A DNA stretch of 64,000 nt from an uncultured Opitutia bacterium (GTDB lineage Bacteria; Verrucomicrobiota; Verrucomicrobiia; Opitutales; Opitutaceae): contig CAIKHO010000007.1 in the NCBI GenBank assembly GCA_903827245.1, positions 107,503 to 171,502 of the forward strand. Reading direction: 5' to 3'. Of the stretch, positions 1 to 64,000 are shown one piece after another. Both the position numbers and the translations under genes were made by a program. The notes below the pieces were generated by a model, which was not told where the DNA came from, did not search any database, and worked only from the letters and a program-made list of their open reading frames with translations. How positions within the stretch are numbered: the first letter of the stretch is position 1; each line of letters begins with the position of its first letter.

Positions 1-107
1 GGCCAAAAAATTCGGCGTCCTCGCGAAACCATGCCACTGCTCTGGAGGAGCGGCCGGAATTCAAGTTGGACACTGCGCGAAGGGAGGAGAAACCTGCTCC
101 CAACCCC

Positions 108-1793
108 ATGTCATACCCCGATGGCTTCTGTGTCCGGAATCAGCCCGGAGCCTGGAGTGCTCCTTGGTTGCTCTCATTCGTCCTGCTGCTCGCGGTGCCG
201 TCCGCGGCGCGTTCGGCCGAACCGGTTTTCAACGTGCTGGACTACGGCGCGCACAACGACGGTTCCACGCCGGCCACCGAGGCGATCCACGCGGCCATCC
301 AGGCGGCCAAGGCCGCGGGTGGGGGAACCGTGGTTATTCCCTCCGGCAACTATGTGACTGGCCCGATTGAACTCGTCAGTAATCTCGTGCTGCGGATCGA
401 CGCGGGCGCCGTGCTTCATTTCCCCGCGGCCCGGCTGCCGTATGCGTGGGGCCGCGTGCAGGGCATCGAGTGCCTGCAGCCCATTCCGCTGATCGGCGGG
501 TCCGACCTGGAGAACGTCACCATCACCGGGCGCGGCACGATCACGACCGACAATGCCGAGTGGACGGCCCTGATGGGTGGGGCCCAGCCCAAGTCGGCGA
601 CCAGTGCCGGCTCGGCCTTCGGGCCGGCTTGGAACGAATTGCTGGCACTCCTCCAGAAAAAAACGCCGCAGCCCGAAAGCGAATACCTGAAGGCGGCGCC
701 CTTGCTGCGGCCGGCCTTCATCCGCACGCGCGAATGCCGCAACGTGCTGATCGAGGGCATTCACATGGTGGGCGCCCCGTTCTGGTCGATCCATCTGCTG
801 TATTCGGCCAATGTCGCAGTCCGCAACGTCTCGCTGGAGACGTTCCCGGGCACGTTCACCGGCGGGATCTACATCGACTCCAGCCGGGACGTGCGGATTT
901 CCGACTGCTACCTCGATAACGGCGACGACTCCATCGTGCTCAAGGCGGGCAAGGACGCCGACGGCCTGCGCGTGAACCGTCCGACCGAGAACGTCTCGAT
1001 CACGAATTGCCTCATCCACCGCGGCTCCGGTGGCATCGTCATCGGCAGCGAGACGTCCGGTGGCATCCGCAACGTGGTGGTGAGCAATGTCGTCTGCCAG
1101 GGCACGCAGGCCGGCATCAACATCAAGAGCGAGCGCGGCCGCGGCGGCCGGGTGGAGAACGTGAGGATCGACAACCTCGTGCTCGATGATGTCGGCCGGG
1201 CGATCAGCGTTTCGCAGTTCTACACCATGCAGGGCGAGACCCCGCCGGCGGCGGAGCCGGTGTCGGTGCGGACGCCGGTCTTCCGGGACATCAGTATCAG
1301 CCGCGTCACGATCAGCCACGCACGCGGGCGTTTCGAGTTCGGCTGGAACCCGGTCAGCATCAGCGGCAACCAACCCGGCCCGGCCGTGATGATCGCCATT
1401 GCCGGCCTGCCGGAGATGCCGATCGAGGGTCTGCGTCTTAGCGACATCGTCGCGACGGGCGCCGGCGCGTTGCGGGCCAGCGACACGAAGGGCCTGGAAT
1501 TGACGAACGTCCAGGTGAACCCGGACCACGGGCCGGCCTTCCTGATCCGCGACGCGCAGGGGCTGCGGCTGAACCAGGTGTCGACGCGCGCGTCGCTAGC
1601 CGGATTTCCCGTGGTCCGGCTGGATCGCAGCCCCGGCACCGGCATCGAGGGAGGCATCGCATCTGGAGGCACCGGCACCTTGCTCTCGGTGGGACCCGGG
1701 GAAGCAAAAGGCATCCGGGTTGGATCGGTGCAAGTCCCGATCGAGGAGAAAACGGCCGACTTCTGGGCGGACGCCGAGCCCGCGACACAATAA
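108..1793 (+). CDS. Glycoside hydrolase family 28 (polygalacturonase-like) protein, secreted
   Basis: Likely hydrolyses pectin-type polysaccharide outside the cytoplasm. The ATG at 108 gives 561 residues with an N-terminal hydrophobic signal segment (LLSFVLLLAVPSAARSA). It is followed by the pectate-lyase-type opening FNVLDYGAHNDGSTPAT, in which GA.(N/G)DG.T.DT is the hallmark of GH28 and related beta-helix proteins. Rungs typical of GH28 follow: NVLIEGIHM, DNGDDSIVLKAG (the catalytic-Asp region, normally NTDDCI.IKSG) and GSGGIVIGSETSGG (normally GHG.SIGS). A TTG at 66 is an alternative start in the same frame but gives a less natural N-terminus. Substrate unknown. The next gene is on the other strand after a palindromic repeat. 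Confidence 0.9.
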   Translation: MSYPDGFCVRNQPGAWSAPWLLSFVLLLAVPSAARSAEPVFNVLDYGAHNDGSTPATEAIHAAIQAAKAAGGGTVVIPSGNYVTGPIELVSNLVLRIDAGAVLHFPAARLPYAWGRVQGIECLQPIPLIGGSDLENVTITGRGTITTDNAEWTALMGGAQPKSATSAGSAFGPAWNELLALLQKKTPQPESEYLKAAPLLRPAFIRTRECRNVLIEGIHMVGAPFWSIHLLYSANVAVRNVSLETFPGTFTGGIYIDSSRDVRISDCYLDNGDDSIVLKAGKDADGLRVNRPTENVSITNCLIHRGSGGIVIGSETSGGIRNVVVSNVVCQGTQAGINIKSERGRGGRVENVRIDNLVLDDVGRAISVSQFYTMQGETPPAAEPVSVRTPVFRDISISRVTISHARGRFEFGWNPVSISGNQPGPAVMIAIAGLPEMPIEGLRLSDIVATGAGALRASDTKGLELTNVQVNPDHGPAFLIRDAQGLRLNQVSTRASLAGFPVVRLDRSPGTGIEGGIASGGTGTLLSVGPGEAKGIRVGSVQVPIEEKTADFWADAEPATQ

Positions 1794-1827
1794 AAAGTCG
1801 CGATAGGAAACTGAGGTTGCTGCGTTT

Positions 1828-1881
1828 GTAGTCCCGGCTTCAGCCGCAAGATTTTCTGATTCCGGCTGAAGCCGGGATTAC
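1828..1881. repeat. Palindromic intergenic repeat, family A, copy 1
   Basis: Arms at 1828-1846 and 1863-1881 are inverted copies (GTAGTCCCGGCTTCAGCCG against CGGCTGAAGCCGGGATTAC) around a 16-base centre. A second copy of the same motif lies at 31356-31406. It sits between two convergent genes and may act as a bidirectional terminator or REP-like element. Confidence 0.8.
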
Positions 1882-1974
1882 GAATCATAGAGAAATTGAA
1901 TGTAACAGCCGGTCACCAAACGGATCTTCATTGCCCGAGTCCGCCTGAGCGCCCGAACGGAAGTGGCCGTTCGA

Positions 1975-2673
1975 TCATTCCGCCACGAAACGATACCCGA
2001 CTCCGAGCACCGTCTTGAAAAATCTCGGCTGCTTCGGGTCGTCCTCCAGTTTGTGCCGGAGCCGGTCCAGGTAGACGCGGAGGTAGTGGGTCTGCCGCTC
2101 GGTGCCCGGCCCCCAGATCTCGAGCAGTACTTGGCGGTGCGTGAGCACCTTGCCGTTGTGAGAAACCAGCAATCGCAGCAGCGCGTACTCCTTGGCCGTC
2201 AGCGCGATCTCCTCGCCCCGTTTGGTCACGATCCGGCGGTTGAAATCGATTTCGACCGCGCCGTACCGCTGGACGCTGCCGACTTCGTGCGTCTGTTCGC
2301 GGCGCTGCATCACCCGTAGCCGCGCCACGAGTTCGCGGTTGTTGAAGGGCTTCGTGAGATAGTCGTCGGCGCCGTCGTCGAGCGCGGTGACCTTATCATC
2401 CTCGTGTCCGAGGACGGACAGGATCAGGACGGGTACGCGCGTCCATTCGCGAAGGCGACGGAGCACCTCCACCCCCGGAATGTCCGGGAGTCCCAGATCG
2501 AGGACGACCAGATCGGGCCGGTGAAGTGCGATCTCATTCAAGCCGACCTGTCCGCACTCGGCCTCCCGCACGGCGAACTCCTCGGCTTCCAGCGTCACGC
2601 GCAGCAGCCGGCGGATCTGTGCTTCGTCATCAATGATCAGGACTTCAGGCTTGCGGGCTTCGGCGTCATTCAT
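1975..2673 (-). CDS. kdpE: OmpR/KdpE-family response regulator
   Basis: Two-component DNA-binding regulator. The N-terminal receiver starts at VLIIDDEAQIRRLLR. The phospho-acceptor Asp is in LVVLDLGLPDIPG and the conserved Lys in DYLTKPF. The C-terminal winged helix (EIALTAKEYALLRLL ... YLRVYLDRLRHKLE ... GVGYRFV) is the OmpR type, and the overall pattern is closest to KdpE, the regulator of the high-affinity K+ pump. The ATG at 2673 is chosen because the 22 extra residues from an upstream GTG at 2739 look non-coding. No KdpD kinase or kdpFABC genes are visible nearby, so the symbol is by similarity only. Confidence 0.85.
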   Translation of the reverse strand: MNDAEARKPEVLIIDDEAQIRRLLRVTLEAEEFAVREAECGQVGLNEIALHRPDLVVLDLGLPDIPGVEVLRRLREWTRVPVLILSVLGHEDDKVTALDDGADDYLTKPFNNRELVARLRVMQRREQTHEVGSVQRYGAVEIDFNRRIVTKRGEEIALTAKEYALLRLLVSHNGKVLTHRQVLLEIWGPGTERQTHYLRVYLDRLRHKLEDDPKQPRFFKTVLGVGYRFVAE

Positions 2674-2749
2674 GCGGAACAGGCCCGGGGTTTCGACCGG
2701 ACGGGTGAGCGGTTGGCCCTGGGTCGCGGGGGAAGGCACGGGCAGCAGA

Positions 2750-2950
2750 TCATGGCTGGAACGAAGGCCAAGCGATGCGGGACTCGCGGGGTGACGGTCC
2801 GCCCGATTGTCCCAGAATCAGGCCGGTGATCAGGGCGGCGACGGCCACGACCACATAGCCGAGGGGGCGAAGGCGATCCTCATCGCGGCGCGTTTCGGAT
2901 GACGGGAGAGCGTCCGCCTGAGGGGGAAAGGAGATGTCGGGTGTGCTCAT
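2750..2950 (-). CDS. Small single-pass membrane protein, hypothetical
   Basis: A 66-codon frame directly upstream of the response regulator on the same strand. It encodes a charged N-terminal half followed by one clear membrane segment (LGYVVVAVAALITGLILGQ) and a short tail. I do not recognise a family. The hydrophobic segment and position make it plausibly real, perhaps co-transcribed with the regulator, but no strong ribosome-binding site is seen. Confidence 0.45.
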   Translation of the reverse strand: MSTPDISFPPQADALPSSETRRDEDRLRPLGYVVVAVAALITGLILGQSGGPSPRESRIAWPSFQP

Positions 2951-3040
2951 GCTCCAATGATAACCCCATTGTGGCCGCGGTCCGAATCAAAGGTGGTGTC
3001 GAAACCATCAATTTCGCGTCAAGAAGGCATGCCGCACCGG

Positions 3041-4126
3041 CTATCTGGCCTTCAGTTGCGAGAGGGTGAACAGGAACAAAAGGACGAGGAAGACGAGGGC
3101 CCCGACGCCGAGCAACACGCCCGAGAGCACGGGCGTTGCCTGGAAGCTCAGCTTCCACCTCGGGCGTTGCAGGCGTTCGCTGTAACCGGTTACGACCAAT
3201 CGCGCTGGCGCATCCAGGTCCGCCTTGAACGTCGCCATGTCCGCGTAACGGCCCGCGGGATCCCTTTGCATGGCATGCAGCACGATTTCCTCGGCCTGCG
3301 GCGAAAGGTCAGGGTTGAGGGTGCGCGGTGCGACCGGATCCCCCGTCGTTCGCTGGAAGGCCGATTGCCAGGGATCGTCATTTTGGAAAGGAACCGATCC
3401 GGTCAGCAGTTCGTAAAGGATCGCGCCGAGCCCGTAGATGTCGGAACGCTCGTCAATGGACTGATTTTCCACCTGCTCCGGCGCCATGTATTCGGGGGTG
3501 CCAAAGGTGGTGGTCAGCCGGGCGAGAACGCTCCGGTCTCGGATGGGCGCGGAAGACAGGCCGAAATCCATGACCCGCAGGGTCTGGTCCGTGCAGATCA
3601 TGATGTTCGACGGCTTGAGATCGCGATGGATGAGCCCTTGCCCGTGCATGTGCCCGACGGCATCGGCGATGAGGCTCGCGATCTTCAGGGCGTCGGTCTC
3701 CGGGAGCGGACGAATGTCGCGTCCGAGGTGGTTCAGCGTGCAACCGCGCAGGAATTCCGTCACGAGGTACGGCCGGCGTTTCCCGCCGGTTACCGGCAGG
3801 AATTTGAGCAGGAGGGGATGATCGAGCTGGAGGCCGATCTCTTCCTCGTGGCGGAAGCGCATGAAGCGGGCCGGATTGCATTCCGCACTGAGCAAGGGCA
3901 CCTTGAGGGCCACCTCGCACCGGCCGTCGCGCAGGTCCTCGGCGCGGTAGACCGTCGCCATGCCGCTGCGACCGACGGTCTCGCGGATCTGGAACCGTCC
4001 GTCCAGGACGTGGCCGGGTCGAAGCTGGGGTTCGTTCGAGGGTTCGAGCTTGTCCTGGATCTCGGGGATTTCGCTGCAGCAGGCGATGTCCGCCAGCGGT
4101 GCCGCCGTCCGGGACTGGTCGATCAT
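3041..4126 (-). CDS. Membrane-anchored Hanks-type Ser/Thr protein kinase
   Basis: 361 residues. The kinase domain covers about residues 43-310: glycine-rich loop VGRSGMATVYRAED (51-64), ATP-binding Lys75 in VALKV, catalytic loop HRDLKPSN (167-174), metal-binding DFG (187-189), and activation-segment end GTPEYMAPEQ (209-218). All key residues are present, so an active kinase is expected. After a juxtamembrane stretch, one C-terminal transmembrane helix (about 333-356) anchors it with the kinase facing the cytoplasm. There is no extracellular sensor beyond the helix, only a few residues, which is unusual compared with PASTA-type kinases. No phosphatase or FHA partner is adjacent. Confidence 0.93.
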   Translation of the reverse strand: MIDQSRTAAPLADIACCSEIPEIQDKLEPSNEPQLRPGHVLDGRFQIRETVGRSGMATVYRAEDLRDGRCEVALKVPLLSAECNPARFMRFRHEEEIGLQLDHPLLLKFLPVTGGKRRPYLVTEFLRGCTLNHLGRDIRPLPETDALKIASLIADAVGHMHGQGLIHRDLKPSNIMICTDQTLRVMDFGLSSAPIRDRSVLARLTTTFGTPEYMAPEQVENQSIDERSDIYGLGAILYELLTGSVPFQNDDPWQSAFQRTTGDPVAPRTLNPDLSPQAEEIVLHAMQRDPAGRYADMATFKADLDAPARLVVTGYSERLQRPRWKLSFQATPVLSGVLLGVGALVFLVLLFLFTLSQLKAR

Positions 4127-4195
4127 GCCGTGTATGGGGCCCCTTCTGTCGCGCCCGCTGGACCATCACGTGTCGCCGGCTGATCTTGGCGCCAA

Positions 4196-4546
4196 ATGGG
4201 CGTGTGCAGGAGTTCGCCCGCCGGCACCGGGCCGGATCGATCAGGTATCTACCGTGGGGGAAGCTCCCCGCTTGTGTTTCTACTTTTAGCTACGAGCATC
4301 GTATTCGGACTTTTGTTTGCCTACATCGCGCTTCATTTTACGGAGCTTCTACCGAAGCGACCGGCTTTCATCAGGAATGTACTCGGCGCTAACTTGCCAC
4401 GGGCGGTTATTGGCTTCTTGCTATCGCTCTCTGCTGGCGTCCAGCCCGGTGCACTTTTCGGATTGGGCATCGCTCCGTTGATCTACTTTTACCTCGTGAA
4501 GAATGTTACTAGGCTTTCGGCTGAAGCGACACTCACAAGCGCCTAA
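4196..4546 (+). CDS. Small hydrophobic membrane protein, orphan
   Basis: Up to 116 residues with two or three predicted membrane helices (VFLLLATSIVFGLLFAYIAL; AVIGFLLSLSAGV; LFGLGIAPLIYFYLV). The first 25 residues are low in hydrophobic content and may not be translated; a GTG at 4274, preceded by a purine-rich GGGGGAAG, is an alternative start right before the first helix. The base composition is visibly more AT-rich than that of neighbouring genes, which suggests foreign origin. I do not recognise the family. Confidence 0.5.
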   Translation: MGVCRSSPAGTGPDRSGIYRGGSSPLVFLLLATSIVFGLLFAYIALHFTELLPKRPAFIRNVLGANLPRAVIGFLLSLSAGVQPGALFGLGIAPLIYFYLVKNVTRLSAEATLTSA

Positions 4547-4933
4547 CCAATCCCCGGATCCGACGCTGGCCTTTGGCCCCCGTGGATCATATCGCGCCCG
4601 CTATTTGCAAGGCTCGAAAGGAAGCGTCTCACACGGTCTTGCGCGGCTTGCCGGCAGGTTTGCGACCGACGCTTGGACGCGCGTCGCAGTGGGAGACAAC
4701 GGCCCGGGAAACGTCGAAGTAGTCGAGCCCAGCTTTGCCGGCATCAAAGCGGGCGGCTAGATTGGTGGCCGTCGTGCGGGTCTTAGCCGAAGAGTTTTGG
4801 ATGAGTGCGTTTTCATTTTATCGCGAGCGGCAGGCGCAGGGAAATGGCGAAGAATTTGGCCGGACGATTGGCTACGGGTAATGCCCGCCGCCGCCCGTTG
4901 GGCTGTGGCGGGCACCTTTCGCACTGCGAAAGG
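4547..4933. other. Intergenic stretch without a convincing gene
   Basis: About 390 bases between the orphan membrane protein and tRNA-Cys. Open frames here have no family-like content. The right end holds two hairpins: TGCCCGCC/GGCGGGCA (about 4882-4914) and a perfect 11-bp palindrome (4913-4935, CACCTTTCGCA/TGCGAAAGGTG). The latter touches the 3' end of the tRNA on the minus strand and could serve as its terminator or processing signal. Confidence 0.6.
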
Positions 4934-5008
4934 TGGAGGCGCGGGCCGGAATTGAACCGGCGCATAGAGCTTTTGCAGAGCTCGGCCTTACCACTTGGCT
5001 ACCGCGCC
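4934..5008 (-). tRNA. tRNA-Cys (anticodon GCA)
   Basis: Folds as a full cloverleaf: acceptor GGCGCGG/CCGCGCC, D-arm GCC/GGC, anticodon stem GAGCT/AGCTC around the loop CTGCAAA (anticodon GCA), and T-arm GCCGG-TTCAATT-CCGGC. It is followed by a T discriminator and an encoded CCA. 75 nt. Confidence 0.97.
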
Positions 5009-5125
5009 TTGACCAGCCTGGGAGCGTCGGAGGAAACCTCCGCCGCCGAGAACAGGGAGGCGGGTATTACGCTTTGCGCAAGTGGAGTGACAAGCAATTT
5101 CGCCGGCGACTGCAGCCCGCGAAGG

Positions 5126-5602
5126 TCAGCTTTTGAACCTCCGGGCCGTGCGGTCCGGCGTACGGCTGAGGGTACCGTCGGGGACGACCTGTTCGGCCGG
5201 ACGAAGGTTTACGAACAATCCGTGATCGGGCTCGGAGGACAGCGACAGCCAGTCCAAGCATTCTTTTATCTCCCGGAAAACCACGATCCCCGTCTCACCC
5301 TGGATCTCGCGGTAGGCGCCGAACATGCGGGCCAGGCCGAACTGCCAGTCGGCGGACACGGCGAAGGCTCGCCGGGAGGTCGGCCCGAAAATCGTCCGCT
5401 TGGCCAGCTCCGCGACCTGCCGGCTCGACAGGGTCACGCTGGTGACCTGCCGGAAGTCCAGGAGCTGGTTGAACGCCGGCAGGAACGCAGGGTGGTTCTG
5501 CAGCCGGTCCATGTGGTCCAGCACATCGGCGTGACTCAGCTGACCCGCGGCTTTGGAGAAAACCATGTTACGCGGCGAATCGATGAAGAAGTCGGCGGGC
5601 AT
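5126..5602 (-). CDS. STAS/SEC14-like domain protein, function unknown
   Basis: 158 residues that read like the small STAS/SpoIIAA-like proteins found in many proteobacteria and Verrucomicrobia: an initial beta-strand region, then HPAFLPAFNQLLDFRQVT, a RRAFAVSADWQFGLARMF segment, and an ending in VFREIKECLDWL. These proteins are cytoplasmic with no known enzymatic activity. The last 30 residues are basic and may be disordered. The start is at 5602; an internal ATG at residue 13 is possible. It is monocistronic. Confidence 0.75.
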   Translation of the reverse strand: MPADFFIDSPRNMVFSKAAGQLSHADVLDHMDRLQNHPAFLPAFNQLLDFRQVTSVTLSSRQVAELAKRTIFGPTSRRAFAVSADWQFGLARMFGAYREIQGETGIVVFREIKECLDWLSLSSEPDHGLFVNLRPAEQVVPDGTLSRTPDRTARRFKS

Positions 5603-5799
5603 CGTGAAATGGGTGGGTCTGGGTTATGGTCATCGCACCCCAAAATCGAGCGCTTTCGGGATTGGGCGGGACAAGGGCGGGTGTGGTATTGGGCACGCGC
5701 CTGGGATCTGGAGCACGATCCGTGACAACGATCGGTCGGGCGTTGGCGTAGAGCCGCTCCTACCGTTTCGAGCTGCACCACGAGTGGGGAACAGTCCCG

Positions 5800-7158
5800 T
5801 CAGGACTCCGGCCCGAGCTTTTCCAGCGGTGGCAATTGGCGGAGCGCCGGCACGGAACGCGCGATCGCGGCGACCACCAGGAGGGTGCCGGCGCCGCCGG
5901 CCACCACGGCGGCCACGGGCCCGAACAAGGCCGCCATCAAGCCCGCGCGCAGGGCGCCGATCTCGTTGGAGGAGCCGATGAAGATCTGGTTCACGCTGGT
6001 CACGCGGCCGCGCAGCGCGTCGGGTGTGAGGAGTTGCACCAGCGATTGGCGGACCACGACGCTGACGTTGTCGAAGGCGCCGGTGAAAAACAGGGCGACC
6101 AACGAGAGCCAGAACCAGTGCGACAGCCCGAAGGCGATGATGGCCGTGCCAAAACCCGCGACCGCCCAGAGCAAGGCCAGGCCGGGGCGCCGCAGGGGTG
6201 GGCGGTGGGCGATCCACATCGCCATGCTGAAGGCGCCGATCGACGGGGCGGCGCGCAGCCAGCCAAAGCCGATGGCGTCGACGTGCAGGATCTTGTCCGC
6301 GTAAATCGGCAGCAGCGTCGTCGCGCCGCCGAGCAGGACCGCAAAGAGATCGAGGCTGCTGGCCCCGAGGATGACTTTCTTGCTCCAGATGAACTCCGCC
6401 CCGGCCAGGGTGGCCCGCCAGGTGCGGTTCCCGGTCGCGGGCTGCGGCGGGTGCAGGTAGGTCACGCGGGTGAGCAGCACCACGAGGGTGAGGCCGAAGA
6501 TGGCGTCGAGCAGGTACACGATGGGAAAGCCGGCCTTTGCCACGAGGAAACCGCCCAGCGCCGGCCCGGCCATCGTGGCGATCTCAAAGGCGCTCGAGTT
6601 CCAGGTGATCGCGTTGCTCAGGGCGCGGGCTGGCAGCAGCAGCGGAATGATGGCGGTGCGCGACGGCCAGCCGAGGATGCGCAGCACGGCCATCAGTAAG
6701 AGGAGCGCATAGACGACCGGCAGCGCGGGCTGGCTGAAGTCGAGCGAGGCCGGGTCGACGTGGCGCTCAAAGAGCAGCGCGACGCGAAGGAGGCCGGCAT
6801 TGGCATGGTGGAGCAGGGGAACGTCGGGAATGCGCGCGTGCTGCCAGGAGACCAGGGCGAGCAGCAGCGAGAGCACCGCCACGGAACCGGTGGTGACGGC
6901 GATGATCGTGCGGCGGTCGGCGCGGTCGGCCAGCACCCCGGCCGGCAGCGAGAGGACGAGCAATGGCAGGACGTTCAGGAGCCCGACCAGGCCGAGCGCC
7001 GTGGCCGAATGCGTCCACTGATAGACCTCCCAGGTGACGGCGATGGTGCCCATTTGCCGCCCGAACAAGGCGAGAAAACTGCCGGCAAGATACCGCCGGT
7101 ACGTCGGGTGGGAAAGCGCGGCGTAGGGATCGTGGCGGGCGGCGGGCGGAGCGGACAT
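5800..7158 (-). CDS. MFS transporter, EntS/DUF894-type exporter
   Basis: 452 residues, inner-membrane protein with about 12 hydrophobic helices. The opening SHPTYRRYLAGSFLALFGRQM and the loop GVLADRADRRTII (the MFS motif G.LADR.DRR) match the major facilitator subgroup that includes the enterobactin exporter EntS and many uncharacterised drug/siderophore exporters. A second characteristic segment is TPDALRGRVTSVNQIFIG. Substrate cannot be read from the sequence. It lies 15 bases downstream of a lipoprotein gene on the same strand and may be co-transcribed with it. Confidence 0.9.
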   Translation of the reverse strand: MSAPPAARHDPYAALSHPTYRRYLAGSFLALFGRQMGTIAVTWEVYQWTHSATALGLVGLLNVLPLLVLSLPAGVLADRADRRTIIAVTTGSVAVLSLLLALVSWQHARIPDVPLLHHANAGLLRVALLFERHVDPASLDFSQPALPVVYALLLLMAVLRILGWPSRTAIIPLLLPARALSNAITWNSSAFEIATMAGPALGGFLVAKAGFPIVYLLDAIFGLTLVVLLTRVTYLHPPQPATGNRTWRATLAGAEFIWSKKVILGASSLDLFAVLLGGATTLLPIYADKILHVDAIGFGWLRAAPSIGAFSMAMWIAHRPPLRRPGLALLWAVAGFGTAIIAFGLSHWFWLSLVALFFTGAFDNVSVVVRQSLVQLLTPDALRGRVTSVNQIFIGSSNEIGALRAGLMAALFGPVAAVVAGGAGTLLVVAAIARSVPALRQLPPLEKLGPES

Positions 7159-7173
7159 CGGCGCGCGGTCGGG

Positions 7174-8235
7174 TTAATGACCGCCCTGTTTCTGGCGGTA
7201 TTCGTCGCTCTTCATCAGGGCGGCGCGGACCTCGCGTTCGTTCCAGCCCTTGTCCCGCACCAACTGCTCATAATGGGCGAGACCGTCGCGGTCAGGATCC
7301 CGGCCGAGCACATCGCGATAGGCGCGCGTGATGAGGGTGCGGATGGCGGCGGCACTTTCCTCGGCGCTGCGCAGCAGGTCGGCCCGCAACTGCGGCTCGG
7401 TCCAGCCGCGCTCGGCCATGAGCTGGTGGTAATGCTTCAGGCCCTCGGCGTCGGGATTGCGTTTCAGGACCTCGCGGTAGGCGCGGGTGATGATGGCGTC
7501 AAAATCGAGGGCGTGATACTCGGGACTCTGCTGGAGGCTGGTGCGGAGCGCGTCCTCGGTCAGGCGTCCGTCCATCAGTTTCTCGCGGTAGGCGCGCAAC
7601 CCGGCCGCGTCCGGCTCGCGGTTGAGCACATCGCGATAGGCGCGGCGCACGACATTCTCGGCCGTGCGGGCATCGTAGTGCGGCTCGGGATCGTACGCAC
7701 GCGTCCGGACCGGCACGACGCGCAGGGAGGAGATCGCATGGTCCCAGTTTGCGCCCGGCGGACCGCCGCGCCGCTCGGCCACGAGGTCGCCCAGGCTGCT
7801 GGAGGATTCCAGGCGTTCACCGTGGAAGTCGGGGTCGGCAAAGGCCACGACGGTGGCGACGCCCTGGATGCGGAAGGACGAGATGCGATGGTTCCAGGAA
7901 CGGTGCCCGGGATCGAGCCGGGCGAGATTTTCCACGGCAGCGCCGGCCTCGACGACGAATGATTCGCCGCGGTAATTGGGCTCCGCAAAAAACTCCACGT
8001 AGACGGCCGGCCGCGGAGGCGGGGAGTCTGGCACCACCGGCACGACGGTGACGGTCGCCGGGGCGGCGGCGATGATGACGGGCGGCGGCGCAGATGGAGG
8101 CGCAGCCGGAGCCATTTCACCCGTTGAAGATGAAGGCGGGGCGGACTCGACCGGAGTGCAGGCGGTGAGCAGAAGCACGCCCAGTTCGAGCGGGAGCAGC
8201 CAGCGGATCGGTCGGGAAATGCCGGGCGGGTTCAA
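7174..8235 (-). CDS. Lipoprotein with beta/gamma-crystallin-like and three DUF4214-like repeats
   Basis: The TTG at 8235 shares bases with the TGA stop of the upstream gene (TTGA), which suggests translational coupling. This start yields a short basic N-terminus, a hydrophobic core and a lipobox LLTAC with Cys26, so the protein is probably lipidated. An ATG at 8298 in the same frame is an alternative. After a Pro/Ala-rich linker come two beta/gamma-crystallin-like motifs (VEFFAEPNYRGESFVVEAG; FADPDFHGERLESSSSLG, each ending ISSFRI/ISSLRV). Three repeats of about 50 residues follow, built on the pattern AYR.VL.R.PD..GL..Y, each ending in E..LR..L..S.E. These resemble DUF4214, a module of secreted and S-layer-associated proteins. 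Likely an envelope structural or adhesion protein. Confidence 0.82.
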   Translation of the reverse strand: MNPPGISRPIRWLLPLELGVLLLTACTPVESAPPSSSTGEMAPAAPPSAPPPVIIAAAPATVTVVPVVPDSPPPRPAVYVEFFAEPNYRGESFVVEAGAAVENLARLDPGHRSWNHRISSFRIQGVATVVAFADPDFHGERLESSSSLGDLVAERRGGPPGANWDHAISSLRVVPVRTRAYDPEPHYDARTAENVVRRAYRDVLNREPDAAGLRAYREKLMDGRLTEDALRTSLQQSPEYHALDFDAIITRAYREVLKRNPDAEGLKHYHQLMAERGWTEPQLRADLLRSAEESAAAIRTLITRAYRDVLGRDPDRDGLAHYEQLVRDKGWNEREVRAALMKSDEYRQKQGGH

Positions 8236-9071
8236 GGCGCGAAAAACGGGTTGTGTTTCTTTTCCTGGGCTAGGGTCGTGAGCGGTCCGTGACCGCATGC
8301 GAGCACCGTGTCGCGGGGCAGGGTGAGGATCTTGCTGTAGTTGTTCTGGTATTGATCCATGAAGTGCGATGCGCTGCCGCCCATCGAGCTGGCGAAGATC
8401 GCGTCGCCGACGACCGCGAGGGGCCAGCTCAGGCCTGTGACAAAAAAAGTCGTGAGCCCCGGAGAATGGCCCCAGGTGAAGAGGGTCTTGATCGCGAGCT
8501 CCCCGAGGTGGAAATGGGCGTTTTCCTTGAAGACCTTGGCGCCGGGGTAGTCGGACGGCTCGCGTTCGCTGGCCCAGACCTCGGCTCCCGTGGCGGTGGC
8601 GAGCCGCGGGAGGTCGGCGATGTGGTCCTCGTGCGTGTGCGTGAGAAAGATATACCGCAGCCTGAGCCCAGCGCTCTGGATCTCGTTGAGCATGGGTTCG
8701 CAGGTCGCACCGGTGTCGAAGGCCGCGGCGAGCTTCGTCTTGCCGTCCCACACGAGGTAGCTGTTCACCCGCATATCCTCAAAGGGCGTGTTGAACATCA
8801 TGAAGCCGCGCGGGAAATCGGGCTGCTCCGGATACCAGGCCTTGTGGGCGAGGGCTTCGAGTGCGTTGGGTCCGAGCCGCAGGTGGCGCGCGAGGCGGCG
8901 CAACACGGGATCGCTGGCCTGGCCATCCTTGACCGCGGCCAGATCGGCGGGCGTCACGCCGGCGGCACTGGCCAGTTCCTTGTCGGAAATCTTCCGGCCG
9001 CGCTGCGCCTTGTTGATGACGTCGGTATAATTGTCCTCGAGCGGAATGCGGGCCATGGGCGCATCAGACAT
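8232..9071 (-). CDS. MBL-fold metallohydrolase with N-terminal HTH domain
   Basis: 279 residues from the ATG at 9071. Residues about 10-75 form an XRE-like helix-turn-helix (ISDKELASAAGVTPADLAAV, then VLRRLARHLRLGPNAL). A metallo-beta-lactamase fold follows, with the metal motif THTHEDHIAD, then GHSPG, a GDAIF segment and a C-terminal ACGHGP. The Zn ligands His, His, Asp, His are all present, so a glyoxalase II-like hydrolase activity is plausible. The DNA-binding module fused to a hydrolase is unusual and could make it a ligand-responsive regulator. Other starts (9116, 9056) are possible. Confidence 0.85.
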   Translation of the reverse strand: MSDAPMARIPLEDNYTDVINKAQRGRKISDKELASAAGVTPADLAAVKDGQASDPVLRRLARHLRLGPNALEALAHKAWYPEQPDFPRGFMMFNTPFEDMRVNSYLVWDGKTKLAAAFDTGATCEPMLNEIQSAGLRLRYIFLTHTHEDHIADLPRLATATGAEVWASEREPSDYPGAKVFKENAHFHLGELAIKTLFTWGHSPGLTTFFVTGLSWPLAVVGDAIFASSMGGSASHFMDQYQNNYSKILTLPRDTVLACGHGPLTTLAQEKKHNPFFAP

Positions 9072-9123
9072 GGGCCGGCGCAGTGAGGCAAGCCCGCGAC
9101 ATATCGGTCGTGGCACACTCCTG

Positions 9124-9186
9124 ATCTTTCTCTTTCCTTTTTATCCTCCGGATTCGGAGGGGAGGAGAAAGAGAAAGAGGAAAGAT
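9124..9186. repeat. Long hairpin in intergenic gap
   Basis: ATCTTTCTCTTTCC on the left pairs with GGAAAGAT and GAGAAAGAGAAAG on the right around a central CCTCCGGATTCGGAGG stem-loop. It separates two divergently transcribed genes, so it is more likely a repeat element than a terminator. Confidence 0.65.
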
Positions 9187-9298
9187 TTCGGACTACGGGT
9201 CGCAAGGCACGGCGGGCTGGATTAGACACGACGATTTTGGTGGGAAGAGATTTTCCGTTGCCAGCCCGGAGCGGCCGGGTCTTCGTTCACGTCCCCTT

Positions 9299-10090
9299 AT
9301 GAGCACACCCTCCGCTTATCTTACCTCCCTGTTCTCTCTCACCGGCAAGGTGGCCGTCGTCATTGGCGGCACCGGCGAACTTTGCGGCGCCATGGCCGAG
9401 GGCCTGGCCGGCGCGGGCGCGGAGGTCGTGCTGGTGGGCCGGAACGAGGAAAAGGCGAAGCCGCGCCTCGAGCGTATCCACGCGGCGGGCGGCAAGGGCT
9501 ATTTCCTGTCCGCGGAAGCGAGTGAAAAGGGACCGTTGGAAAAACTTCTGGCCGACGTGCTCGCGCGTTCGGGCCGCGTGGACATCGTGATCAATGGCGC
9601 GGGAGTGAATTCCGCGACCCCGTTCCTCGAGATTGCCGAGGATGAATTCGACCGCATCATCCGCATCAACCTCAAGGGCGTCTTCCTCGGCTGCCAGATT
9701 TTCGGCAAGTACCTCGTTGAGCGGGGCGAGGGTGGCTCGATTATCAATCTTGGCTCGATGTCGGGCCTTGTGCCGCTATCGCGGGTCTTCACCTATTCGG
9801 CCAGCAAGGCGGCGGTGCACAACCTTTCCAAGAACCTCGCGCGCGAATGGGCGCCGAAGCGCGTGCGTGTGAACACGATCGTGCCGGGCTTTTTCCCGGC
9901 CGAGCAGAACCGCAAGATCCTCTCGCCCGAGCGGGTGGCCTCGATCATGGGCCACACCCCGATGAAGCGTTTCGGCGAGGCGCGGGAACTCGTGGGCGCC
10001 ACGCTGCTGCTGGCAGGCGACGGCGCCGGCAGTTTCATTACAGGCTCGGAAATCGTCGTGGATGGCGGCTACCACGCGATGACGATCTGA
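9299..10090 (+). CDS. SDR-family oxidoreductase, D-mannonate oxidoreductase (YjmF)-like
   Basis: 263 residues, cytoplasmic NAD(P)-dependent short-chain dehydrogenase. The dinucleotide loop is [21 protein letters not shown] is the structural motif, SMSG carries the catalytic Ser, and YSASK holds the catalytic Tyr and Lys. The C-terminal half ([18 protein letters not shown], then [16 protein letters not shown] and [12 protein letters not shown]) resembles the SDR-type fructuronate/mannonate oxidoreductases of hexuronate catabolism. That would fit the GH28 pectinase at the start of the window, but 5-keto-gluconate-type reductases share these features and the substrate is inferred. ATG start at 9299. 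Confidence 0.85.
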
Positions 10091-10178
10091 CGTGCCGCCC
10101 GGTCCGCTCCATTCTTCATATCGGGCGCTATATCAACTTGTTGTTATTTCCATAAGCCGGATTCGGCCGGCGAGCCGC

Positions 10179-10243
10179 GGATTAATATAATCCAACAGCA
10201 GGAACTTGCTATAACCACGGTGTACAATAGGTTCGAATCCTAT
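10179..10243 (+). other. Structured leader with a tRNA T-arm-like element before the HTH-protein gene
   Basis: Three small hairpins follow each other: GGATTA-ATA-TAATCC (10179-10193), AGCA-GGAACT-TGCT (10197-10210), and ATAGG-TTCGAAT-CCTAT (10227-10243). The third is a textbook tRNA T-arm (5-bp stem, TTCGAAT loop). Its last two bases overlap the ATG of the following gene. No acceptor stem, proper anticodon arm or CCA can be built, so it is not a tRNA gene. Confidence 0.55.
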
Positions 10244-10610
10244 GGCTATCAATAAAATCAAGGTGTTGGAGGCGGCGAAGGCGAAGATTGCTGCCAAAAT
10301 CGCCGCTCTCGAAAAGAAAATCCTGGCCCAGCGTCAGCGCCAGCTCGCGACCCTGCCGGCCAAATACGGCTTTGAAAGCACGGCAGCCTTTCTGAAGGCG
10401 GTAAAGAAGGCGGCCGGGGGCAAGTCCCAGGCCGCCGGCGGAAAAAAGCGCCGCACGCGCGCGATCATCACCGACGAGACGCGGGCGGCGGTGAAAAAGC
10501 TCGCGGAGGCGGGCAAGACGGGCGCCGCCATCGCCAAGTCGCTCGCGATCTCCCTGCCGAGCGTCCAAAATATCAAGAAGGCGCTGGGCCTGGTGAAGGC
10601 CCGCAAGTAA
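10242..10610 (+). CDS. Small coiled-coil plus HTH DNA-binding protein
   Basis: 122 residues, very rich in Lys and Ala. Residues 1-45 form a basic coiled coil (heptads around EAAKAKIAAKIAALEKKIL). A Lys/Arg-rich linker follows, and the last 45 residues look like a helix-turn-helix (VKKLAEAGKTGAAIAKSLAISLPSVQNIKKALGLV). The layout suggests an oligomerising nucleoid-associated or H-NS-like DNA binder. I believe many paralogues exist in Opitutus-like genomes, from memory. The start is the ATG at 10242, inside the T-arm-like hairpin. It is monocistronic and followed by a strong terminator. Confidence 0.8.
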   Translation: MAINKIKVLEAAKAKIAAKIAALEKKILAQRQRQLATLPAKYGFESTAAFLKAVKKAAGGKSQAAGGKKRRTRAIITDETRAAVKKLAEAGKTGAAIAKSLAISLPSVQNIKKALGLVKARK

Positions 10611-10637
10611 CCGGCACCGAGACCGGGTCGTTTGCCC

Positions 10638-10664
10638 GCCCCCGCGCCCAGCGGGGGCTTTTTT
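10638..10664 (+). terminator. Rho-independent terminator after the HTH-protein gene
   Basis: Perfect 8-bp GC stem GCCCCCGC/GCGGGGGC with a 5-base loop, followed by six T residues (10659-10664). Confidence 0.9.
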
Positions 10665-10709
10665 ATTTGGCGAAAGCGCGCGGGTCGCGGAGAGTGACGC
10701 CTCCCGTCT

Positions 10710-11624
10710 ATGCCCGCCCCCTTTATCCAGGCCAATACCAACGGCCGTCTTCACCCGGCCCATGAGCCGTCGCTTTCGCCGCTCAACCGCGGCTTCCTGT
10801 ATGGCGACGCGATCTATGAAGTCTGGCGGACCTACCACGGCGTCATTTTTGCATGGGACGAGCACTGGCAGCGCCTGCAGCGGTCGGCCGAGGCCCTGCA
10901 CCTGACGCTGCCGCAGGCCCAGGGGCCGATGCTGGTGGAGATCAAGCGGACGGTCCTGGCCTTTCGCGCGGAAGCGCATTTCGGCGGTGAGGTTTACATC
11001 CGCCTCCAAGTGACGCGCGGCGGCGGCGCGATCGGGCTCGACACGGCGCTGGCGGACCGGCCGGACTACGTCCTGCTCGTGCAGCCATGCCCGCTGGCCT
11101 CGGCCGAGGCCCTGCGCAAGGGCCTGCGCCTCTCGATCGCCACGGGCCTGCGCCGCAACCCTGCCGAGAGCCTCAGCCCGGCGTGGAAGACCGGCAATTA
11201 TCTCAACAACATCCTCTGCCTGCGCGAGGCCCGTGCGCGTGGGGCCGACGAGGTTGTTATCCTCAACCTGGCGGGCGAGGTGACCGAGGCCGCCGTTTCG
11301 AACATCGCTTTCGTCCGTGACGGCCGGCTGCTCACGCCGCCGCTTAGCTCCGGGATCCTCGGCGGAATCACCCGTGCGCTCCTGCTGGAAGGGATCGCGG
11401 CTGCGGCCGGCGTGCCGACGCAGGAGGTCGCGGTGCGCCCGGGGGAATTTGCGACCATGAGCGAATGCTGCCTGCTCTCGTCGACGAAGGACCTCACGCC
11501 GGTGGCCGAGATCGACGGCACGCGTTTCACGGTGGGGCCAGAGACGGTGACTTCGCGGCTCAAGGCGGCATTCGCGGAGTACGCCCGCGCGTATGCGACA
11601 GCGCATCCGGAGTTAAAGGCCTGA
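10710..11624 (+). CDS. PLP-dependent class IV aminotransferase (branched-chain type)
   Basis: 304 residues. Class IV fold: SPLNRGFLYGDAIYEVWRTY at the N-terminus, the PLP-lysine region in SPAWKTGNYLNNILCLREA, and the phosphate-binding signature DEVVILNLAGEVTEAAVSNIAF (about residues 183-205). LSSGILGGITRALLLE and MSECCLLSSTKDLTPV complete the domain. Family members include branched-chain aminotransferase IlvE, D-amino-acid transaminase and aminodeoxychorismate lyase PabC. The length and signature favour a branched-chain-type aminotransferase, but PabC cannot be excluded. ATG start at 10710; monocistronic. Confidence 0.88.
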   Translation: MPAPFIQANTNGRLHPAHEPSLSPLNRGFLYGDAIYEVWRTYHGVIFAWDEHWQRLQRSAEALHLTLPQAQGPMLVEIKRTVLAFRAEAHFGGEVYIRLQVTRGGGAIGLDTALADRPDYVLLVQPCPLASAEALRKGLRLSIATGLRRNPAESLSPAWKTGNYLNNILCLREARARGADEVVILNLAGEVTEAAVSNIAFVRDGRLLTPPLSSGILGGITRALLLEGIAAAAGVPTQEVAVRPGEFATMSECCLLSSTKDLTPVAEIDGTRFTVGPETVTSRLKAAFAEYARAYATAHPELKA

Positions 11625-11627
11625 TTG

Positions 11628-11739
11628 GGTGGAACGGGTTGATGCACCGGAGGCGAGCAAGCCCTGTGCGCCTCGGGCTCATCAACACGCTGGATCGAAG
11701 CGGCGTTGCCGCAACGCGTTGAGGTCAACGCGTTCCACC
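11628..11739. repeat. Nested palindromic repeat between convergent genes
   Basis: Outer arms GGTGGAACG/CGTTCCACC (11628-11636, 11731-11739) enclose an inner inverted repeat (GTTGATG...GAGGCG / CGCCTC...CATCAAC). It lies downstream of both flanking genes. Confidence 0.65.
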
Positions 11740-11842
11740 TCGGTCTTGTCTCGGATCGCCTCCTGTAAAACGTCCGGTCCCAATTCATTTGCACAGGAGG
11801 AAATCCGGGGCCGATCCGGGTCCGGACCTGTGATCGACGGGG

Positions 11843-13015
11843 TTAATACCGGCGCATGCCGGGCTCGATCTTGTCGGCCCAGGCGGCGATGCCGCCGCCC
11901 ACATTGCTGACGGCGGGGTAGCCGTTGGCGCGGAGAAACTCGGTCACCCGCATGCTGCGGACCCCGCTGTGGCAGAGAATCAGCAGTTGGCGGTCCTTTG
12001 GCAGCTTGCCGATGTGGGCGGGAATCTGGCGCATCGGAATGGGTTCCGAGGCTTCGACGCGGCAAATCTCCAGCTCGTGCGGCTCGCGCACATCGATCAG
12101 GAGCGCGCGCGCAGGCTCGGAGTCGAGCAGGCGCTTGGCCTCATTGACGGAAATTTCGAGTGGATAGTCCGTGGTGGTCATGGGTTCAGCGGGTGCGGGG
12201 GTGCAATCGATCGTGTAGTTCTCGGCGTGCAATTCGCGGATCGTGGGATGGGAACTGCAGAGCGGACAGGCCGGATCACGGGCGATTTGCAGCGTAAGGA
12301 ATGTCTGGGCGAGGGCGTCGTAGGTGAGCAGCCGGCCGCGCAGGCTTTCGCCGATGCCGGTGACGAGCTTGATCGCCTCGACCGCCTGCAGGCTGCCGAT
12401 GACGCCGCAGAGCGCACCGAGGACACCCGCTTCCCCGCAGTTCGGCACGGAGCCGGCCGGCGGCGGCGTGGGAAACAGGCAGCGGTAGCAGGGCCCGTCA
12501 CGCGCGGGGTCGAATACTGTCACCTGGCCCTCGAACTTGAAAATGCTCCCATACACCAGCGGGCGGCGGGCGAGGGCGGCCGCGTCGTTGTTGAGGTAGC
12601 GGGTGGCAAACGTGTCGGTGCCATCGACAATCACATCATAGCCGGCAAAGAGTGCGATGGCGTTGGCGGGGGTCACGCCTTCGCCGTGCTCGATCACGTT
12701 GATGAAAGGATTGGTCACGCGCAGCCGGCGGGCGGCCGAGGCGGTCTTGGCCTCGCCGACCGAGGCCGAGTCGTGCAGCAGCTGGCGGGGAAGATTGTGT
12801 TCCTCCACCCGGTCGAAGTCCGCGATGCCCAGCGTGCCGACGCCCGCGGCGGCGAGGTAGAGAGCCGCCGGACTCCCCAGGCCGCCCGCACCGATGACGA
12901 GCACGCGCGCCGCCTTCAGCCGGCGCTGGCCCTCGACGCCGATCTCGCCGAGCAGGATATGCCGGCTGTAGCGCGCGAGTTCGGCAGGGGAAAGGATGGG
13001 CAGCGGATCCGGCAT
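11843..13015 (-). CDS. moeB: MoeB/ThiF-type adenylyltransferase fused to rhodanese
   Basis: 390 residues. Residues about 10-255 form an E1-like domain: ATP-binding GAGGLGSPAALYL, the Asp/Arg pairs after ADFD, and YRCLFP plus CPLC as the two zinc Cys pairs (Cys176/179, Cys250/253). The candidate active Cys193 is in NCGEAG. Residues 285-390 form a rhodanese domain with active Cys348 in CHSGVRS. The fusion parallels eukaryotic MOCS3 and bacterial MoeBR. It adenylates the C-terminal Gly-Gly of a sulfur carrier (MoaD/ThiS type) and supplies persulfide sulfur for molybdopterin, thiamine or thiolated tRNA. It is divergent from the manC-like gene, with starts only 78 bases apart. Confidence 0.93.
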   Translation of the reverse strand: MPDPLPILSPAELARYSRHILLGEIGVEGQRRLKAARVLVIGAGGLGSPAALYLAAAGVGTLGIADFDRVEEHNLPRQLLHDSASVGEAKTASAARRLRVTNPFINVIEHGEGVTPANAIALFAGYDVIVDGTDTFATRYLNNDAAALARRPLVYGSIFKFEGQVTVFDPARDGPCYRCLFPTPPPAGSVPNCGEAGVLGALCGVIGSLQAVEAIKLVTGIGESLRGRLLTYDALAQTFLTLQIARDPACPLCSSHPTIRELHAENYTIDCTPAPAEPMTTTDYPLEISVNEAKRLLDSEPARALLIDVREPHELEICRVEASEPIPMRQIPAHIGKLPKDRQLLILCHSGVRSMRVTEFLRANGYPAVSNVGGGIAAWADKIEPGMRRY

Positions 13016-13093
13016 TGCGGCGAAAGAGAGCCCGTTCGCCGCGCGCCGCAAATGAAATTGCACCGCGTCCGGCCCGGCCTCCAGTCTGTCGGG

Positions 13094-14188
13094 GTGTCCA
13101 AACCCTTCATTGTGATTATCGCCGGCGGTCGCGGCGAACGTTTCTGGCCCCAGAGCCGGGCGCACCGGCCCAAGCATCTGCTGCCGATTGTCGGGACCGA
13201 GCCCATGCTGGCGCAGACTCTCCGGCGGGTGCGGCCGCTGGCGCCGGCCGGGAATATTTTTGTCATCACCAGTGTGCGACAGGAAAAGGCCGTGCGCGAG
13301 GTCTGCGCCCCGTTTTGCCTGCCGGCGGGCAACATCGTGGCCGAGCCGGTCGGGCGCGACACCGCCCCGGCGGTCGGACTGGCCGCCGCGCTGGTGGGCC
13401 AGCGCGATCCCAAGGGGGTCTTCGCCATTTTGCCGGCCGACCATGTGATCAAGGACGAGGCGGCCTACCGCCATGACCTGCGGGCCGCCTTTGCCGCCGC
13501 GGCGCGGGAGCCGGTGATCGTGACCATCGGCATCAAGCCCCACGAGCCGGCCACGGGTTTCGGCTATATCCGGAAGGGAAAGGCACTCGCGCGGGTGGGC
13601 GGAAGCCGGGCGTGGAAGGTGGCCGCCTTTTACGAAAAGCCCGACCTCAAGACCGCCCGGCGCTATCTGGCCTCGGGCGAATACCTGTGGAACGCGGGCA
13701 TGTTTGTCTGGAGCGTTCCGGTGGTGAACACGGGCTTCGAGCGGCATGCGCCCGACCTGCAGGCCGGGCTCGCGCCGGTGCGCGCGGCGCTCGCCAAGGG
13801 CCGCCGGCTCGGGCCGGTGTTGCAGAAGGTTTATCCTTCGCTGCGGAAGATTTCCGTCGACTACGCGCTGCTCGAGAAATCCACCAACGTGATCGTGCTG
13901 CCGGCGAGCTTCGACTGGGACGACGTCGGGGAATGGGCCGCTGTGGCGCGGCACGATGCGAAGGACGCGCAGGGCAACGTGGGCCGGGGCCGGACCTTGG
14001 TGGAGCAGGGAAGCAACAACATCGTGATTTCCGACGGCCAGCATCTCGTTGCACTGGTCGGGACCGACGATCTCATCGTGGTGCACACCCCCGATGCCAC
14101 GCTGGTTTGCCCGAAGAACCGGGCGCAGGACATCAAGCTGCTCCTGAAACGCGTGGAGGCGGAGGCCGGCGGGCATCGCTGGCTGTGA
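13094..14188 (+). CDS. manC: Mannose-1-phosphate guanylyltransferase
   Basis: 364 residues from the GTG at 13094. It makes GDP-mannose for exopolysaccharide or glycan synthesis. The nucleotide-binding signature IIAGGRGERFWPQSR, with PKHLL downstream, is diagnostic of GMP/ManC. Later conserved blocks are EPVGRDTAPAVGLAA, AILPADHVI, FYEKPD, YLWNAGMFVW, SVDYALLEKS and FDWDDVGEW. The C-terminal phosphomannose isomerase domain of bifunctional enzymes is absent. The stop overlaps the start of ruvX (TGATG), so the two are translationally coupled. Confidence 0.93.
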   Translation: MSKPFIVIIAGGRGERFWPQSRAHRPKHLLPIVGTEPMLAQTLRRVRPLAPAGNIFVITSVRQEKAVREVCAPFCLPAGNIVAEPVGRDTAPAVGLAAALVGQRDPKGVFAILPADHVIKDEAAYRHDLRAAFAAAAREPVIVTIGIKPHEPATGFGYIRKGKALARVGGSRAWKVAAFYEKPDLKTARRYLASGEYLWNAGMFVWSVPVVNTGFERHAPDLQAGLAPVRAALAKGRRLGPVLQKVYPSLRKISVDYALLEKSTNVIVLPASFDWDDVGEWAAVARHDAKDAQGNVGRGRTLVEQGSNNIVISDGQHLVALVGTDDLIVVHTPDATLVCPKNRAQDIKLLLKRVEAEAGGHRWL

Positions 14189-14625
14189 TGGGCATGCGCT
14201 GTCTCGGCATCGACTACGGCACGAGGCGCATCGGGCTGAGCTACGGCGATGAGCTGGGCGTGGCCACGCCGTTGCCGGCGTTGATCGACCCTGATCCGGC
14301 CAAGCGCTGGACCGCGCTCGGCGAAGTGGCGAAGGGCCGGCGCGTGACCGAGTTTGTGCTCGGGCATCCGTTGAACATGGACGACACGGCCGGCCCGAAG
14401 GCGAAGGAAGCCGAGGCCTTTGCGGCACGGCTCCGCGCTGAATTTGGCCTGCCGGTGCACTTGGTCGACGAGCGTCTGACCAGCTACGAGGCGGAGGAGT
14501 CGATTCCCAAGGGCAAACGCCGGGCGGTGCGTGCCAGCGGACTGGTGGATTCGCGCGCGGCAACGATCATCCTGCAGGATTTCCTGGACCAGAAGGTGCC
14601 TCCGCCGCCGGAACGGGAAGATTGA
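14188..14625 (+). CDS. ruvX: Putative pre-16S rRNA nuclease / Holliday-junction resolvase YqgF
   Basis: 145 residues with the RNase H-like fold of YqgF/RuvX. The catalytic Asp is in GIDYGTRRIGLSY, followed by VLGHPLNMDDT, then DERLTSYEAEE and DSRAATIILQDFLD. All acidic active-site positions are kept. Family role: 16S rRNA 5'-end maturation. The ATG at 14188 overlaps the upstream stop by one base; a second ATG two codons later is possible. The C-terminus is Pro/Glu-rich. Confidence 0.92.
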   Translation: MGMRCLGIDYGTRRIGLSYGDELGVATPLPALIDPDPAKRWTALGEVAKGRRVTEFVLGHPLNMDDTAGPKAKEAEAFAARLRAEFGLPVHLVDERLTSYEAEESIPKGKRRAVRASGLVDSRAATIILQDFLDQKVPPPPERED

Positions 14626-14706
14626 TCGCGAAAACGCGGAGAGGCGGAAACACGAAAAGAGCCCTGTCTCGGATTCCGCGCTTTCGCTCCTCCGCGTTTC
14701 CGCGAT
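14625..14706. repeat. Palindromic repeat, family B, copy 1
   Basis: Left arm (14625-14657, containing GAAAACGCGGAGAGGCGG) and right arm (14674-14706) are imperfect inverted copies. They share a core with the repeat at 55616-55697. It begins at the ruvX stop codon. Confidence 0.75.
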
Positions 14707-14729
14707 AAATTTCCCTTCTCAAACCTTCC

Positions 14730-15485
14730 GTGATCCCAGCCCCGGCAAAAATTCAGCGATGGAAATGCACCTGCGCCTACGATGGCACGGCCTTCGACGG
14801 CTGGCAGAGCCAGGCGGGCGGGCGGGGCATCCAGGATGTCATTGAAGCGCGACTCGCGCAGATCCTGGGGACGCCCGTGCGGATTCATGGCAGCGGCCGG
14901 ACCGATGCGGGTGTGCATGCGCTCGGGCAGGTCTTTCATTTCGACGCGGAGTGGCGCCATGGGGCGGCTAAATTGGTTTCGGCCTTCCGGGTCGGGCTCC
15001 CGGCCACCATCCAGGTCAGCGCCGCGCGACGCGTGGCGCCGGATTTCCACGCGCGGTTCCGGGCAACCGCCAAGCGTTACACCTATCACCTGAGCCTCGG
15101 AGATGCGGACCCGTTTTCCCGGCCGTATTGCTGGACGGTATTCAAGGCGCTCGATTTTGAGGCGATGCGGTCCGCGGCCTCGGTCCTGCGCGGGCGGCAC
15201 GATTTCCGGGCGTTCACCGCCCTCAACGGACCCGCCCGCGATGACACGGTCCGCGATCTTCGGCGACTGGACCTGACGCGCCGCGGCCAGCGGGTGCAGG
15301 TCGTCATGGAGGCGGAGGGCTTTCTCTACAAGATGGCCCGGAGCCTGGTGGGAGGACTGGTTGCGGTGGGGGAAGGAAAACTGTCGGTTGAGCAGATCCG
15401 CACCATCCTCGCTTCGCGCGAGCGAACGATGGCCATCAAGACCGCACCGCCGCACGGCCTGTTCATGTCGAAGGTGTTTTATTGA
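14730..15485 (+). CDS. truA: tRNA pseudouridine(38-40) synthase
   Basis: 251 residues. Isomerises uridines in the anticodon stem-loop of many tRNAs. The signature CAYDGTAFDGWQSQ opens the fold, and the catalytic Asp lies in GSGRTDAGVHALGQV. HARFRATAKRYTYHL and FLYKMARSLVGGLVAVG are also typical. The start is a GTG at 14730; no in-frame ATG fits the conserved N-terminus. Confidence 0.95.
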   Translation: MIPAPAKIQRWKCTCAYDGTAFDGWQSQAGGRGIQDVIEARLAQILGTPVRIHGSGRTDAGVHALGQVFHFDAEWRHGAAKLVSAFRVGLPATIQVSAARRVAPDFHARFRATAKRYTYHLSLGDADPFSRPYCWTVFKALDFEAMRSAASVLRGRHDFRAFTALNGPARDDTVRDLRRLDLTRRGQRVQVVMEAEGFLYKMARSLVGGLVAVGEGKLSVEQIRTILASRERTMAIKTAPPHGLFMSKVFY

Positions 15486-15651
15486 TGAGCACGATGCAGA
15501 CAAGAGGTGGATGGCGACCTTCCGACTTCACCAAGGCTATGTCTGACAGGCCGGGCGCCGTAAGGAGCGTGGGCGCGAGATCGGATTTGGCTGCAACCAA
15601 ACCACGCCGCCCGGAGGTCGGCGTCCACCCGCGGCCCCTCGGTTCAGACCG

Positions 15652-16386
15652 ATGAGCACCCTGGCCCAACTCACGCACGGGCTCGGGCGCGCCGTCTTTC
15701 CGCCGGTCTGCGCGCATTGCCGCGGATTGGTGGGGGATGACGATGGTTTCCCGCACCTTTGCGCCGTGTGCGCGGGGCAGCTCGAATTCGTGGAGTCGCC
15801 GCATTGCACCACCTGTGGGCATCCGTTTTACGGTGAGGTGGACGAAGGGCGGATGTGCCCCCATTGCGTCGGGCTGGTGCCGGCGTTTTGCGAGGGCCGC
15901 ACGGCGGTGCTGTTCAAGGGACCGGCCCGGGCTTTGGTGATAGAATTAAAGTACCATCGCGGCCTGCACGTCTTGGCGGACATGGAGGCGGTGTTCCGCC
16001 GGTCGCCGGGGCTGCTCGATTTCGTGCGCGGCGCCGTGCTGGTGCCCGTGCCCCTGCACCCGCGCAAGGAGCGGGAGCGCGGCTACAACCAGAGCGCGCT
16101 GATCGCGGAACGTCTCGCCCGCGCCGCGGCGGGCACAACGGCCGTGGCTTCACTGCTCCGCCGGGCGGTCGACACGCAGACGCAAACGGCCTTCGACCGC
16201 CGGACCCGGCAGGCGAACCTCAAAAATGCCTTTGCACTCCGGAACGGCGTGTCCCTAAATCCCGCCCAGCATTACATCCTTGTTGATGACGTCTTCACCA
16301 CGGGTTCCACGCTCAACGGTTGTGCGCGTGTACTCCGCCGCGGCGGGTGCCTGAACCTCGACGTTGTCACCTTCGGTCACGGCTAA
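15652..16386 (+). CDS. comF: ComF-type phosphoribosyltransferase-fold protein
   Basis: 244 residues. The N-terminal double zinc-finger region carries CAHC, CAVC, CTTC and CPHC pairs, followed by the ComF core (VLVPVPLHPRKERERGYNQSALIAE) and the PRPP-loop-like YILVDDVFTTGSTLNGCA. Such proteins link to natural transformation (ComFC) and, in other bacteria, GntX-like roles; the biochemical activity is not settled. The stop is 8 bases before accD, suggesting one transcript. Confidence 0.9.
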   Translation: MSTLAQLTHGLGRAVFPPVCAHCRGLVGDDDGFPHLCAVCAGQLEFVESPHCTTCGHPFYGEVDEGRMCPHCVGLVPAFCEGRTAVLFKGPARALVIELKYHRGLHVLADMEAVFRRSPGLLDFVRGAVLVPVPLHPRKERERGYNQSALIAERLARAAAGTTAVASLLRRAVDTQTQTAFDRRTRQANLKNAFALRNGVSLNPAQHYILVDDVFTTGSTLNGCARVLRRGGCLNLDVVTFGHG

Positions 16387-16394
16387 ATCCCATC

Positions 16395-17264
16395 ATGCAT
16401 TTCGACAAACCCACCTATACGGTCCGCAAAGCCAAGAAGAAGGGCATCCCGAAGGGGCTCTACACCAAGGATCCCGCCACCGGCGATATCGTCTTCAACA
16501 AGGAGCTGGTGGACAACCAGATGGTGATGCCCAAGAGCGGATATCACTTTCCGATCGGGGCGCGCGAGCGGATCGCGGCTCTGGTCGATCCGGAGTCGTT
16601 CGTCGAGAGCGATGCCGGCTTGAAGTCGGCCGACCCGCTGAATTTTACCGATTCCCAGCCCTACAAGCAGCGCCTGAAACGCTACGAGAAGGACAGCGGC
16701 CTGCCCGAGGCGGTCATTTGCGGCACGGGCAAGATCCACGGCATCGACGTTGCGCTGGCCGTGATGGATTTCCGTTTCTGCGGCGGCACGCTCGGTTCGG
16801 CCACGGGCGAAAAGATCACCCGGGCGATCGAGCTGGCCGTCGCGAAGAAGATTCCCTGCATCATTTTCAGCACCTCGGGCGGCGCGCGCATGCAGGAAGG
16901 CATCCTTTCCCTGATGCAAATGGCCAAGACCAGCGCCGCCCTCGGCCGGCTGGCGGCCGCGCGGCTGCCGTACATCTCGGTGTTGACGAATCCGACGACG
17001 GGCGGGGTTTCCGCCAGCTATGCCACGCTGGGTGATGTGATCATCGCCGAGCCGGGTGCGCTGATCGGCTTTGCCGGCCCGCGCGTGATCAAGGAGACCA
17101 CGAAGCAGACCCTGCCGGCCGGTTTCCAGAGCGCGGAATTCCTTTTGCAGCGCGGACTCGTCGACTTGATCGTGAGCCGCCTGGAACAGCGCGACCGCCT
17201 GCGGGACCTCCTGACGGCGCTGTACTTGAAAAAGAAGCCGGCGCCGCCGGCCGCGACGCCCTGA
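16395..17264 (+). CDS. accD: Acetyl-CoA carboxylase carboxyltransferase beta subunit, zinc-finger cysteines lost
   Basis: 289 residues. Carboxyltransferase half of acetyl-CoA carboxylase, the first step of fatty-acid synthesis; it pairs with AccA, which is not in this window. The crotonase-like core is well conserved (SATGEKITRAIELA, STSGGARMQEG, TNPTTGGVSASYATLGD, GFAGPRVIKETT). The N-terminal zinc-ribbon scaffold is recognisable (GLYTKDPATG ... MPKSGYHF), but the four Cys ligands of the usual protein are replaced by Asp26, Thr29, Met45 and Ser48. The upstream frame is open back to 16320, but the ATG at 16395 fits the family start. comF precedes it and folC follows. Confidence 0.93.
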   Translation: MHFDKPTYTVRKAKKKGIPKGLYTKDPATGDIVFNKELVDNQMVMPKSGYHFPIGARERIAALVDPESFVESDAGLKSADPLNFTDSQPYKQRLKRYEKDSGLPEAVICGTGKIHGIDVALAVMDFRFCGGTLGSATGEKITRAIELAVAKKIPCIIFSTSGGARMQEGILSLMQMAKTSAALGRLAAARLPYISVLTNPTTGGVSASYATLGDVIIAEPGALIGFAGPRVIKETTKQTLPAGFQSAEFLLQRGLVDLIVSRLEQRDRLRDLLTALYLKKKPAPPAATP

Positions 17265-17384
17265 GTTGGACTCAGTCAGTGGAAGGTGTCTGGCCGCCGA
17301 ATCAGGTGAAACGGCCTTGCGGCGGCAAAAAAATCCGAGGCATTGAGCGTTGAACGTTCAGGGCGGAATGTGGAACGTTCCGCC

Positions 17385-18689
17385 ATGTCTCCGCATCCGA
17401 CCGCCGCCGATTACGCCGCTGTCCAGGACTACCTCTTTTCGCTCAAGGCGCGCGGAGTGAAGTTCGGTATCGATCGTATGAGTGATTGGGCCGGGGCGCT
17501 CGGGCATCCCGAGCGTGCGATGCCGGTCATCCATGTCGCCGGCACCAACGGCAAGGGCTCCACGGCGGTGATGATCGAGGCTGTTCTCCGTGCTGCCGGC
17601 TGGCGCACGGGACTCTATACCTCGCCGCATCTCGTGCGCCTGGGCGAGCGGGTGCAGGTGAACCGGCGGATGCTGACCGAGGCGGAGATCATCGCGTATG
17701 CGAACGAGCTGCGACCCGTGGCGGAACAGGTTTCCCGTTTCAATCCGGACGATCAGCCCAGTTTTTTCGAGTTCATGACGGCGATGGCCTTCCTGCAATT
17801 CGCCCGCCAGAAATGCGATGTCGCCGTCATCGAGGTGGGCATGGGTGGCCGGCTTGATGCCACCAATGTGGTACTGCCCGAGATCTCGGTCATCACCTCG
17901 ATCAGCCTCGATCACACGGCGGAGCTGGGTGACACCCCGGAGAAGATCGCCGCCGAGAAGGCGGGCATCATCAAGCCGGGCCGTCCGGTCGTCATCGGCC
18001 GTCTCCCGGCGGGTGCGGAGCGGGTCATCCGCCAGGTCGCGTGCGAGCGGGGCAGCCGGGTGATCTCCGTGGTGGAGGAGTTCGGAGCGGATGTGGCGCG
18101 TTATCCCACGACGAACCTCGAGGGTGACTATCAACGCTGGAATGCCGCGACGGCCACGCTGGTCGCGCGGGCCCTGCCTGCACGCTGGAAGTTGACGGAT
18201 GCAACGATCAGCCGCGGCCTGCTGGGTGTCGACTGGCCCGGACGCTGGCAGCGGTTGTCGCTGGGCGGACGGAAATTGATCCTCGATACCTCGCACAATC
18301 CCGAAGGCGCCGCCGTGCTGCAGCAGAATTTTGAAGGTCTCACCAAGGCGGAGCCTGCTCCGGTGGTGGTCGTCGGAGTGCTGGGCGCGGCTCGGGCGCG
18401 GCCGCTGCTTGAGGTGATCGCGCAGTACGCCCGGGAGATTTATCTGTTGGTACCGAATCAAGCCCGCGCGTGCAGCCGGGAAGAACTCGAGGCGCTGTTG
18501 CCACCGACATTTTCCGGGCGTGTCGTGCGCTCGACGGTGGCGGAGCTTTTCCCGTCGGCTCAGGCCTGCACGGCCGGAAATTTTGGGGACACGGTGGTGG
18601 TGACCGGCTCGGTCTATCTGATCGGCGAAGTCTTGGAGCGCATCGCGCCGGAGCGCGGGGCGGGTGAGGGAAAGCTGCAGGATTTCTGA
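17385..18689 (+). CDS. folC: Folylpolyglutamate synthase / dihydrofolate synthase
   Basis: 434 residues from the ATG at 17385 (a TTG 14 codons upstream is less likely). Adds glutamate to folates and possibly to dihydropteroate. The Mur-ligase fold is clear: P-loop HVAGTNGKGSTAVMIE, then LYTSPHLVRLGERVQVN, VIEVGMGGRLDATNV, SISLDHTAELGDT, EKAGIIKPGRP and LDTSHNPEGA. accD-folC adjacency is common in bacteria. A GC hairpin (18691-18706) sits just after the stop and could terminate transcription, though without a T-run. Confidence 0.93.
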   Translation: MSPHPTAADYAAVQDYLFSLKARGVKFGIDRMSDWAGALGHPERAMPVIHVAGTNGKGSTAVMIEAVLRAAGWRTGLYTSPHLVRLGERVQVNRRMLTEAEIIAYANELRPVAEQVSRFNPDDQPSFFEFMTAMAFLQFARQKCDVAVIEVGMGGRLDATNVVLPEISVITSISLDHTAELGDTPEKIAAEKAGIIKPGRPVVIGRLPAGAERVIRQVACERGSRVISVVEEFGADVARYPTTNLEGDYQRWNAATATLVARALPARWKLTDATISRGLLGVDWPGRWQRLSLGGRKLILDTSHNPEGAAVLQQNFEGLTKAEPAPVVVVGVLGAARARPLLEVIAQYAREIYLLVPNQARACSREELEALLPPTFSGRVVRSTVAELFPSAQACTAGNFGDTVVVTGSVYLIGEVLERIAPERGAGEGKLQDF

Positions 18690-18708
18690 CGCGCCCTGCT
18701 GGGCGCGA

Positions 18709-18911
18709 GGAATTGGGAATTAGGAATTTGGAATTGGGTTTGGCATTCTGAGCGCGGTGAAAAATTCACGTTCTGTCCGTGAAAGGGTTCTTGCTGCGCG
18801 CAGCCGGGTTGCAGCGGGGCTGGCTCAAACACGAATTCGTAAACCAAGCATCCTCGGGCTACCCCCGTCTTTCGGTGACCTTACCAATTCCCAATTCCAA
18901 ATTCCCAATTA
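18709..18911. repeat. Inverted GAATTGGGAATT-type repeats between folC and purA
   Basis: Left arm 18709-18738 (GGAATTGGGAATTAGGAA...) and right arm 18884-18911 (CCAATTCCCAATTCCAAATT...) are inverted. The right arm includes the TAA stop codon of the purA-like gene. The 145 bases between show nothing gene-like. Confidence 0.75.
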
Positions 18912-20450
18912 CTCACCGAGCTTCACCAGCTCGGTGGTCGCCGGCACATCCTTGATGATCTGCGACGGATTCGGACCCACCCCAAGGTAGCGGAGATTAG
19001 GCAGCACGGCCGGCCATTTCTCGCCGGCGTAGGCGACGTCGAGGGTGGCTTTCATCATGGCGGCGACGTAGCGCCGGGCGTTGAGCGGCAGGTCGGCGAA
19101 GCGCCGGACTTGGGAGATGTCCTCGGTCCAGCCGGGATGGGCCGTGTAAACGGGGCGCAGCGATTTGCGGACGGCCTCGTTGCGGGGCACATGTTGGTAG
19201 CGTTTGCCAGCGGCGTCCTCGTAGGCGGTGCAGATCAGGAGGTCGCCGTGCCAGGCACCACTGTGGGTAAGGGCGTCGGCCTTGTTGATCATGAGGTCCT
19301 GATAGCCGCCGTAGCGAAGGGCGTCGCCCTTCTCGACGGCGTCGAACCAGCCGACCATGCGCTGGCGGCCGGTGCTAGTGCCGAACTCGATCTGCTTCAG
19401 CTTTTGCGCGAGCGGATGGGCGTCGTCCATCTGGGTTAGGAACGTGTGCGTGCCGACCTTGGTATCGTAGGCCTTGGCGACGCCGAAGGTGTGGATGCGC
19501 TGCACGGGGATGCCGGCGCTCTCGAAGAATTCCGGCGTGTAGGTGTGCGACGCGGTGACGTTGGGCGAGAAGCCGTGGCGTTTGTCCAGCCAGTAGGCCT
19601 GCCCGAACTCGCCGATGATGGTGTGGCCCGCGGCGAGCTCGCGGAGGATCAGCTCGCGGACCTCGCCGATGTTCTTCGCGAGGGCGGTGCCGGCTTGCCA
19701 GTAGACTGCGGTGAGGCGCTCGAGGTTGAGGGTGAACGGCGCCGGGCCGCGAAACTGGGTGAAGTCGAACTCGCCCGGGGCGAACACGCCGAGTTCGAGG
19801 CCCTCGGCATTGGCGCGCGACTCGGCGGCTGTGAGTTTGTCGAAGAAGCCGGCAAAGGTCTCCGGCGAGACGCGACACACGTGCTGGATAAGACGCAGGG
19901 CGCGATCGGCCCGTTGGGCGAGCTTGCGGGCGTAGTAGTTCGGGCCGCCGTGAAAGTCAGCGAACGTGATCTGCCACTGCCCGACCTCGTCGAGGTAGGC
20001 GGGCGTGATGCCGCGCCCGGTGGAGCCGCGCGGCTCCTCGGCGAGGATATTGGCGCGGTAGTCCTCCCAAGCGAGATCGAGCAGCCGGTGGATGACGTCG
20101 GACACCAGGGTCCGCTCGTCAATAAGCAGGCGAGAAAGGATGGCGTGACCTTTCTTCTCGAGGGGCTTCGTTTCCCACCAGATCTTGCGCGGATCGGCGA
20201 CGACGCCGCTGCCGATGCAGAGGTGCGCGGCGTCCCGTACCACCACGCCGGCCGGCAGCAGGTTGAGCTTGATGCCGCCCGCGGTATGGCCGGAGTTGGC
20301 ACCGCCGTTGACCTTGAGCACGACGGAAACGGAGGCGGGTGTGCCGCGGAGTTCGTCGGCGATCTCGGGGATGAGCCGGCCTTTGCCTTCGTCACCAAGG
20401 GAAATGCCGACGTCGGCGATGAGCCGGCTGGAGAAAGGGGGGAGGGACAT
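18909..20450 (-). CDS. purA: Divergent adenylosuccinate synthetase
   Basis: 513 residues, against about 430 for typical PurA. IMP + Asp + GTP to adenylosuccinate is the expected reaction. Conserved elements in order: GDEGKGR (19-25, catalytic Asp20), [12 protein letters not shown] (His55, the second catalytic residue), [54 protein letters not shown] and [13 protein letters not shown]. The usual FEGAQG...PYVTSSNTT region reads [15 protein letters not shown] ... [12 protein letters not shown], and the opening lacks the usual QWGDEG. It could be a genuine but remote PurA or a paralogue with a changed amine substrate. ATG at 20450; the upstream gap is repeat-rich. Confidence 0.82.
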
Positions 20451-20455
20451 GGATT

Positions 20456-20515
20456 GCGGGAGACGGGAGACAGGCGACTGGGACAGCCAGCGGAGGACGG
20501 GAGATAGAAGGGGTG
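20456..20515. repeat. ACGGGAGACAGG-type repeat, left of four-helix-bundle gene
   Basis: G-rich stretch of near-repeated GGGAGAC units. It contains the exact 12-mer ACGGGAGACAGG at 20463-20474, just upstream of the purA start. The same core is inverted at 20958-20969 and present twice inside aceF. Confidence 0.7.
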
Positions 20516-20560
20516 GATGATTTTTGAAAGAAATTTAAAGGTAAACGCGTTTTATTTAAT

Positions 20561-20938
20561 ATGGTTACTCATTTCACTGATCTGAATATTTATCAGAAAA
20601 GTCTCGAGCTGGCGGGTCGCATTTTTGTCCTGTCCAAACGATGGCCGGTAGAGGAGCGGTATTCCTTAACGGATCAAATTAGACGCGCTGCACGATCAGG
20701 CGGGGCCAATCTCGCTGAAGTCCTGGGTAAGCGCCGGTATGAAGCGCACTTTGTCAGCAAACTGACTGACGCAGATGGGGAGAATCATGAGGTTGAGCAC
20801 TGGCTGCTTATAGCGCACCGCGATGGCTACATGAGCAGGCGGGAACTGGAAGAATTTCTCGCGAGCAAACGTCAAGTCGGCCGAATGCCTGGAGCGATGA
20901 TCCAATCACCCGAATCGTTCCTCATTCGGAGACGGTGA
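20561..20938 (+). CDS. Four-helix-bundle protein (23S rRNA intervening-sequence/S23 family)
   Basis: 125 residues, fully helical. The start FTDLNIYQKSLELAGRIF and the later block RRYEAHFVSKLTDADGENHEVEHWLLIA match the small four-helix-bundle proteins first seen in 23S rRNA intervening sequences, related to the bAvd accessory protein of diversity-generating retroelements. Their role is unresolved. Here it stands alone between purA and guaB, in a lower-GC stretch, bracketed by inverted copies of one repeat, which suggests it moved in as a unit. Confidence 0.88.
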   Translation: MVTHFTDLNIYQKSLELAGRIFVLSKRWPVEERYSLTDQIRRAARSGGANLAEVLGKRRYEAHFVSKLTDADGENHEVEHWLLIAHRDGYMSRRELEEFLASKRQVGRMPGAMIQSPESFLIRRR

Positions 20939-20943
20939 TTTTT

Positions 20944-20985
20944 CGGGCTCCCGTCAGCCTGTCTCCCGTTACCCTGTCCCCCGGA
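20944..20985. repeat. ACGGGAGACAGG-type repeat, right of four-helix-bundle gene (inverted)
   Basis: Contains CCTGTCTCCCGT at 20958-20969, the exact reverse complement of the left-flank 12-mer, directly after the gene's stop codon. Confidence 0.7.
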
Positions 20986-21003
20986 AAATTAGGTGCCGCG
21001 CGC

Positions 21004-22581
21004 CTAATTTTTCCGCGACATCTCGATCACATCGTGCGGGGCGGCTTCCTTCTGGCCGGCGGGGCTGATGCGGACGAAACGGGCCTTGGTCCGGAGCTCG
21101 CCGAGGGTGCGGGCGCCGAGGTAGCCCATGCCGCTCTGTACGCCGCCGACGAGGGTGTCGAGGACGTCGTCGGCGTAGCCGGCGACTTCCTTCAGGGCCT
21201 CGATGCCTTCGGCCGTGAGCTTGCGGGTCGTGTCGGTCTTGTCCTGCCCGTAACGGGCGGCACTGCCCGCCTTCATCGCGGCGAGGCTGCCCATGCCGCG
21301 GTACTGTTTGTAGACCTTGCCGCTGATCTCGATGATCTCGCCCGGGGCCTCGCGACAGCCGGCGAGCAGGCCGCCGCAGATGACGGCGTCAGCGAGCGTG
21401 AGGGCCTTCACGATGTCGCCGGACTTCGTGATGCCGCCGTCGGCAATGAGCCGGACACCGCTGGCCGCGGCGCCCTTGCTGGCGACGTAAAGGGCGGTGA
21501 GTTGCGGGATCCCCACGCCGGCGACGACCCGCGTGGTGCAGATCGACCCGGGACCCTGGCCGACCTTGATGGCGCTGGCCCCGCAGTCGGAGAGAAACTC
21601 GACGCCGGCGGCGGTGGTGACATTGCCGGCGATGATGGTGAGATCGGGAAAGGCGCCGCGCACCAGCTTCACGAGGTCGCCGACGCCGGAGGTGTGGCCG
21701 TGGGCGGTGGAAACGGCGACCACGTCGATGTGTTCATCGACGAGATGGCCGACGTGGGCGAGGATCTGCTCGCGGTCGAGTTCGCCATTGGGCTTCCGCA
21801 CCGGGGCGAGGGCGGCGCCGACGACGAGGCTGAACTGGGCGTCGCGGGCGGGCTTTCGCCGGGCCTTGGCCTCGCTGGTGATTTTTTCCACGTCGGAACT
21901 GGTGACGAGGCCGTGCAGCCGGCCCTTGTCGTCGACCACCAGCATCTTGTTGATGCCGACATGGCGGGTGAAAAACTCGTCGGCGGCCTTGATCGGGTCC
22001 TTGGCCACGGCGCTTTGCTTCACCGTGATGAGCTGGGCGCGGGGCGTCATGACGGCGGCGACGGACTTCGCCTTGTAGCGCTCCTTGACGACATTGCCGG
22101 AAAGCAGGCCGGCGAGGGCACCGTGGTCGTCGACGACAGGAAACGTGCTGAAGGTGAACTTGCGCTCCTCGATCATCGCGAGGACATCGCCGATCAACAG
22201 GCCGGGCTTCACCGTGATGGGATCCTGAATGAGGCCGTGGATGTGCCGCTTAACCCGCGCGACCTCCTTCACTTGGTCCTTCGGCGTCATGTTGTAATGA
22301 ATGAGCCCGAGGCCGCCGTTGAGGGCCATGGCGATGGCCATGCGCGACTCCGTGACGGTGTCCATGTCCGAGGAGATGATGGGAATCTGCAGGCGCAGCG
22401 AATCGCTGATGGCGGTCGAGGTGTCGGCGTCCTTGGGCAGGATGTCCGAATAGAGCGTGGCGAGCGACACGTCATCGAACGTGAGGGCCGTCGGCAGGCT
22501 GGAGGAGAAGAAGGCGTCGGCCGGCAGGTAACTCGCCGTGTCGAACGCGCTGGCGGACTTTTTCTGGGCAACCTTGGTCAT
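21004..22581 (-). CDS. guaB: Inosine-5'-monophosphate dehydrogenase
   Basis: 525 residues from the ATG at 22581. Oxidises IMP to XMP with NAD+, the committed step to [20 protein letters not shown] begins the TIM barrel, and [26 protein letters not shown] is diagnostic. A pair of CBS domains (about residues 110-240: [21 protein letters not shown]) interrupts the barrel. The catalytic loop [11 protein letters not shown] carries the active Cys, and [12 protein letters not shown] closes the flap. The segment before the flap ([18 protein letters not shown]) differs from the usual EGVEG.VPYKG, a mild oddity. Confidence 0.94.
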
Positions 22582-22891
22582 GGGTTGCCATGAACGAAGT
22601 AAGCCTTCGCGGGCCTGATGCAATGGGATTTTTGGAAATGGCGTGGTTAGCAACGAACCACGGATTTTTTAGCCACAAAAAGGCACGAAATGACACGATA
22701 GGAACCGATCGGGATGGATTGAGGATTCGAGACCCACGCATGAACTGGGCATTTTCGTGTCATCTCGGGCCTTTTTTGTGGGCAAAAAAATCCGGGGCTC
22801 GACATTCTTCGCCGCGACCTGTTTTTCGCCCGCGCGCATGGAGGGTTTGATTTCCCGGCGTTCTCTGCGCTCTCTGTTGGCGTCGTCCTGC
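22582..22891. other. Intergenic region carrying a long imperfect palindrome
   Basis: 310 bases between the divergent guaB and menC-like genes. Apart from the inverted repeat at 22662-22793 no gene or RNA is recognised; promoters for both genes must lie here. Confidence 0.6.
22662..22793. repeat. Long imperfect inverted repeat
   Basis: The left arm 22662-22698 (GGATTTTTTAGCCACAAAAA...) and right arm 22755-22793 are inverted, with about 32 of 37 positions matching. They enclose a 56-base unrelated spacer. No coding capacity; MITE- or REP-like. Confidence 0.8.
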
Positions 22892-23941
22892 ATGCCCTAT
22901 CTCCTGCAATTCCGCCGTTATGCGCTGCCGTTCCGGGCGCCGGTCCGCACGGCGCATGGCCTTTGGACGGTCAGGGAGGGGCTGGCGATCCGGCTGGAGG
23001 ACGAGGCTGGCGTGGCCGGCTACGGTGAAGCGGGCCCGGTCCCGGATTTCGGCGGTGAAACGATGGCGGAGATAACGGCGGCCTGCCGTGAGCTGGGCGA
23101 TCGCGTCGACGATGCGCGCCTGGACGCGGTTCCGGCCCGGCTTGGTTCCCTGACGCAGGCGCTGGCCGCCGCGCGGCGCCGGGGGGCGGCGGAGCCGAGG
23201 CACAAGCACCTGGGCGTGGCGGCGCTGCTGCCGGCGGGCCGGGCTGCGCTGGCCCAGGTCGGGACCCGGGCGGAGGCGGGGTTTCGCGTATTCAAATGGA
23301 AGGTGGGGGTCGGTGACATCGACGATGAGCTGGCCATGCTGGACGACCTTTGCGCCGTGCTGCCGGGCGGCGCGCAGCTGCGGCTCGACGCCAACGGGGC
23401 TTGGGACCGCCGGCGGGCGGAACGCTGGCTGGAACGCTGCGCAGAGCGGCCGGTGGAGTTCGTGGAGCAGCCCTGCTTCGCCGAGGTTTCGCAGGGCGCC
23501 GCGGGTCGGAGCAAGGTAGAGGACATCCTGCTCGGCCTGGCCAGCGATTATCCGACGCCGGTGGCGCTGGACGAATCGCTGGTGAATGCGGGCGATATCG
23601 GACGCTGGCTGGACCTAGGATGGCCCGGCGTGTTCGTACTGAAACCGCTCCTGCTGCACGGACTTGACGGAATCCTCGCCCGGCTCGGACAGGCCAAGGC
23701 GAAAGTGGTTTTTTCCTCCGCGCTGGAAACCGGGATCGGGGCGAAGGCTGCGCTGCAAGCGGCGTTCAGCTGGCCGGGCGAGACGGATTCGGCCGGTTCA
23801 ACGCGGACACGTTCGCTTGGTTTCGGCGTGTGGCCCCTGTTCGCTGACGCCCGCTACGACGGACCGACGGCGGCGCCCTTTCTTTATTGGGAAGATATCC
23901 AGCGGATCAATCCGGAGGCCGTATGGACCGCATTGAGCTAG
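22892..23941 (+). CDS. menC: o-Succinylbenzoate synthase-like enolase-superfamily enzyme
   Basis: 349 residues from the ATG at 22892. Expected reaction: dehydration of SHCHC to o-succinylbenzoate in menaquinone synthesis. The enolase-superfamily barrel is clear: KxK base in FKWKVGV, metal-binding Asp in LRLDANGAW, Glu in FVEQPCF, Asp in ALDESL, and the acid/base Lys in VFVLKPLLLHG. The linked menE overlaps its end by 19 bases, supporting MenC over dipeptide epimerase or muconate cycloisomerase. The upstream frame is open but is repeat sequence. Confidence 0.9.
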   Translation: MPYLLQFRRYALPFRAPVRTAHGLWTVREGLAIRLEDEAGVAGYGEAGPVPDFGGETMAEITAACRELGDRVDDARLDAVPARLGSLTQALAAARRRGAAEPRHKHLGVAALLPAGRAALAQVGTRAEAGFRVFKWKVGVGDIDDELAMLDDLCAVLPGGAQLRLDANGAWDRRRAERWLERCAERPVEFVEQPCFAEVSQGAAGRSKVEDILLGLASDYPTPVALDESLVNAGDIGRWLDLGWPGVFVLKPLLLHGLDGILARLGQAKAKVVFSSALETGIGAKAALQAAFSWPGETDSAGSTRTRSLGFGVWPLFADARYDGPTAAPFLYWEDIQRINPEAVWTALS

Positions 23942-25146
23942 CGCATTTGCTGGGGACAACCGGCCGATTGGCCGAGGTGCCAGCGGGTCCAGTGGTCATC
24001 GAAGAAGCGGACCCGGAGTGTTTCAGGCTGGCCTTCGCCCGTGCGGTGAGCGGCGGTGGCCCGGTTTTTCTGGCCGATCCGGCGTGGGGCGCGCGTGAGC
24101 GCGCCCAACTGGCTGCCCTGCTCGAAGCCCCGATCCCGGCTCCACGGCCGTCCGGCTCACGCGGATGGCTCATGATCCCGAGCGGCGGTACCGGAGGGAC
24201 GTTGAAATTCGCGCGTCACGACGAGGAGACCATCGCTGCCGCCGTGCTTGGATTTTCGCAGGCTTACGGCGTGCGCCAAATCAATGCCGTCGGTGTGTTG
24301 CCGTTGCACCATGTCAGCGGGCTGATGGCCTGGATGCGATGTGTGCTGACCGGTGGTGAATACCTTCCATGGGACTGGAAGCAACTGGAGGCCGGTCGTG
24401 CTCCTTCACAGCCGGGCTCTGGCGAGTGCTTTCTCTCGGTCGTGCCCACGCAATTGCAGCGGTTGCTGGCCCTCCCGGACATGGTGGCTTGGCTGCGGCG
24501 GTTCCGGGTGATCTGGGTGGGCGGTGGCCCGGTCTGGCCAGAACTGGCGGAGGCTGCGGCGCGTGCGGAACTGCCGCTGGCGCTCAGCTATGGCATGACC
24601 GAAACCGCCGCGATGGTGGCCGGGCAGCGTCCGGGCGATTTCCTCGCTGGCCAGCGGGACTGCGGTCCCGCGCTGCCGCATGTCCGGATCGGGCTCAACG
24701 CGGAAGGCCTCGTGGAGGTCGCCGGCGGCTCGGTGTTCCGCGGCTATTGGCCGGAATGGAGGGACGAGCGCTCCTTTGCGACGGAGGATCTCGGTCAGCT
24801 GGACGAGCGGGGTCGTCTACGCATTCTCGGACGGCGTGATGCCATGATCATCACGGGCGGAAAAAAAGTGTCGCCATCGGAAGTGGAGGGCGCCCTGCGG
24901 GCGACGGGGGAATTTTCGGATGTGGCGGTGATCGGCGTGCCTGACGCGGAATGGGGGCAGGCGGTCGTGGCCTTTTACCCGGCCGGGAAGCGGTCGCCGG
25001 ACCTGATCAAAATCGATCACCTGCTGTCCAGCAGTCTTTCCGCCCACATGCGGCCCAAGCGAATTGTTGCGGTCGCCGACTGGCCGAGAAACGCGCAGGG
25101 CAAGGTGAGTCGAGCTGCGCTCCAGCGCTTCGTGACCTCGGCGTAG
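23923..25146 (+). CDS. menE: o-Succinylbenzoate-CoA ligase-like AMP-dependent synthetase
   Basis: 407 residues. Activates o-succinylbenzoate to its CoA ester for menaquinone synthesis. ANL-superfamily motifs: phosphate loop IPSGGTGGTLKF, LSYGMTETAAM, TEDLGQLDERGRLRILGRRDAMI, GGKKVSPSEVE, and the C-terminal catalytic Lys in NAQGKVSRAAL. It is shorter than long acyl-CoA ligases, as MenE usually is. The ATG at 23923 is preceded by GGAGG and lies inside the end of menC, so the two are co-translated. Confidence 0.9.
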   Translation: MDRIELAHLLGTTGRLAEVPAGPVVIEEADPECFRLAFARAVSGGGPVFLADPAWGARERAQLAALLEAPIPAPRPSGSRGWLMIPSGGTGGTLKFARHDEETIAAAVLGFSQAYGVRQINAVGVLPLHHVSGLMAWMRCVLTGGEYLPWDWKQLEAGRAPSQPGSGECFLSVVPTQLQRLLALPDMVAWLRRFRVIWVGGGPVWPELAEAAARAELPLALSYGMTETAAMVAGQRPGDFLAGQRDCGPALPHVRIGLNAEGLVEVAGGSVFRGYWPEWRDERSFATEDLGQLDERGRLRILGRRDAMIITGGKKVSPSEVEGALRATGEFSDVAVIGVPDAEWGQAVVAFYPAGKRSPDLIKIDHLLSSSLSAHMRPKRIVAVADWPRNAQGKVSRAALQRFVTSA

Positions 25147-25155
25147 GAGCCTGCC

Positions 25156-25563
25156 TCAGCCGGCCTCTACCCACGCGGCGAGGGCTGCGGGCAGGGGCGT
25201 CCGCTCACGCTTTTGCGACGAGATACAGACGTGCTCGGTGCGCACGCGCGCGGCGAGTTTTTCCGGGGGGCCGAGGCGCGCGATTTCGAAGCGCAGTTCG
25301 TAGGAATGATCGGAAAGGACAGTGGGTTTCACGGTGACGCGCAGCTTGTCGCCGCAGGCGAGGGGCCGGAGGTACTCGGCCTCGCTCTTCGTCACAGGCA
25401 CGACGGTCGCGGTCTCGGCGAAAAAGGTTTTGAGGTCGATGCCCGCAGCCGACAGCGACTCCTCGTAGGCCTCGTGGCAGATCGAAAGGTAGTTCGGGAA
25501 AAAGACCACGCCGGCGGCGTCGGTGTCCGCGAAGTGGACCGTGCGGAGATACGAGAAGGACAT
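25156..25563 (-). CDS. Acyl-CoA thioesterase, hotdog fold (DHNA-CoA thioesterase-like)
   Basis: 135 residues from the ATG at 25563. Hotdog 4HBT-type protein: RTVHFADTDAAGVVFFPNYLS carries the catalytic Asp of the 4-hydroxybenzoyl-CoA thioesterase class, then ICHEAYEESL and VPVTKSEAEYLRPL. Its convergent position, 9 bases from the end of menE, suggests it hydrolyses 1,4-dihydroxy-2-naphthoyl-CoA in menaquinone synthesis, but a general YbgC-like thioesterase is possible. Confidence 0.85.
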   Translation of the reverse strand: MSFSYLRTVHFADTDAAGVVFFPNYLSICHEAYEESLSAAGIDLKTFFAETATVVPVTKSEAEYLRPLACGDKLRVTVKPTVLSDHSYELRFEIARLGPPEKLAARVRTEHVCISSQKRERTPLPAALAAWVEAG

Positions 25564-25706
25564 GGGCTCACGGAATACACGGAACACATGGAAGTAGGAG
25601 ATAATTCTTCGGCCAGCACCATGCGACATCGCCGGATTTCACATGGCGGCGCAAACAGCACGGAAGGAGAGACAAAGTCGGAATGAGCCCTTCCAGGTTG
25701 GTTATG

Positions 25707-25749
25707 ACCCAATCCTTTTGTCACCTATTAGGTGACAAAAGGACTGGGT
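25707..25749. repeat. Strong 20-bp hairpin
   Basis: ACCCAATCCTTTTGTCACCT pairs with AGGTGACAAAAGGACTGGGT (one mismatch) around a tight AT centre. It lies in the gap before polX. It could be a transcription terminator or the palindrome of a small mobile element. Confidence 0.8.
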
Positions 25750-25845
25750 GCTGAGTGAAAGGAAGCCAGTGGCCGATATGCTGTCTGGTGGAATGCCATC
25801 CAAAATTTTCGTGTATTCCGGGTGTGGCACAGGCAACCTGCGGGG

Positions 25846-27693
25846 GTGACGAAAAACGAAATCGCCGATGTGCTGGAGGAGATCGGCACGCTCCTGGAGT
25901 TGAAGGGCGAGAATCCGTTCAAGGTGCGCGCCTACCACGCGGGCGCGCGCGCACTGGAGGCGGTGGAGGAGGATGAGCTATCGCGCCTGATCAAGGAGGA
26001 GCAGCTGGAGAGTGTGAAGGGCATTGGCTCGGCCCTGGCGCAGAAGATCGCGGAGCTGAAGACGACGGGCCGGCTGGAATTTCATGAGAAACTGAAGGCC
26101 TCGATCGAGCCAGGGCTGGTCGAGATGCTGCAGATACCCGGGCTCGGGCCGAAGAAGATCCGGGCGCTGCATGACCGGCTCGGCATCACGGGCATCGCGG
26201 CCCTGACAAAGGCCTGCACGGCGGGCCAGGTGGCGGAGCTGGACGGTTTCGGCGAAAAGACGCAGGAAAAAATCCTGGCCGGGATCAAGAACCGCGAGAC
26301 TTACGGCCGGCGCCACCTCTGGTGGGAAGCGTGGGAGATCGCGGAGCCGATGGTCGCGGGGTTGCGCGCGTTGCCGGAGGTCAGCCAGGCCGAGGCCGCG
26401 GGCAGTCTGCGGCGCGGGCTGGAGACGGTCGGCGACCTCGATTTCATCGTGGCGGCCGAAAAGGTCGCGCCGGTGGTCGCCTGGTTCACCGGACTGCCGC
26501 AGGTGAAGGAAGTCACGGCCCGGGGCGAGACCAAGGCGAGCGTGCGCTTCGAGAGCGGGCTGCAGGCGGACCTGCGGATCGTGCCGGAGGAGCAGTTCGC
26601 TTTCGCGCTCCATCATTTCACCGGTTCCAAGGACCACAACGTGCAGATGCGCCAGCGGGCGCTCGCGCGCGGGCTGAGCCTGAGCGAGTGGGGCCTGGTG
26701 CCGACCGATGACAGAGAACTGACAACAGCGGACGGAGAGCGGAAAACGGTGAAGGCGGTGGTGGCGGAACGTTCGCTAAGCTCCAAGGACCAAGCTCCAA
26801 CCTCCAAGTCAGGAAAGGCAGGGGACAAGGGACGGGTGACAGTGGTCAGCACGGAGAAGGATCTTTTCAAGGCGCTAGGGCTGCACTTTATTCCGCCGGA
26901 ACTGCGCGAGGGGCTCGGCGAGATCGAGGTTGCGGAAAAGGGCGAACTGCCGCGGCTGGTCGAGCTGGCGGATCTGCGCGGGGCGTTTCACAACCACACG
27001 ACCGCCTCGGACGGCCGCAGCACGCTCGCCGAGATGGTCGGGGCGGCGGAGGCGCTGGGCTGGGAGTACTTCGGCCTGGCCGACCATTCCAAGTCGAGCT
27101 ACCAGGCGAACGGGCTGAGCGAGGAACGCCTGCTGGCTCAGGTGGACGAGATCAGGGCGCTCAACGCCAGCCGTCGCTTCAAGACGCATGTCTTTGCCGG
27201 CGTGGAATGCGACATCCTGACGGACGGCCGGCTCGACTACGAGGACCCGGTCCTGGCGAAGCTCGATTACATCGTGGCCTCGGTGCACAACGCGTTTGCG
27301 CAGGATGAGGAAAAGATGACGGCGCGCATCATCCGCGCCGTGGAGAATCCGCACACCACCATGCTCGGGCACCTGACCGGGCGGCTGCTGCTCCGCCGCG
27401 AGGGTTATCAGGTCAATGCGACCAAGGTGATCGATGCCGCGATTGCGAATCACGTCATCATCGAGCTCAACGCGAGCCCGTGGCGCATGGACATGGACTG
27501 GCGGCACTGGCGCAAGGCGGCGGAGCGCGGACTGCTCTGCTCAATCAACCCGGACGCGCACGAGACCGGCGGGCTCGCGCACGTCCGCGCCGGTATCAAC
27601 GCCGCGCGCAAGGGCTGGCTGACGCGCGAAAATGTCTTGAACACCCGTTCGCTGGCACAGGTGACGAAGTATCTGGCGGGGCGAAAAGGGTAG
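25846..27693 (+). CDS. polX: DNA polymerase X family with C-terminal PHP domain
   Basis: 615 residues from a GTG at 25846 (another GTG at 25822 is possible). Repair polymerase plus 3'-5' exonuclease/AP-endonuclease. Order: helix-hairpin-helix 8-kDa domain ([30 protein letters not shown]), polymerase active site [17 protein letters not shown], and fingers/thumb up to [10 protein letters not shown]. The PHP domain follows with metal motifs [25 protein letters not shown] and NPDAHETGG. Between EWGLV and [10 protein letters not shown] about 50 residues look foreign: Lys/Ser/Thr-rich and encoded by repeat-like DNA (about 26705-26850). Reading frame is intact throughout. Confidence 0.92.
26705..26850 (+). 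repeat. Repeat-derived in-frame insertion in polX
   Basis: Contains AAGCTCCAA twice (around 26790-26810) and ACGGGTGACAG (26832-26842), a one-mismatch version of the ACGGGAGACAGG repeat core found in aceF and around the four-helix-bundle gene. Encodes a low-complexity linker. Confidence 0.6.
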
Positions 27694-27733
27694 GGAACGC
27701 CAGTGGTGATTTGATTTCAGGCTACATCGTTAT

Positions 27734-27824
27734 GGTAGGGCGCGGACTCCGTTCCGCGCCGGGCACAAGGACGGGTTCACGACAGCAAGGACCTTCCCGG
27801 TGGTGACGGAGTCACCGCCCTACC
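27734..27824. repeat. Palindromic repeat between convergent genes
   Basis: GGTAGGGCGCGGACTCCGT (27734-27752) is the imperfect reverse complement of 27806-27824. Both flanking genes end here, so it may terminate transcription in both directions. Confidence 0.75.
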
Positions 27825-27860
27825 GTAGCAGGCCGACACCAGCGCGCATGAGGTCCGTTC

Positions 27861-29243
27861 CTACCTTCCGCCGCGGCCGAACAGGGCGACGGGCACGGTG
27901 GCGAGGAGGATCTTCAGGTCGAGCCAGAGCGACCAGTTGTCGATGTAGGCGAGGTCGAGGCGGACCCAGTCGGTGAAGTCGGCGATGTCGTTGCGGCCGC
28001 TGATCTGCCAGAGGCAGGTGAGGCCGGGCTTGACGCTCAATCGCCGCCGGTGGGTGTCGCTGTCGAAGCGCTTGACCTCCTCGACGGGCAGCGGCCGCGG
28101 GCCGACCAGGCTCATTTCCCCCCGTACCACGTTCCAGAGTTGGGGCAGCTCATCGAGGCTGTGACGCCGCAGGAAGCGGCCGGCCGGGGTCACGCGGGGA
28201 TCGTCGCTCACCTTGAAGACGGGGCCGCGCATCTCGTTGCGGGACGCGAGATCGGCCTGGCGCTGCTCGGCGTCCACGGCCATCGAGCGGAACTTGAACA
28301 TGGCGAAGGGCCGGCCGTTCAAGCCCGCGCGGGTCTGCCGGTAGAGCACGGGGCCGGCCGACGTGAGCCGGATGACAAGCGCGATCAGCCCCAGCAGGGG
28401 CGAGAGCAGCACCAGCAGCAGCGCTCCGCCCGCATAGTCGAAGGCCTGCTTGACTGCGAGGGCCGTGGGCGAGGCGGACTGGGCGCGGAAGAAAAACACG
28501 GCCTCGCCCCCGAACTGATCGATCGTAACCCGCGACGAGGGCAGGGCGAACAGGCCCGGGCGGACCAGCACCTCCACGCCCTCGTGCGCGCAGGCGAGCA
28601 GGACGCGTGAGGCCTGCGCCCGGTCAACGCCCGCGAGGTTGAGGATCACAACGTTGATCGTCCGGTCGTGCAGGAGACGGACGAATTCCTCGGGAGACTG
28701 CAGCGCCGGATCGAACTCCCCGGAGTCCTCGATCGCCGCCTGCTCGACCCGGGTCAGCGCCTCCCGCAGCAGGCGGTTTTCCTCCTGCGTGCCCACCCAG
28801 AGCACCCGGCGCCGGAACTGGGCTTGGGCGAAAGCGCGGGTGTCGAGCCATGCGGTGAGCTCATGTCGGACGTAGACGAGCACGCCCCCGATCGAGCCGA
28901 CGAGGATGATCACGGAGCGTGCGAGCTGCTCCCGCAGGACGAAGAGGAAAAGGATCAAGCCGACGACCGTCAGCATGCATCCGCGGAGGATACTGAAGAA
29001 CGCCCCAAGCCGGGTGGTCGGCCGGGGTGGCGCATAAAATCCCTGGCTTGCCATCATCAATGGCCCCAGCGCCGCCACGACGGGCAGCAGCCAGAGATAG
29101 TCGCCGACCGGCTGAAGATCCGGCAGGTCGAACCAGGGGAACGTGGCGCGGAGGTAATACGCGGCGAGCAGCGCCAGGGCGAACAGGCCGCCGTCGAGGA
29201 CCTGGCGGAAGCGGGTGCGCGTGCGCTGGGAGTGGGTGATCAC
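27861..29243 (-). CDS. Exopolysaccharide polyprenyl glycosylphosphotransferase
   Basis: 460 residues. Transfers a sugar-1-phosphate to undecaprenyl phosphate, starting exopolysaccharide or glycan repeat synthesis at the inner membrane. Four N-terminal membrane helices, a central Rossmann-like CoA-binding region (VLWVGTQEENRLL), another helix near residue 285, then the catalytic domain with FAMFKFRSM, RFLRRHSLDELPQLWNV, MSLVGPRPLP and the C-terminal KPGLTCLWQISGRN. Family: WcaJ/WbaP. manC and the partial tyrosine kinase in this window would feed the same process. Confidence 0.93.
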   Translation of the reverse strand: MITHSQRTRTRFRQVLDGGLFALALLAAYYLRATFPWFDLPDLQPVGDYLWLLPVVAALGPLMMASQGFYAPPRPTTRLGAFFSILRGCMLTVVGLILFLFVLREQLARSVIILVGSIGGVLVYVRHELTAWLDTRAFAQAQFRRRVLWVGTQEENRLLREALTRVEQAAIEDSGEFDPALQSPEEFVRLLHDRTINVVILNLAGVDRAQASRVLLACAHEGVEVLVRPGLFALPSSRVTIDQFGGEAVFFFRAQSASPTALAVKQAFDYAGGALLLVLLSPLLGLIALVIRLTSAGPVLYRQTRAGLNGRPFAMFKFRSMAVDAEQRQADLASRNEMRGPVFKVSDDPRVTPAGRFLRRHSLDELPQLWNVVRGEMSLVGPRPLPVEEVKRFDSDTHRRRLSVKPGLTCLWQISGRNDIADFTDWVRLDLAYIDNWSLWLDLKILLATVPVALFGRGGR

Positions 29244-29331
29244 GGGTTATGATTCACGGCTCGCTGCAGATCGGTCATCAACCAAGGGATGGGTCGGGGA
29301 CCTGGCAGGTTTCCAGTCCCACGCCGGCCCA

Positions 29332-29991
29332 TTAGAAATTCTTGACGTACACGACGTTGTTTTCGTCGACGAACGTGAGGCTGTCGGTCTGGACATCGAC
29401 CAGACGGAGGTTGAGGGAGCGATCGACGATGTCATTCATCCGGTAGACGTGGTCGTTCATCAGGACTTTGCTCTCGGCCCCCGAGGACCGGATGCCCGCG
29501 ACCTTGATGGCGTCGACAAAAGTCTGGATGCGCAGATCGGGCCTGGCATCGCCGGTCGGGACGGGCAGCGGGACGGAAGGCGGCAGGCGGCCGGACGAGG
29601 CGGTGGTGGACCGTGGGGCCGTCGCGAGCGGGGCGGCGGGCTTCGGGGCCGTCGCGACGATATCCGGAACCGGTTCGGGAGATTTTGGCGCGGGAGTGGC
29701 GATGGGTGCGGCGACCACCGGGGAGGCGGTCGTGGCGCTGGCCGTATTGGCGGCGGCAGGGGCGGCCGCGGCCTTGGCCTGCGACAGGGCCGGCGCGGCG
29801 GGCCGGAGCAGGAAGACCGTGGTCACGACCGCCAGGGACACCACCACCGCCGCGCCCGCAACGACCCACACGATGGGCTGGGTGGCCGGTGAACGGCTGT
29901 GGCGGCTGATTCCGCCGCCAGAAGAAGGGGCCGCGGACTCCGAGGTGCGCGCCCTCTGCGCTTTTTTCAGGGCTTCGGAGATGAGGCTCAT
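29332..29991 (-). CDS. GspB-like inner-membrane protein
   Basis: 219 residues. It begins MSLISEALKKAQRAR, like general secretion pathway protein B (usually M.YILDALKKA). A membrane helix follows (VWVVAGAAVVVSLAVVTTVFLL), then a long Ala/Pro periplasmic linker. The C-terminal 60 residues end in the GspB-type beta domain (AGIRSSGAESKVLMNDHVY ... TFVDENNVVYVKNF). GspA/GspB pairs help insert the type II secretin or act in related systems. The ExeA-like ATPase lies immediately upstream on the same strand. Confidence 0.8.
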   Translation of the reverse strand: MSLISEALKKAQRARTSESAAPSSGGGISRHSRSPATQPIVWVVAGAAVVVSLAVVTTVFLLRPAAPALSQAKAAAAPAAANTASATTASPVVAAPIATPAPKSPEPVPDIVATAPKPAAPLATAPRSTTASSGRLPPSVPLPVPTGDARPDLRIQTFVDAIKVAGIRSSGAESKVLMNDHVYRMNDIVDRSLNLRLVDVQTDSLTFVDENNVVYVKNF

Positions 29992-30099
29992 GGGGACGGA
30001 GGTGAGGGCGCGGTGGTCATTGGCCGGAGGGCAGGGACCATGAACGATCGCAGGTTAACAGCGATAAATTTCCCGGTCTCCGGCGGCTTCGGGCAAATC

Positions 30100-30156
30100 T
30101 CATGACGTGAGCTTGTCCACGTCCTTGAGCGCGCGCCGCACATCCCAATAAGTGAC
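30100..30156 (-). other. Conserved-looking C-terminal extension of the ExeA-like gene beyond an amber codon
   Basis: After the TAG at 30157-30159 the same frame stays open for 18 codons (VTYWDVRRALKDVDKLTS) to a TGA at 30100-30102. The residues look like the natural end of the family, so the TAG replaced a sense codon (TAC or TAT would give Tyr). Confidence 0.7.
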
Positions 30157-30915
30157 CTAGTCGGACTCGCGGACAAAGGCGGAGAGCAGGGCCTTGTCGC
30201 AAAGATTATTGACCATGCGCGGGATCCCGCCGCTGCCGCGGTGGATCGCGCGGAGCGCCCACTTGGTGAAGGTCGGCCAGCCGTTGCTGCCCGCGAGCGT
30301 GAGACGGTGCTGGATGTAATGGACGACATCGGTGTGCGAGAGCGGGTGCAGCTCATAGTGGACCAGGATGCGCTGCCGGAGCTGGCGCAGGTCCTCGCGG
30401 GCCAGCACGGCCTTGAGCTCGGGCTGGCCGAGGAGCACGATCTGGAGAAGCTTCTGCTTGTCGGTTTCCAGGTTCGAGAGGAGGCGGATCTGCTCCAGCA
30501 CCTCGACCTTGAGGTTCTGGGCCTCGTCGATGATGAGGACGATGTCCCGGCCGCGGTCGATGCGCTCGAGCAGCACGCGGTTCATCTGGGCGACGAGGTC
30601 CACCTGGCTGCGGGCGAGCTTGGTTTCCCCGAGATCGGTGAGGATCGCCTTGAGCATCTGCGTCTCGCTGACGCGGGGATTGAGGATGAGCGCGGTGTCG
30701 AAGCGCGCCGGGTCGAGTTCGCTGAGGAAGCGCCGGCAAATCGTGGTTTTGCCGCAGCCCACCTCGCCGACCAGCACGATGAACCCCTTCTTTTCCTGCA
30801 CGCCGAACTTCAGGTGCTGGAGGGCGTCCTGGTGGGTCGGGCTCAGGTAAAGGAATTTCGGGTCGGGGGTGATGTTGAACGGCATCTCCTTGAACCCGTA
30901 GAAGCTCTGATACAT
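30157..30915 (-). CDS. ExeA/GspA-like AAA ATPase, prematurely terminated
   Basis: 252 residues from the ATG at 30915. Opens MYQSFYGFKEMPFNITPDPKF, the usual start of ExeA and of exosortase-associated ATPases. Walker A is GEVGCGKTT (50-58), Walker B VLIIDEAQN with Asp130/Glu131, sensor region VLLGQPEL, and GGIPRMVNNLCDKALLSAF near the end. ExeA couples ATP hydrolysis to secretin or polysaccharide-export assembly. The frame ends at a TAG, but a conserved-looking tail continues in frame to 30100. It precedes the GspB-like gene. Confidence 0.88.
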   Translation of the reverse strand: MYQSFYGFKEMPFNITPDPKFLYLSPTHQDALQHLKFGVQEKKGFIVLVGEVGCGKTTICRRFLSELDPARFDTALILNPRVSETQMLKAILTDLGETKLARSQVDLVAQMNRVLLERIDRGRDIVLIIDEAQNLKVEVLEQIRLLSNLETDKQKLLQIVLLGQPELKAVLAREDLRQLRQRILVHYELHPLSHTDVVHYIQHRLTLAGSNGWPTFTKWALRAIHRGSGGIPRMVNNLCDKALLSAFVRESD

Positions 30916-31027
30916 GCGGACCTCGAGGTAGCGTGGCATCCGCGAAAACGCACGCCAAAATCGTGGCGGAGCCGTGAACGGCGCCGGTTTGAAATCTCCT
31001 TTACTCGCGGGCCGCCCGCCGCGTCTC

Positions 31028-31327
31028 ATGGATTCCGTCCCTGCCGTGAATTTACGACGTCTCATCGTTGGCCTTTATTTTGCCGTGTTCGTGGGCCTCG
31101 GCCTGGCCTCGGCCGCCTTTTTCTGGCGGACCCGCGCCGAGTACAATCGCTTCCGCCAGGTCGAGGCCGAGAACCAGCGCCTTTTGACTGAGACGGAGGC
31201 GAAACTGGCGGAGCAGGAGCGCATCCTCGACCGCCTCCGCCATGATCCGGCCTACGTCGAGAAAATCATCCGTCAGCAGCTCGGCTACGCCCGGCCGGAT
31301 CAATTCATCTTCCGGTTTGAGCACTGA
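31028..31327 (+). CDS. ftsB: FtsB/DivIC-like septum formation initiator
   Basis: 99 residues from the ATG at 31028. Short cytoplasmic N-terminus, one membrane helix (LIVGLYFAVFVGLGLASAAFFW), then a coiled coil (EYNRFRQVEAENQRLLTETEAKLAEQERI) and the family end DPAYVEKIIRQQLGYARPDQFIF, characteristic of FtsB/DivIC. It helps assemble the divisome with FtsL and FtsQ. A palindromic repeat follows the stop. Confidence 0.85.
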   Translation: MDSVPAVNLRRLIVGLYFAVFVGLGLASAAFFWRTRAEYNRFRQVEAENQRLLTETEAKLAEQERILDRLRHDPAYVEKIIRQQLGYARPDQFIFRFEH

Positions 31328-31355
31328 GGCCGGGCAGGGCCGGTCGGGCGTTTGC

Positions 31356-31406
31356 AGTCCCGGCTTCGGCCGGAATCCGAAAACCCTTCCAGCTGAAGCC
31401 GGGACC
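31356..31406. repeat. Palindromic intergenic repeat, family A, copy 2
   Basis: AGTCCCGGCTTCGGCCGGAA pairs with TTCCAGCTGAAGCCGGGACC; same family as 1828-1881. It follows the ftsB stop. Confidence 0.8.
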
Positions 31407-31487
31407 AAAAACGGGGAAGGTGTATTTTGAAGTTTGGCATGCGCCTGCGGGCACGCTGGAGTATTTTCCGATTCCATTGACCGCCGC

Positions 31488-32912
31488 ATGACCAGTCACC
31501 CGCTCATCGAACAATTCACCCGCGCCGGACAGGCGCAGGTTTTTATTTTTTTCAACCAGCTGGCGCCGGATGCGCAGCGCCGCCTGCTGGCCGAGGCCGC
31601 GGAGATCGACCTCGCCGAGGTTGAGCGGCTCAACCGCACGCTGGTGCTGGGCCGCGCCGCGGCGGGCGTAAACCTCGACGGGCTGGCGCCGGCACCCTAT
31701 GAGCCGCTGCCGGAAAAGGGCGGCCGGGCGGCGGACTGGGCGAAGGCGCACGCCACCGGCGAGGCGGCGCTGCGGGCCGGCCGCGTCGCGGCGTTCACCG
31801 TCGCGGGCGGACAGGGCACGCGCCTCGGCTATGACGGGCCAAAGGGCACGTTTCGCGTGACGCCGGTGAAGCAGAAGCCGCTCTTCCAGGTGTTCGCGGA
31901 GAAGATCCTGGCCGCGGGGCGGCGTTACGGGCGCCCGCTGCACTGGTTCATCATGACGAGCCACCAGAACCACGCGGCGACGGAGGCGTTCCTGGCGGAG
32001 AACAAATATTTCGGCCTGGATCGCGGCCGGGTGCATTGCTTCCGCCAGGGCCGGATGCCGGCGGTGGGTTTCGACGGGAAAATCCTCCTCGAGTCGGCGT
32101 CCTCGATCGCGCTTTCGCCGGACGGACACGGTGGCTCGCTGCGGGCGCTCGACCGGAGTGGCTCGCTCGACCTGATGCAGGGCGAGGGAATCGACATGCT
32201 CAGTTTCTTCCAGGTCGACAATCCCCTGGTGCGCTGCATCGACGCGGCGTTTCTCGGCTGGCACGAGGTGAGCGGCTCGGAGATGACGAGCAAGATGGTG
32301 CCGAAGGCCTATCCGGAAGAGAAGGTCGGGCACTTCTGCCGGCAGGACGGCAAGGTCGTGGTGATTGAATACTCCGACCTGCCGGCGGCGACGCAGCGGG
32401 AAACCGATGCGGGCGGCCACCTGCGCTATGTGGCGGGCAGCATCGCGATCCATGTGCTCGACCGGGAGTTTGTGCGACGCGTGGTGCGCGGGGGGGCGGA
32501 GGCGGCGCTGCCGTTCCACCGGGCCGATAAAAAAATCGCGACGATCGACGCGGACGGAAACCCGGTGAAGCCGGTGAAGGCCAACGGCGTGAAGTTCGAG
32601 ATGTTTGTCTTCGACGCGCTGCCCTTCGCCCGAAATGCCATCGTGATCGAAACCGCGCGCGCAGACGACTTCTCGCCGGTGAAGAACGCTGAGGGCGCGG
32701 ATTCGCCGCAGACGTGCCGTGACGACCAGCTGCGGCAGTTTGGGCGCTGGCTCAAGGCCAGCGGGGTGTCGGTCGCGACCGACGCGACGGGCCTGCCGGC
32801 GCAGGCAATCGAGGTCTCGCCGCTCTTTGGCTACGACGAGGATTCGTTTGCCGAATCCTGGGGAAAACTACCGGTAAAACCGGAGGTCGTGGAGGGGCTG
32901 TACTTAGGGTGA
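31488..32912 (+). CDS. UDP-sugar pyrophosphorylase (UAP1-like, UDPGP family)
   Basis: 474 residues from the ATG at 31488. Forms UDP-GlcNAc or a related UDP-sugar from sugar-1-phosphate and UTP. The nucleotide loop FTVAGGQGTRLGYDGPKG (residues about 103-120) is typical of the eukaryote-like UDP-GlcNAc pyrophosphorylase group, not of GlmU. Further blocks: WFIMTSHQNH, CFRQGRMPAV, FFQVDNPLVR and VKFEMFVFDALPFA. The phosphohexomutase gene follows 100 bases downstream, so the two may run consecutively: mutase, then pyrophosphorylase. Confidence 0.88.
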   Translation: MTSHPLIEQFTRAGQAQVFIFFNQLAPDAQRRLLAEAAEIDLAEVERLNRTLVLGRAAAGVNLDGLAPAPYEPLPEKGGRAADWAKAHATGEAALRAGRVAAFTVAGGQGTRLGYDGPKGTFRVTPVKQKPLFQVFAEKILAAGRRYGRPLHWFIMTSHQNHAATEAFLAENKYFGLDRGRVHCFRQGRMPAVGFDGKILLESASSIALSPDGHGGSLRALDRSGSLDLMQGEGIDMLSFFQVDNPLVRCIDAAFLGWHEVSGSEMTSKMVPKAYPEEKVGHFCRQDGKVVVIEYSDLPAATQRETDAGGHLRYVAGSIAIHVLDREFVRRVVRGGAEAALPFHRADKKIATIDADGNPVKPVKANGVKFEMFVFDALPFARNAIVIETARADDFSPVKNAEGADSPQTCRDDQLRQFGRWLKASGVSVATDATGLPAQAIEVSPLFGYDEDSFAESWGKLPVKPEVVEGLYLG

Positions 32913-32913
32913 A

Positions 32914-32965
32914 TGGATGGGCTCCGTATGGGACGTATGGGGCTGATGGGAGGCATGGGACTTAT
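32914..32965 (+). repeat. Short TATGGG/GATGGG-rich repeat
   Basis: Successive imperfect copies of ATGGG(A/C) in the gap between the pyrophosphorylase and the mutase; no open frame. Confidence 0.5.
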
Positions 32966-33013
32966 CTTAAAAACCATTCTGTATATTTCGTTTATTCTAT
33001 CTAAAACCGATCC

Positions 33014-34963
33014 ATGACCACGCTCGACTCCATCAAGGCTGCCGCCGGCGCGGGCCGGCTTATGCCTGCCGCTGCCGACAATCTGGCTGTATTTCTCGGC
33101 GCTAAACTGCCCGCTTGGGCGCAGACGAGCATCGAGGAACTGGTGGCCCGGCAGGCGTGGCCCGAGCTCAACGACCGGTTTTACCGGTATCTGGAGTTTG
33201 GCACCGGCGGCATGCGCGGCCGGACGATCGGGGCTGTCACGGCGGCGCCGGAAACAGGCACCCTGAGCGCGCTCGGATCGCCGGAGCACGCCGCCATCGG
33301 CAGCAACATGCTGAACGATTTCACGCTGATCCGGGCGGTGATGGGCCTTTTCCGTTACACCGCAAAATATCTCGCGGCCCAGGATGTCAGGGCGAAGCCG
33401 CGCCTCGTGATTGCCCACGATGTGCGCCATTTTTCGCGTCATTTCTGCGAGCTGGCGGCCTCGACCTGGACCCGGCTGGGCGGCGAGGCCTTCATCTTCG
33501 ACGGTCCGCGGTCCACGCCCCAGCTCAGCTTCAGCGTGCGCTGGCTCAAGGCCCACGCCGGCGTGGTCATCACCGCCAGCCACAATCCGCCGCACGACAA
33601 CGGTTTCAAGGCCTACTTCGGGGACGGGGCCCAGGTGGTGCCGCCGCACGACAAGGGCATTGTCGACGAAGTCAACGCCGTGCCGCTTGGCGACAGCGCC
33701 GCATTTCTCGACCCAAGCCTCGCCGGCGTGACGACGCTCAAGCGTGACGCGGATGACGCCTATCTCGCGGTGGCCACGCAGGCGGCGATCGATCCGGAAA
33801 TCTTCAAGCAGGCCAAGCTGAAGGTCGTTTACACCAACATCCACGGGACCGGCGGGATCGTCTCCGTTCCACTGCTGCTGCACGCGAAATGCGAAGTCCA
33901 TGAAGTGCAGTCCCAGGTCGCGTTTGACCCGCGCTTTCCCACGGTGAAGTCACCCAATCCCGAGAACGCCGCAGCCTTGGCGCTGGCGGTCGCGCTGGCG
34001 GAGGAACGGAGCTGCGACGTGGTGCTCGCGACCGATCCCGATGCCGACCGCATGGGCGTGGCGGTCCGCAACCGGGCGGGCCGGATGGAGCTGCTCACCG
34101 GCAACCAGATCGGCGCGCTGCTGGCGGAATACCGCCTGACCAAGTACAAGGAACGCGGCTGGATCCCGGCCGGCGGGTCGCCGCAGGTGTGCATCATCAA
34201 GACCTTCGTGACGACGCAGCTGCAGGACGCCATCGGCCGCGGCCACGGCGTGAAGGTCATCAACACGCTGACCGGCTTCAAATGGATCGCCGCGAAAATG
34301 GGCGGCTATGAGGCCCGCCTGCGGAGCGCGATGGGGCCGGACTTCGCCTATGAGGCGGTGCCGTTTGCCGAGCGGGCGAAGCTGCTGATGCAGCACAGCA
34401 CGTTCTACGCGTTCGGCTGCGAGGAAAGCTACGGCTACCTGCCGAACGACTACGTGCGCGACAAGGACGGCAACGCCGCCTGCCTGATGTTCGCCGAGCT
34501 GTGCGCCTGGGTGAAGAGCCGCGGGCTCACCGTGCCGGAGTACCTCGACGAGGTTTACCTGCGCTACGGCTTCTACCTAGAGGGCGTGATCAATATCTAC
34601 TACGAGGGCGCGAGCGGCAACGCGAAGATCAAGCGCATCCTGGACACCTACAGGGCGAATCCGCCCAAGGCGTTTGGCGACGTGGCGGTGACCAAGTTCC
34701 AGGATTTCGGCCGGGAGAAAATCTCCGATGCGGATGGCGAGACTATTCCGGCGCAGGACCTCTACATCGTCACGTTGGCCAACGGCTACAGCTTCGCCGC
34801 CCGCGGCAGCGGCACGGAGCCGAAGATGAAGTTCTACCTCTTCGCGAACGAGCAGGTCGCCAGTGCCGCTGCATTGCCGGCCGTGAAGGCCCGGGTGAAG
34901 GCGACGCTCGACGGCCTGAGCAAACTCATCGAGGCGGAGGCGAAGACACGGGCGGAAGGGTAG
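33014..34963 (+). CDS. Phospho-sugar mutase (phosphoglucomutase/phosphomannomutase type)
   Basis: 649 residues. Interconverts hexose 6- and 1-phosphates. Start motif LEFGTGGMRGR; the phospho-Ser is in VVITASHNPPHDNGFKAYF, the metal-binding loop is ATDPDADRMGV, the sugar-binding loop GCEESYGYL, and the phosphate-binding loop ARGSGTEPKMKFY. It is the long PgcA-like subgroup (family about 570-600 residues). It supplies sugar-1-phosphate to ManC and the upstream UDP-sugar pyrophosphorylase. ATG at 33014. Confidence 0.93.
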   Translation: MTTLDSIKAAAGAGRLMPAAADNLAVFLGAKLPAWAQTSIEELVARQAWPELNDRFYRYLEFGTGGMRGRTIGAVTAAPETGTLSALGSPEHAAIGSNMLNDFTLIRAVMGLFRYTAKYLAAQDVRAKPRLVIAHDVRHFSRHFCELAASTWTRLGGEAFIFDGPRSTPQLSFSVRWLKAHAGVVITASHNPPHDNGFKAYFGDGAQVVPPHDKGIVDEVNAVPLGDSAAFLDPSLAGVTTLKRDADDAYLAVATQAAIDPEIFKQAKLKVVYTNIHGTGGIVSVPLLLHAKCEVHEVQSQVAFDPRFPTVKSPNPENAAALALAVALAEERSCDVVLATDPDADRMGVAVRNRAGRMELLTGNQIGALLAEYRLTKYKERGWIPAGGSPQVCIIKTFVTTQLQDAIGRGHGVKVINTLTGFKWIAAKMGGYEARLRSAMGPDFAYEAVPFAERAKLLMQHSTFYAFGCEESYGYLPNDYVRDKDGNAACLMFAELCAWVKSRGLTVPEYLDEVYLRYGFYLEGVINIYYEGASGNAKIKRILDTYRANPPKAFGDVAVTKFQDFGREKISDADGETIPAQDLYIVTLANGYSFAARGSGTEPKMKFYLFANEQVASAAALPAVKARVKATLDGLSKLIEAEAKTRAEG

Positions 34964-35136
34964 GCGTCCGCAACGCAGCCTGCCGTCGCTGAAGCTATGG
35001 CCGGCAGGCCGGGTAGGCGTGTCTCCGATATTTTTTCGGTTTGTTGCAAGATCGCGCTGTCAGCAGGCGTTTCATGATGGAGCGGCGACCTCCTTTTCAC
35101 GTCCATAGCTTAGCATGCGGTCTGCTGTAGTCAGGC

Positions 35137-36261
35137 ATGCAGACTCGCTCCCTTTTCAGGATCTTCTTTGCGGTCGGTCTTTTTCCGGCTCTCGCGATTG
35201 CTGTGACGGCCGCCCCGGCCAGCCGCAAGGTGATCATCGACCAGGATGCCTTCGGACCGGGCGGGCCCAATCTCCAGCCGATTCTGATGGTCATCCAGTC
35301 GCCGGACGTCGAGGTGCTGGGCATTACCATCGAGAGCGGCGACGGCTGGCAGAAGGAAAATGTCGCCCACACGCTGCGCATGCTCGAATTGATCGGGCGC
35401 ACCGACATTCCCGTGGTGGCGGGGGCGACTTATCCCCTGGTGAACACCGAGGAGGAAACCCGCCGGTGGGAGAAAATTTACGGCAAGCTGGCCTACAAGG
35501 GCGCCTGGATGGAGGAATGGCCGGACTACAATACCGTCAATCGCACGCGCTATCACGCGGCGGACGTGGTGCCACCGCTGGAGGAGGGCGAGCCGGCGAC
35601 CAAGCCCGCGGCGGAAACGGCGGCCGATTTCCTCGTGCGCGAGGTGCGGGTATTTCCGGGGGAAGTGACGATCCTCGCGATGGGGCCCTTCACCAACCTA
35701 GCGCTGGCGGCCCGGCTCGACGACGGCTTTGCCGCGCGGGCGAAGGAGCTGGTGATCATGGGCGGCAGCTTCAATCCACGCGCACCGCAACTCGACGAGT
35801 TCGCCATGCAGTTCATCCACAGCCCGCGCGTAGAGTTCAACAGCCGCTGGGATCCGGAGGCGGCGAAAATCATGCTGCATGCCGGCTGGAAAAAAATCAC
35901 CGCGGTGCCGACCGACGCCACCACGGCGACGAAGCTCACGCCCGAACTGATGCGCCGGGCCACGGCGGCCACGACCCCGGTGGCCCAGTACGCCGCGCGC
36001 TACGCGCAGCCGGGTTTCCCCATGTGGGATGAAGTCGCGGCGGGGATCTGGCTGAAGCCGGAACTGGTCCGGCACAGCGAGGGGCTGGCGATGGACATCG
36101 AGATCGACCACGGGGCGAACTACGGCGCCACGCTCAGCTGGCCCGCCGGAAAGGGGCCGGGCCTGGGTGAACCGGACGTGGCGGCAGTGCTGGAGATCGA
36201 TGTGCCGGGACTCGAGGCGCTGTTTGTGGAATGCCTCACACGGCCGGGCGCGGCGAAATAA
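35137..36261 (+). CDS. Secreted nucleoside-hydrolase-like protein with altered active site
   Basis: 374 residues with a signal peptide (FFAVGLFPALAIAVTAAPA). It is built like inosine/uridine-preferring nucleoside hydrolases: KVIIDQDA at the position of the calcium motif, GITIESGDG, VVAGATYPL, EVTILAMGPFTNLALA, MGGSF and a late EIDHGANYGAT. The canonical D.D...DD reads DQDAFGPGGPN, so the first two Asp are kept but the adjacent DD pair is missing. It may bind another ligand, be inactive, or act on a different ribosyl compound. Periplasmic or secreted. ATG at 35137. Confidence 0.8.
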   Translation: MQTRSLFRIFFAVGLFPALAIAVTAAPASRKVIIDQDAFGPGGPNLQPILMVIQSPDVEVLGITIESGDGWQKENVAHTLRMLELIGRTDIPVVAGATYPLVNTEEETRRWEKIYGKLAYKGAWMEEWPDYNTVNRTRYHAADVVPPLEEGEPATKPAAETAADFLVREVRVFPGEVTILAMGPFTNLALAARLDDGFAARAKELVIMGGSFNPRAPQLDEFAMQFIHSPRVEFNSRWDPEAAKIMLHAGWKKITAVPTDATTATKLTPELMRRATAATTPVAQYAARYAQPGFPMWDEVAAGIWLKPELVRHSEGLAMDIEIDHGANYGATLSWPAGKGPGLGEPDVAAVLEIDVPGLEALFVECLTRPGAAK

Positions 36262-36305
36262 AAGCCGCGATGCCATGCGGTCTGGTCTCAGGCGGATTCT
36301 TTAGT

Positions 36306-36375
36306 TGTCGGAGCCTCCTTGCAGGCGATGAGCAACACGGACCGACCGAAAATCGCCTGCAAGCAGGCTCCGACA
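36306..36375. repeat. Palindromic repeat between convergent genes
   Basis: TGTCGGAGCCTCCTTGCAGG... (36306-36329) pairs with ...CCTGCAAGCAGGCTCCGACA (36352-36375). It is 11 bases from the aceF stop. Confidence 0.75.
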
Positions 36376-36386
36376 GGAGAGAAGGA

Positions 36387-37691
36387 TTAAAGCAGCAGCA
36401 GCGAGGGGCGCTCGAGCAGCTCTTTCAGGGCGGCGAGGTAGGTCGCGCCGGTGGCGCCGTCGACGGCGCGGTGGTCGCAGGAGAGGGTGAGGTTCATGCG
36501 CTGGCCGACGACGATCTGGTCGTTCTTCACCACGGGCTTTTTCACGGTCGCCCCGACGGCGAGGATGGCCGCGTTGGGCGGGTTGATGATGGCGCAGAAA
36601 CGGTCGATGCCCATCATGCCGAGGTTGGTGACGCAGAAGGTGCCGCCGGTGAACTCGGCCGGAGTGAGTTTCTTGTCCTTGGCGCGCTTGGCGAGCGCCT
36701 TGGCCTCGGTGCTGATGGCGAGGAGAGTCTTGGTGTTCGTGCTGCGAATCACGGGGGTGATGAGGCCGTCCTCGATCGCGACGGCAAACGACACATGGAC
36801 GGCGCCGTGGTGGCGGATGGCGTTGTTTTCCCAGGAGGTGTTGACGACGGGCACGCGCACTAGCGCCTCGGCGGCGGCCTTCAGGATGAAGTCGTTGACC
36901 GAGAGCTTCACACCGTCCTTCTCGAGGGCGGCGTTGAGCTGGGCGCGGAGCTCGAGCAGCGGGGCGGCGTCGATCTCGAGATCGAGATAGAAATGCGGGA
37001 TGGTGGACTTCGCCTCGACCAGGCGCCGGGCGATGGTCGCACGCATGTTCGAGACCGGGACGAGCTTGCCTTCCGCGGGGATGGGGGACGATGCGACGGG
37101 GGACGGGGGATTTGTGACGGGAGACAGGGGACGGGAGACAGGGGACGGGGCGCCGGCCTTTTCCGCGGCGAGGACATCGGCGCGCACGATGCGTCCGCCG
37201 GGACCGCTGCCCGTGATGGTCGCGAGATCAACGCCCTTTTCCTCGGCGAGCTTGCGGGCGAGGGGGGAGACCTTCACGCGACTGCCGGGTGCCGGCACAG
37301 GCGATGGAGCGGCGACCTCCCGGTCGCCGGAGGGACGCGACGGGGACGTCGCGGCTCCAGAGCGAGGAGTCAGGGCTGCAACTGCGGCTGGTGCAGCAGC
37401 AGGAGCTGCGGGAGCGGCCTTGGGTGCCGCTCCGGGTGCATCAACTGTTTCACCCGGCTTGCCGATGGCGCAGAGCGCGGTGCCGATTTCCACCTGGGCG
37501 CCGGCGGGAGCGAAAATCTTCAGCAACGTGCCGGCGAAGAAGCACTCGAGCTCCATCGTGGCCTTGTCGGTCTCGACCTCGGCGAGCATGTCGCCGGCCT
37601 TGACGGCGTCGCCTTCCTTTTTCAGCCATTTGACCAGCGTGCCCACCGTCATGGTGTCGCTGAGTTTCGGCATGTCGATGATGTTGGCCAT
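36387..37691 (-). CDS. aceF: Dihydrolipoyl acetyltransferase (E2) of pyruvate dehydrogenase
   Basis: 434 residues. Lipoyl domain 1-80 with the lipoylated Lys43 in EVETDKATMELE; an Ala/Pro linker; E3/E1-binding domain (VSPLARKLAEEKGVDLATITGSG) about 145-180; a second linker; catalytic domain from about 210, with the active-site motif SCDHRAVDGATGA near the end. It transfers acetyl groups to CoA. The second linker is encoded by repeat DNA including two exact copies of ACGGGAGACAGG. The upstream genes on the same strand are E1 beta and E1 alpha; E3 is not in the window. Confidence 0.95.
   Translation of the reverse strand: MANIIDMPKLSDTMTVGTLVKWLKKEGDAVKAGDMLAEVETDKATMELECFFAGTLLKIFAPAGAQVEIGTALCAIGKPGETVDAPGAAPKAAPAAPAAAPAAVAALTPRSGAATSPSRPSGDREVAAPSPVPAPGSRVKVSPLARKLAEEKGVDLATITGSGPGGRIVRADVLAAEKAGAPSPVSRPLSPVTNPPSPVASSPIPAEGKLVPVSNMRATIARRLVEAKSTIPHFYLDLEIDAAPLLELRAQLNAALEKDGVKLSVNDFILKAAAEALVRVPVVNTSWENNAIRHHGAVHVSFAVAIEDGLITPVIRSTNTKTLLAISTEAKALAKRAKDKKLTPAEFTGGTFCVTNLGMMGIDRFCAIINPPNAAILAVGATVKKPVVKNDQIVVGQRMNLTLSCDHRAVDGATGATYLAALKELLERPSLLLL
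37085..37150. repeat. ACGGGAGACAGG repeats inside aceF
   Basis: Exact 12-mers at 37117-37128 and 37131-37142 plus degenerate neighbours. In frame, they encode the Pro/Ser/Val-rich linker between the binding and catalytic domains. Confidence 0.7.
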
Positions 37692-37765
37692 GGGTGCGAG
37701 TCGGGTGACAGGGGTCAGGAGAAAGTGGACGGAAAGAAGGATTCTGAAATTCCGAATCGGCGGGC

Positions 37766-38743
37766 TTATGCCAGCGCCTCGATGGCGGCCTTGATGATGC
37801 GCTGGGGGTTGGGGAGCTGCTCGGTCTCGACCGGCGGGCTGTAGATGGCGGGCGCGTCAACGGTCGCGAGGCGGTGGATCGGGGCATCGAGGTGGTCGAA
37901 TGCTTCCCGCTGGATCATGTAGGCGAGCTGCGAACCGACGCTGGCGAAGGGCTTCTGCTCCTCGACAATCAGGACCCGGTTGGTCTTGGCCACGGAGGCG
38001 AGGACAGTGTCGATATCGAGGGGACGGATGCAGCGGAGGTCGACGATCTCGACGGAGACATCATGTTCCTTCTCGAGGATTTCCGCGGCCTTGAGCGAAT
38101 GGATGACGCAGCGGCCGTACGTGACGATGGTGAGGTCGGTACCCTCGCGCTTCACCTCGGCCTTGCCGAGGGGAATGAGATATTCGGCCTCGGGTACCTC
38201 GCCCTTGTCACCGTAGAGGATGGTGTTCTCAAGGAAGAAGACCGGGTCGTTGTCGCGGATGGCGGACTTGAGCAGTCCCTTGGCGTCGTAGGGCGTGGCG
38301 GGGACGACGACCTTCACGCCGGGGTGGTTGGCGAGGACGTTTTCCGGCGTGTGCGAGTGGGTGGCGCCGACATTCGTGCCGCCGTTGGCCGGCCCGCGAA
38401 TGACGATGGGGCAGTTGATCTGGCCCCCGGACATATAGCGGACGTTGGCGGCGTTGTTCAGGATCTGGTCGAACGCGACGGAGTAAAAGCTCCAGAACAT
38501 GAGCTCCATCACGGGCCGGATACCGAGCATCGAGGCGCCGAGGCCCATGCCGATGAAGCCGGCCTCGCTGATGGGGGTGTCGACGATGCGTTTGGGGCCA
38601 AACTTCTCGAGCAGGCCCTCGGTGACCTTGTAGGCGCCGTTGAACTGGGCGACTTCCTCGCCGAGGACGACGACGTTGGCATCGCGCTGAAGTTCTTCGG
38701 CGAGCGCATGGCGGATGGCTTCGCGGTAGGTGATCAAAGGCAT
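37766..38743 (-). CDS. pdhB: Pyruvate dehydrogenase E1 component beta subunit
   Basis: 325 residues from the ATG at 38743. Start MPLITYREAIRHALAEEL and conserved transketolase-like blocks: VVLGEEVAQFNGAYKVT, DTPISEAGFIGMGLGAS, RGPANGGTNVGATHS, DLRCIRPLDIDTVL and VDAPAIYSPP near the end. With E1 alpha it forms the thiamine-diphosphate E1 that decarboxylates pyruvate and acetylates the lipoyl group of E2. It is separated from aceF by 74 bases. Confidence 0.95.
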   Translation of the reverse strand: MPLITYREAIRHALAEELQRDANVVVLGEEVAQFNGAYKVTEGLLEKFGPKRIVDTPISEAGFIGMGLGASMLGIRPVMELMFWSFYSVAFDQILNNAANVRYMSGGQINCPIVIRGPANGGTNVGATHSHTPENVLANHPGVKVVVPATPYDAKGLLKSAIRDNDPVFFLENTILYGDKGEVPEAEYLIPLGKAEVKREGTDLTIVTYGRCVIHSLKAAEILEKEHDVSVEIVDLRCIRPLDIDTVLASVAKTNRVLIVEEQKPFASVGSQLAYMIQREAFDHLDAPIHRLATVDAPAIYSPPVETEQLPNPQRIIKAAIEALA

Positions 38744-38768
38744 GAGGCGTGAGGCGTAAGGTGTGAGG

Positions 38769-39869
38769 TCAGTCGAAAAAGAGGCGGCCCTGGGATTTGC
38801 GCTCGGCGGGATTGTCGGCCTCCCAGTAAACATCCTTCTGGATGTCGTCGACGGTGGGGAAGGGACTGGCCTCCGAAAAGTCGATCGAGACATCGGCCTC
38901 GGTGCGGGCCTCGGTGTCGATCTTCTCGATCAGGGCCGCGTCCAGCACGCCCTCGGCGGTGAGCTTGTCCTGGAAAACCTGGATCGGATCCTTGGTGCGA
39001 CGGTACTCCTCGATCTCGGCCCGGGTGCGATAGGTGTTGTCGGGATCGGCGACGGAGTGGCCGCGATAACGGTACGTGCGAATCTCCACCACGGCGGGCT
39101 TGGATTCCTCGCGGGCGGCACGGAGGAACTTGTCCATGGTGGCGCGGACCTCGTAAACATCGTGACCGTCGCACTGGCCCCATGCCATGTGGTAGCCCTC
39201 GGCCCGCTTGGCGAGGTCGCCGGCGGACGAGCGCTCCTGGCTGGTGCCCATGGAGTAGCCGTTGTTCTCGATCACAAAGACGACCGGCAGCTGCCAGAGC
39301 GCGGCGAGATTGTAGGCTTCATGCACGGCACCCTGATTCACGGCGCCGTCGCCCATGAACGTCATCGCGGCGCCCTTCAGGCCCTTGTACTTGATCGCGT
39401 AGGCAAGGCCGGTGCCGAGGGGAACCTGGCCGCCGACAATGCCGTGGCCGCCCCAGTAATTGCGGGACGGGTCGAAATAGTGCATCGAGCCGCCCTTGCC
39501 CTTGGAGCAGCCGGTGGCCTTGCCATAGAGCTCGGCCATGAGGGGTTTCGTGTCCATGCCGACGGCGATGGCGTGGCCGTGGTCACGATAGGCGGTGATC
39601 ACGTGGTCGTCCTTGCCCATCAACGAGCAGCAGCCGACGGCGACCGCCTCCTGGCCAATATAGAGGTGAAGGAAACCACCGATCTTCTTGCCGGCCTGGT
39701 AGGCGCGCAGGCTGCGCTCCTCGAAGCGGCGGATGCGCACCATCTTGCGATAGAGCTCGATTTTGTCTTCGCGGGACAGGCTGGCGTTGACGGGCGCGCG
39801 GCCATGGCCGGCGTCCTTGGCGGTGCTGTCGGCCTTCTTTTCGGCGGTGGCGCTCGGTTTCTTGCTCAC
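38769..39869 (-). CDS. pdhA: Pyruvate dehydrogenase E1 component alpha subunit
   Basis: 366 residues. The first 28 are a Lys/Ala-rich extension. The E1 alpha core starts at REDKIELYRKMVRIRRFEE. The thiamine-diphosphate motif is FMGDGAVNQGAVHEAYNLAALW...ENN (GDG to NN), with GGSMHYF and the phosphorylation-loop-like YRYRGHSVADPDNTYR. First gene of a pdhA-pdhB-aceF unit on the minus strand; 25 bases before pdhB a short run of GTGAGG repeats fills the gap. Confidence 0.95.
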   Translation of the reverse strand: MSKKPSATAEKKADSTAKDAGHGRAPVNASLSREDKIELYRKMVRIRRFEERSLRAYQAGKKIGGFLHLYIGQEAVAVGCCSLMGKDDHVITAYRDHGHAIAVGMDTKPLMAELYGKATGCSKGKGGSMHYFDPSRNYWGGHGIVGGQVPLGTGLAYAIKYKGLKGAAMTFMGDGAVNQGAVHEAYNLAALWQLPVVFVIENNGYSMGTSQERSSAGDLAKRAEGYHMAWGQCDGHDVYEVRATMDKFLRAAREESKPAVVEIRTYRYRGHSVADPDNTYRTRAEIEEYRRTKDPIQVFQDKLTAEGVLDAALIEKIDTEARTEADVSIDFSEASPFPTVDDIQKDVYWEADNPAERKSQGRLFFD

Positions 39870-39984
39870 GGGAAGAGGATTTTCACGGTTAAAGGGTAAA
39901 GTGTTCGTCGGAAGTTTCGGAAATCAAGCGTTGTTTGGGGCTAAAGCAGGCAGCTGGCATGCCAGCATTGTCACGGTTTTGGAG

Positions 39985-40497
39985 TCACGGGACGATCTCC
40001 GGCGTGATTTGCTCGATTTCGACGCGCAGCGCCTGTCCCGGGGCGCAGTCGGCGCGAAGGGCGACAAAGCGGTCGCGATAGCGGTCATAGATCGGCCAGA
40101 GCGCGGTGCGGTCAGTCTCGGGAATCGGCAGCTGGTCGATTGCCGCGCGCGAAAAAAAACCGAACCGACCCTCGCTGATGGCTGGGGGAAGCGCCGGGAT
40201 CGGGCGCCGCGCGCGGAAAAGGAACAGGAGCCAGTGCGACTGGCCCTCGTAGGCCTTCTCGGCAATCATGGCGAAAAGGTGCAGGTCGGCCACGGCGAGC
40301 GCGAAGCCGGTTTCCTCGTGCGTCTCGCGCACTGCGCACTCAAACGGCGATTCACCGATGCCGGTTTCCAGTTTGCCGCCGATGGGACTCCAGACGCCGA
40401 GGTTGGGCGGCTTGGCGCGGAGCATGAGCAGTTGTTCGCCGGCGGCGTTTTCGAGGAAAACGAGCACGGCGATCTTATGGGCGAGGGCGGAGGTCAT
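39985..40497 (-). CDS. NUDIX hydrolase
   Basis: 170 residues from the ATG at 40497. Pyrophosphohydrolase acting on nucleoside diphosphates linked to other moieties. A complete Nudix box is present: GGKLETGIGESPFECAVRE then THEETGF (G-x5-E-x7-REUxEExGU). The substrate cannot be told. It runs divergently from the signal-peptide protein downstream at 40596 and precedes pdhA by 115 bases. Confidence 0.9.
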   Translation of the reverse strand: MTSALAHKIAVLVFLENAAGEQLLMLRAKPPNLGVWSPIGGKLETGIGESPFECAVRETHEETGFALAVADLHLFAMIAEKAYEGQSHWLLFLFRARRPIPALPPAISEGRFGFFSRAAIDQLPIPETDRTALWPIYDRYRDRFVALRADCAPGQALRVEIEQITPEIVP

Positions 40498-40595
40498 GCG
40501 GTGGTCAGGTTCGCCGAGGCCATGGAGCGGGCGAACGGAATTTGAGCGTGACGCACTCCGACGACCGGACAACGATTTTTCCGCATCCATCCCGC

Positions 40596-41354
40596 ATGAG
40601 TTTTCGCCCAGTGAATTTAAAGTCCGTCGCGATCGCAGGGGTGATCCTTGCTGCGTTTCCGGCATGGCTTTTCGCGCAATCCCAGACGGAAACGAAGATC
40701 AGGCTCATGTCCGATGCCCTCGCGGCCCGCGACCACGGCGATCTGGCGGCGGCCAAGGGCAAGCTCGAGGCGCTCCAGGCGATTGCACCCAACGATCCCA
40801 ACGTGCGCCGGATCCTGGCGGAGGTCACCGCCCGGCTCGAAAATCCACCAGCCGCACCCGTAACTCCTGTGCCGGCTCAGGCGGTTCAGTTCCCGCCGGA
40901 ACCCGCATCCGTCGTGCCTGCACCGGCGGGTCCCGCGGTCCTGGCGACAGCGGCGGTGCCGACCGAACGTCCCCCGGCCCAGCCCGCCGCAGGCCGGGTA
41001 CTGATGCCTACGGTCCACGAAGAAAAACCCGACGGACCGGTTGGGCCCGAGGCCGGGCCTAGGCCGAAGGCCAGCCCGGAAGCGACGGCCGCGGCCGCGG
41101 CGGCGGAAGCGCTCCTGCACGCGGATGACGACCGTCTGGGGACCTTGGTGGCCTACGTCCAGGCCCAGCGCGCCCTGGCGCGGACGCAGGCCCGGGAAAA
41201 AAATTACGCGGCGGCGATCGCGACGCTGGATTCCGCCTTGGAGGAACTGGAAAAACTCCCCAGCGATCTGAGGGCGGAGCGCGCCGAATATGTGCGCAAG
41301 GCCAAGGAGGCGGCCGCGGCTGAAACAGGGGTGAGGTTGCGCCATCACCGCTGA
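40596..41354 (+). CDS. Exported TPR-like protein at the head of the pilus/secretin locus
   Basis: 252 residues from the ATG at 40596. Signal peptide (VAIAGVILAAFPAWLFAQS), then a TPR-like helix pair (ALAARDHGDLAAAKGKLEALQAIAPNDPNVRRILAEV), a long Pro/Ala linker, and a C-terminal helical repeat (ARTQAREKNYAAAIATLDSALEELEKL). It is probably periplasmic. By position it corresponds to the gene next to the PilM homologue in Akkermansia (Amuc_1102 side), but I see no clear sequence relationship. Confidence 0.75.
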   Translation: MSFRPVNLKSVAIAGVILAAFPAWLFAQSQTETKIRLMSDALAARDHGDLAAAKGKLEALQAIAPNDPNVRRILAEVTARLENPPAAPVTPVPAQAVQFPPEPASVVPAPAGPAVLATAAVPTERPPAQPAAGRVLMPTVHEEKPDGPVGPEAGPRPKASPEATAAAAAAEALLHADDDRLGTLVAYVQAQRALARTQAREKNYAAAIATLDSALEELEKLPSDLRAERAEYVRKAKEAAAAETGVRLRHHR

Positions 41355-41493
41355 TCGGCGGATCAAGCGGCGGAAGTGCCGGGGGGCGGTGCAGGCTGAC
41401 TATTTCGGTCCTTTCGCAGTTTGCTGAAAGATTGGGCCCGGGCGGGACGTTTCCTTTGGAAACAATCGTAACGCCGAAACATTGCCTCCGCCC

Positions 41494-42894
41494 ATGCCCT
41501 TCAACCTGCCCTTATTGCCCGCTCCCCTCCGGTCCCGGATCATCGTCGTCGATTGCGGCGCGCGTCATGTTGCCTGGGGACGGTTTATGCGGGGCGGGGG
41601 AGGCCGGCTGGTGCTCGAGCGATGGGCCTTCGCCACGCACGAGGCGGGTTCGCATCCGGATGCAAGCTGGGCCGACCATACCGGCCGGGCCCTCGCAGCG
41701 CTGGTGGCCCGGGAAGAACCGGGTGGGGCCTGCCGGCTGGCGCTGGCCGGTCACCACACGCTCGTGAAATTTGTCCGCCTGCCCGTAGCTGGAAAAAACG
41801 AGCGGGCCGGGATGATCGACTTCGAGGCCCGGCAGAGCATTCCACTCCCGCTGGAGCAGGTGGTGTGGAATCACCTCCCCGTGGTCGACAACGGCTCGGA
41901 GATGAAATTCATGCTGGCCGCGGTGAAGCGGGATCTCGCGGGCGCAATCACCGGCGCGGCGGAAGCGGCAGGCTTGCGCCTGTCCCAGATGGTACCCTCC
42001 GGGCTCACCTTGCTGAGTGCGTTCCGGTACAGTCACCCCGGGGAATGCAACGACGTGCTGGTGGTCGAGGTTGGCGCGCGATCGACGCACCTGGTGTTCA
42101 TGGAACGCGAGGGTTTTTTCATCCGCACCTTTTCGCTGGGAGGCGACTTCGTCACCCAGGCGGCGGCTGACGAATTGCAGGTCGATTTCACGACGGCGGA
42201 GGCGCTGAAAATCGAGGTTCTCTCCGGCCGGCCCGGCTCGGCCGTGGAAGTGTTGCAATACGACGCCGTGCGGCGCGCCTGCGCCCGCTTTGCCGAGCGC
42301 CTGCACCTTGAGATTGTCCGCTCGACCATCCGGTACCGCTGTCATTCCGGCGCGGCCCAGCCATCGGCCGTCTACCTGTGCGGCGGCGGCTCGTTGATTC
42401 CCGAGCTCCCACTCCTGCTGGCGGAACAGCTCGCGTTGCGGGTGGTGCGATTCGATCCCCTGCGCAAGGTCGAGCTGGCCCCATCGGCGCGGGAGGGCAG
42501 TGCGTCATCCGGACCCATGCTGGCGGGCCTCATTGGCCTTGGCACCAGCCTGGTGGATGGCCGCTGGCCGGGGCTGAACCTGTTGCCCCCGGCGATGGTG
42601 AAGGCGCAGGCGGCCCGCCGCCGTCAACCCGTTTTGATTGGCGCCGCGCTGCTGGCAACCTTGGCCCCCCTGCCGGTCGTCTGGGCGGAACAGCGTGTGG
42701 CCCGTGCGACTGAGGCGGCATCCGCGGCGGTTGAGCGCCGTCTGATTCCGCTCCGGGCCATCGCCGCGCGCAACGGGCACAATCTGGTCCAGATGAGGGA
42801 AATCCAACGCGGATCGATGGCACCCGGCGGATTCTTGAGGCGAAATCCAACTGGGCCGCCTTCTTCAATGACCTGCAGGCACGTCTTGCCATGA
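41494..42894 (+). CDS. pilM: PilM-like ATPase fused to the start of PilN, frameshifted
   Basis: The PilM part has an actin/FtsA-like fold: IIVVDCGARHVAWGRF at the nucleotide-binding start, FVRLPVAGKNERAGMIDFEARQ, DVLVVEVGARSTHLVFM, FSLGGDFVTQA and YLCGGGSLIPELPLLL. From about nt 42575 the sequence becomes PilN-like (NLLPPAMVKAQAARRRQP followed by a membrane helix). At about 42810 the frame slips: the coherent PilN sequence continues in the -1 phase, and the original frame ends at 42894 after unrelated residues. Inserting one C near CAACGCGG would rejoin the two parts into one protein of about 566 residues. PilM/PilN form the cytoplasmic-periplasmic alignment complex of type IV pili. ATG at 41494. 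Confidence 0.85.
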   Translation: MPFNLPLLPAPLRSRIIVVDCGARHVAWGRFMRGGGGRLVLERWAFATHEAGSHPDASWADHTGRALAALVAREEPGGACRLALAGHHTLVKFVRLPVAGKNERAGMIDFEARQSIPLPLEQVVWNHLPVVDNGSEMKFMLAAVKRDLAGAITGAAEAAGLRLSQMVPSGLTLLSAFRYSHPGECNDVLVVEVGARSTHLVFMEREGFFIRTFSLGGDFVTQAAADELQVDFTTAEALKIEVLSGRPGSAVEVLQYDAVRRACARFAERLHLEIVRSTIRYRCHSGAAQPSAVYLCGGGSLIPELPLLLAEQLALRVVRFDPLRKVELAPSAREGSASSGPMLAGLIGLGTSLVDGRWPGLNLLPPAMVKAQAARRRQPVLIGAALLATLAPLPVVWAEQRVARATEAASAAVERRLIPLRAIAARNGHNLVQMREIQRGSMAPGGFLRRNPTGPPSSMTCRHVLP

Positions 42895-43193
42895 CCGGGG
42901 ATGTCTGGCTCGAAAGGCTTCAGGTCGTGCCTCCGGTGGATGACGGCGGGCGCGCGCCGGCGGGGCCGGTTCCTGCGGCGGCGCGTCTCATCCTGAGTGG
43001 ACGGATGCTCGATCGAAGTATGATCACCGCAAAGGTCGGCGCCGGCTCCTACAGTCGGGTCGCGGATCTTTTGCAGCTGCTCCGGCATTCGCCATTCGTC
43101 GCGGCGGTCGAAAACGAACGCTTCAACGGGCGGGAGGCGGACATTTTGCACTTTGACGCCACCCTTGTGATGCACGCGGCCAAGTTGTTCTGA
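42891..43193 (+). CDS. C-terminal part of the PilN-like domain (downstream of frameshift)
   Basis: The phase is open from 42810 and reads RIDGTRRILEAKSNWAAFF then NDLQARLAMTGDVWLERL, typical of the PilN periplasmic domain, and ends ...HFDATLVMHAAKLF at 43193. An ATG at 42891 exists, but it lies inside the conserved region and has no ribosome-binding site of note. It is therefore better viewed as the detached end of the pilMN fusion gene than an independent gene. Confidence 0.75.
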   Translation: MTGDVWLERLQVVPPVDDGGRAPAGPVPAAARLILSGRMLDRSMITAKVGAGSYSRVADLLQLLRHSPFVAAVENERFNGREADILHFDATLVMHAAKLF

Positions 43194-43205
43194 ACGATCC
43201 CGGTC

Positions 43206-44204
43206 ATGCGGCGTTTTCCCGGAAATTCATTTTTTGCGCTCGCATTGGTCGTGCTTGCCGTGGTGTTCGTGGCGGAGATCCGTGCGGTCTTCACGATCCG
43301 GAATGGAATCGCGCGCGCCCGGGCGCGAGGGGAACACCGGCTGCGCGAGCTGAAACAATTTCAAACGACCGCACCGGCTGCGACCGCGGAAAATGCCATG
43401 GCCATCGAGGAGGACGTCGGCCGTGCGGGGCAGGCACTGGCTGCTCTTCAGTCCGATTTGACCATGCGGAACCGTGTCGCTGCCGGCTGGGCGGGTGTTC
43501 CAGTGCCGGCAGATCGCTGGGAGGCTTTTCTCGATCTGTCGGAGTTTGTCGAGAGGACCCGCGAGCGTGCCGCCCGGGCCGGTGTCGGCTTGAAACCCGA
43601 CGAGCGCTTTGGCTTTTCCGCTTACGCCACGGAGGGACCGGAAGCGGGCATGATCCCGGCTGTCTTTCGCCAGAGGCTGGTGGTGGAGGCGCTCATGGAA
43701 GGGTTGTTCGATTCCCAGCCCTTCCGGCTGCTCTCGATCCAGCGTGAAACGCCTCTGCTGGCAGGGGCCCAGCCTTCCTCTCCAAGCCGCATGCCCGCGG
43801 CCCGGACAGGCGCGCGCCCGGCAGATCTGTTTTCGATGGAACCGCGTCTTTCCTCCCGGGTGCCCGGAGTGGCGGATGCGACAGCCTTCCGCCTGGCTTT
43901 TGTCGGCACTACGGGGGTTTTGCGCAGGTTTCTGAACCGGCTTTCGCGCTTGGAGCTGCCGGTGGTGGTGCGCTGCGTTGAGGTTGAGCCTGCCACTGGT
44001 CCCGATTCCGCCCCCGTGGAACCGATCGCTTCCGGCCTGAATTCCCTCACGCCCGCTGCGGAGTCATCGGTGGATGCCGCAGAAAATTTGGTGCCGGTTG
44101 CGTCACCCGCATTTTCAAAATTCACGGTGACCGTTGAATCTATCGAATTCGCGTTCGCCAGTGGATTGTCATCCCGGGACGAGGCCGCCTATCCCGCGAC
44201 TTGA
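43206..44204 (+). CDS. Amuc_1100-like (PilO-type) pilus-associated membrane protein
   Basis: 332 residues. N-terminal membrane anchor (FFALALVVLAVVFVAEI), then a coiled-coil region (ARARARGEHRLRELKQF...ALAALQSDL) and a periplasmic part. Two segments parallel Amuc_1100 of Akkermansia: FGFSAYATEGPEA...MEGLFDS (Amuc_1100: LGFQVYSTQAPSV...VNKLAECG) and TAFRLAFVGTTGVLRRFLNRL (LEIAFQGDRESVLKAMNAI). Each is followed by a beta-strand, and the C-terminus ends FTVTVESIEF. PilO-like ferredoxin-fold domains are expected. It lies 12 bases after the PilN part. Confidence 0.8.
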   Translation: MRRFPGNSFFALALVVLAVVFVAEIRAVFTIRNGIARARARGEHRLRELKQFQTTAPAATAENAMAIEEDVGRAGQALAALQSDLTMRNRVAAGWAGVPVPADRWEAFLDLSEFVERTRERAARAGVGLKPDERFGFSAYATEGPEAGMIPAVFRQRLVVEALMEGLFDSQPFRLLSIQRETPLLAGAQPSSPSRMPAARTGARPADLFSMEPRLSSRVPGVADATAFRLAFVGTTGVLRRFLNRLSRLELPVVVRCVEVEPATGPDSAPVEPIASGLNSLTPAAESSVDAAENLVPVASPAFSKFTVTVESIEFAFASGLSSRDEAAYPAT

Positions 44205-44210
44205 ACTGCC

Positions 44211-45026
44211 ATGCGCACCCTTAAGCACCGGGAAGGAATCCTGCCGATCATCGCGCTGTTAATGGTATTAGTGGGCGCGGGCTGGGCCTGGTGGCGATTG
44301 TCCCGGATTTTCGCGTTGGCTGCGCTCCATCCTGACGCTGGCGGGGCGGAGGGCGGCTATCGGCCGGTTCATTGGGACCACGCGACCGTGCAAGCGGAGG
44401 AGTGGTCGACACCCATGGCGCAAACGGCCGGGCCGGACTGGACCTTCGAGGTTTTCGCGCCTCCGGCGATTAGTTATGATGTCACGAAGGGTGAGTATAC
44501 CGTCACTTCCCCCGATGCTGATCGAACTGGTGCAGAAAAAAATTCCGGACCCACGGAGGACCCGGTAATCGAGGAACCGTTTCCCCTTAAACTCGTCGGA
44601 TTTCTCGGCAGTGAGGGGCGCTATTTCGGAACGTTCGAAAACGTGCGGTCGAAGGAGCATTTTCTTGCCCGCGCCGGGCAGCATCTGCCTGCACTCGGGC
44701 TGGCCATCAAGGAGTTCGAGGTGAGAAAAGAGGGCCTCGACTTGCCCGACGGAATAGGGTTTGGCGGGCTGGTCGCGACCGCCGTCGTGCGTGACAACCA
44801 AACCGGTGTGGAGACCATCCTGACCGACCGGGTTCGTGGTTCGGCGGAGCGTTCAACTGATTCAGTTGATGGATCTGGCAGATTAAAGTCGGACGAGGAC
44901 GGCCCTGCCAGGAATGCAGACGTCAATCCTGAGGAGGCCCGGGGTCCGGGACGCGCCCGCGGCATCGGGCCGGATGCGAATGATGCTCTCCCCGCCGACC
45001 GCAAAACCTTTGACCCACAACCGTGA
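44211..45026 (+). CDS. Periplasmic linker protein of the pilus/secretin locus (Amuc_1099 position)
   Basis: 271 residues. One N-terminal membrane helix (GILPIIALLMVLVGAGWAWW), then a periplasmic domain with GPDWTFEVFAPPAISYD and a small beta domain (FPLKLVGFLGSEGRYFGTFENV ... ARAGQHLPALGLAIKEFEV) that resembles PilP/GspC-type homology regions. The tail from about residue 205 is polar and disordered. It starts 6 bases after the Amuc_1100-like gene and is followed by the secretin. This is the place of Amuc_1099 in Akkermansia; sequence match not certain. Confidence 0.72.
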   Translation: MRTLKHREGILPIIALLMVLVGAGWAWWRLSRIFALAALHPDAGGAEGGYRPVHWDHATVQAEEWSTPMAQTAGPDWTFEVFAPPAISYDVTKGEYTVTSPDADRTGAEKNSGPTEDPVIEEPFPLKLVGFLGSEGRYFGTFENVRSKEHFLARAGQHLPALGLAIKEFEVRKEGLDLPDGIGFGGLVATAVVRDNQTGVETILTDRVRGSAERSTDSVDGSGRLKSDEDGPARNADVNPEEARGPGRARGIGPDANDALPADRKTFDPQP

Positions 45027-45045
45027 AACGACGCGGGCCCCAACT

Positions 45046-47016
45046 ATGAACCAGATCATTTATCCTAACGGAATTTTCCTTCTCCTGGCACTGTTGGCGA
45101 TCGGTCATGCCTCTATGGCCAAGGCGGATTCCGACTCCGGCCAGCTATCTGGAAGCGCCCGACATGAAAGCGCGGGGGACCGGCCATCGTCGGGCAAGGA
45201 TGGATCGCGGACTGACGCCAACAAACCGCCGGCACGGGAGGGCACCCGTAACCAAATGCTCATGGAGGTAAGCCGCAGTTGGGAGCCTTCCGGTCCGCAA
45301 ACGAGATCCGGTCGTGAGGCCATTGCATTGCCACCGGTTGGGCCAATCGTGCAAAAACTTGACCTCATCACGCTTCCGAATGTCAGCTTCACAAATGTGG
45401 AGCTGGGTCGCGTGGTCAGTACCCTCAGCGCGGCTTCCGTGGAGTTCGACCCCGCAGAATCGGGGTCCAAGGGCGTGAATATTGTCTTGGTCGATCCTTC
45501 CGGGAAGTCCCCCGTCATCAGCATTGCCCTCCGCAACCTCTCGCTGAAACGCGTGCTCGACCTCGTGGCCGAGTCGGCAGGCTATCAATATGAGGTGCAG
45601 GCCGACACGGTGATCATGCGCCCGGGCGGCGAAACGTCATCGCTTGAAACCGCTTATTTCCCCGTGTCCCGCTCGACGGTCATTCGCACGACCGGGCTGG
45701 ACGGCGCGGCAGGTGCGGGTGCGGCAAAACGAGCAACGGGCTCGGCTGCGGAGACATTCCTGCCCGGAACCGAGGCCGCCGCGCTCAAGGCCTTTCTCCA
45801 GCAGGCGGGTGTGAACTTTGACGCCACGCCGGGGAGCAGCCTCGCCTACGATGGCTCGGGCGTCTACGCCACCCACACGGTACGAAACCTGGAGCGGATT
45901 CGGGGCATCCTGTCGCGTTACAGCGAAGTGCGCCAGGTGGCCATCGAGGCCAAGTTCATGGAAGTGCAGGACGGCGTGCTCGATGAGCTGGGCGTCAGTT
46001 GGAACATCGCCCGGCGCGGATTGCCCCGCCTCAACCCGGAAACGGGTGCGCCGGTGCTCGATGCCAATGGCCGGCAGATTTTCCTGCCGCAGGAAATCTA
46101 TGACACCGCGGGCAGCAACCGGACTCTTTCGCAGGCTTTCAGCGGGTCGCAGTCGTCCAACGCCATCATCATTGATGGCAAACCCGTCGCCGGCACCCAG
46201 GCGCCGCGTCTTCCCGGCAGTGTTTCACTCGGGGACGGTGCCACGGCCCTCGCCAATATCACGGGCACTGTGGGAGAATTTGACGTGAACGCCGTGATCC
46301 GGGCGCTCGCGCAAAAACAGGGCACGGATCTCCTGAGCGCACCGCGCGTCACGGTCCTGTCGGGTCATCCCGCCACCATCACGGTCGCGCAGGAAATGCG
46401 TTACCCACAGAGCTACGGCGAGATTCAAAGCCAGGTCGGCTCGACGGCGGGCGGCGGGGCGGGGGGCAGCGGCTCGGCGGGGGTCACCATCACGGCGGGC
46501 ACGCCGCAGGATTTCGCGACACGCAATATCGGCGTGGAGCTGCGGTGCACGCCGACGGTCGAGGAGGATGGCTACAGCATCAGCCTCGACCTCAATCCGA
46601 AGGTCACCGAGTTCGAGGGATTTGTGGAGTATGGGGGGCCCAGCCTGGCCATCTCGGCCGGCACCTCGGTCACGGTTCCGCCGGGTTTCTACCAGCCGAT
46701 CTTCTCGGTGCGCGAGGTCGCCACGAAGGTTACGATCTGGGACGGCGCGACGCTCGTCATGGGCGGCCTGACGCGCGAGGAGGTCAAGCAGGTGGAGGAC
46801 CGGGTGCCGGTATTGGGCAGCATTCCGCTGATTGGGCGCCTATTTCGGTCGAAAGGGGAAAGTTCGCAGAAGCGGAATCTGCTGATTTTTGTGACGGCCA
46901 GCCTGGTGAACCCCGGCGGTGCGCCTCTCCGGCCGGGCGACACGGCAACGGCGGTGGTCGAAGGTCCCGACGCCCGGGTATTTTCCAAAGTCGGACCGGT
47001 CGAGACCGACCGGTAA
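45046..47016 (+). CDS. Secretin (GspD/PilQ family, Amuc_1098-like)
   Basis: 656 residues from the ATG at 45046. Outer-membrane channel. Signal peptide (IFLLLALLAIGHASMAKA), an N-domain region (LPNVSFTNVELGRVVSTLS; NLSLKRVLDLVAESAGYQYEV), a second N-domain (TVRNLERIRGILSRY), then the secretin core: VAIEAKFMEVQDGVLDELG, ALAQKQGTDLLSAPRVTVLSGHPATI, GVELRCTPTVEEDGYSISL and VTIWDGATLVMGGLTREE. The closing signature is DRVPVLGSIPLIGRLFRS...KRNLLIFVTASLV. It has the VPVLGSIP hallmark. A long stretch after residue 335 is inserted relative to PilQ. No assembly ATPase or GspF-like protein is in this window. Confidence 0.93.
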   Translation: MNQIIYPNGIFLLLALLAIGHASMAKADSDSGQLSGSARHESAGDRPSSGKDGSRTDANKPPAREGTRNQMLMEVSRSWEPSGPQTRSGREAIALPPVGPIVQKLDLITLPNVSFTNVELGRVVSTLSAASVEFDPAESGSKGVNIVLVDPSGKSPVISIALRNLSLKRVLDLVAESAGYQYEVQADTVIMRPGGETSSLETAYFPVSRSTVIRTTGLDGAAGAGAAKRATGSAAETFLPGTEAAALKAFLQQAGVNFDATPGSSLAYDGSGVYATHTVRNLERIRGILSRYSEVRQVAIEAKFMEVQDGVLDELGVSWNIARRGLPRLNPETGAPVLDANGRQIFLPQEIYDTAGSNRTLSQAFSGSQSSNAIIIDGKPVAGTQAPRLPGSVSLGDGATALANITGTVGEFDVNAVIRALAQKQGTDLLSAPRVTVLSGHPATITVAQEMRYPQSYGEIQSQVGSTAGGGAGGSGSAGVTITAGTPQDFATRNIGVELRCTPTVEEDGYSISLDLNPKVTEFEGFVEYGGPSLAISAGTSVTVPPGFYQPIFSVREVATKVTIWDGATLVMGGLTREEVKQVEDRVPVLGSIPLIGRLFRSKGESSQKRNLLIFVTASLVNPGGAPLRPGDTATAVVEGPDARVFSKVGPVETDR

Positions 47017-47129
47017 TTCAGGTCACGTAGCGGGCCTGTGCTTCAGCGAATGAAGCACCATTCGAAGGGTGCCAACCCGCGTTTTATTCTTCGCTGGCCC
47101 CGCACCCGGCTAACCGTTTGTTTCACCTC

Positions 47130-48014
47130 ATGGCGAAATGGCTCCTCGTGGATGGATTCAACCTGGTTTACCGCTGCTTTTTCGCGATTCCCGAGCTGAC
47201 GCGTTCCGACGGTTTGCCGACGAATGCGCTGCATGGATGGGTGAAATCGCTCTGGATGCTCACCGACCAGGAGAAGCCGGACGGCACGCTGGTCTTTTTT
47301 GACTTGGGGGGGGCCCAGGACCGGCTGGCGTTGCATCCGGAATACAAGGCGCAACGCGAGGAAATGCCCGAGGCGCTGGTGAAACAATTGCCGCACATCA
47401 AGGCGCTCACCCGGGCCATGGGGTTTGTGGGTATCGAGCAGGATGGCGTGGAAAGCGATGACCTGCTGGCCTCGGAGGCGGTGTCTCTCCGGCGAGCCGG
47501 ACACGACGTGTTGATTGTCAGCTCCGACAAGGACTTCGCGCAGATCGTGGACGAACGCATCAAGATCATGCTTCCGCCTCCCTCGGCCAACCCGAAGCTC
47601 GGCTGGCGTCGGATGGATGCGTTGGGCGTCGGGGAGAAGTTCGGGGTCCCACCGGCACAGATCCCCGATTACCTCGCCCTGGTCGGGGACACGTCGGACA
47701 ATATTCCAGGAATTGCCGGAGTCGGCCCGAAAACCGCCGCGAAATGGCTGGGAGAATTCGGCAGCGTCGAGGGTGTGATCGCCCATGCGGGTGAATTGAA
47801 ACCGGAACGGTTTCGTGAGGCGGTCACCGGAAGCGCCGATCGGCTGCGCCTGAACCTGAAGCTCACGACCCTCAACCTCGGCCTGCCGGCGATCGCGACA
47901 GGAAAGACCGGGCCGGATCCGGCGGAGCTTTTCCGCCTGTTGGAGGAACTGGAAATGAAGTCGAGTCTGACTGAGGCACGCACCCGCTACAGTGGACAGG
48001 CGGAACTCTTCTAG
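47130..48014 (+). CDS. 5'-3' exonuclease (PolI N-terminal/Xni-like)
   Basis: 294 residues from the ATG at 47130. Flap endonuclease fold, homologous to the N-terminal domain of DNA polymerase I without the polymerase. Motifs: WLLVDGFNLVYRCFFA, DQEKPDGTLVFFDLGG, QDGVESDDLLASEAV, VSSDKDFAQIV, then the helix-3-turn region GDTSDNIPGIAGVGPKTAAKWLGEFG. All metal-binding Asp appear. It probably processes RNA primers and flaps in replication or repair. It is the next gene after the secretin but unrelated. Confidence 0.9.
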   Translation: MAKWLLVDGFNLVYRCFFAIPELTRSDGLPTNALHGWVKSLWMLTDQEKPDGTLVFFDLGGAQDRLALHPEYKAQREEMPEALVKQLPHIKALTRAMGFVGIEQDGVESDDLLASEAVSLRRAGHDVLIVSSDKDFAQIVDERIKIMLPPPSANPKLGWRRMDALGVGEKFGVPPAQIPDYLALVGDTSDNIPGIAGVGPKTAAKWLGEFGSVEGVIAHAGELKPERFREAVTGSADRLRLNLKLTTLNLGLPAIATGKTGPDPAELFRLLEELEMKSSLTEARTRYSGQAELF

Positions 48015-48106
48015 GATGACTCGCGCACGGGAGGCATCACGAATTTCCACTCAAGCCAGCCTTGCCATCAGCCGGCTGGCTCACGATAACTGCCGGAGGA
48101 TCTACC

Positions 48107-48331
48107 ATGGATAACAAAGAAATGATGCAACGTCTCACCGACAAAGTGGGGCGGGAAAAAGCAATCGAGCTGGTGCTCCAAGCCTACAACACGGAGCTCG
48201 TCACCACATGGTTGAGCCGGCTCGAGCCCGGAAAACCCCTCGGCGGGCCCAAGCGGCACGACCATCTGGGCGATGCCCTCCGGCGGGTCGTCGAGGTTTG
48301 CGAACTGACTGTTGGCTCCTTGGGCCGATAA
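48107..48331 (+). CDS. Small hypothetical protein
   Basis: 74 residues from the ATG at 48107, with a good ribosome-binding site CGGAGGA at 48094-48100. Helical, charged (LTDKVGREKAIELVLQAYNTELV), ending with a KRHDHLGDALRRVVEV region. Family not recognised. Divergent or convergent neighbours leave it on its own. Its strong RBS and codon use make it likely real. Confidence 0.6.
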   Translation: MDNKEMMQRLTDKVGREKAIELVLQAYNTELVTTWLSRLEPGKPLGGPKRHDHLGDALRRVVEVCELTVGSLGR

Positions 48332-48403
48332 ATCAGTTCCAAGGGCTGCCCGTTGGTCGGGCTGCGACCGGCTGGGAACGGCACGGCGCCACGGAACTCA
48401 GTC

Positions 48404-49138
48404 CTATGGTTTGTCGGGCTCGAAGATATAGCCCACGCCATGCACGGTACGGAAGGCATCGAGTGAGATACCATGCTTGTTGAAAAGTTCACGTACCTTG
48501 ACGATATACTGGTCGAGAGAGCGGCTTTTGACGTCGGCGTGCAATCCCCACACCGCGTGGATCAGCGCCTTGCGGGTGATGACCGAGCCCTTGTTGGCGT
48601 CGAGATAGGCGAGGATGCCGAGCTCCTTCCGGCCCAGTTTGACCACGGCGCCATCCGGAAAATCGATCTCCAGGCGCTCGGGCGTGATCTTGGCCCCGCA
48701 GAACGCAAAGGGCGCGTCGAGGGTGCGGATGTTCTTGGCCACATTGAAATCGGCCTTGGTCTCGGCCCGGCGCAAAACAGCCCGGATCCGGGCGACGAGC
48801 TCCGCATAGCTGAAGGGCTTCGTGATGTAATCATCGCCGCCCATGTCGAGACCCTTGACCTTGTTGGATTCGATCGCGTTGCCCGTGAGGAAAATGGTTG
48901 GAATGGAAATGTCGTTGGTTTTCAGCTCCTCCATCAGGGCGAAGCCCGACTGGTCGGGCAGGTTGATGTCCAGCAGCATCAGGTTCGCGAAATTGCGCTT
49001 GAGAAATTTCAGCGCCAGCGCGGAACGATCGTAAACCTGCGACTGCATGCCGGCCTCCTCGAGGTGGATGCTGATGACTTTGGCCAGTTCATACTCGTCT
49101 TCGACGACAAGAATCAGGGGTTTCGGTGAGGCGCGCAT
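48404..49138 (-). CDS. OmpR-type response regulator
   Basis: 244 residues from the ATG at 49138. Receiver: LILVVEDEYELAKVISIHL, phospho-Asp in LMLLDINLPDQSGF, Thr in FLTGNA, Lys in DYITKPFSYAELVARIRAVLRR. The DNA-binding winged helix ends with KSRSLDQYIVKVRELF and TVHGVGYIFEPD. No histidine kinase is adjacent, so partner and targets are unknown. It is divergent from hisG. Confidence 0.9.
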   Translation of the reverse strand: MRASPKPLILVVEDEYELAKVISIHLEEAGMQSQVYDRSALALKFLKRNFANLMLLDINLPDQSGFALMEELKTNDISIPTIFLTGNAIESNKVKGLDMGGDDYITKPFSYAELVARIRAVLRRAETKADFNVAKNIRTLDAPFAFCGAKITPERLEIDFPDGAVVKLGRKELGILAYLDANKGSVITRKALIHAVWGLHADVKSRSLDQYIVKVRELFNKHGISLDAFRTVHGVGYIFEPDKP

Positions 49139-49305
49139 GAGGAAGCGACGTAAACGCAGGGCCTTTTTTACAATTATCGCCATGTCTGTCAAAGGAATCC
49201 GCGGACCCGGGGTGCGGGGCCGCTACTGCAACGGCGGGAGATTCCCGGACGGGGGCCGGCAGGAAATTGCTTGAAGGCCTGTGCCGCGGCGTGTCCCTTG
49301 GCCGC

Positions 49306-50190
49306 GTGCCTGAAAAACCTCCGCTTTTGATGCTCGGTCTGCCGAAAGGCAGCCTCGAGGACTCGACGAAAAACCTGTTTGCCAAGGCGGGTTGGAAAAT
49401 TTCCACGAACGCGCGCAGCTACCGTCCGTCGATTGACGACCCGGAACTCGATGGCCGGTTCGTGCGCGCCCAGGAGGTCAGCCGGTACGTGGAGCACGGA
49501 TTTTTCGACTGCGGCCTCACCGGGAGCGACTGGATCCAGGAAAACGAATCCGACGTGGTCGAGGTGTGCGACCTGATCTACAGCAAGGTTTCCGCGCAGA
49601 AATCCCGCTGGGTGCTGTGCGTGCCCGAGTCGTCGCCGATCACGAGCGCCGCCGGGCTCGCGGGCAAACGCGTGGCCACGGAACTGGTCAACACGACGAA
49701 GCGTTATTTCAAGCAGAAGGGCGTCAAGGTCGACGTGGAGTTTTCCTGGGGCGCCACCGAGGTGAAGGTGCCGGACCTGGTCGACGCCATCGTGGACATC
49801 ACCGAGACAGGCAGTTCACTCCGCGCGAACAAGCTGCGCATTGTCGACACGCTGCTGGAAACCAACACCAAGCTCATCGCCAACCGGAAGAGCTGGGCCA
49901 ATCCCGCGAAGCGCCGGAAGATCGAGACGATTGCCCTGCTGCTGCGCGGTGCGCTCGAGGCAGAGACCAAGGTCGGCCTCAAGATGAACGCACCCAAGAA
50001 GGCGCTGAAGGCGATCATCAAGGCCATCCCGGCGCTGCGGAACCCGACGATCTCGCCCTTGAGTTCCGCCGACTGGATTGCGCTTGAGACGATCATCGAT
50101 GAAAGTGTTGCGCGGGAAATCATCCCGCGGCTCAAGGCGCTCGGCGCCGAGGGCATCGTCGAATATCCACTCAACAAAGTCGTGTATTGA
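49306..50190 (+). CDS. hisG: ATP phosphoribosyltransferase (long form)
   Basis: About 294 residues. First step of histidine synthesis (ATP + PRPP). Catalytic domain: [48 protein letters not shown], and the PRPP-binding loop [18 protein letters not shown]. The extra C-terminal domain (about residue 215 onward) is the ACT-like regulatory domain of long HisG, which gives histidine feedback. No HisZ is needed. The true start is uncertain: GTG 49306, ATG 49330 or TTG 49267; none has a strong ribosome-binding site. Confidence 0.88.
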
Positions 50191-50195
50191 GCCGT

Positions 50196-50214
50196 CGCCG
50201 GTTGTGAACCGGCG
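50196..50214 (+). terminator. Hairpin after hisG
   Basis: Perfect 8-bp stem CGCCGGTT-GTG-AACCGGCG; no T-run, so terminator function is uncertain. Confidence 0.4.
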
Positions 50215-50238
50215 CCACCCGTGCATCGTCCAACTGCC

Positions 50239-51117
<879 letters not shown>

Positions 51118-51183
51118 GCCCGGGCCTGTCCCCGGACGGCAGCTGGTGTTTCCAGCGTGCCCGGAGGCCGTGCTGCACCTTGG

Positions 51184-52248
51184 ATGCCCTCACAAAAAAA
51201 ACAGTCCGTTGGAATCAAGACTCCCGCCGCACTCGGGTTCCGCATGCCGGCCGAGTGGGAGCCGCAGACGGCGGTCTGGCTTTCCTGGCCCCACAACCTC
51301 GCGACCTGGCCGGGCAATTTCCGGCCGATCCCGGCCAAGTTCGCCGAGATCGTCGCCCGGATCAGCTGCTTTGAGGAAGTGCGGATCAATCTTGCCCGGT
51401 CGCTGCAGCCGCGCGCCCGCTCACTGATTGCGCGCGCCGGGGCCGATCTGGCGAAGGTCACGCTTTACGATCACCCGACCAATGACGCTTGGTGCCGCGA
51501 CCACGGGCCAATCTTCGTGAAGAACGACCGCACGGGGGAGATCGCGCTGACGGACTGGGATTATAACGCCTGGGGCGACAAGTATCCGCCCTACGACAAG
51601 GACAACAAAATCCCTCCGCGCATCGCCCGGGCGCTCGGCCTGCGACGTTTTGAGAAGAAGATGGTGCTCGAAGGCGGCTCGATCGACGTCAACGGCGCCG
51701 GACTGCTGCTCACCTCGGAGGCCTGCCTGCTGCACCCGAACCGGAATCCCGGGCTTAACCGGGCGCAGATCGAGCAGAACCTGCGCGATTACCTGGGGGT
51801 GGAAACCATTCTCTGGCTGGGCGACGGGATCGTCGGGGACGATACCGACGGCCATATCGATGACCTCAGCCGCTTCTTTTCGACGGACGGGATCGTCACC
51901 GTGGTCGAGCAGAATCGCCGCGACAAGAATCACGCCATCCTGGAGGAAAACCTCCGGCGCCTCCGTGCCCTGCGGACTCCGGAGGGGCGAAAGTTCAAGA
52001 TCGTCGAGCTGCCGATGCCGCAGCCGCGTTCCTACAAGGGCCAGCGGCTCCCGATGAGCTATGCGAACTTTCTGGTCATCAATGGGGCCGTGCTGATGCC
52101 TGCTTTCCGGCAACCGAAGCGCGACGCCGAGGCGGCCGAAGTGCTCGGCAGCTGTTTCCCCGGGCGCGAGATCATTCCCATCGATTGCCTGGAACTTGTG
52201 TGGGGCCTGGGCACTCTCCATTGCATCTCGCAACAGCAGCCCGCCTGA
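51184..52248 (+). CDS. aguA: Agmatine deiminase
   Basis: 354 residues from the ATG at 51184. Hydrolyses agmatine to N-carbamoylputrescine and ammonia. Guanidino-modifying fold: RMPAEWEPQTAVWLSWPHN, RDHGPIFVKND, LEGGSIDVNGAGLLLTSEACLL, DGIVGDDTDGHIDD, and the catalytic Cys near the C-terminus in LGTLHCISQQ. Together with the preceding aguB this is the agmatine route to putrescine. Arginine decarboxylase is not in the window. Confidence 0.94.
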   Translation: MPSQKKQSVGIKTPAALGFRMPAEWEPQTAVWLSWPHNLATWPGNFRPIPAKFAEIVARISCFEEVRINLARSLQPRARSLIARAGADLAKVTLYDHPTNDAWCRDHGPIFVKNDRTGEIALTDWDYNAWGDKYPPYDKDNKIPPRIARALGLRRFEKKMVLEGGSIDVNGAGLLLTSEACLLHPNRNPGLNRAQIEQNLRDYLGVETILWLGDGIVGDDTDGHIDDLSRFFSTDGIVTVVEQNRRDKNHAILEENLRRLRALRTPEGRKFKIVELPMPQPRSYKGQRLPMSYANFLVINGAVLMPAFRQPKRDAEAAEVLGSCFPGREIIPIDCLELVWGLGTLHCISQQQPA

Positions 52249-52251
52249 CCG

Positions 52252-52722
52252 ATGAAAATTATGCGCCTCATCCTTGCCCTGCTGGTTCTGGCGCTGGCCG
52301 GATGTGAATCGATTTCGGACATGAAGGACGAAATCAAGGAGAAGCTGGCGGCCCGGGATCAGCCCCGAACTCATGTATTTGCCGCTGATTCACGCGCCAC
52401 CTACGATGCGGCCCGGATCGCAGTGGACCAGATGAACTTCCGCTTCCAGCGCGGAGGACCGGCGCAGGGCGAGTTGGAGGCCATCAGCAGCGTCGATTCC
52501 AGCGAGTCCATGCGCAGTGCCCGTCAGATCACCCTGAAGGCCCGGCTGGCACCCGCGGCTGACGGTGGGACCGAGGTGAGCTTGTGGCTCCATGAGATCG
52601 TGGAGGACAATTCCAGCCAGAATGCCGGGATGGCGACAGAAACGCCCCTCCGTGACACCGCGCTGTACGAGGCTTTTTTCCGGGACCTGCAACAGGCCTT
52701 GGCGCTGCCGAAAAAGGGCTGA
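52252..52722 (+). CDS. Small lipoprotein, hypothetical
   Basis: 156 residues, 3 bases after aguA. Signal peptide II with lipobox LAGC (Cys18). The mature part is rather polar, with the pattern ATYDAARIAVDQMNFRFQRGG...AISSVDSSESMRSARQITLKARLAP, which resembles DUF3568-like small lipoproteins. Function unknown. It may be co-transcribed with aguA. Confidence 0.78.
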   Translation: MKIMRLILALLVLALAGCESISDMKDEIKEKLAARDQPRTHVFAADSRATYDAARIAVDQMNFRFQRGGPAQGELEAISSVDSSESMRSARQITLKARLAPAADGGTEVSLWLHEIVEDNSSQNAGMATETPLRDTALYEAFFRDLQQALALPKKG

Positions 52723-52921
52723 ATTTGCGCTTGCCGACGCCGGCCTCTGTCGGCGATTCTGACCGTTCGCGGCAGTTTTATTGGTCAGGCCGGCGTCCGC
52801 CGCGATGCTCCCGCCGGTCTTCCCGTCAGTCCAACAGTCAACCCACGGTCCCGCTTTCGGCGGGATCACCTCCAGTCAACGGTTGCTCCGGAGCAGGCGC
52901 CCGCCGGCTGGGTTCACGCAT

Positions 52922-54604
52922 ATGAGTTCAGATACCAGTTCAATCATGAACGAGCTGCTCGCGCAGTCATCCTTCGACAAGCTGAAGGAAGGCTCCATCG
53001 TCCCGGGCACCATCACAGAAATCCGCCAGAACGAGGTCGTTGTCGACATCGGTGGCAAGTCCGAGGGCGTCGTTCCCGCCTCCGAATTCATCGACCTCGG
53101 CGAGCTCCAGATCGGCTCCCAGATCGAGGTCATGCTCGAGAAGCTCGAGGACAAGAACGGCAATCCCGTCATCTCCTTCGACCTCGCCGAGCAGAAGAAG
53201 AATTGGGACAACATCCTCACCAAGTTTCCCGAGGGCTCCATCGCGACCGGCCGCGTCAAGGCAAAGGTCAAGGGTGGCCTCATCGTCAGCATTGGCGTCG
53301 ACGCGTTCATGCCGGCCTCGCACATCGACGTGCAGCCGCCCAAGAACCTCGACCAGTACGTGGGCCAGACCTACGACTTCAAGGTCCTCAAGATCAACCT
53401 CGAGCGCCAGAACGTCGTCCTCTCCCGCCGCGAGCTCATCGAGGAGCAGCGCACGCAGAAGCGTCGCAACCTGCTCGACTCGATCCAGCCCGGCCAGGTC
53501 CGCAAGGGCATCGTCAAGAACATCACCGATTTCGGCGCGTTCATCGACCTCGACGGCATGGACGGCCTCCTCCACATCACCGACATGAGCTGGGGCCGCA
53601 TCTCGCACCCCTCCGAGATGCTCAAGCAGGGCGAGGAGGTCCAGGTCATGATCATCGAGGTGAATCGCGAGAAAGAGCGCGTTTCCCTCGGTCTCAAGCA
53701 GACCACGAAGAATCCGTGGGACGAGATCGACCGGAAGTTCCCGGTCGGCGCCAAGGTCCATGGCAAGGTCGTCAACCTCGTGCCCTACGGCGCATTCGTC
53801 GAGATCGAGCCCGGCGTCGAAGGCCTCGTGCACATCACGGAGATGTCCTGGACGAAGCGCATCACCAAGCCCTCCGAGCTGCTCAAGGTCGGTCAGGAGC
53901 TCGATGCGGTGGTTCTCGGCATCCAGAAGGAGGAGCAGAAGATCTCCCTCGGCTTGCGCCAGTTGGAGCCGAACCCGTGGGACATGGTCCGCCACAACTA
54001 TCCGATGGGCGCCCGTGTCCGCGGCAAGGTGCGCAACATGACCACCTACGGCGCCTTCATCGAGCTCGAGGAGGGTATCGACGGCATGGTTCACGTCTCC
54101 GACATGAGCTGGACCCGGAAGGTCAACCACCCGAGCGAAGTGCTGAAGAAGGGCGACGAGGTCGACGCGATCGTGCTCGACGTCGATCCCAACCAGCAGC
54201 GCATCAGCCTCGGCATGAAGCAGCTCGCGACCGATCCGTGGAGCGACATTGACGCCCACTTCCGCATCGGCGACGTGGTCACAGGCGCGGTCACCAAGAT
54301 CACTTCCTTCGGCGCCTTCGTGGAGCTCAAGGACGGCATCGACGGCCTCGTGCACATCTCGCAGATCAGCGAGGATCGCATCGAGAAGATCAAGGACGTG
54401 CTCAAGCCTGGCCAGCAGGTCACGGCGCGGGTCATCAAGATCGACCGAGACGAGCGCCGCCTGGGCCTCTCGATCAAGGCCGCCAACTACAACGCCGACC
54501 AGCTCGCGGCCGAGACCTCGGCCTACGAGGCGCTCAACCGCGACGGCGCGAACGACATGATGAACCTCGGCGACATCCTCGACGAGGCCTCGAAAAAGGA
54601 ATAA
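52922..54604 (+). CDS. rpsA: 30S ribosomal protein S1
   Basis: 560 residues from the ATG at 52922. Binds mRNA at the ribosome. Six S1 domains in order: GSIVPGTITEIRQNEVVVDIG; GSIATGRVKAKVKGGLIVSIG; GQVRKGIVKNITDFGAFIDL; GAKVHGKVVNLVPYGAFVEI; GARVRGKVRNMTTYGAFIEL; GDVVTGAVTKITSFGAFVEL. The length matches E. coli S1. Codon choice is strongly biased to C/G-ending codons, as expected for a highly expressed gene. The 199-base leader upstream has no open frame and may hold autoregulatory structure. A strong terminator follows. Confidence 0.97.
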   Translation: MSSDTSSIMNELLAQSSFDKLKEGSIVPGTITEIRQNEVVVDIGGKSEGVVPASEFIDLGELQIGSQIEVMLEKLEDKNGNPVISFDLAEQKKNWDNILTKFPEGSIATGRVKAKVKGGLIVSIGVDAFMPASHIDVQPPKNLDQYVGQTYDFKVLKINLERQNVVLSRRELIEEQRTQKRRNLLDSIQPGQVRKGIVKNITDFGAFIDLDGMDGLLHITDMSWGRISHPSEMLKQGEEVQVMIIEVNREKERVSLGLKQTTKNPWDEIDRKFPVGAKVHGKVVNLVPYGAFVEIEPGVEGLVHITEMSWTKRITKPSELLKVGQELDAVVLGIQKEEQKISLGLRQLEPNPWDMVRHNYPMGARVRGKVRNMTTYGAFIELEEGIDGMVHVSDMSWTRKVNHPSEVLKKGDEVDAIVLDVDPNQQRISLGMKQLATDPWSDIDAHFRIGDVVTGAVTKITSFGAFVELKDGIDGLVHISQISEDRIEKIKDVLKPGQQVTARVIKIDRDERRLGLSIKAANYNADQLAAETSAYEALNRDGANDMMNLGDILDEASKKE

Positions 54605-54631
54605 TCCGTCGACGTTCTCGTTTCACTTCCA

Positions 54632-54662
54632 GGGCGCCCGGTGCAAACCGGGCGCCTTTTTT
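54632..54662 (+). terminator. Rho-independent terminator of rpsA
   Basis: 10-bp perfect stem GGCGCCCGGT/ACCGGGCGCC with a GCAA loop, followed by six T (54657-54662). Confidence 0.92.
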
Positions 54663-54673
54663 GTGTTCTTGGC

Positions 54674-55513
54674 TCAAGGCCCTGGCAGGGCTGGTGGGAC
54701 CGGGCGGGTCAGGTAATCGTACAGGCTGCACAGCTCGTAATAAAAAAGCCGGTGGGCCTTCACCTTTCCGATGGGGGTGTCAAAGGTCTGCATCTGTTCA
54801 CCGTCGTAGGCGAGAATCACGACCTTGTCCTGCAACGTTCCTCGCGGCGTTGTGCCGCGCAAAAGATCCAGCAGCGCGACGTAGGCAAGATTGTCCTCTT
54901 TTGGCCAGGGAAGGTGCACCCGGTTTTTCGCATCGAGGGGCAGCGCCGGGCCCTTGAACCGCAGGGAACGGTTGGGCTCGATTTCAACCTTCCCTCCCAG
55001 CATGAGCTCTAGGGTGGCGAGATAAAGGGAAGGGACGGTCTGCCCGCGGTAGAGCTCAAGCACTGGGGCGGGATTCAGGTCGTCGATGAAGCCCACCGCC
55101 GTCGCCGTGTCCGCGAACGAAGTAAGAGGCAACCAGCCATTCGTTCCGGCTAGGGCCGCACCGGGAGCGAGGCTGAGGTCTGTCCGGATGAAACGCGGTG
55201 CGAGCGGATTGGGCTTGAGCTCGGTTTCATCGATTCGCGCCTGCAGCACGACGGGTACCTTGCCGGCCTTCAGCGTCGCGGTCAGTCGCTCATCGCCCTC
55301 CTTCGTGCGGGGTTGGTCGAGGAAAAACTTGATCACGATCGCCCTGGCTCCGTCGTGCTCGATGACTTCGATCGCGTGGGCGAGCTGGCCGCGGTCGAGC
55401 GGAAAGCCGCCGAGTTCCTTCTCGGCCGCGTGGTCCACCATGACGATTTCCACCGGCCGGGCCAGAAGAGGGGATGCGGCCAGGGCGAAGAGGAGGAGGG
55501 ACCACCGCAGCAT
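54674..55513 (-). CDS. Exported CHASE2-like domain protein
   Basis: 279 residues from the ATG at 55513 (an alternative start is at 55531). Signal peptide (LRWSLLLFALAASPLLA), then a CHASE2-like extracellular domain: PVEIVMVDHAAEKELGGFPLDRG with AHAIEVIEHDGARAIVIKFFL, and a later FIDDLNPAPVLEL...LPWP...DLLRGTTPRGTLQDKVVIL, the usual end of CHASE2. CHASE2 is normally linked to a kinase, cyclase or membrane helices; here it stands alone, so it may be a periplasmic sensor partner. Flanked by two near-identical terminator-like sequences. Confidence 0.7.
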   Translation of the reverse strand: MLRWSLLLFALAASPLLARPVEIVMVDHAAEKELGGFPLDRGQLAHAIEVIEHDGARAIVIKFFLDQPRTKEGDERLTATLKAGKVPVVLQARIDETELKPNPLAPRFIRTDLSLAPGAALAGTNGWLPLTSFADTATAVGFIDDLNPAPVLELYRGQTVPSLYLATLELMLGGKVEIEPNRSLRFKGPALPLDAKNRVHLPWPKEDNLAYVALLDLLRGTTPRGTLQDKVVILAYDGEQMQTFDTPIGKVKAHRLFYYELCSLYDYLTRPVPPALPGP

Positions 55514-55562
55514 GGAAACTGCTGATACCATCCTGCGGCGGTAAGGCCAGCGTGGTTTTGTC

Positions 55563-55600
55563 TCCAGGGTGTCCGATGCAAACCGGGCGCCCTTTTTTGC
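55563..55600 (+). repeat. Second copy of the rpsA-terminator sequence
   Basis: TCCAGGG..TCCG.TGCAAACCGGGCGC followed by six T nearly repeats the sequence at 54629-54663 in the same orientation, with a broken stem. Direct repeats thus flank the CHASE2-like gene. Confidence 0.7.
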
Positions 55601-55615
55601 CCGTGGGAAGGCAAT

Positions 55616-55697
55616 CGCGGAAGCGCGAAAGGGCGGAAATACGGAATCGGGCGGCCTGGCTTCTTTTCCGTGCTTCCGCCTTTTCGCGCTTTGTCCG
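55616..55697. repeat. Palindromic repeat, family B, copy 2
   Basis: Arms CGCGGAAGCGCGAAAGGGCGG... (55616-55646) and 55666-55697 are inverted. They share the GCGGA(A/G)...GGCGGAAA core with 14625-14706. It lies at the dapF-like gene's end. Confidence 0.75.
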
Positions 55698-55710
55698 TCT
55701 AGAATCAGGC

Positions 55711-56565
55711 TCAGACCTTAACCGCGAACAATTCCGGATGCATGTTGCCGTCGGCGACCTTGTTGACGGTGCCGGTCATCATGATGGAGAAATTATCGCC
55801 GATCTCGATGCCGATGGTGCCGCCGGGCATGTGCACGGTTACGCTGCGGTCGACGAGGCCGAGCTTGTGGGCGACGGCGGCCGCGGCGCTGGAACTGCTG
55901 CCCGAGGCGAGGGTGTAGCCGGCGCCGCGCTCCCAGATCTCGATGCGGATGTTCTTCCGGTCGATCACCTGGAGGAACTGCACGTTGGTCTTGCGCGGAA
56001 AGTTCGGGTGCGTCTCCAGATGGGGCCCGTACCTGTGCGCGAGTTCGGGCGAAATCTCCTGCAGCGGAAGGACGCAGTGCGGGTTGCCAATCGTCGCGGC
56101 GCAAAAGGTGAATTCGCGGTCGAGCACCTTGATCTTTTCATTGATGACCTCACGCGGAGCGCCCGTGACGGGAATCTTCGCGCTCTCGAAGCTTACGCTG
56201 CCCATCGCCACGGTGATCAGGCGGCCGTTTTCCTTGATCACCGACTGCACATGGCCGCCGGGGGTCTCGATGGTGAAGGTCGGGTTCTTCACGAGGCCTT
56301 GGTCCCAGAGGAAGCGGGAGAAGATGCGGAGGCCGTTGCCGGATTTCTCGGCCTCGGAGCCGTCGGGGTTGAAGATGCGCAGGCCGAACTCGCTCTTTTG
56401 CGAGGGCAGCGGGCCCCACAGGATGCCGTCGGAACCGACGCCAAAGTTGCGGTGGCAGATGACGCGGATCTGCCCGACCGTGGGGGCGGGCGACCACGAG
56501 GGAAAGTCAGCCGGATTGAGGACGATGTAGTCGTTGCCGAGGGCGTGGTATTTGTGGAAGCGCAT
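55711..56565 (-). CDS. dapF: Diaminopimelate epimerase-like protein, both catalytic Cys replaced by Ser
   Basis: 284 residues from the ATG at 56565. Overall fold of DapF: FHKYHALGNDYIVL, GVGSDGILWGPL, FNPDGSEAEKSGNGLRIFSRFL, GNPHCVLPL, VQFLQVIDRKNIRIEIWERGAG and TLASGSSSSAAAAVA. In active DapF the two-base mechanism uses Cys in ..CGNG.R and in ..ACGSG. Here these read KSGNG (Ser75, codon TCC) and ASGSS (Ser221, codon TCG). So either a different, possibly Ser-based or non-racemising, activity is present or the enzyme is inactive. The neighbouring frame is intact, arguing against decay. Confidence 0.88.
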   Translation of the reverse strand: MRFHKYHALGNDYIVLNPADFPSWSPAPTVGQIRVICHRNFGVGSDGILWGPLPSQKSEFGLRIFNPDGSEAEKSGNGLRIFSRFLWDQGLVKNPTFTIETPGGHVQSVIKENGRLITVAMGSVSFESAKIPVTGAPREVINEKIKVLDREFTFCAATIGNPHCVLPLQEISPELAHRYGPHLETHPNFPRKTNVQFLQVIDRKNIRIEIWERGAGYTLASGSSSSAAAAVAHKLGLVDRSVTVHMPGGTIGIEIGDNFSIMMTGTVNKVADGNMHPELFAVKV

Positions 56566-56582
56566 GAGACGAAGTGATGATT

Positions 56583-56640
56583 GCCCATGGACCACGCGGA
56601 AGACACGGAAATTTTTTGCCGCGGATTACACGGATTGACG
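56583..56640. repeat. ACACGGA(A/T)-type short repeats
   Basis: GGAAGACACGGAAATTTTTT and GCGGATTACACGGATTGACGCGGAT; similar ACACGGAA strings occur just upstream of the thioesterase start (25567-25592). The gap up to 56787 holds no gene. Confidence 0.45.
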
Positions 56641-56787
56641 CGGATAGGAAGCACCGCGAGCGATGCTCAAAGCACTAGCCTGCTGAGAGTCGATTTTCCT
56701 CGGACCGCGTCGCTCGTCGCATGCCCCATGACAAGCTAAGAGCCCTGAGCCGGTCGAAGGGTTAAGCCGACTCCTACGTAATGCCAC

Positions 56788-58284
56788 TTACTTGGCGGCA
56801 GCGGCCACGGCCTGGGTGCTGTAGCCGAAGAGTCGGCGCTTCTTGATGGCGGCGGCGACGGATTCCGGGACCATCGATTCCCATGTCGGGTCACCTTCCT
56901 TGATGCGACGGAGCGCATCGCGCGAGAAGATGTGAAGGATGCTCTGGTCGAAGCCCACGATGCAGTCGATGTAGTGGTTCTCGAGCAGGTGATTGTAGAG
57001 ATTGCGCAGGTGCTCGACCACATGGACGTTCTTTGCATTGATGAGGATCTTGACGGGGGAGGACGGGGAACCGTTGCTCGGTGCGTCGACGGTCTGCCCG
57101 GTGCTGAGGTAGCGGTCATAGGCCTCCTGCCGCATGGGGTAGATGTAGAGCTTGACGGCGTTGCGAAAGAGCCGGCCGAACGACTCGAGGATGCCACCCT
57201 CGAGGTTGTCGTAGTATTTCTCGTTGAAGATCTCGAGGAGGTTGTTGATGCCCATCGCCACGCCGATCATCTCCTTGGTGTAACGGCGGAAGTAGGAGGT
57301 GAGGCGGAAATACTCCGAGTAATTCGAGATCAGGACATTGAAGCCGATGTCGCCGAGGATATCGACCCGGGCGAGGAAGTCCTGCGCGTCGAGTTCGCCG
57401 GCGGCGAGGAGGTTGTTCATGGTGATCTCCATGAGCACGACGACTTCCTTGCCCTTGACCTGCGGCTCCTGCACGAACTGGGCGGTGGCGCAGTTGAGCA
57501 TGTCGACGTTGACATGGGTGACCGGACGGAAGCTGCCGCGCTCGACGAGGATCGCCTTCTTGTAGAGCACCTCGGAAGGCTGAAGCACCTCGCCGCTCGG
57601 GCCGAACATCACCGCGTTCGTGAGACCGAAATGCACGAGGTGCAGGGACATCAGGCGGTTGTCGACACTGGGGAAGGCCGGTCCGCTGAACTTCAGCATG
57701 TCGACTTCGATGCGGTCGGAGCTGAGGCCATCAAGCAGGGACTCGACCAGCTTCTTGGGCGAGTCGCGGTAGTAGAAGGCGCCATAGATCAGGTTGGTGC
57801 CCACGATCCCGAGCGCCTGCTGCTGGAGGACGTTCTCCTTGTCCCACATGCGCACATGCAGCACGATCTCGCTGGGCGGGCCGCCGGGGTCGGACTGGAA
57901 GCGGATACCCATCCAGCCGTGGGCCTCGTTGGTCCCCTTGAAATTCTTGGCCGAGACGGTGTCCGCGAAGACGAAGAACGTGGATCGGTCGCCGCGCTGG
58001 GACGCCAGCCGCTCGATCAGCAGCTGGTATTCGTGGTCGAGCATCAGGGCGAGACGCTCGCGCGACACATAGCGCGGGGCCTTGCCATAGATGGCATCGC
58101 TGAACGCCATATCATAGGCCGAGATCGACTTGGCAATGGTGCCCGAGGCCCCTCCGGCTTGGAAAAACACCCGGGCGACCTCCTGGCCGGCGCCAATCTC
58201 GGCGAACGTGCCGTATTGGGCCTCATTGAGGTTGATCGTGAGGGCCTTGCGGTTGGTGGTGAGGAGTTCTTTTTGCTCGCTCAT
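56788..58284 (-). CDS. Large conserved protein of unknown function
   Basis: 498 residues from the ATG at 58284. The N-terminal segment YGTFAEIGAGQEVARVFFQAGGASGT, with AYDMAFSDAIYG, and the C-terminal RDALRRIKEGDPTWESMVP plus IKKRRLFGY are patterns I remember from homologues in Bacteroidetes and other Verrucomicrobia. It is therefore a real, widely conserved family, but I know no function for it. No membrane helices or signal peptide. A central Ala/Leu-rich region (VVLMEITMNNLLAAGELDAQDFLARVDILG) precedes a Tyr-rich stretch. Soluble cytoplasmic protein, monocistronic. Confidence 0.85.
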   Translation of the reverse strand: MSEQKELLTTNRKALTINLNEAQYGTFAEIGAGQEVARVFFQAGGASGTIAKSISAYDMAFSDAIYGKAPRYVSRERLALMLDHEYQLLIERLASQRGDRSTFFVFADTVSAKNFKGTNEAHGWMGIRFQSDPGGPPSEIVLHVRMWDKENVLQQQALGIVGTNLIYGAFYYRDSPKKLVESLLDGLSSDRIEVDMLKFSGPAFPSVDNRLMSLHLVHFGLTNAVMFGPSGEVLQPSEVLYKKAILVERGSFRPVTHVNVDMLNCATAQFVQEPQVKGKEVVVLMEITMNNLLAAGELDAQDFLARVDILGDIGFNVLISNYSEYFRLTSYFRRYTKEMIGVAMGINNLLEIFNEKYYDNLEGGILESFGRLFRNAVKLYIYPMRQEAYDRYLSTGQTVDAPSNGSPSSPVKILINAKNVHVVEHLRNLYNHLLENHYIDCIVGFDQSILHIFSRDALRRIKEGDPTWESMVPESVAAAIKKRRLFGYSTQAVAAAAK

Positions 58285-58425
58285 GCGTCGGGTGTGATAA
58301 TGGCAACTACGTAACACCAATCGTGCCAAAAAGGGAAGCGCGGGCGTGTGACGATTTCACTCCGGATGCTATATCGGCGTGTTTTCCACTGGCTGAAAGG
58401 GGGAAAGGCGCTAGGGTGCGCGGAC

Positions 58426-60249
58426 ATGAAGAATTTCTTCACTTCGATGCTGGGCGCACTGGCGGCACTGGTGATCTTCGCGCTTGGCGGCGCGGTGCTG
58501 TTTCTGGGGCTGCTCGGGCTGATCGCCGCGTTGGGCAGGGACAAGGCCCCGGCCCTCGAGCGCGGCGCCTATGTGGTGTACGATCTCTCGTCCAACATCA
58601 CCGATGCGCCTCCGCCGATCGACTTCGGGATGTTCACGGGCGACCGCAACAAGACGCTCCAGCTCCGGACGGTTACGCGTGCCCTGCGGGCGGCCGCCCA
58701 TGACAGCCGTATTGCCGGTGTCTTTCTGAAGGGCTCCGTGGTGCCGCTCGATTATGGCTCGGGCTACGCGGCGCTGAGGGAAGTGCGGGCGGCCCTGGCG
58801 GAGGTGCGCGCCGCGGGCAAACCCATCCATGCCTACCTGACGAATGCCACGACGCGGGACATGTATCTGGCATCCACGGCGACGGATCTCACGCTCGATC
58901 CCTACGGCATGATCGTGATGCCGGGCCTGGCGTCCGAGCCCATGTTCTATACGGGCGCGTTCGAGAAATACGGCGTGGGCGTGCAGGTCACGCGCGTCGG
59001 AAAATACAAGTCCTTCGTCGAGCCCTTCACGCGCAAGGACATGAGCCCGGAGAATCGCGAGCAGACCCAGAAATTGCTGAACGACATCTGGGGAAGCCTC
59101 CTGGCGGAAATCGCCCAAAGCCGCGGCCTCACGCCGGAGAAGCTGCAGTCGGTCGTCGATGCCGAGGGTATCATCCGTCCCGAGGTCGCCCAGGCGGCAA
59201 AACTGGTCGACCGCACCGCCTATCTCGACGAAGTCATCAACGACCTGAAGAAGCAGACCGGGCGGGCGTCGTCGAAGGAAACCTTCAAGCAGATCCCACT
59301 GGCGAACTATGCGAAGATTGCGCGCGAGCCGGCGGAGAAGGATTCCGGCGCCGACAAGACCAAGGCCGCGGGCCGGGGAAGCATCGCCCTGGTCTATGCG
59401 GAAGGCGACATCGTGGACGGCGAGGGCGACATGAACGAAATTGGCGGGACAAAATTTGCGCGAGAGCTGCGTGAGTTGCGGCAGGACAAGGACGTCAAGG
59501 CCGTGGTCCTGCGCGTCAACAGCCCGGGGGGCAGCGCCCCGGCCTCCGAGGCCATCCAGCGGGAAATCCGGCTGACCAAGCAGGTGAAACCCGTGATCGT
59601 TTCGATGGGCTCTTATGCCGCCTCGGGCGGCTATTGGATTTCCACCTATGGGGACTACATTTTTGCGGAGCCCACGACGATCACGGGCTCCATCGGCGTT
59701 TTTGGCATCCAGTTTGACGTGAAGAAGCTCGCCAATGATTTCGGCATCACGTTTGACAGCGTGAAGACGGGCAAGTTTGCCGATGCCATCACCATCACGC
59801 GGCCCAAGACCGACGAGGAGCTGGCTGTTTTCCAGCGGTTGGTGGACTGGATTTACGGGGAGTTTGTCACCAAGGTGGCCGAGTCGAGAAAGTTGAAGCG
59901 GCCCTTTGTCGAGGATATCGCGCAGGGCCGGGTGTGGTCCGGAGCAGAGGCGAAAAAACTCGGCCTGGTCGACGAGATCGGCGGATTGGATGCCGCCATG
60001 GCCTATGCGGCCAAGAAAGCTGAACTGGGCGGGAATTACGATGTCACCGAATATCCGCGGAAAAAGGATCTCTCCGAGGTCATTTCCGATTTTCTCGACG
60101 ACATGAAAAACGCCGGCGGGGCCCACGCCAGCACCAGCGTCGTCGGGCAGGTCATGCAGCGCGTCACGACCGAGTTGAAGGCTTTGAAATCCTTCAACGA
60201 ACCCTCGGGGCTTTACGCGCGCATGCCGCTTGATCTTGCCATCCACTGA
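58426..60249 (+). CDS. sppA: Signal peptide peptidase SppA, 67K type
   Basis: 607 residues from the ATG at 58426. Membrane-anchored Ser-Lys protease that degrades leftover signal peptides. One N-terminal helix (LAALVIFALGGAVLFLGLLGLIAAL), then two tandem peptidase domains. The Lys of the dyad is in VTRVGKYKSFVEPFTR (first half). The nucleophile Ser is in SMGSYAASGGYWIST (second half), preceded by VLRVNSPGGSAPASE and followed by TGSIGVFG. The length and tandem layout match the long E. coli-type SppA. Confidence 0.94.
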   Translation: MKNFFTSMLGALAALVIFALGGAVLFLGLLGLIAALGRDKAPALERGAYVVYDLSSNITDAPPPIDFGMFTGDRNKTLQLRTVTRALRAAAHDSRIAGVFLKGSVVPLDYGSGYAALREVRAALAEVRAAGKPIHAYLTNATTRDMYLASTATDLTLDPYGMIVMPGLASEPMFYTGAFEKYGVGVQVTRVGKYKSFVEPFTRKDMSPENREQTQKLLNDIWGSLLAEIAQSRGLTPEKLQSVVDAEGIIRPEVAQAAKLVDRTAYLDEVINDLKKQTGRASSKETFKQIPLANYAKIAREPAEKDSGADKTKAAGRGSIALVYAEGDIVDGEGDMNEIGGTKFARELRELRQDKDVKAVVLRVNSPGGSAPASEAIQREIRLTKQVKPVIVSMGSYAASGGYWISTYGDYIFAEPTTITGSIGVFGIQFDVKKLANDFGITFDSVKTGKFADAITITRPKTDEELAVFQRLVDWIYGEFVTKVAESRKLKRPFVEDIAQGRVWSGAEAKKLGLVDEIGGLDAAMAYAAKKAELGGNYDVTEYPRKKDLSEVISDFLDDMKNAGGAHASTSVVGQVMQRVTTELKALKSFNEPSGLYARMPLDLAIH

Positions 60250-60256
60250 CACCGCC

Positions 60257-60799
60257 ATGCCCGAAACCCAACTGCTCGCCCGGGATTGTCCCGCCACGGC
60301 CATTCCGGCCGGTGACGCGGTCCGGCTGCCGGCCGGCACCGAGGTGTTCATCACGCAGACCCTTGGCGGGAATGTGACGGTGCGGACCGATCAAGGCCTC
60401 TTCCGGATCGCGCGCGAGGAGGCTGGAGCCATTGATGGCTACGCGCCGCATGAAGGCGGCCCGGCAACCGACCCGGGCCAAACGGACTTCAGCGAGCAGG
60501 CGGTCTGGGAGGCGTTGAAAACGTGTTTCGATCCGGAGATCCCCGTCAATATTGTCGATCTGGGCTTGGTCTACGATCTCGCCATTGAGCAGGCTCCCGC
60601 CGGAGGACATACCATCGACGTCAAGATGACCCTCACGGCACCGGGCTGCGGAATGGGCCCGGTCATCGCCGAGGATGCGCGCCAGAAAATCGCGGCCCTG
60701 CCGACCGTCGAGTCGGCAAAGGTGCACATCGTGTGGGACCCGGTCTGGACGCCACAGATGATTTCAGCGGAAGGGCGCAAGAAGCTTGGGCTGGAGTAG
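60257..60799 (+). CDS. sufT: SufT-like Fe-S cluster assembly protein (DUF59)
   Basis: 180 residues from the ATG at 60257, 7 bases after sppA. An N-terminal beta domain (IPAGDAVRLPAGTEVFITQTLGGNVTV) precedes the MIP18/DUF59 domain. Its motif ALKTCFDPEIPVNIVDLGLVYD is typical, and MTLTAPGCGMGPVIAEDARQKI carries the reactive Cys. This layout matches SufT, which helps maturation of Fe-S proteins. It likely shares a transcript with sppA. Confidence 0.9.
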   Translation: MPETQLLARDCPATAIPAGDAVRLPAGTEVFITQTLGGNVTVRTDQGLFRIAREEAGAIDGYAPHEGGPATDPGQTDFSEQAVWEALKTCFDPEIPVNIVDLGLVYDLAIEQAPAGGHTIDVKMTLTAPGCGMGPVIAEDARQKIAALPTVESAKVHIVWDPVWTPQMISAEGRKKLGLE

Positions 60800-60873
60800 G
60801 GCGAATACGGCCCGACCGGGGCTTGCCCCGGTAAATTGTCCGATCCGCCACAAGTCGCGCGCGGAATGTGCGA

Positions 60874-61992
60874 TTACGCCGTGATCGTTTCCAGCGAACA
60901 GCCGTCAGTCACGACGCTGGGGGTCTCACAATTGGGCCGCGCGATTACGCCGGGGTACGGTTCCACGGAAAATTCCCGGGTGGGCTCGGCCAGCAGGTGC
61001 CGATCGCAAATGGAGAAAAGGTCCTTCTCCGTCTCCGTCCGGCGCATGTCGTGCAGGAACGCCCCAGCGGCATCGACGCCCTGACCGACGAAGTTGAGGT
61101 ACTTTTTCATCTTGTTCACGTGGGCCCGCTCCGGAAGACCGGCCACCTGGGTCGCATGGAAAAGGTGGTCGATGTAACCGTGCACGTCCGCGAGCGAGAT
61201 CCGCGTGATGGCCTGGCCGGCAAATTTTTCACGACACTGGCGGAAGATCCAGGGATTGCGGATCGCATGGCGCCCGATCATCACGCCGGCGGCACCGGTG
61301 GCGGCCAGGATCGACGAGGCGCGGACGGCGGAGGTGACATTGCCGTTGGCGAGGACGGGACAGCGGGCCCGCCCGACCGCCCGGGCGATGAAATCGTAAT
61401 GGACCTCGTTGCGGTACATTTCCTTCACCGTACGGCCATGCACGCTGAGCAGGTCGACGCGGTGCTCGTTCACGAGATCGACGATGCGATCAAAGTTGTC
61501 CGTGGTATCGAAGCCGATGCGCATCTTGACGGTAAAAAGACCCGGCACCGCCGCACGGAGCGTGGCGAAGATCTCGGCGATCCGCCCGGGCTCGCGCAGC
61601 AGGCCGCCCCCGACATTCTTTTTATAGACCTTCGGGGCAGGGCAGCCAAGGTTGAGGTCGATGCCGGCGACGGGATGCCGGAGCAATTCGGCGGCGGTGC
61701 GCTCGAGATGGTGCAGGTCCTCGCCGATCAGCTGGGCAAAGACCGGCCGGCCGGTGTCGTTTTCGTCGAGCGAGCGCAGGATATGTTTTTCCGGACGCGA
61801 CTGCGCATGAACCCGGAAAAATTCCGTGAAGAAATAGTCGGGCGCGCCGTAGCGGGCGATCACGCGCATGAACGCGAGATCGGTCACGTCCTGCATCGGG
61901 GCGAGCGCGGTCAATGATCCTCCGGCCTGCTGGCCGGGAGGCAGCCGGCCCGGGCCAGTCAAAACGGAACGCAGCTGTTCCATCGGATTCAC
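60874..61992 (-). CDS. dus: tRNA-dihydrouridine synthase
   Basis: 372 residues. FMN-dependent reduction of uridine in tRNA. TIM-barrel motifs: TALAPMQDVTDLAFMRVI, DYFFTEFFRVH, PVFAQLIGEDLHHL, GIDLNLGCPAPKVYKKNVGGG, FTVKMRIGF and HGRTVKEMY; the FMN site includes VLANGNVTS and GVMIGRHAIRNPW. C-terminal helical domain present. Which Dus subclass cannot be fixed. Its ATG at 61992 overlaps the stop of the preceding gene (ATGA), so the two are coupled. Confidence 0.93.
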   Translation of the reverse strand: MNPMEQLRSVLTGPGRLPPGQQAGGSLTALAPMQDVTDLAFMRVIARYGAPDYFFTEFFRVHAQSRPEKHILRSLDENDTGRPVFAQLIGEDLHHLERTAAELLRHPVAGIDLNLGCPAPKVYKKNVGGGLLREPGRIAEIFATLRAAVPGLFTVKMRIGFDTTDNFDRIVDLVNEHRVDLLSVHGRTVKEMYRNEVHYDFIARAVGRARCPVLANGNVTSAVRASSILAATGAAGVMIGRHAIRNPWIFRQCREKFAGQAITRISLADVHGYIDHLFHATQVAGLPERAHVNKMKKYLNFVGQGVDAAGAFLHDMRRTETEKDLFSICDRHLLAEPTREFSVEPYPGVIARPNCETPSVVTDGCSLETITA

Positions 61993-62459
61993 TCCTCGGC
62001 GGACTCCTCGCCCTCCTCGGCCTGCTGCTTGAGCACGCGGTCCAGAAATTCGGTCATATCCTCCACCGCATCGTAAACCGCCCGGGCGGCGAAGATCGGG
62101 CGCTTCTGCTGCAGGGCGAGCACGATGGAATCGCTGGGTCGCGCGTCGAGCTCGACGATTTTCTTCCCGAGCTCGTTTTCCATCGAGAGGATGATCCGGG
62201 CGAAAAACGTGCCGTTGTTGACGTCATTGATCACGATGTGGTCAAGCTTGGCGCCGAAGCCAAGCAACAGGCTGCCGATCAGGTCGTGCGTGAGCGGACG
62301 CTCCCGTTTCACGCCATTGAGGGTCGCCTGGATGGCATTGCCCACGAAATGATCGACGGAGATGACAAAAGTCTTCTCGTCGGTGCCCAGGAACACGGCG
62401 CAGCTGCTGGAGTGAGGCATCACTCCCTTGATCGTGACCGCGACGACGTCGTTTTGCAT
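61989..62459 (-). CDS. Bifunctional nuclease-family protein (DUF151/BFN)
   Basis: 156 residues. MPHSSSCAVFLGTDEKTFVISVDHFVGNAIQATLNGVK, then DLIGSLLLGFGAKLDHIVINDVNNGTFFARIIL and LDARPSDSIVLALQQKRPIF, match the DUF151 family with the conserved DARPSDS(I/L)ALA motif. A plant member has RNase/DNase activity; bacterial function is unclear. The C-terminus is a Glu-rich tail. The stop overlaps the dus start. Confidence 0.9.
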   Translation of the reverse strand: MQNDVVAVTIKGVMPHSSSCAVFLGTDEKTFVISVDHFVGNAIQATLNGVKRERPLTHDLIGSLLLGFGAKLDHIVINDVNNGTFFARIILSMENELGKKIVELDARPSDSIVLALQQKRPIFAARAVYDAVEDMTEFLDRVLKQQAEEGEESAEE

Positions 62460-62543
62460 GGCGCGAAAAATGTGCGGGATAGCCCCCCAAAGCGCAAGCT
62501 GGGCGAGACCGGGCCGGATCCCGCGGGCCGGAGGGCTGCCGAG

Positions 62544-63416
62544 CTAGAAGCCGGCGAGGCTGATGCCCCAGGTTTTTGCCTGCGTGATCACGGCGGGCTT
62601 GTCGAGGACGATGACCTTTCCGGCTTCAAGCGCCGCGGCGGCCAGGCCGGCCTCGCGCATGGTCTCCAGCGTGCGCAGACCGAAACAGGGAACGTCGAAG
62701 CGGTAGTCCTGGCTGGGCTTCACGGCCTTGACGAAAAGGGCGTGGTCGGTCTTCAGGCCGCCGGCACGCCGGAGCATTTCATCGGTGCCCTCGTAAGCCT
62801 CGACCGCGAGCACGGTGCCCTTGCGCACGACACAGCCCTGGCCGATGTCGAGCCGGGCACATTCGCGGGCAATATGGATCCCATGGTCCATATACTCCGC
62901 CTCGACGGGGAATTTGCGGCCCGTCATGCAATCCAGCGAGGCCAGGTGGTCGTCCAGAAAGGCGCGCGCGTCCAGCAGGTGGACGCCAATGGCCTCGATC
63001 TCGACGGCGATGGCGCCAAAGATCGTCTCGGCATTGCGGCGCTTGAGCGAAAAGAGAATTTTCGCGGCCTTGAGGTCAGGATGCAGTCCCTTGAAAAGCC
63101 GGCGCGGGGAGATCTGGCCGGCCATGATGGCATACCCGGCGTCAAAGCGCTCAAGGCTGCGGAGCATCCGGCCGAGCTGCCCGACCAAAAGGGTCGTACG
63201 CTCCGCCTCGGGGAACGAGGCGATGAGCTCGGGGGCCGTTTCCTCCTCGAAGGCAATCAGCCGGAGCGGGACACCCGCCTGGCGGATGGCCTGGGCGGTA
63301 AGCTGTGGATAGATGCCTTGGCCGGCAATGAGGGCCACTGGGCGGTCGGAATGGTACTTGCCGGGAAGGAAGGCGGAAAGCTCAGGCACGGAAGGGAGGA
63401 TTGCCGAGCGCGGCAA
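62544..63416 (-). CDS. lpxI: UDP-2,3-diacylglucosamine pyrophosphatase LpxI
   Basis: 290 residues. Hydrolyses UDP-2,3-diacylglucosamine to lipid X in lipid A synthesis, replacing LpxH. DUF1009 pattern: VALIAGQGIYPQLTAQAIRQ, FDAGYAIMAGQISPRRLFKG, IGVHLLDARAFL, ARLDIGQGCVVRKGTVLAVEAYEGTDEML, and the ending DVPCFGLRTLETMREAGLAAAALEAGKVIVLDK. Its presence implies an LPS-type outer membrane. Confidence 0.93.
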   Translation of the reverse strand: MPRSAILPSVPELSAFLPGKYHSDRPVALIAGQGIYPQLTAQAIRQAGVPLRLIAFEEETAPELIASFPEAERTTLLVGQLGRMLRSLERFDAGYAIMAGQISPRRLFKGLHPDLKAAKILFSLKRRNAETIFGAIAVEIEAIGVHLLDARAFLDDHLASLDCMTGRKFPVEAEYMDHGIHIARECARLDIGQGCVVRKGTVLAVEAYEGTDEMLRRAGGLKTDHALFVKAVKPSQDYRFDVPCFGLRTLETMREAGLAAAALEAGKVIVLDKPAVITQAKTWGISLAGF

Positions 63417-63486
63417 CGGACTGAAGCCGTAAATTTACCACGGATAATCACGGGCCGGGTCGCGTGAAACCATGCCCTCATCACCC

Positions 63487-64000
63487 CTAGGTCTGGGCGC
63501 CGTAGTATTTCTTGTAACTGCGGTAATAACGATAGTTCGAGTAGTACTCGATGCGCCGGGGGGAGAGGCCGTTGAGCACAACGCCGAGGATTTCATTTCG
63601 GCCGCTCCGGAGCGCCTTGATGTACATGCGAATGTGCTTCCGATAGGCCCGGTTGAAACGGCACACGTAAATCACTTCGTCCGTGCGCTCGGCAATGAGG
63701 AGGCTGTCGGTGACCGCCCCGAGGGGCGGCGAGTCGACCACCACGAGATCGTACTCGCGCTTGAGCTGCTGAATCAGCTGGCCGAAGGCCGGACTTTCAA
63801 GAATCCCGGTCGGGCTCTTGGAGCGGCCGCCGGAGCAAAGCAGGGAGAGGTTTTCGCCCACCTTGATGATGCCGAGGGTGGCGTGCCGGAGATCTTCAAT
63901 ACCGACCAGGGCTGCCAGTTTACCTCGGCCGAGTTTACCCAGCCGCTGCTCGCCCTTGGCGTGAAGCTCTCGATGGATGGCAAAGGTCGTTGCCTGGACA
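63487..64000 (-). CDS. Capsule/exopolysaccharide tyrosine kinase, C-terminal part (partial)
   Basis: Open to the window edge (5' end beyond 64000). The visible 170 residues are the C-terminal part of a BY-kinase (Wzc/CpsD type): Walker-B-like YDLVVVDSPPLGAVTDSLLIAE, then VIYVCRFNRAYRK and LRSGRNEILGVVLNG. The end is a Tyr-rich tail with eight Tyr in about 18 residues (RRIEYYSNYRYYRSYKKYYG), the autophosphorylation cluster. Regulates polymer length in exopolysaccharide synthesis, fitting the glycosylphosphotransferase and manC in this window. Confidence 0.9.
   Translation of the reverse strand, partial: VQATTFAIHRELHAKGEQRLGKLGRGKLAALVGIEDLRHATLGIIKVGENLSLLCSGGRSKSPTGILESPAFGQLIQQLKREYDLVVVDSPPLGAVTDSLLIAERTDEVIYVCRFNRAYRKHIRMYIKALRSGRNEILGVVLNGLSPRRIEYYSNYRYYRSYKKYYGAQT

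What the first reader, a model, noticed from the sequence alone, without database searches (positions are those of the whole stretch)
40596..47016. Amuc_1100-type pilus/secretin locus in a non-Akkermansia verrucomicrobium
Order read directly: exported TPR-like protein, PilM, PilN, membrane protein with Amuc_1100-like segments, periplasmic linker protein, secretin. I recall Akkermansia Amuc_1101-1098 as having PilM-like, 1100, 1099, secretin in this order, and Amuc_1100 as a host-interaction (TLR2) protein. Finding the same set in an apparently free-living relative implies an ancestral envelope machine whose host role was secondary. The PilM-PilN single gene and the absence of a PilB/GspE motor and GspF platform here suggest a minimal or split system. 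Segment resemblance to Amuc_1100 is weak and by eye.
Basis: partly seen in the sequence, partly recalled or inferred. Interest (0 to 1): 0.75.

Follow-up and report, generated by a model that had tools for sequence, protein, structure and literature searches.

The report
Pilus gate protein split in two
In a relative of the gut bacterium Akkermansia, a gene set predicted to align a type IV pilus across the cell envelope carries its outer-membrane gate protein as two separate genes, and the detached piece likely works as a helper that puts the gate in place; the much-studied Akkermansia protein Amuc_1100 belongs to the same kind of gene set, widespread in its phylum, and is predicted to be an inner part of this machine.

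Summary
The locus is real and of the Akkermansia Amuc_1098-1101 kind. NCBIfam profiles hit Amuc_1101 (3e-75), Amuc_1100 (1.9e-15) and Amuc_1098 (2.1e-103), all below those models' narrow cut-offs. The predicted fold of 43206-44204 matches the Amuc_1100 crystal structure best, PilO next. The 'linker' is an Amuc_1099 relative with a PilP/GspC-like domain. So this is a pilM/N-pilO-pilP-pilQ operon. PilB, PilC and PilT lie on other contigs: scattered, not minimal. All 3 genomes held for the genus show the split, as do G403, G405 and one named MAG; all six lie in one 13-row clade (99/96). No Amuc_1102 relative was detected in the genome. That the detached piece is a trans pilotin is inferred and untested. 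pilM is frame-broken here, but an intact near-identical copy exists. The phylum-wide spread is partly in print (PMC13174399).

The parts
40596..41354 (+). Split-off N-terminal TPR part of PilQ, as a separate predicted exported protein (252 aa; no lipobox by eye)
   Evidence: As phmmer query it hits 40 secretin N-termini and 4 stand-alone ORFs (window, L111, L112, L153) among the fetched loci; 51 of 93 identical to the L113 secretin N-terminus; weak TPR hits only in Pfam
41482..42894 (+). PilM part of an Amuc_1101-type PilM/N gene (ATG at 41494); frame broken at its downstream end
   Evidence: NF045709 E 3e-75, PF11104 E 1.4e-16; intact relatives
42891..43193 (+). PilN-like C-terminal end of the same gene, in another frame
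   Evidence: PF05137 at E 0.03, below cut-off; continuous with PilM in intact relatives
43206..44204 (+). Amuc_1100-type protein with predicted PilO fold and one N-terminal membrane helix
44211..45026 (+). Amuc_1099-type linker with predicted PilP/GspC-HR domain at residues about 123-207 and a membrane helix at 10-37
   Evidence: hhalign against the gene at the Amuc_1099 position of 13 loci: prob 97.9, E 3.8e-13; VIA rows; Foldseek alone weak, best E 3.9e-3
45046..47016 (+). Short PilQ secretin (656 aa) without the N-terminal TPR part
   Evidence: NF042912 E 2.1e-103 over model positions 209-804 of 805; PF00263 E 4.8e-35

Best explanation
The window holds a pilM/N-pilO-pilP-pilQ operon of the Akkermansia Amuc_1101-1098 kind, predicted to form the envelope-spanning alignment complex of a type IV pilus, in which the N-terminal TPR part of the PilQ secretin is a separate, predicted exported protein encoded at the head of the operon and likely acts in trans as a pilotin. 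Shown here: family relationship, gene order, the split, its presence in all three genomes held for the genus, its confinement to one clade of the tree, and that no Amuc_1102 gene was detected. Predicted from folds: Amuc_1100-like = PilO and Amuc_1099-like = PilP/GspC, both anchored in the inner membrane and facing the periplasm. Inferred: PilM/N/O/P form the inner ring, PilP would bridge to the N0 domain of PilQ, the PilB, PilC and PilT encoded elsewhere would drive a pilus through it, and the freed TPR piece would bind the secretin and help it reach or assemble in the outer membrane, as PilF, PilW and Tgl do.
For: Profiles; folds; Amuc_1099 link; order PilM-1100-linker-secretin in 49 of the 49 family loci that hold all four (of 61 fetched) and PilM-1100-secretin in 13 of the 13 outside loci that hold those three (of 16 fetched). 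Split: window TPR matches secretin N-termini, the window secretin lacks that part, stand-alone in G000, G396, G427, G403, G405 and L217, one 13-row clade at 99/96. In G405 the piece is unlinked from the operon, has a lipobox by eye and hits PilW weakly. No terminator-like site on the + strand between 41354 and pilM. Motors elsewhere.
Confidence: 0.7

Rival explanations
1. The split TPR piece is a decaying remnant: the secretin shed its N-terminal extension, which is dispensable, and the piece persists for a time.
For: Seven other searched genomes of the clade lack a detectable TPR piece; truncated secretins without a detected TPR piece also occur outside the clade (L122, L126, L130, L123, L139).
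Against: All 3 genus genomes keep an intact ORF of 238-270 aa at 57-59% identity to the window copy over its whole length; G405 keeps it apart from the operon with a lipobox.
Confidence: 0.25
2. The machine is not a pilus but a type IV-pilus-like uptake or secretion device, for example for polysaccharide capture as proposed for MUL2 or for DNA uptake.
For: PMC13174399 (main text) proposes a MUL2-based attachment and uptake system; DNA-uptake machines share these parts (established knowledge).
Against: PilB-, PilC- and PilT-type genes and ten N_methyl prepilin-like matches are in the genome; but none of this separates a pilus from a pseudopilus.
Confidence: 0.25
3. The TPR protein is an unrelated periplasmic TPR protein that resembles the secretin N-terminus by convergence.
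For: TPRs are common and weakly conserved.
Against: 51 of 93 and 45 of 91 identical residues with secretin N-termini, including a shared QSQTETKIRLM stretch; E 7e-22; in the 61 fetched family loci its matches are 40 secretin N-termini and 3 stand-alone ORFs, beside the window's own; the adjacent secretin lacks that part.
Confidence: 0.05

Closest known systems
Akkermansia muciniphila Amuc_1098-1102 (MUL2 / pilus-like locus)
   Same: Amuc_1101, 1100, 1099 and 1098 relatives in the same order
   Different: No Amuc_1102 relative detected; TPR part of the secretin is a separate gene in that slot; all scores below the NCBIfam cut-offs
Type IVa pilus pilMNOPQ alignment complex
   Same: PilM/N, predicted PilO and PilP folds, PilQ, in the canonical order (order recalled)
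   Different: PilM and PilN are one gene in relatives; PilO and PilP are recognised by fold, not by Pfam
TPR pilotins PilF/PilW/Tgl and TadD
   Same: Exported TPR protein paired with a secretin; the G405 copy has a lipobox by eye and a weak PilW hit (E 4.2e-4)
   Different: About two TPR-like stretches, not five or six; no lipobox in the window copy; derived from the secretin itself

Membership tests
Amuc_1098-1102 (MUL2) locus | Relatives of 1101, 1100, 1099 and 1098 in this order | tested here: met
Amuc_1098-1102 (MUL2) locus | Scores over the NCBIfam equivalog cut-offs | tested here: not met
   254 of 650, 57 of 180, 347 of 750 bits
Amuc_1098-1102 (MUL2) locus | Amuc_1102 (MUL2A) gene before 1101 | tested here: not met
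   No match at E<=0.01 in G000 (97.38% complete), G396 or G427; 39 of 80 family genomes match
Amuc_1098-1102 (MUL2) locus | TPR region fused to the secretin | tested here: not met
   Secretin covers model 209-804; TPR is a separate gene
Type IVa pilus alignment complex | PilM | tested here: met
   PF11104 60.9 bits over cut-off 27
Type IVa pilus alignment complex | PilN | tested here: inconclusive
   PF05137 E 0.03, below cut-off; not found in P0044 at E<=0.05
Type IVa pilus alignment complex | PilO fold | tested here: met
Type IVa pilus alignment complex | PilP/GspC-HR domain | tested here: met
Type IVa pilus alignment complex | PilB, PilC and PilT in the genome | tested here: met
   all on other contigs
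TPR pilotin (PilF/PilW/Tgl) | Lipoprotein signal | tested here: not met
   No lipobox in the window copy by eye; present in G405 only as a by-eye reading
TPR pilotin (PilF/PilW/Tgl) | Five or six TPR motifs | tested here: inconclusive
   Two weak TPR_14 stretches; no structure predicted
TPR pilotin (PilF/PilW/Tgl) | Binds the secretin and promotes its multimerisation | not testable with these tools
   Needs biochemistry

The most novel reading that the evidence does not exclude
A pilus secretin was broken in two by evolution: its built-in TPR pilotin became a free protein, took the operon slot of the Amuc_1102 surface protein, and in one relative turned into an unlinked outer-membrane lipoprotein. 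This is a natural conversion of a cis-acting into a trans-acting secretin chaperone.
Probability: 0.4. Interest if true: 0.65.

Novelty: new variant of a known kind. Interest (0 to 1): 0.5.

Why it matters
It offers a natural test of whether the TPR region fused to verrucomicrobial PilQ is a pilotin, as PMC4960237 (passages) suggested from resemblance. It also places Amuc_1100, discussed in reviews as a host-facing outer-membrane or pilus protein (PMC10688800 and PMC13420330, passages), in a PilM-N-O-P-Q operon where the fold predicts an inner-membrane PilO. That location can be checked directly, and an inner location would change how the host effects of the purified protein are read.

Tried and rejected
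Single-sequence PDB search with the Amuc_1100-like protein gave only chance hits; the family profile then found Amuc_1100 alone at E 0.0018. The linker profile found no PDB chain, and Foldseek alone did not settle it.

A link between loss of Amuc_1102 and loss of the fused TPR looked tempting. Of 51 rows bearing both traits, 29 have both, 12 neither, 8 only the TPR and 2 only Amuc_1102. But only 3 independent pairs exist, so it cannot be tested and I do not claim it.

A single origin of the split is not proven: the label needs at least 3 changes on the 70-row tree, which may be one gain and two losses, and 2 on the 68-row tree. Before G405 and G434 were added the holding clade was weaker: 12 rows with L124 at SH-aLRT 96 in the quick tree; 11 rows without L124 at 78/87 in the careful one, where win, L111, L112 and L153 together had 100/100; in the 70-row tree those with L223 and L224 have 82/99.

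The 61 of 80 family count for Amuc_1100 is a lower bound: G405 and G434 were missed but hold diverged copies. I considered that GspD inflates the Amuc_1098 count; the genome's own GspD scores only 2.9e-9 on that model, so 1e-20 excludes at least that one. Genus g206 is an exception to the simple picture: G394 (L221) has the TPR start in a 715-aa ORF with a weak secretin core, G425 (L222) in a 596-aa ORF with none found, and neither contig stretch holds PilM, 1100 or linker.

Selections: A1 used 39 of 43 proteins; A2 25 of 45 Amuc_1102-like ORFs; A3 the window, 4 proteins and 39 of 49 loci. Loci were fetched around all 61 places other than the window's own. No paper describing the split was found in searches; the main Akkermansia genetics paper, a 2025 review and an Amuc_1100 structure paper are not held, so priority is not excluded.

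Full report
What is there. The + strand genes at 40596-47016 were checked. NCBIfam gives Amuc_1101_fam for 41482-42894 (E 3e-75), Amuc_1100_fam for 43206-44204 (1.9e-15) and Amuc_1098_fam for the secretin 45046-47016 (2.1e-103); all scores lie below the curated cut-offs. A contig of 2,664,102 bases (L093, G113) carries the reference set: its genes exceed the cut-offs for Amuc_1102, 1101, 1100, 1099 and 1098, in that order, and its secretin has 907 aa, the length given for A. muciniphila PilQ in PMC4960237 (passages). I take it for A. muciniphila (inference).

Rest of the machine. The genome (G000, 91 contigs, 97.38% complete) has two secretin matches: a GspD next to GspE and GspF on C5, and the window's. 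It has one PilM match, PilB-type ATPases on C42, C74 and C86, two neighbouring PilT-family ATPases on C79, two partial matches on C27, a PilC-type platform on C48 in two frames and ten N_methyl prepilin-like matches. The absence of motors at the locus is scattering, not a minimal machine.

Distribution. Amuc_1098_fam: 364 of 387 phylum genomes at E<=1e-20, 0 of 14 controls. Amuc_1100_fam: 301 of 387 at E<=0.001, 1 of 14 controls, and 61 of 80 genomes of the window's family. The family is Opitutaceae by inference: contig lengths of family genomes G419 and G399 equal those of records titled Opitutus sp. and uncultured Opitutaceae bacterium. Of 61 family loci fetched, 49 hold PilM, 1100, linker and secretin, and all 49 keep the order; of 16 loci fetched from outside the family, 13 hold PilM, 1100 and secretin, all in order. 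PMC13174399 (main text) already reports the MUL2 locus across Akkermansiaceae, often in other Verrucomicrobiales, less in Chthoniobacterales and not in Methylacidiphilales; I saw no mention of Opitutales in it.

The split. Of 61 family loci, 40 have a secretin that carries the window TPR match at its N-terminus, 13 a secretin without it, and 8 no readable secretin core. Many long secretins begin with a signal peptide, a QSQTETKIRLM-like stretch and a TPR. The window's first protein has that same start: 51 of 93 identical with L113, 45 of 91 with L156. Across 80 family genomes 49 match it: in 5 (G000, G396, G427, G403, G405) the match lies in a frame of 253-381 aa, in 43 in frames of 612 aa or more, and in one (G421) in a frame cut by a contig end. 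The named MAG locus L217 adds a sixth stand-alone case. The window secretin starts at model position 209, those of L111 and G405 at 207 and 212. All 3 genus genomes held are split. On a 70-row tree of concatenated PilM, 1100, linker and secretin core, all six split cases fall in one clade of 13 (99/96); none of the 12 secretins readable in it carries the TPR match (for G405 and G434).

Fate of the piece. In G405 the operon is on C55 (L223) while the TPR gene is on C112 (L220), beside a NUDIX-like gene resembling the one before the window's operon, and has an LASC lipobox by eye. It hits TIGR02521 PilW at E 4.2e-4 and BamD at 1e-4, both far below cut-off. L217's copy has a weaker lipobox-like Cys. 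The window, L111 and L112 copies have none by eye. Seven other genomes of the clade (G434, G375, G422, G395, G426, G423, G391) have no detected TPR piece.

The Amuc_1102 slot. A 25-row profile whose only PDB match is Amuc_1102 (1.2e-43) matches 39 of 80 family genomes at E<=0.01 (two of them weak) but none of G000, G396, G427, G403, G405. In the window the TPR gene occupies that position.

Mechanism. Shown: homology, order, split, clade. Predicted: PilO and PilP folds and topology. Inferred: that PilP contacts the secretin N0 domain, that distant PilB, PilC and PilT power it, and that the TPR piece is a trans pilotin. Known T4aP pilotins are TPR outer-membrane lipoproteins that promote PilQ multimerisation (PMC10653833, passages), and the Tad pilotin TadD has five TPRs (PMC10499894, passages). 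PMC4960237 (passages) noted that the fused TPR region of A. muciniphila PilQ resembles pilotins. The split lineage is what one would expect if that resemblance is functional, but a dispensable remnant is not excluded.

Caveats. pilM is frame-broken in this assembly; P0044 (566 aa) is an intact near-identical copy in a cluster of 5 sequences on 5 contigs. PilN lacks firm profile support. G394 and G425 do not fit the simple picture. Lifestyle is unknown.

Noticed in passing
41482-43193: pilM/N frame break near 42.80-42.85 kb; intact near-identical copy exists elsewhere (P0044).
   Followed up: partly
L020 (G000:C48), L003 (G000:C74), L007/L008 (G000:C27): The PilC-type gene lies in two frames, one PilB-type ATPase frame holds an internal TAG and a PilT-like gene is in two pieces; either assembly errors or decay of pilus genes.
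   Followed up: no
L094, L096: Akkermansia-type genomes carry a second Amuc_1098-family secretin in whose 16-kb stretch no PilM, 1100 or linker was detected.
   Followed up: no
L221, L222 (G394, G425): TPR start joined to a weak secretin core or to no detectable one, without the other operon genes nearby.
   Followed up: partly
L201, L212: Two public MAG records titled Akkermansia muciniphila hold the Opitutaceae-type locus; the titles are probably wrong.
   Followed up: no
L016 (G000:C42): A PilB-type ATPase with an N-terminal stretch that looks GAF-like by eye.
   Followed up: no
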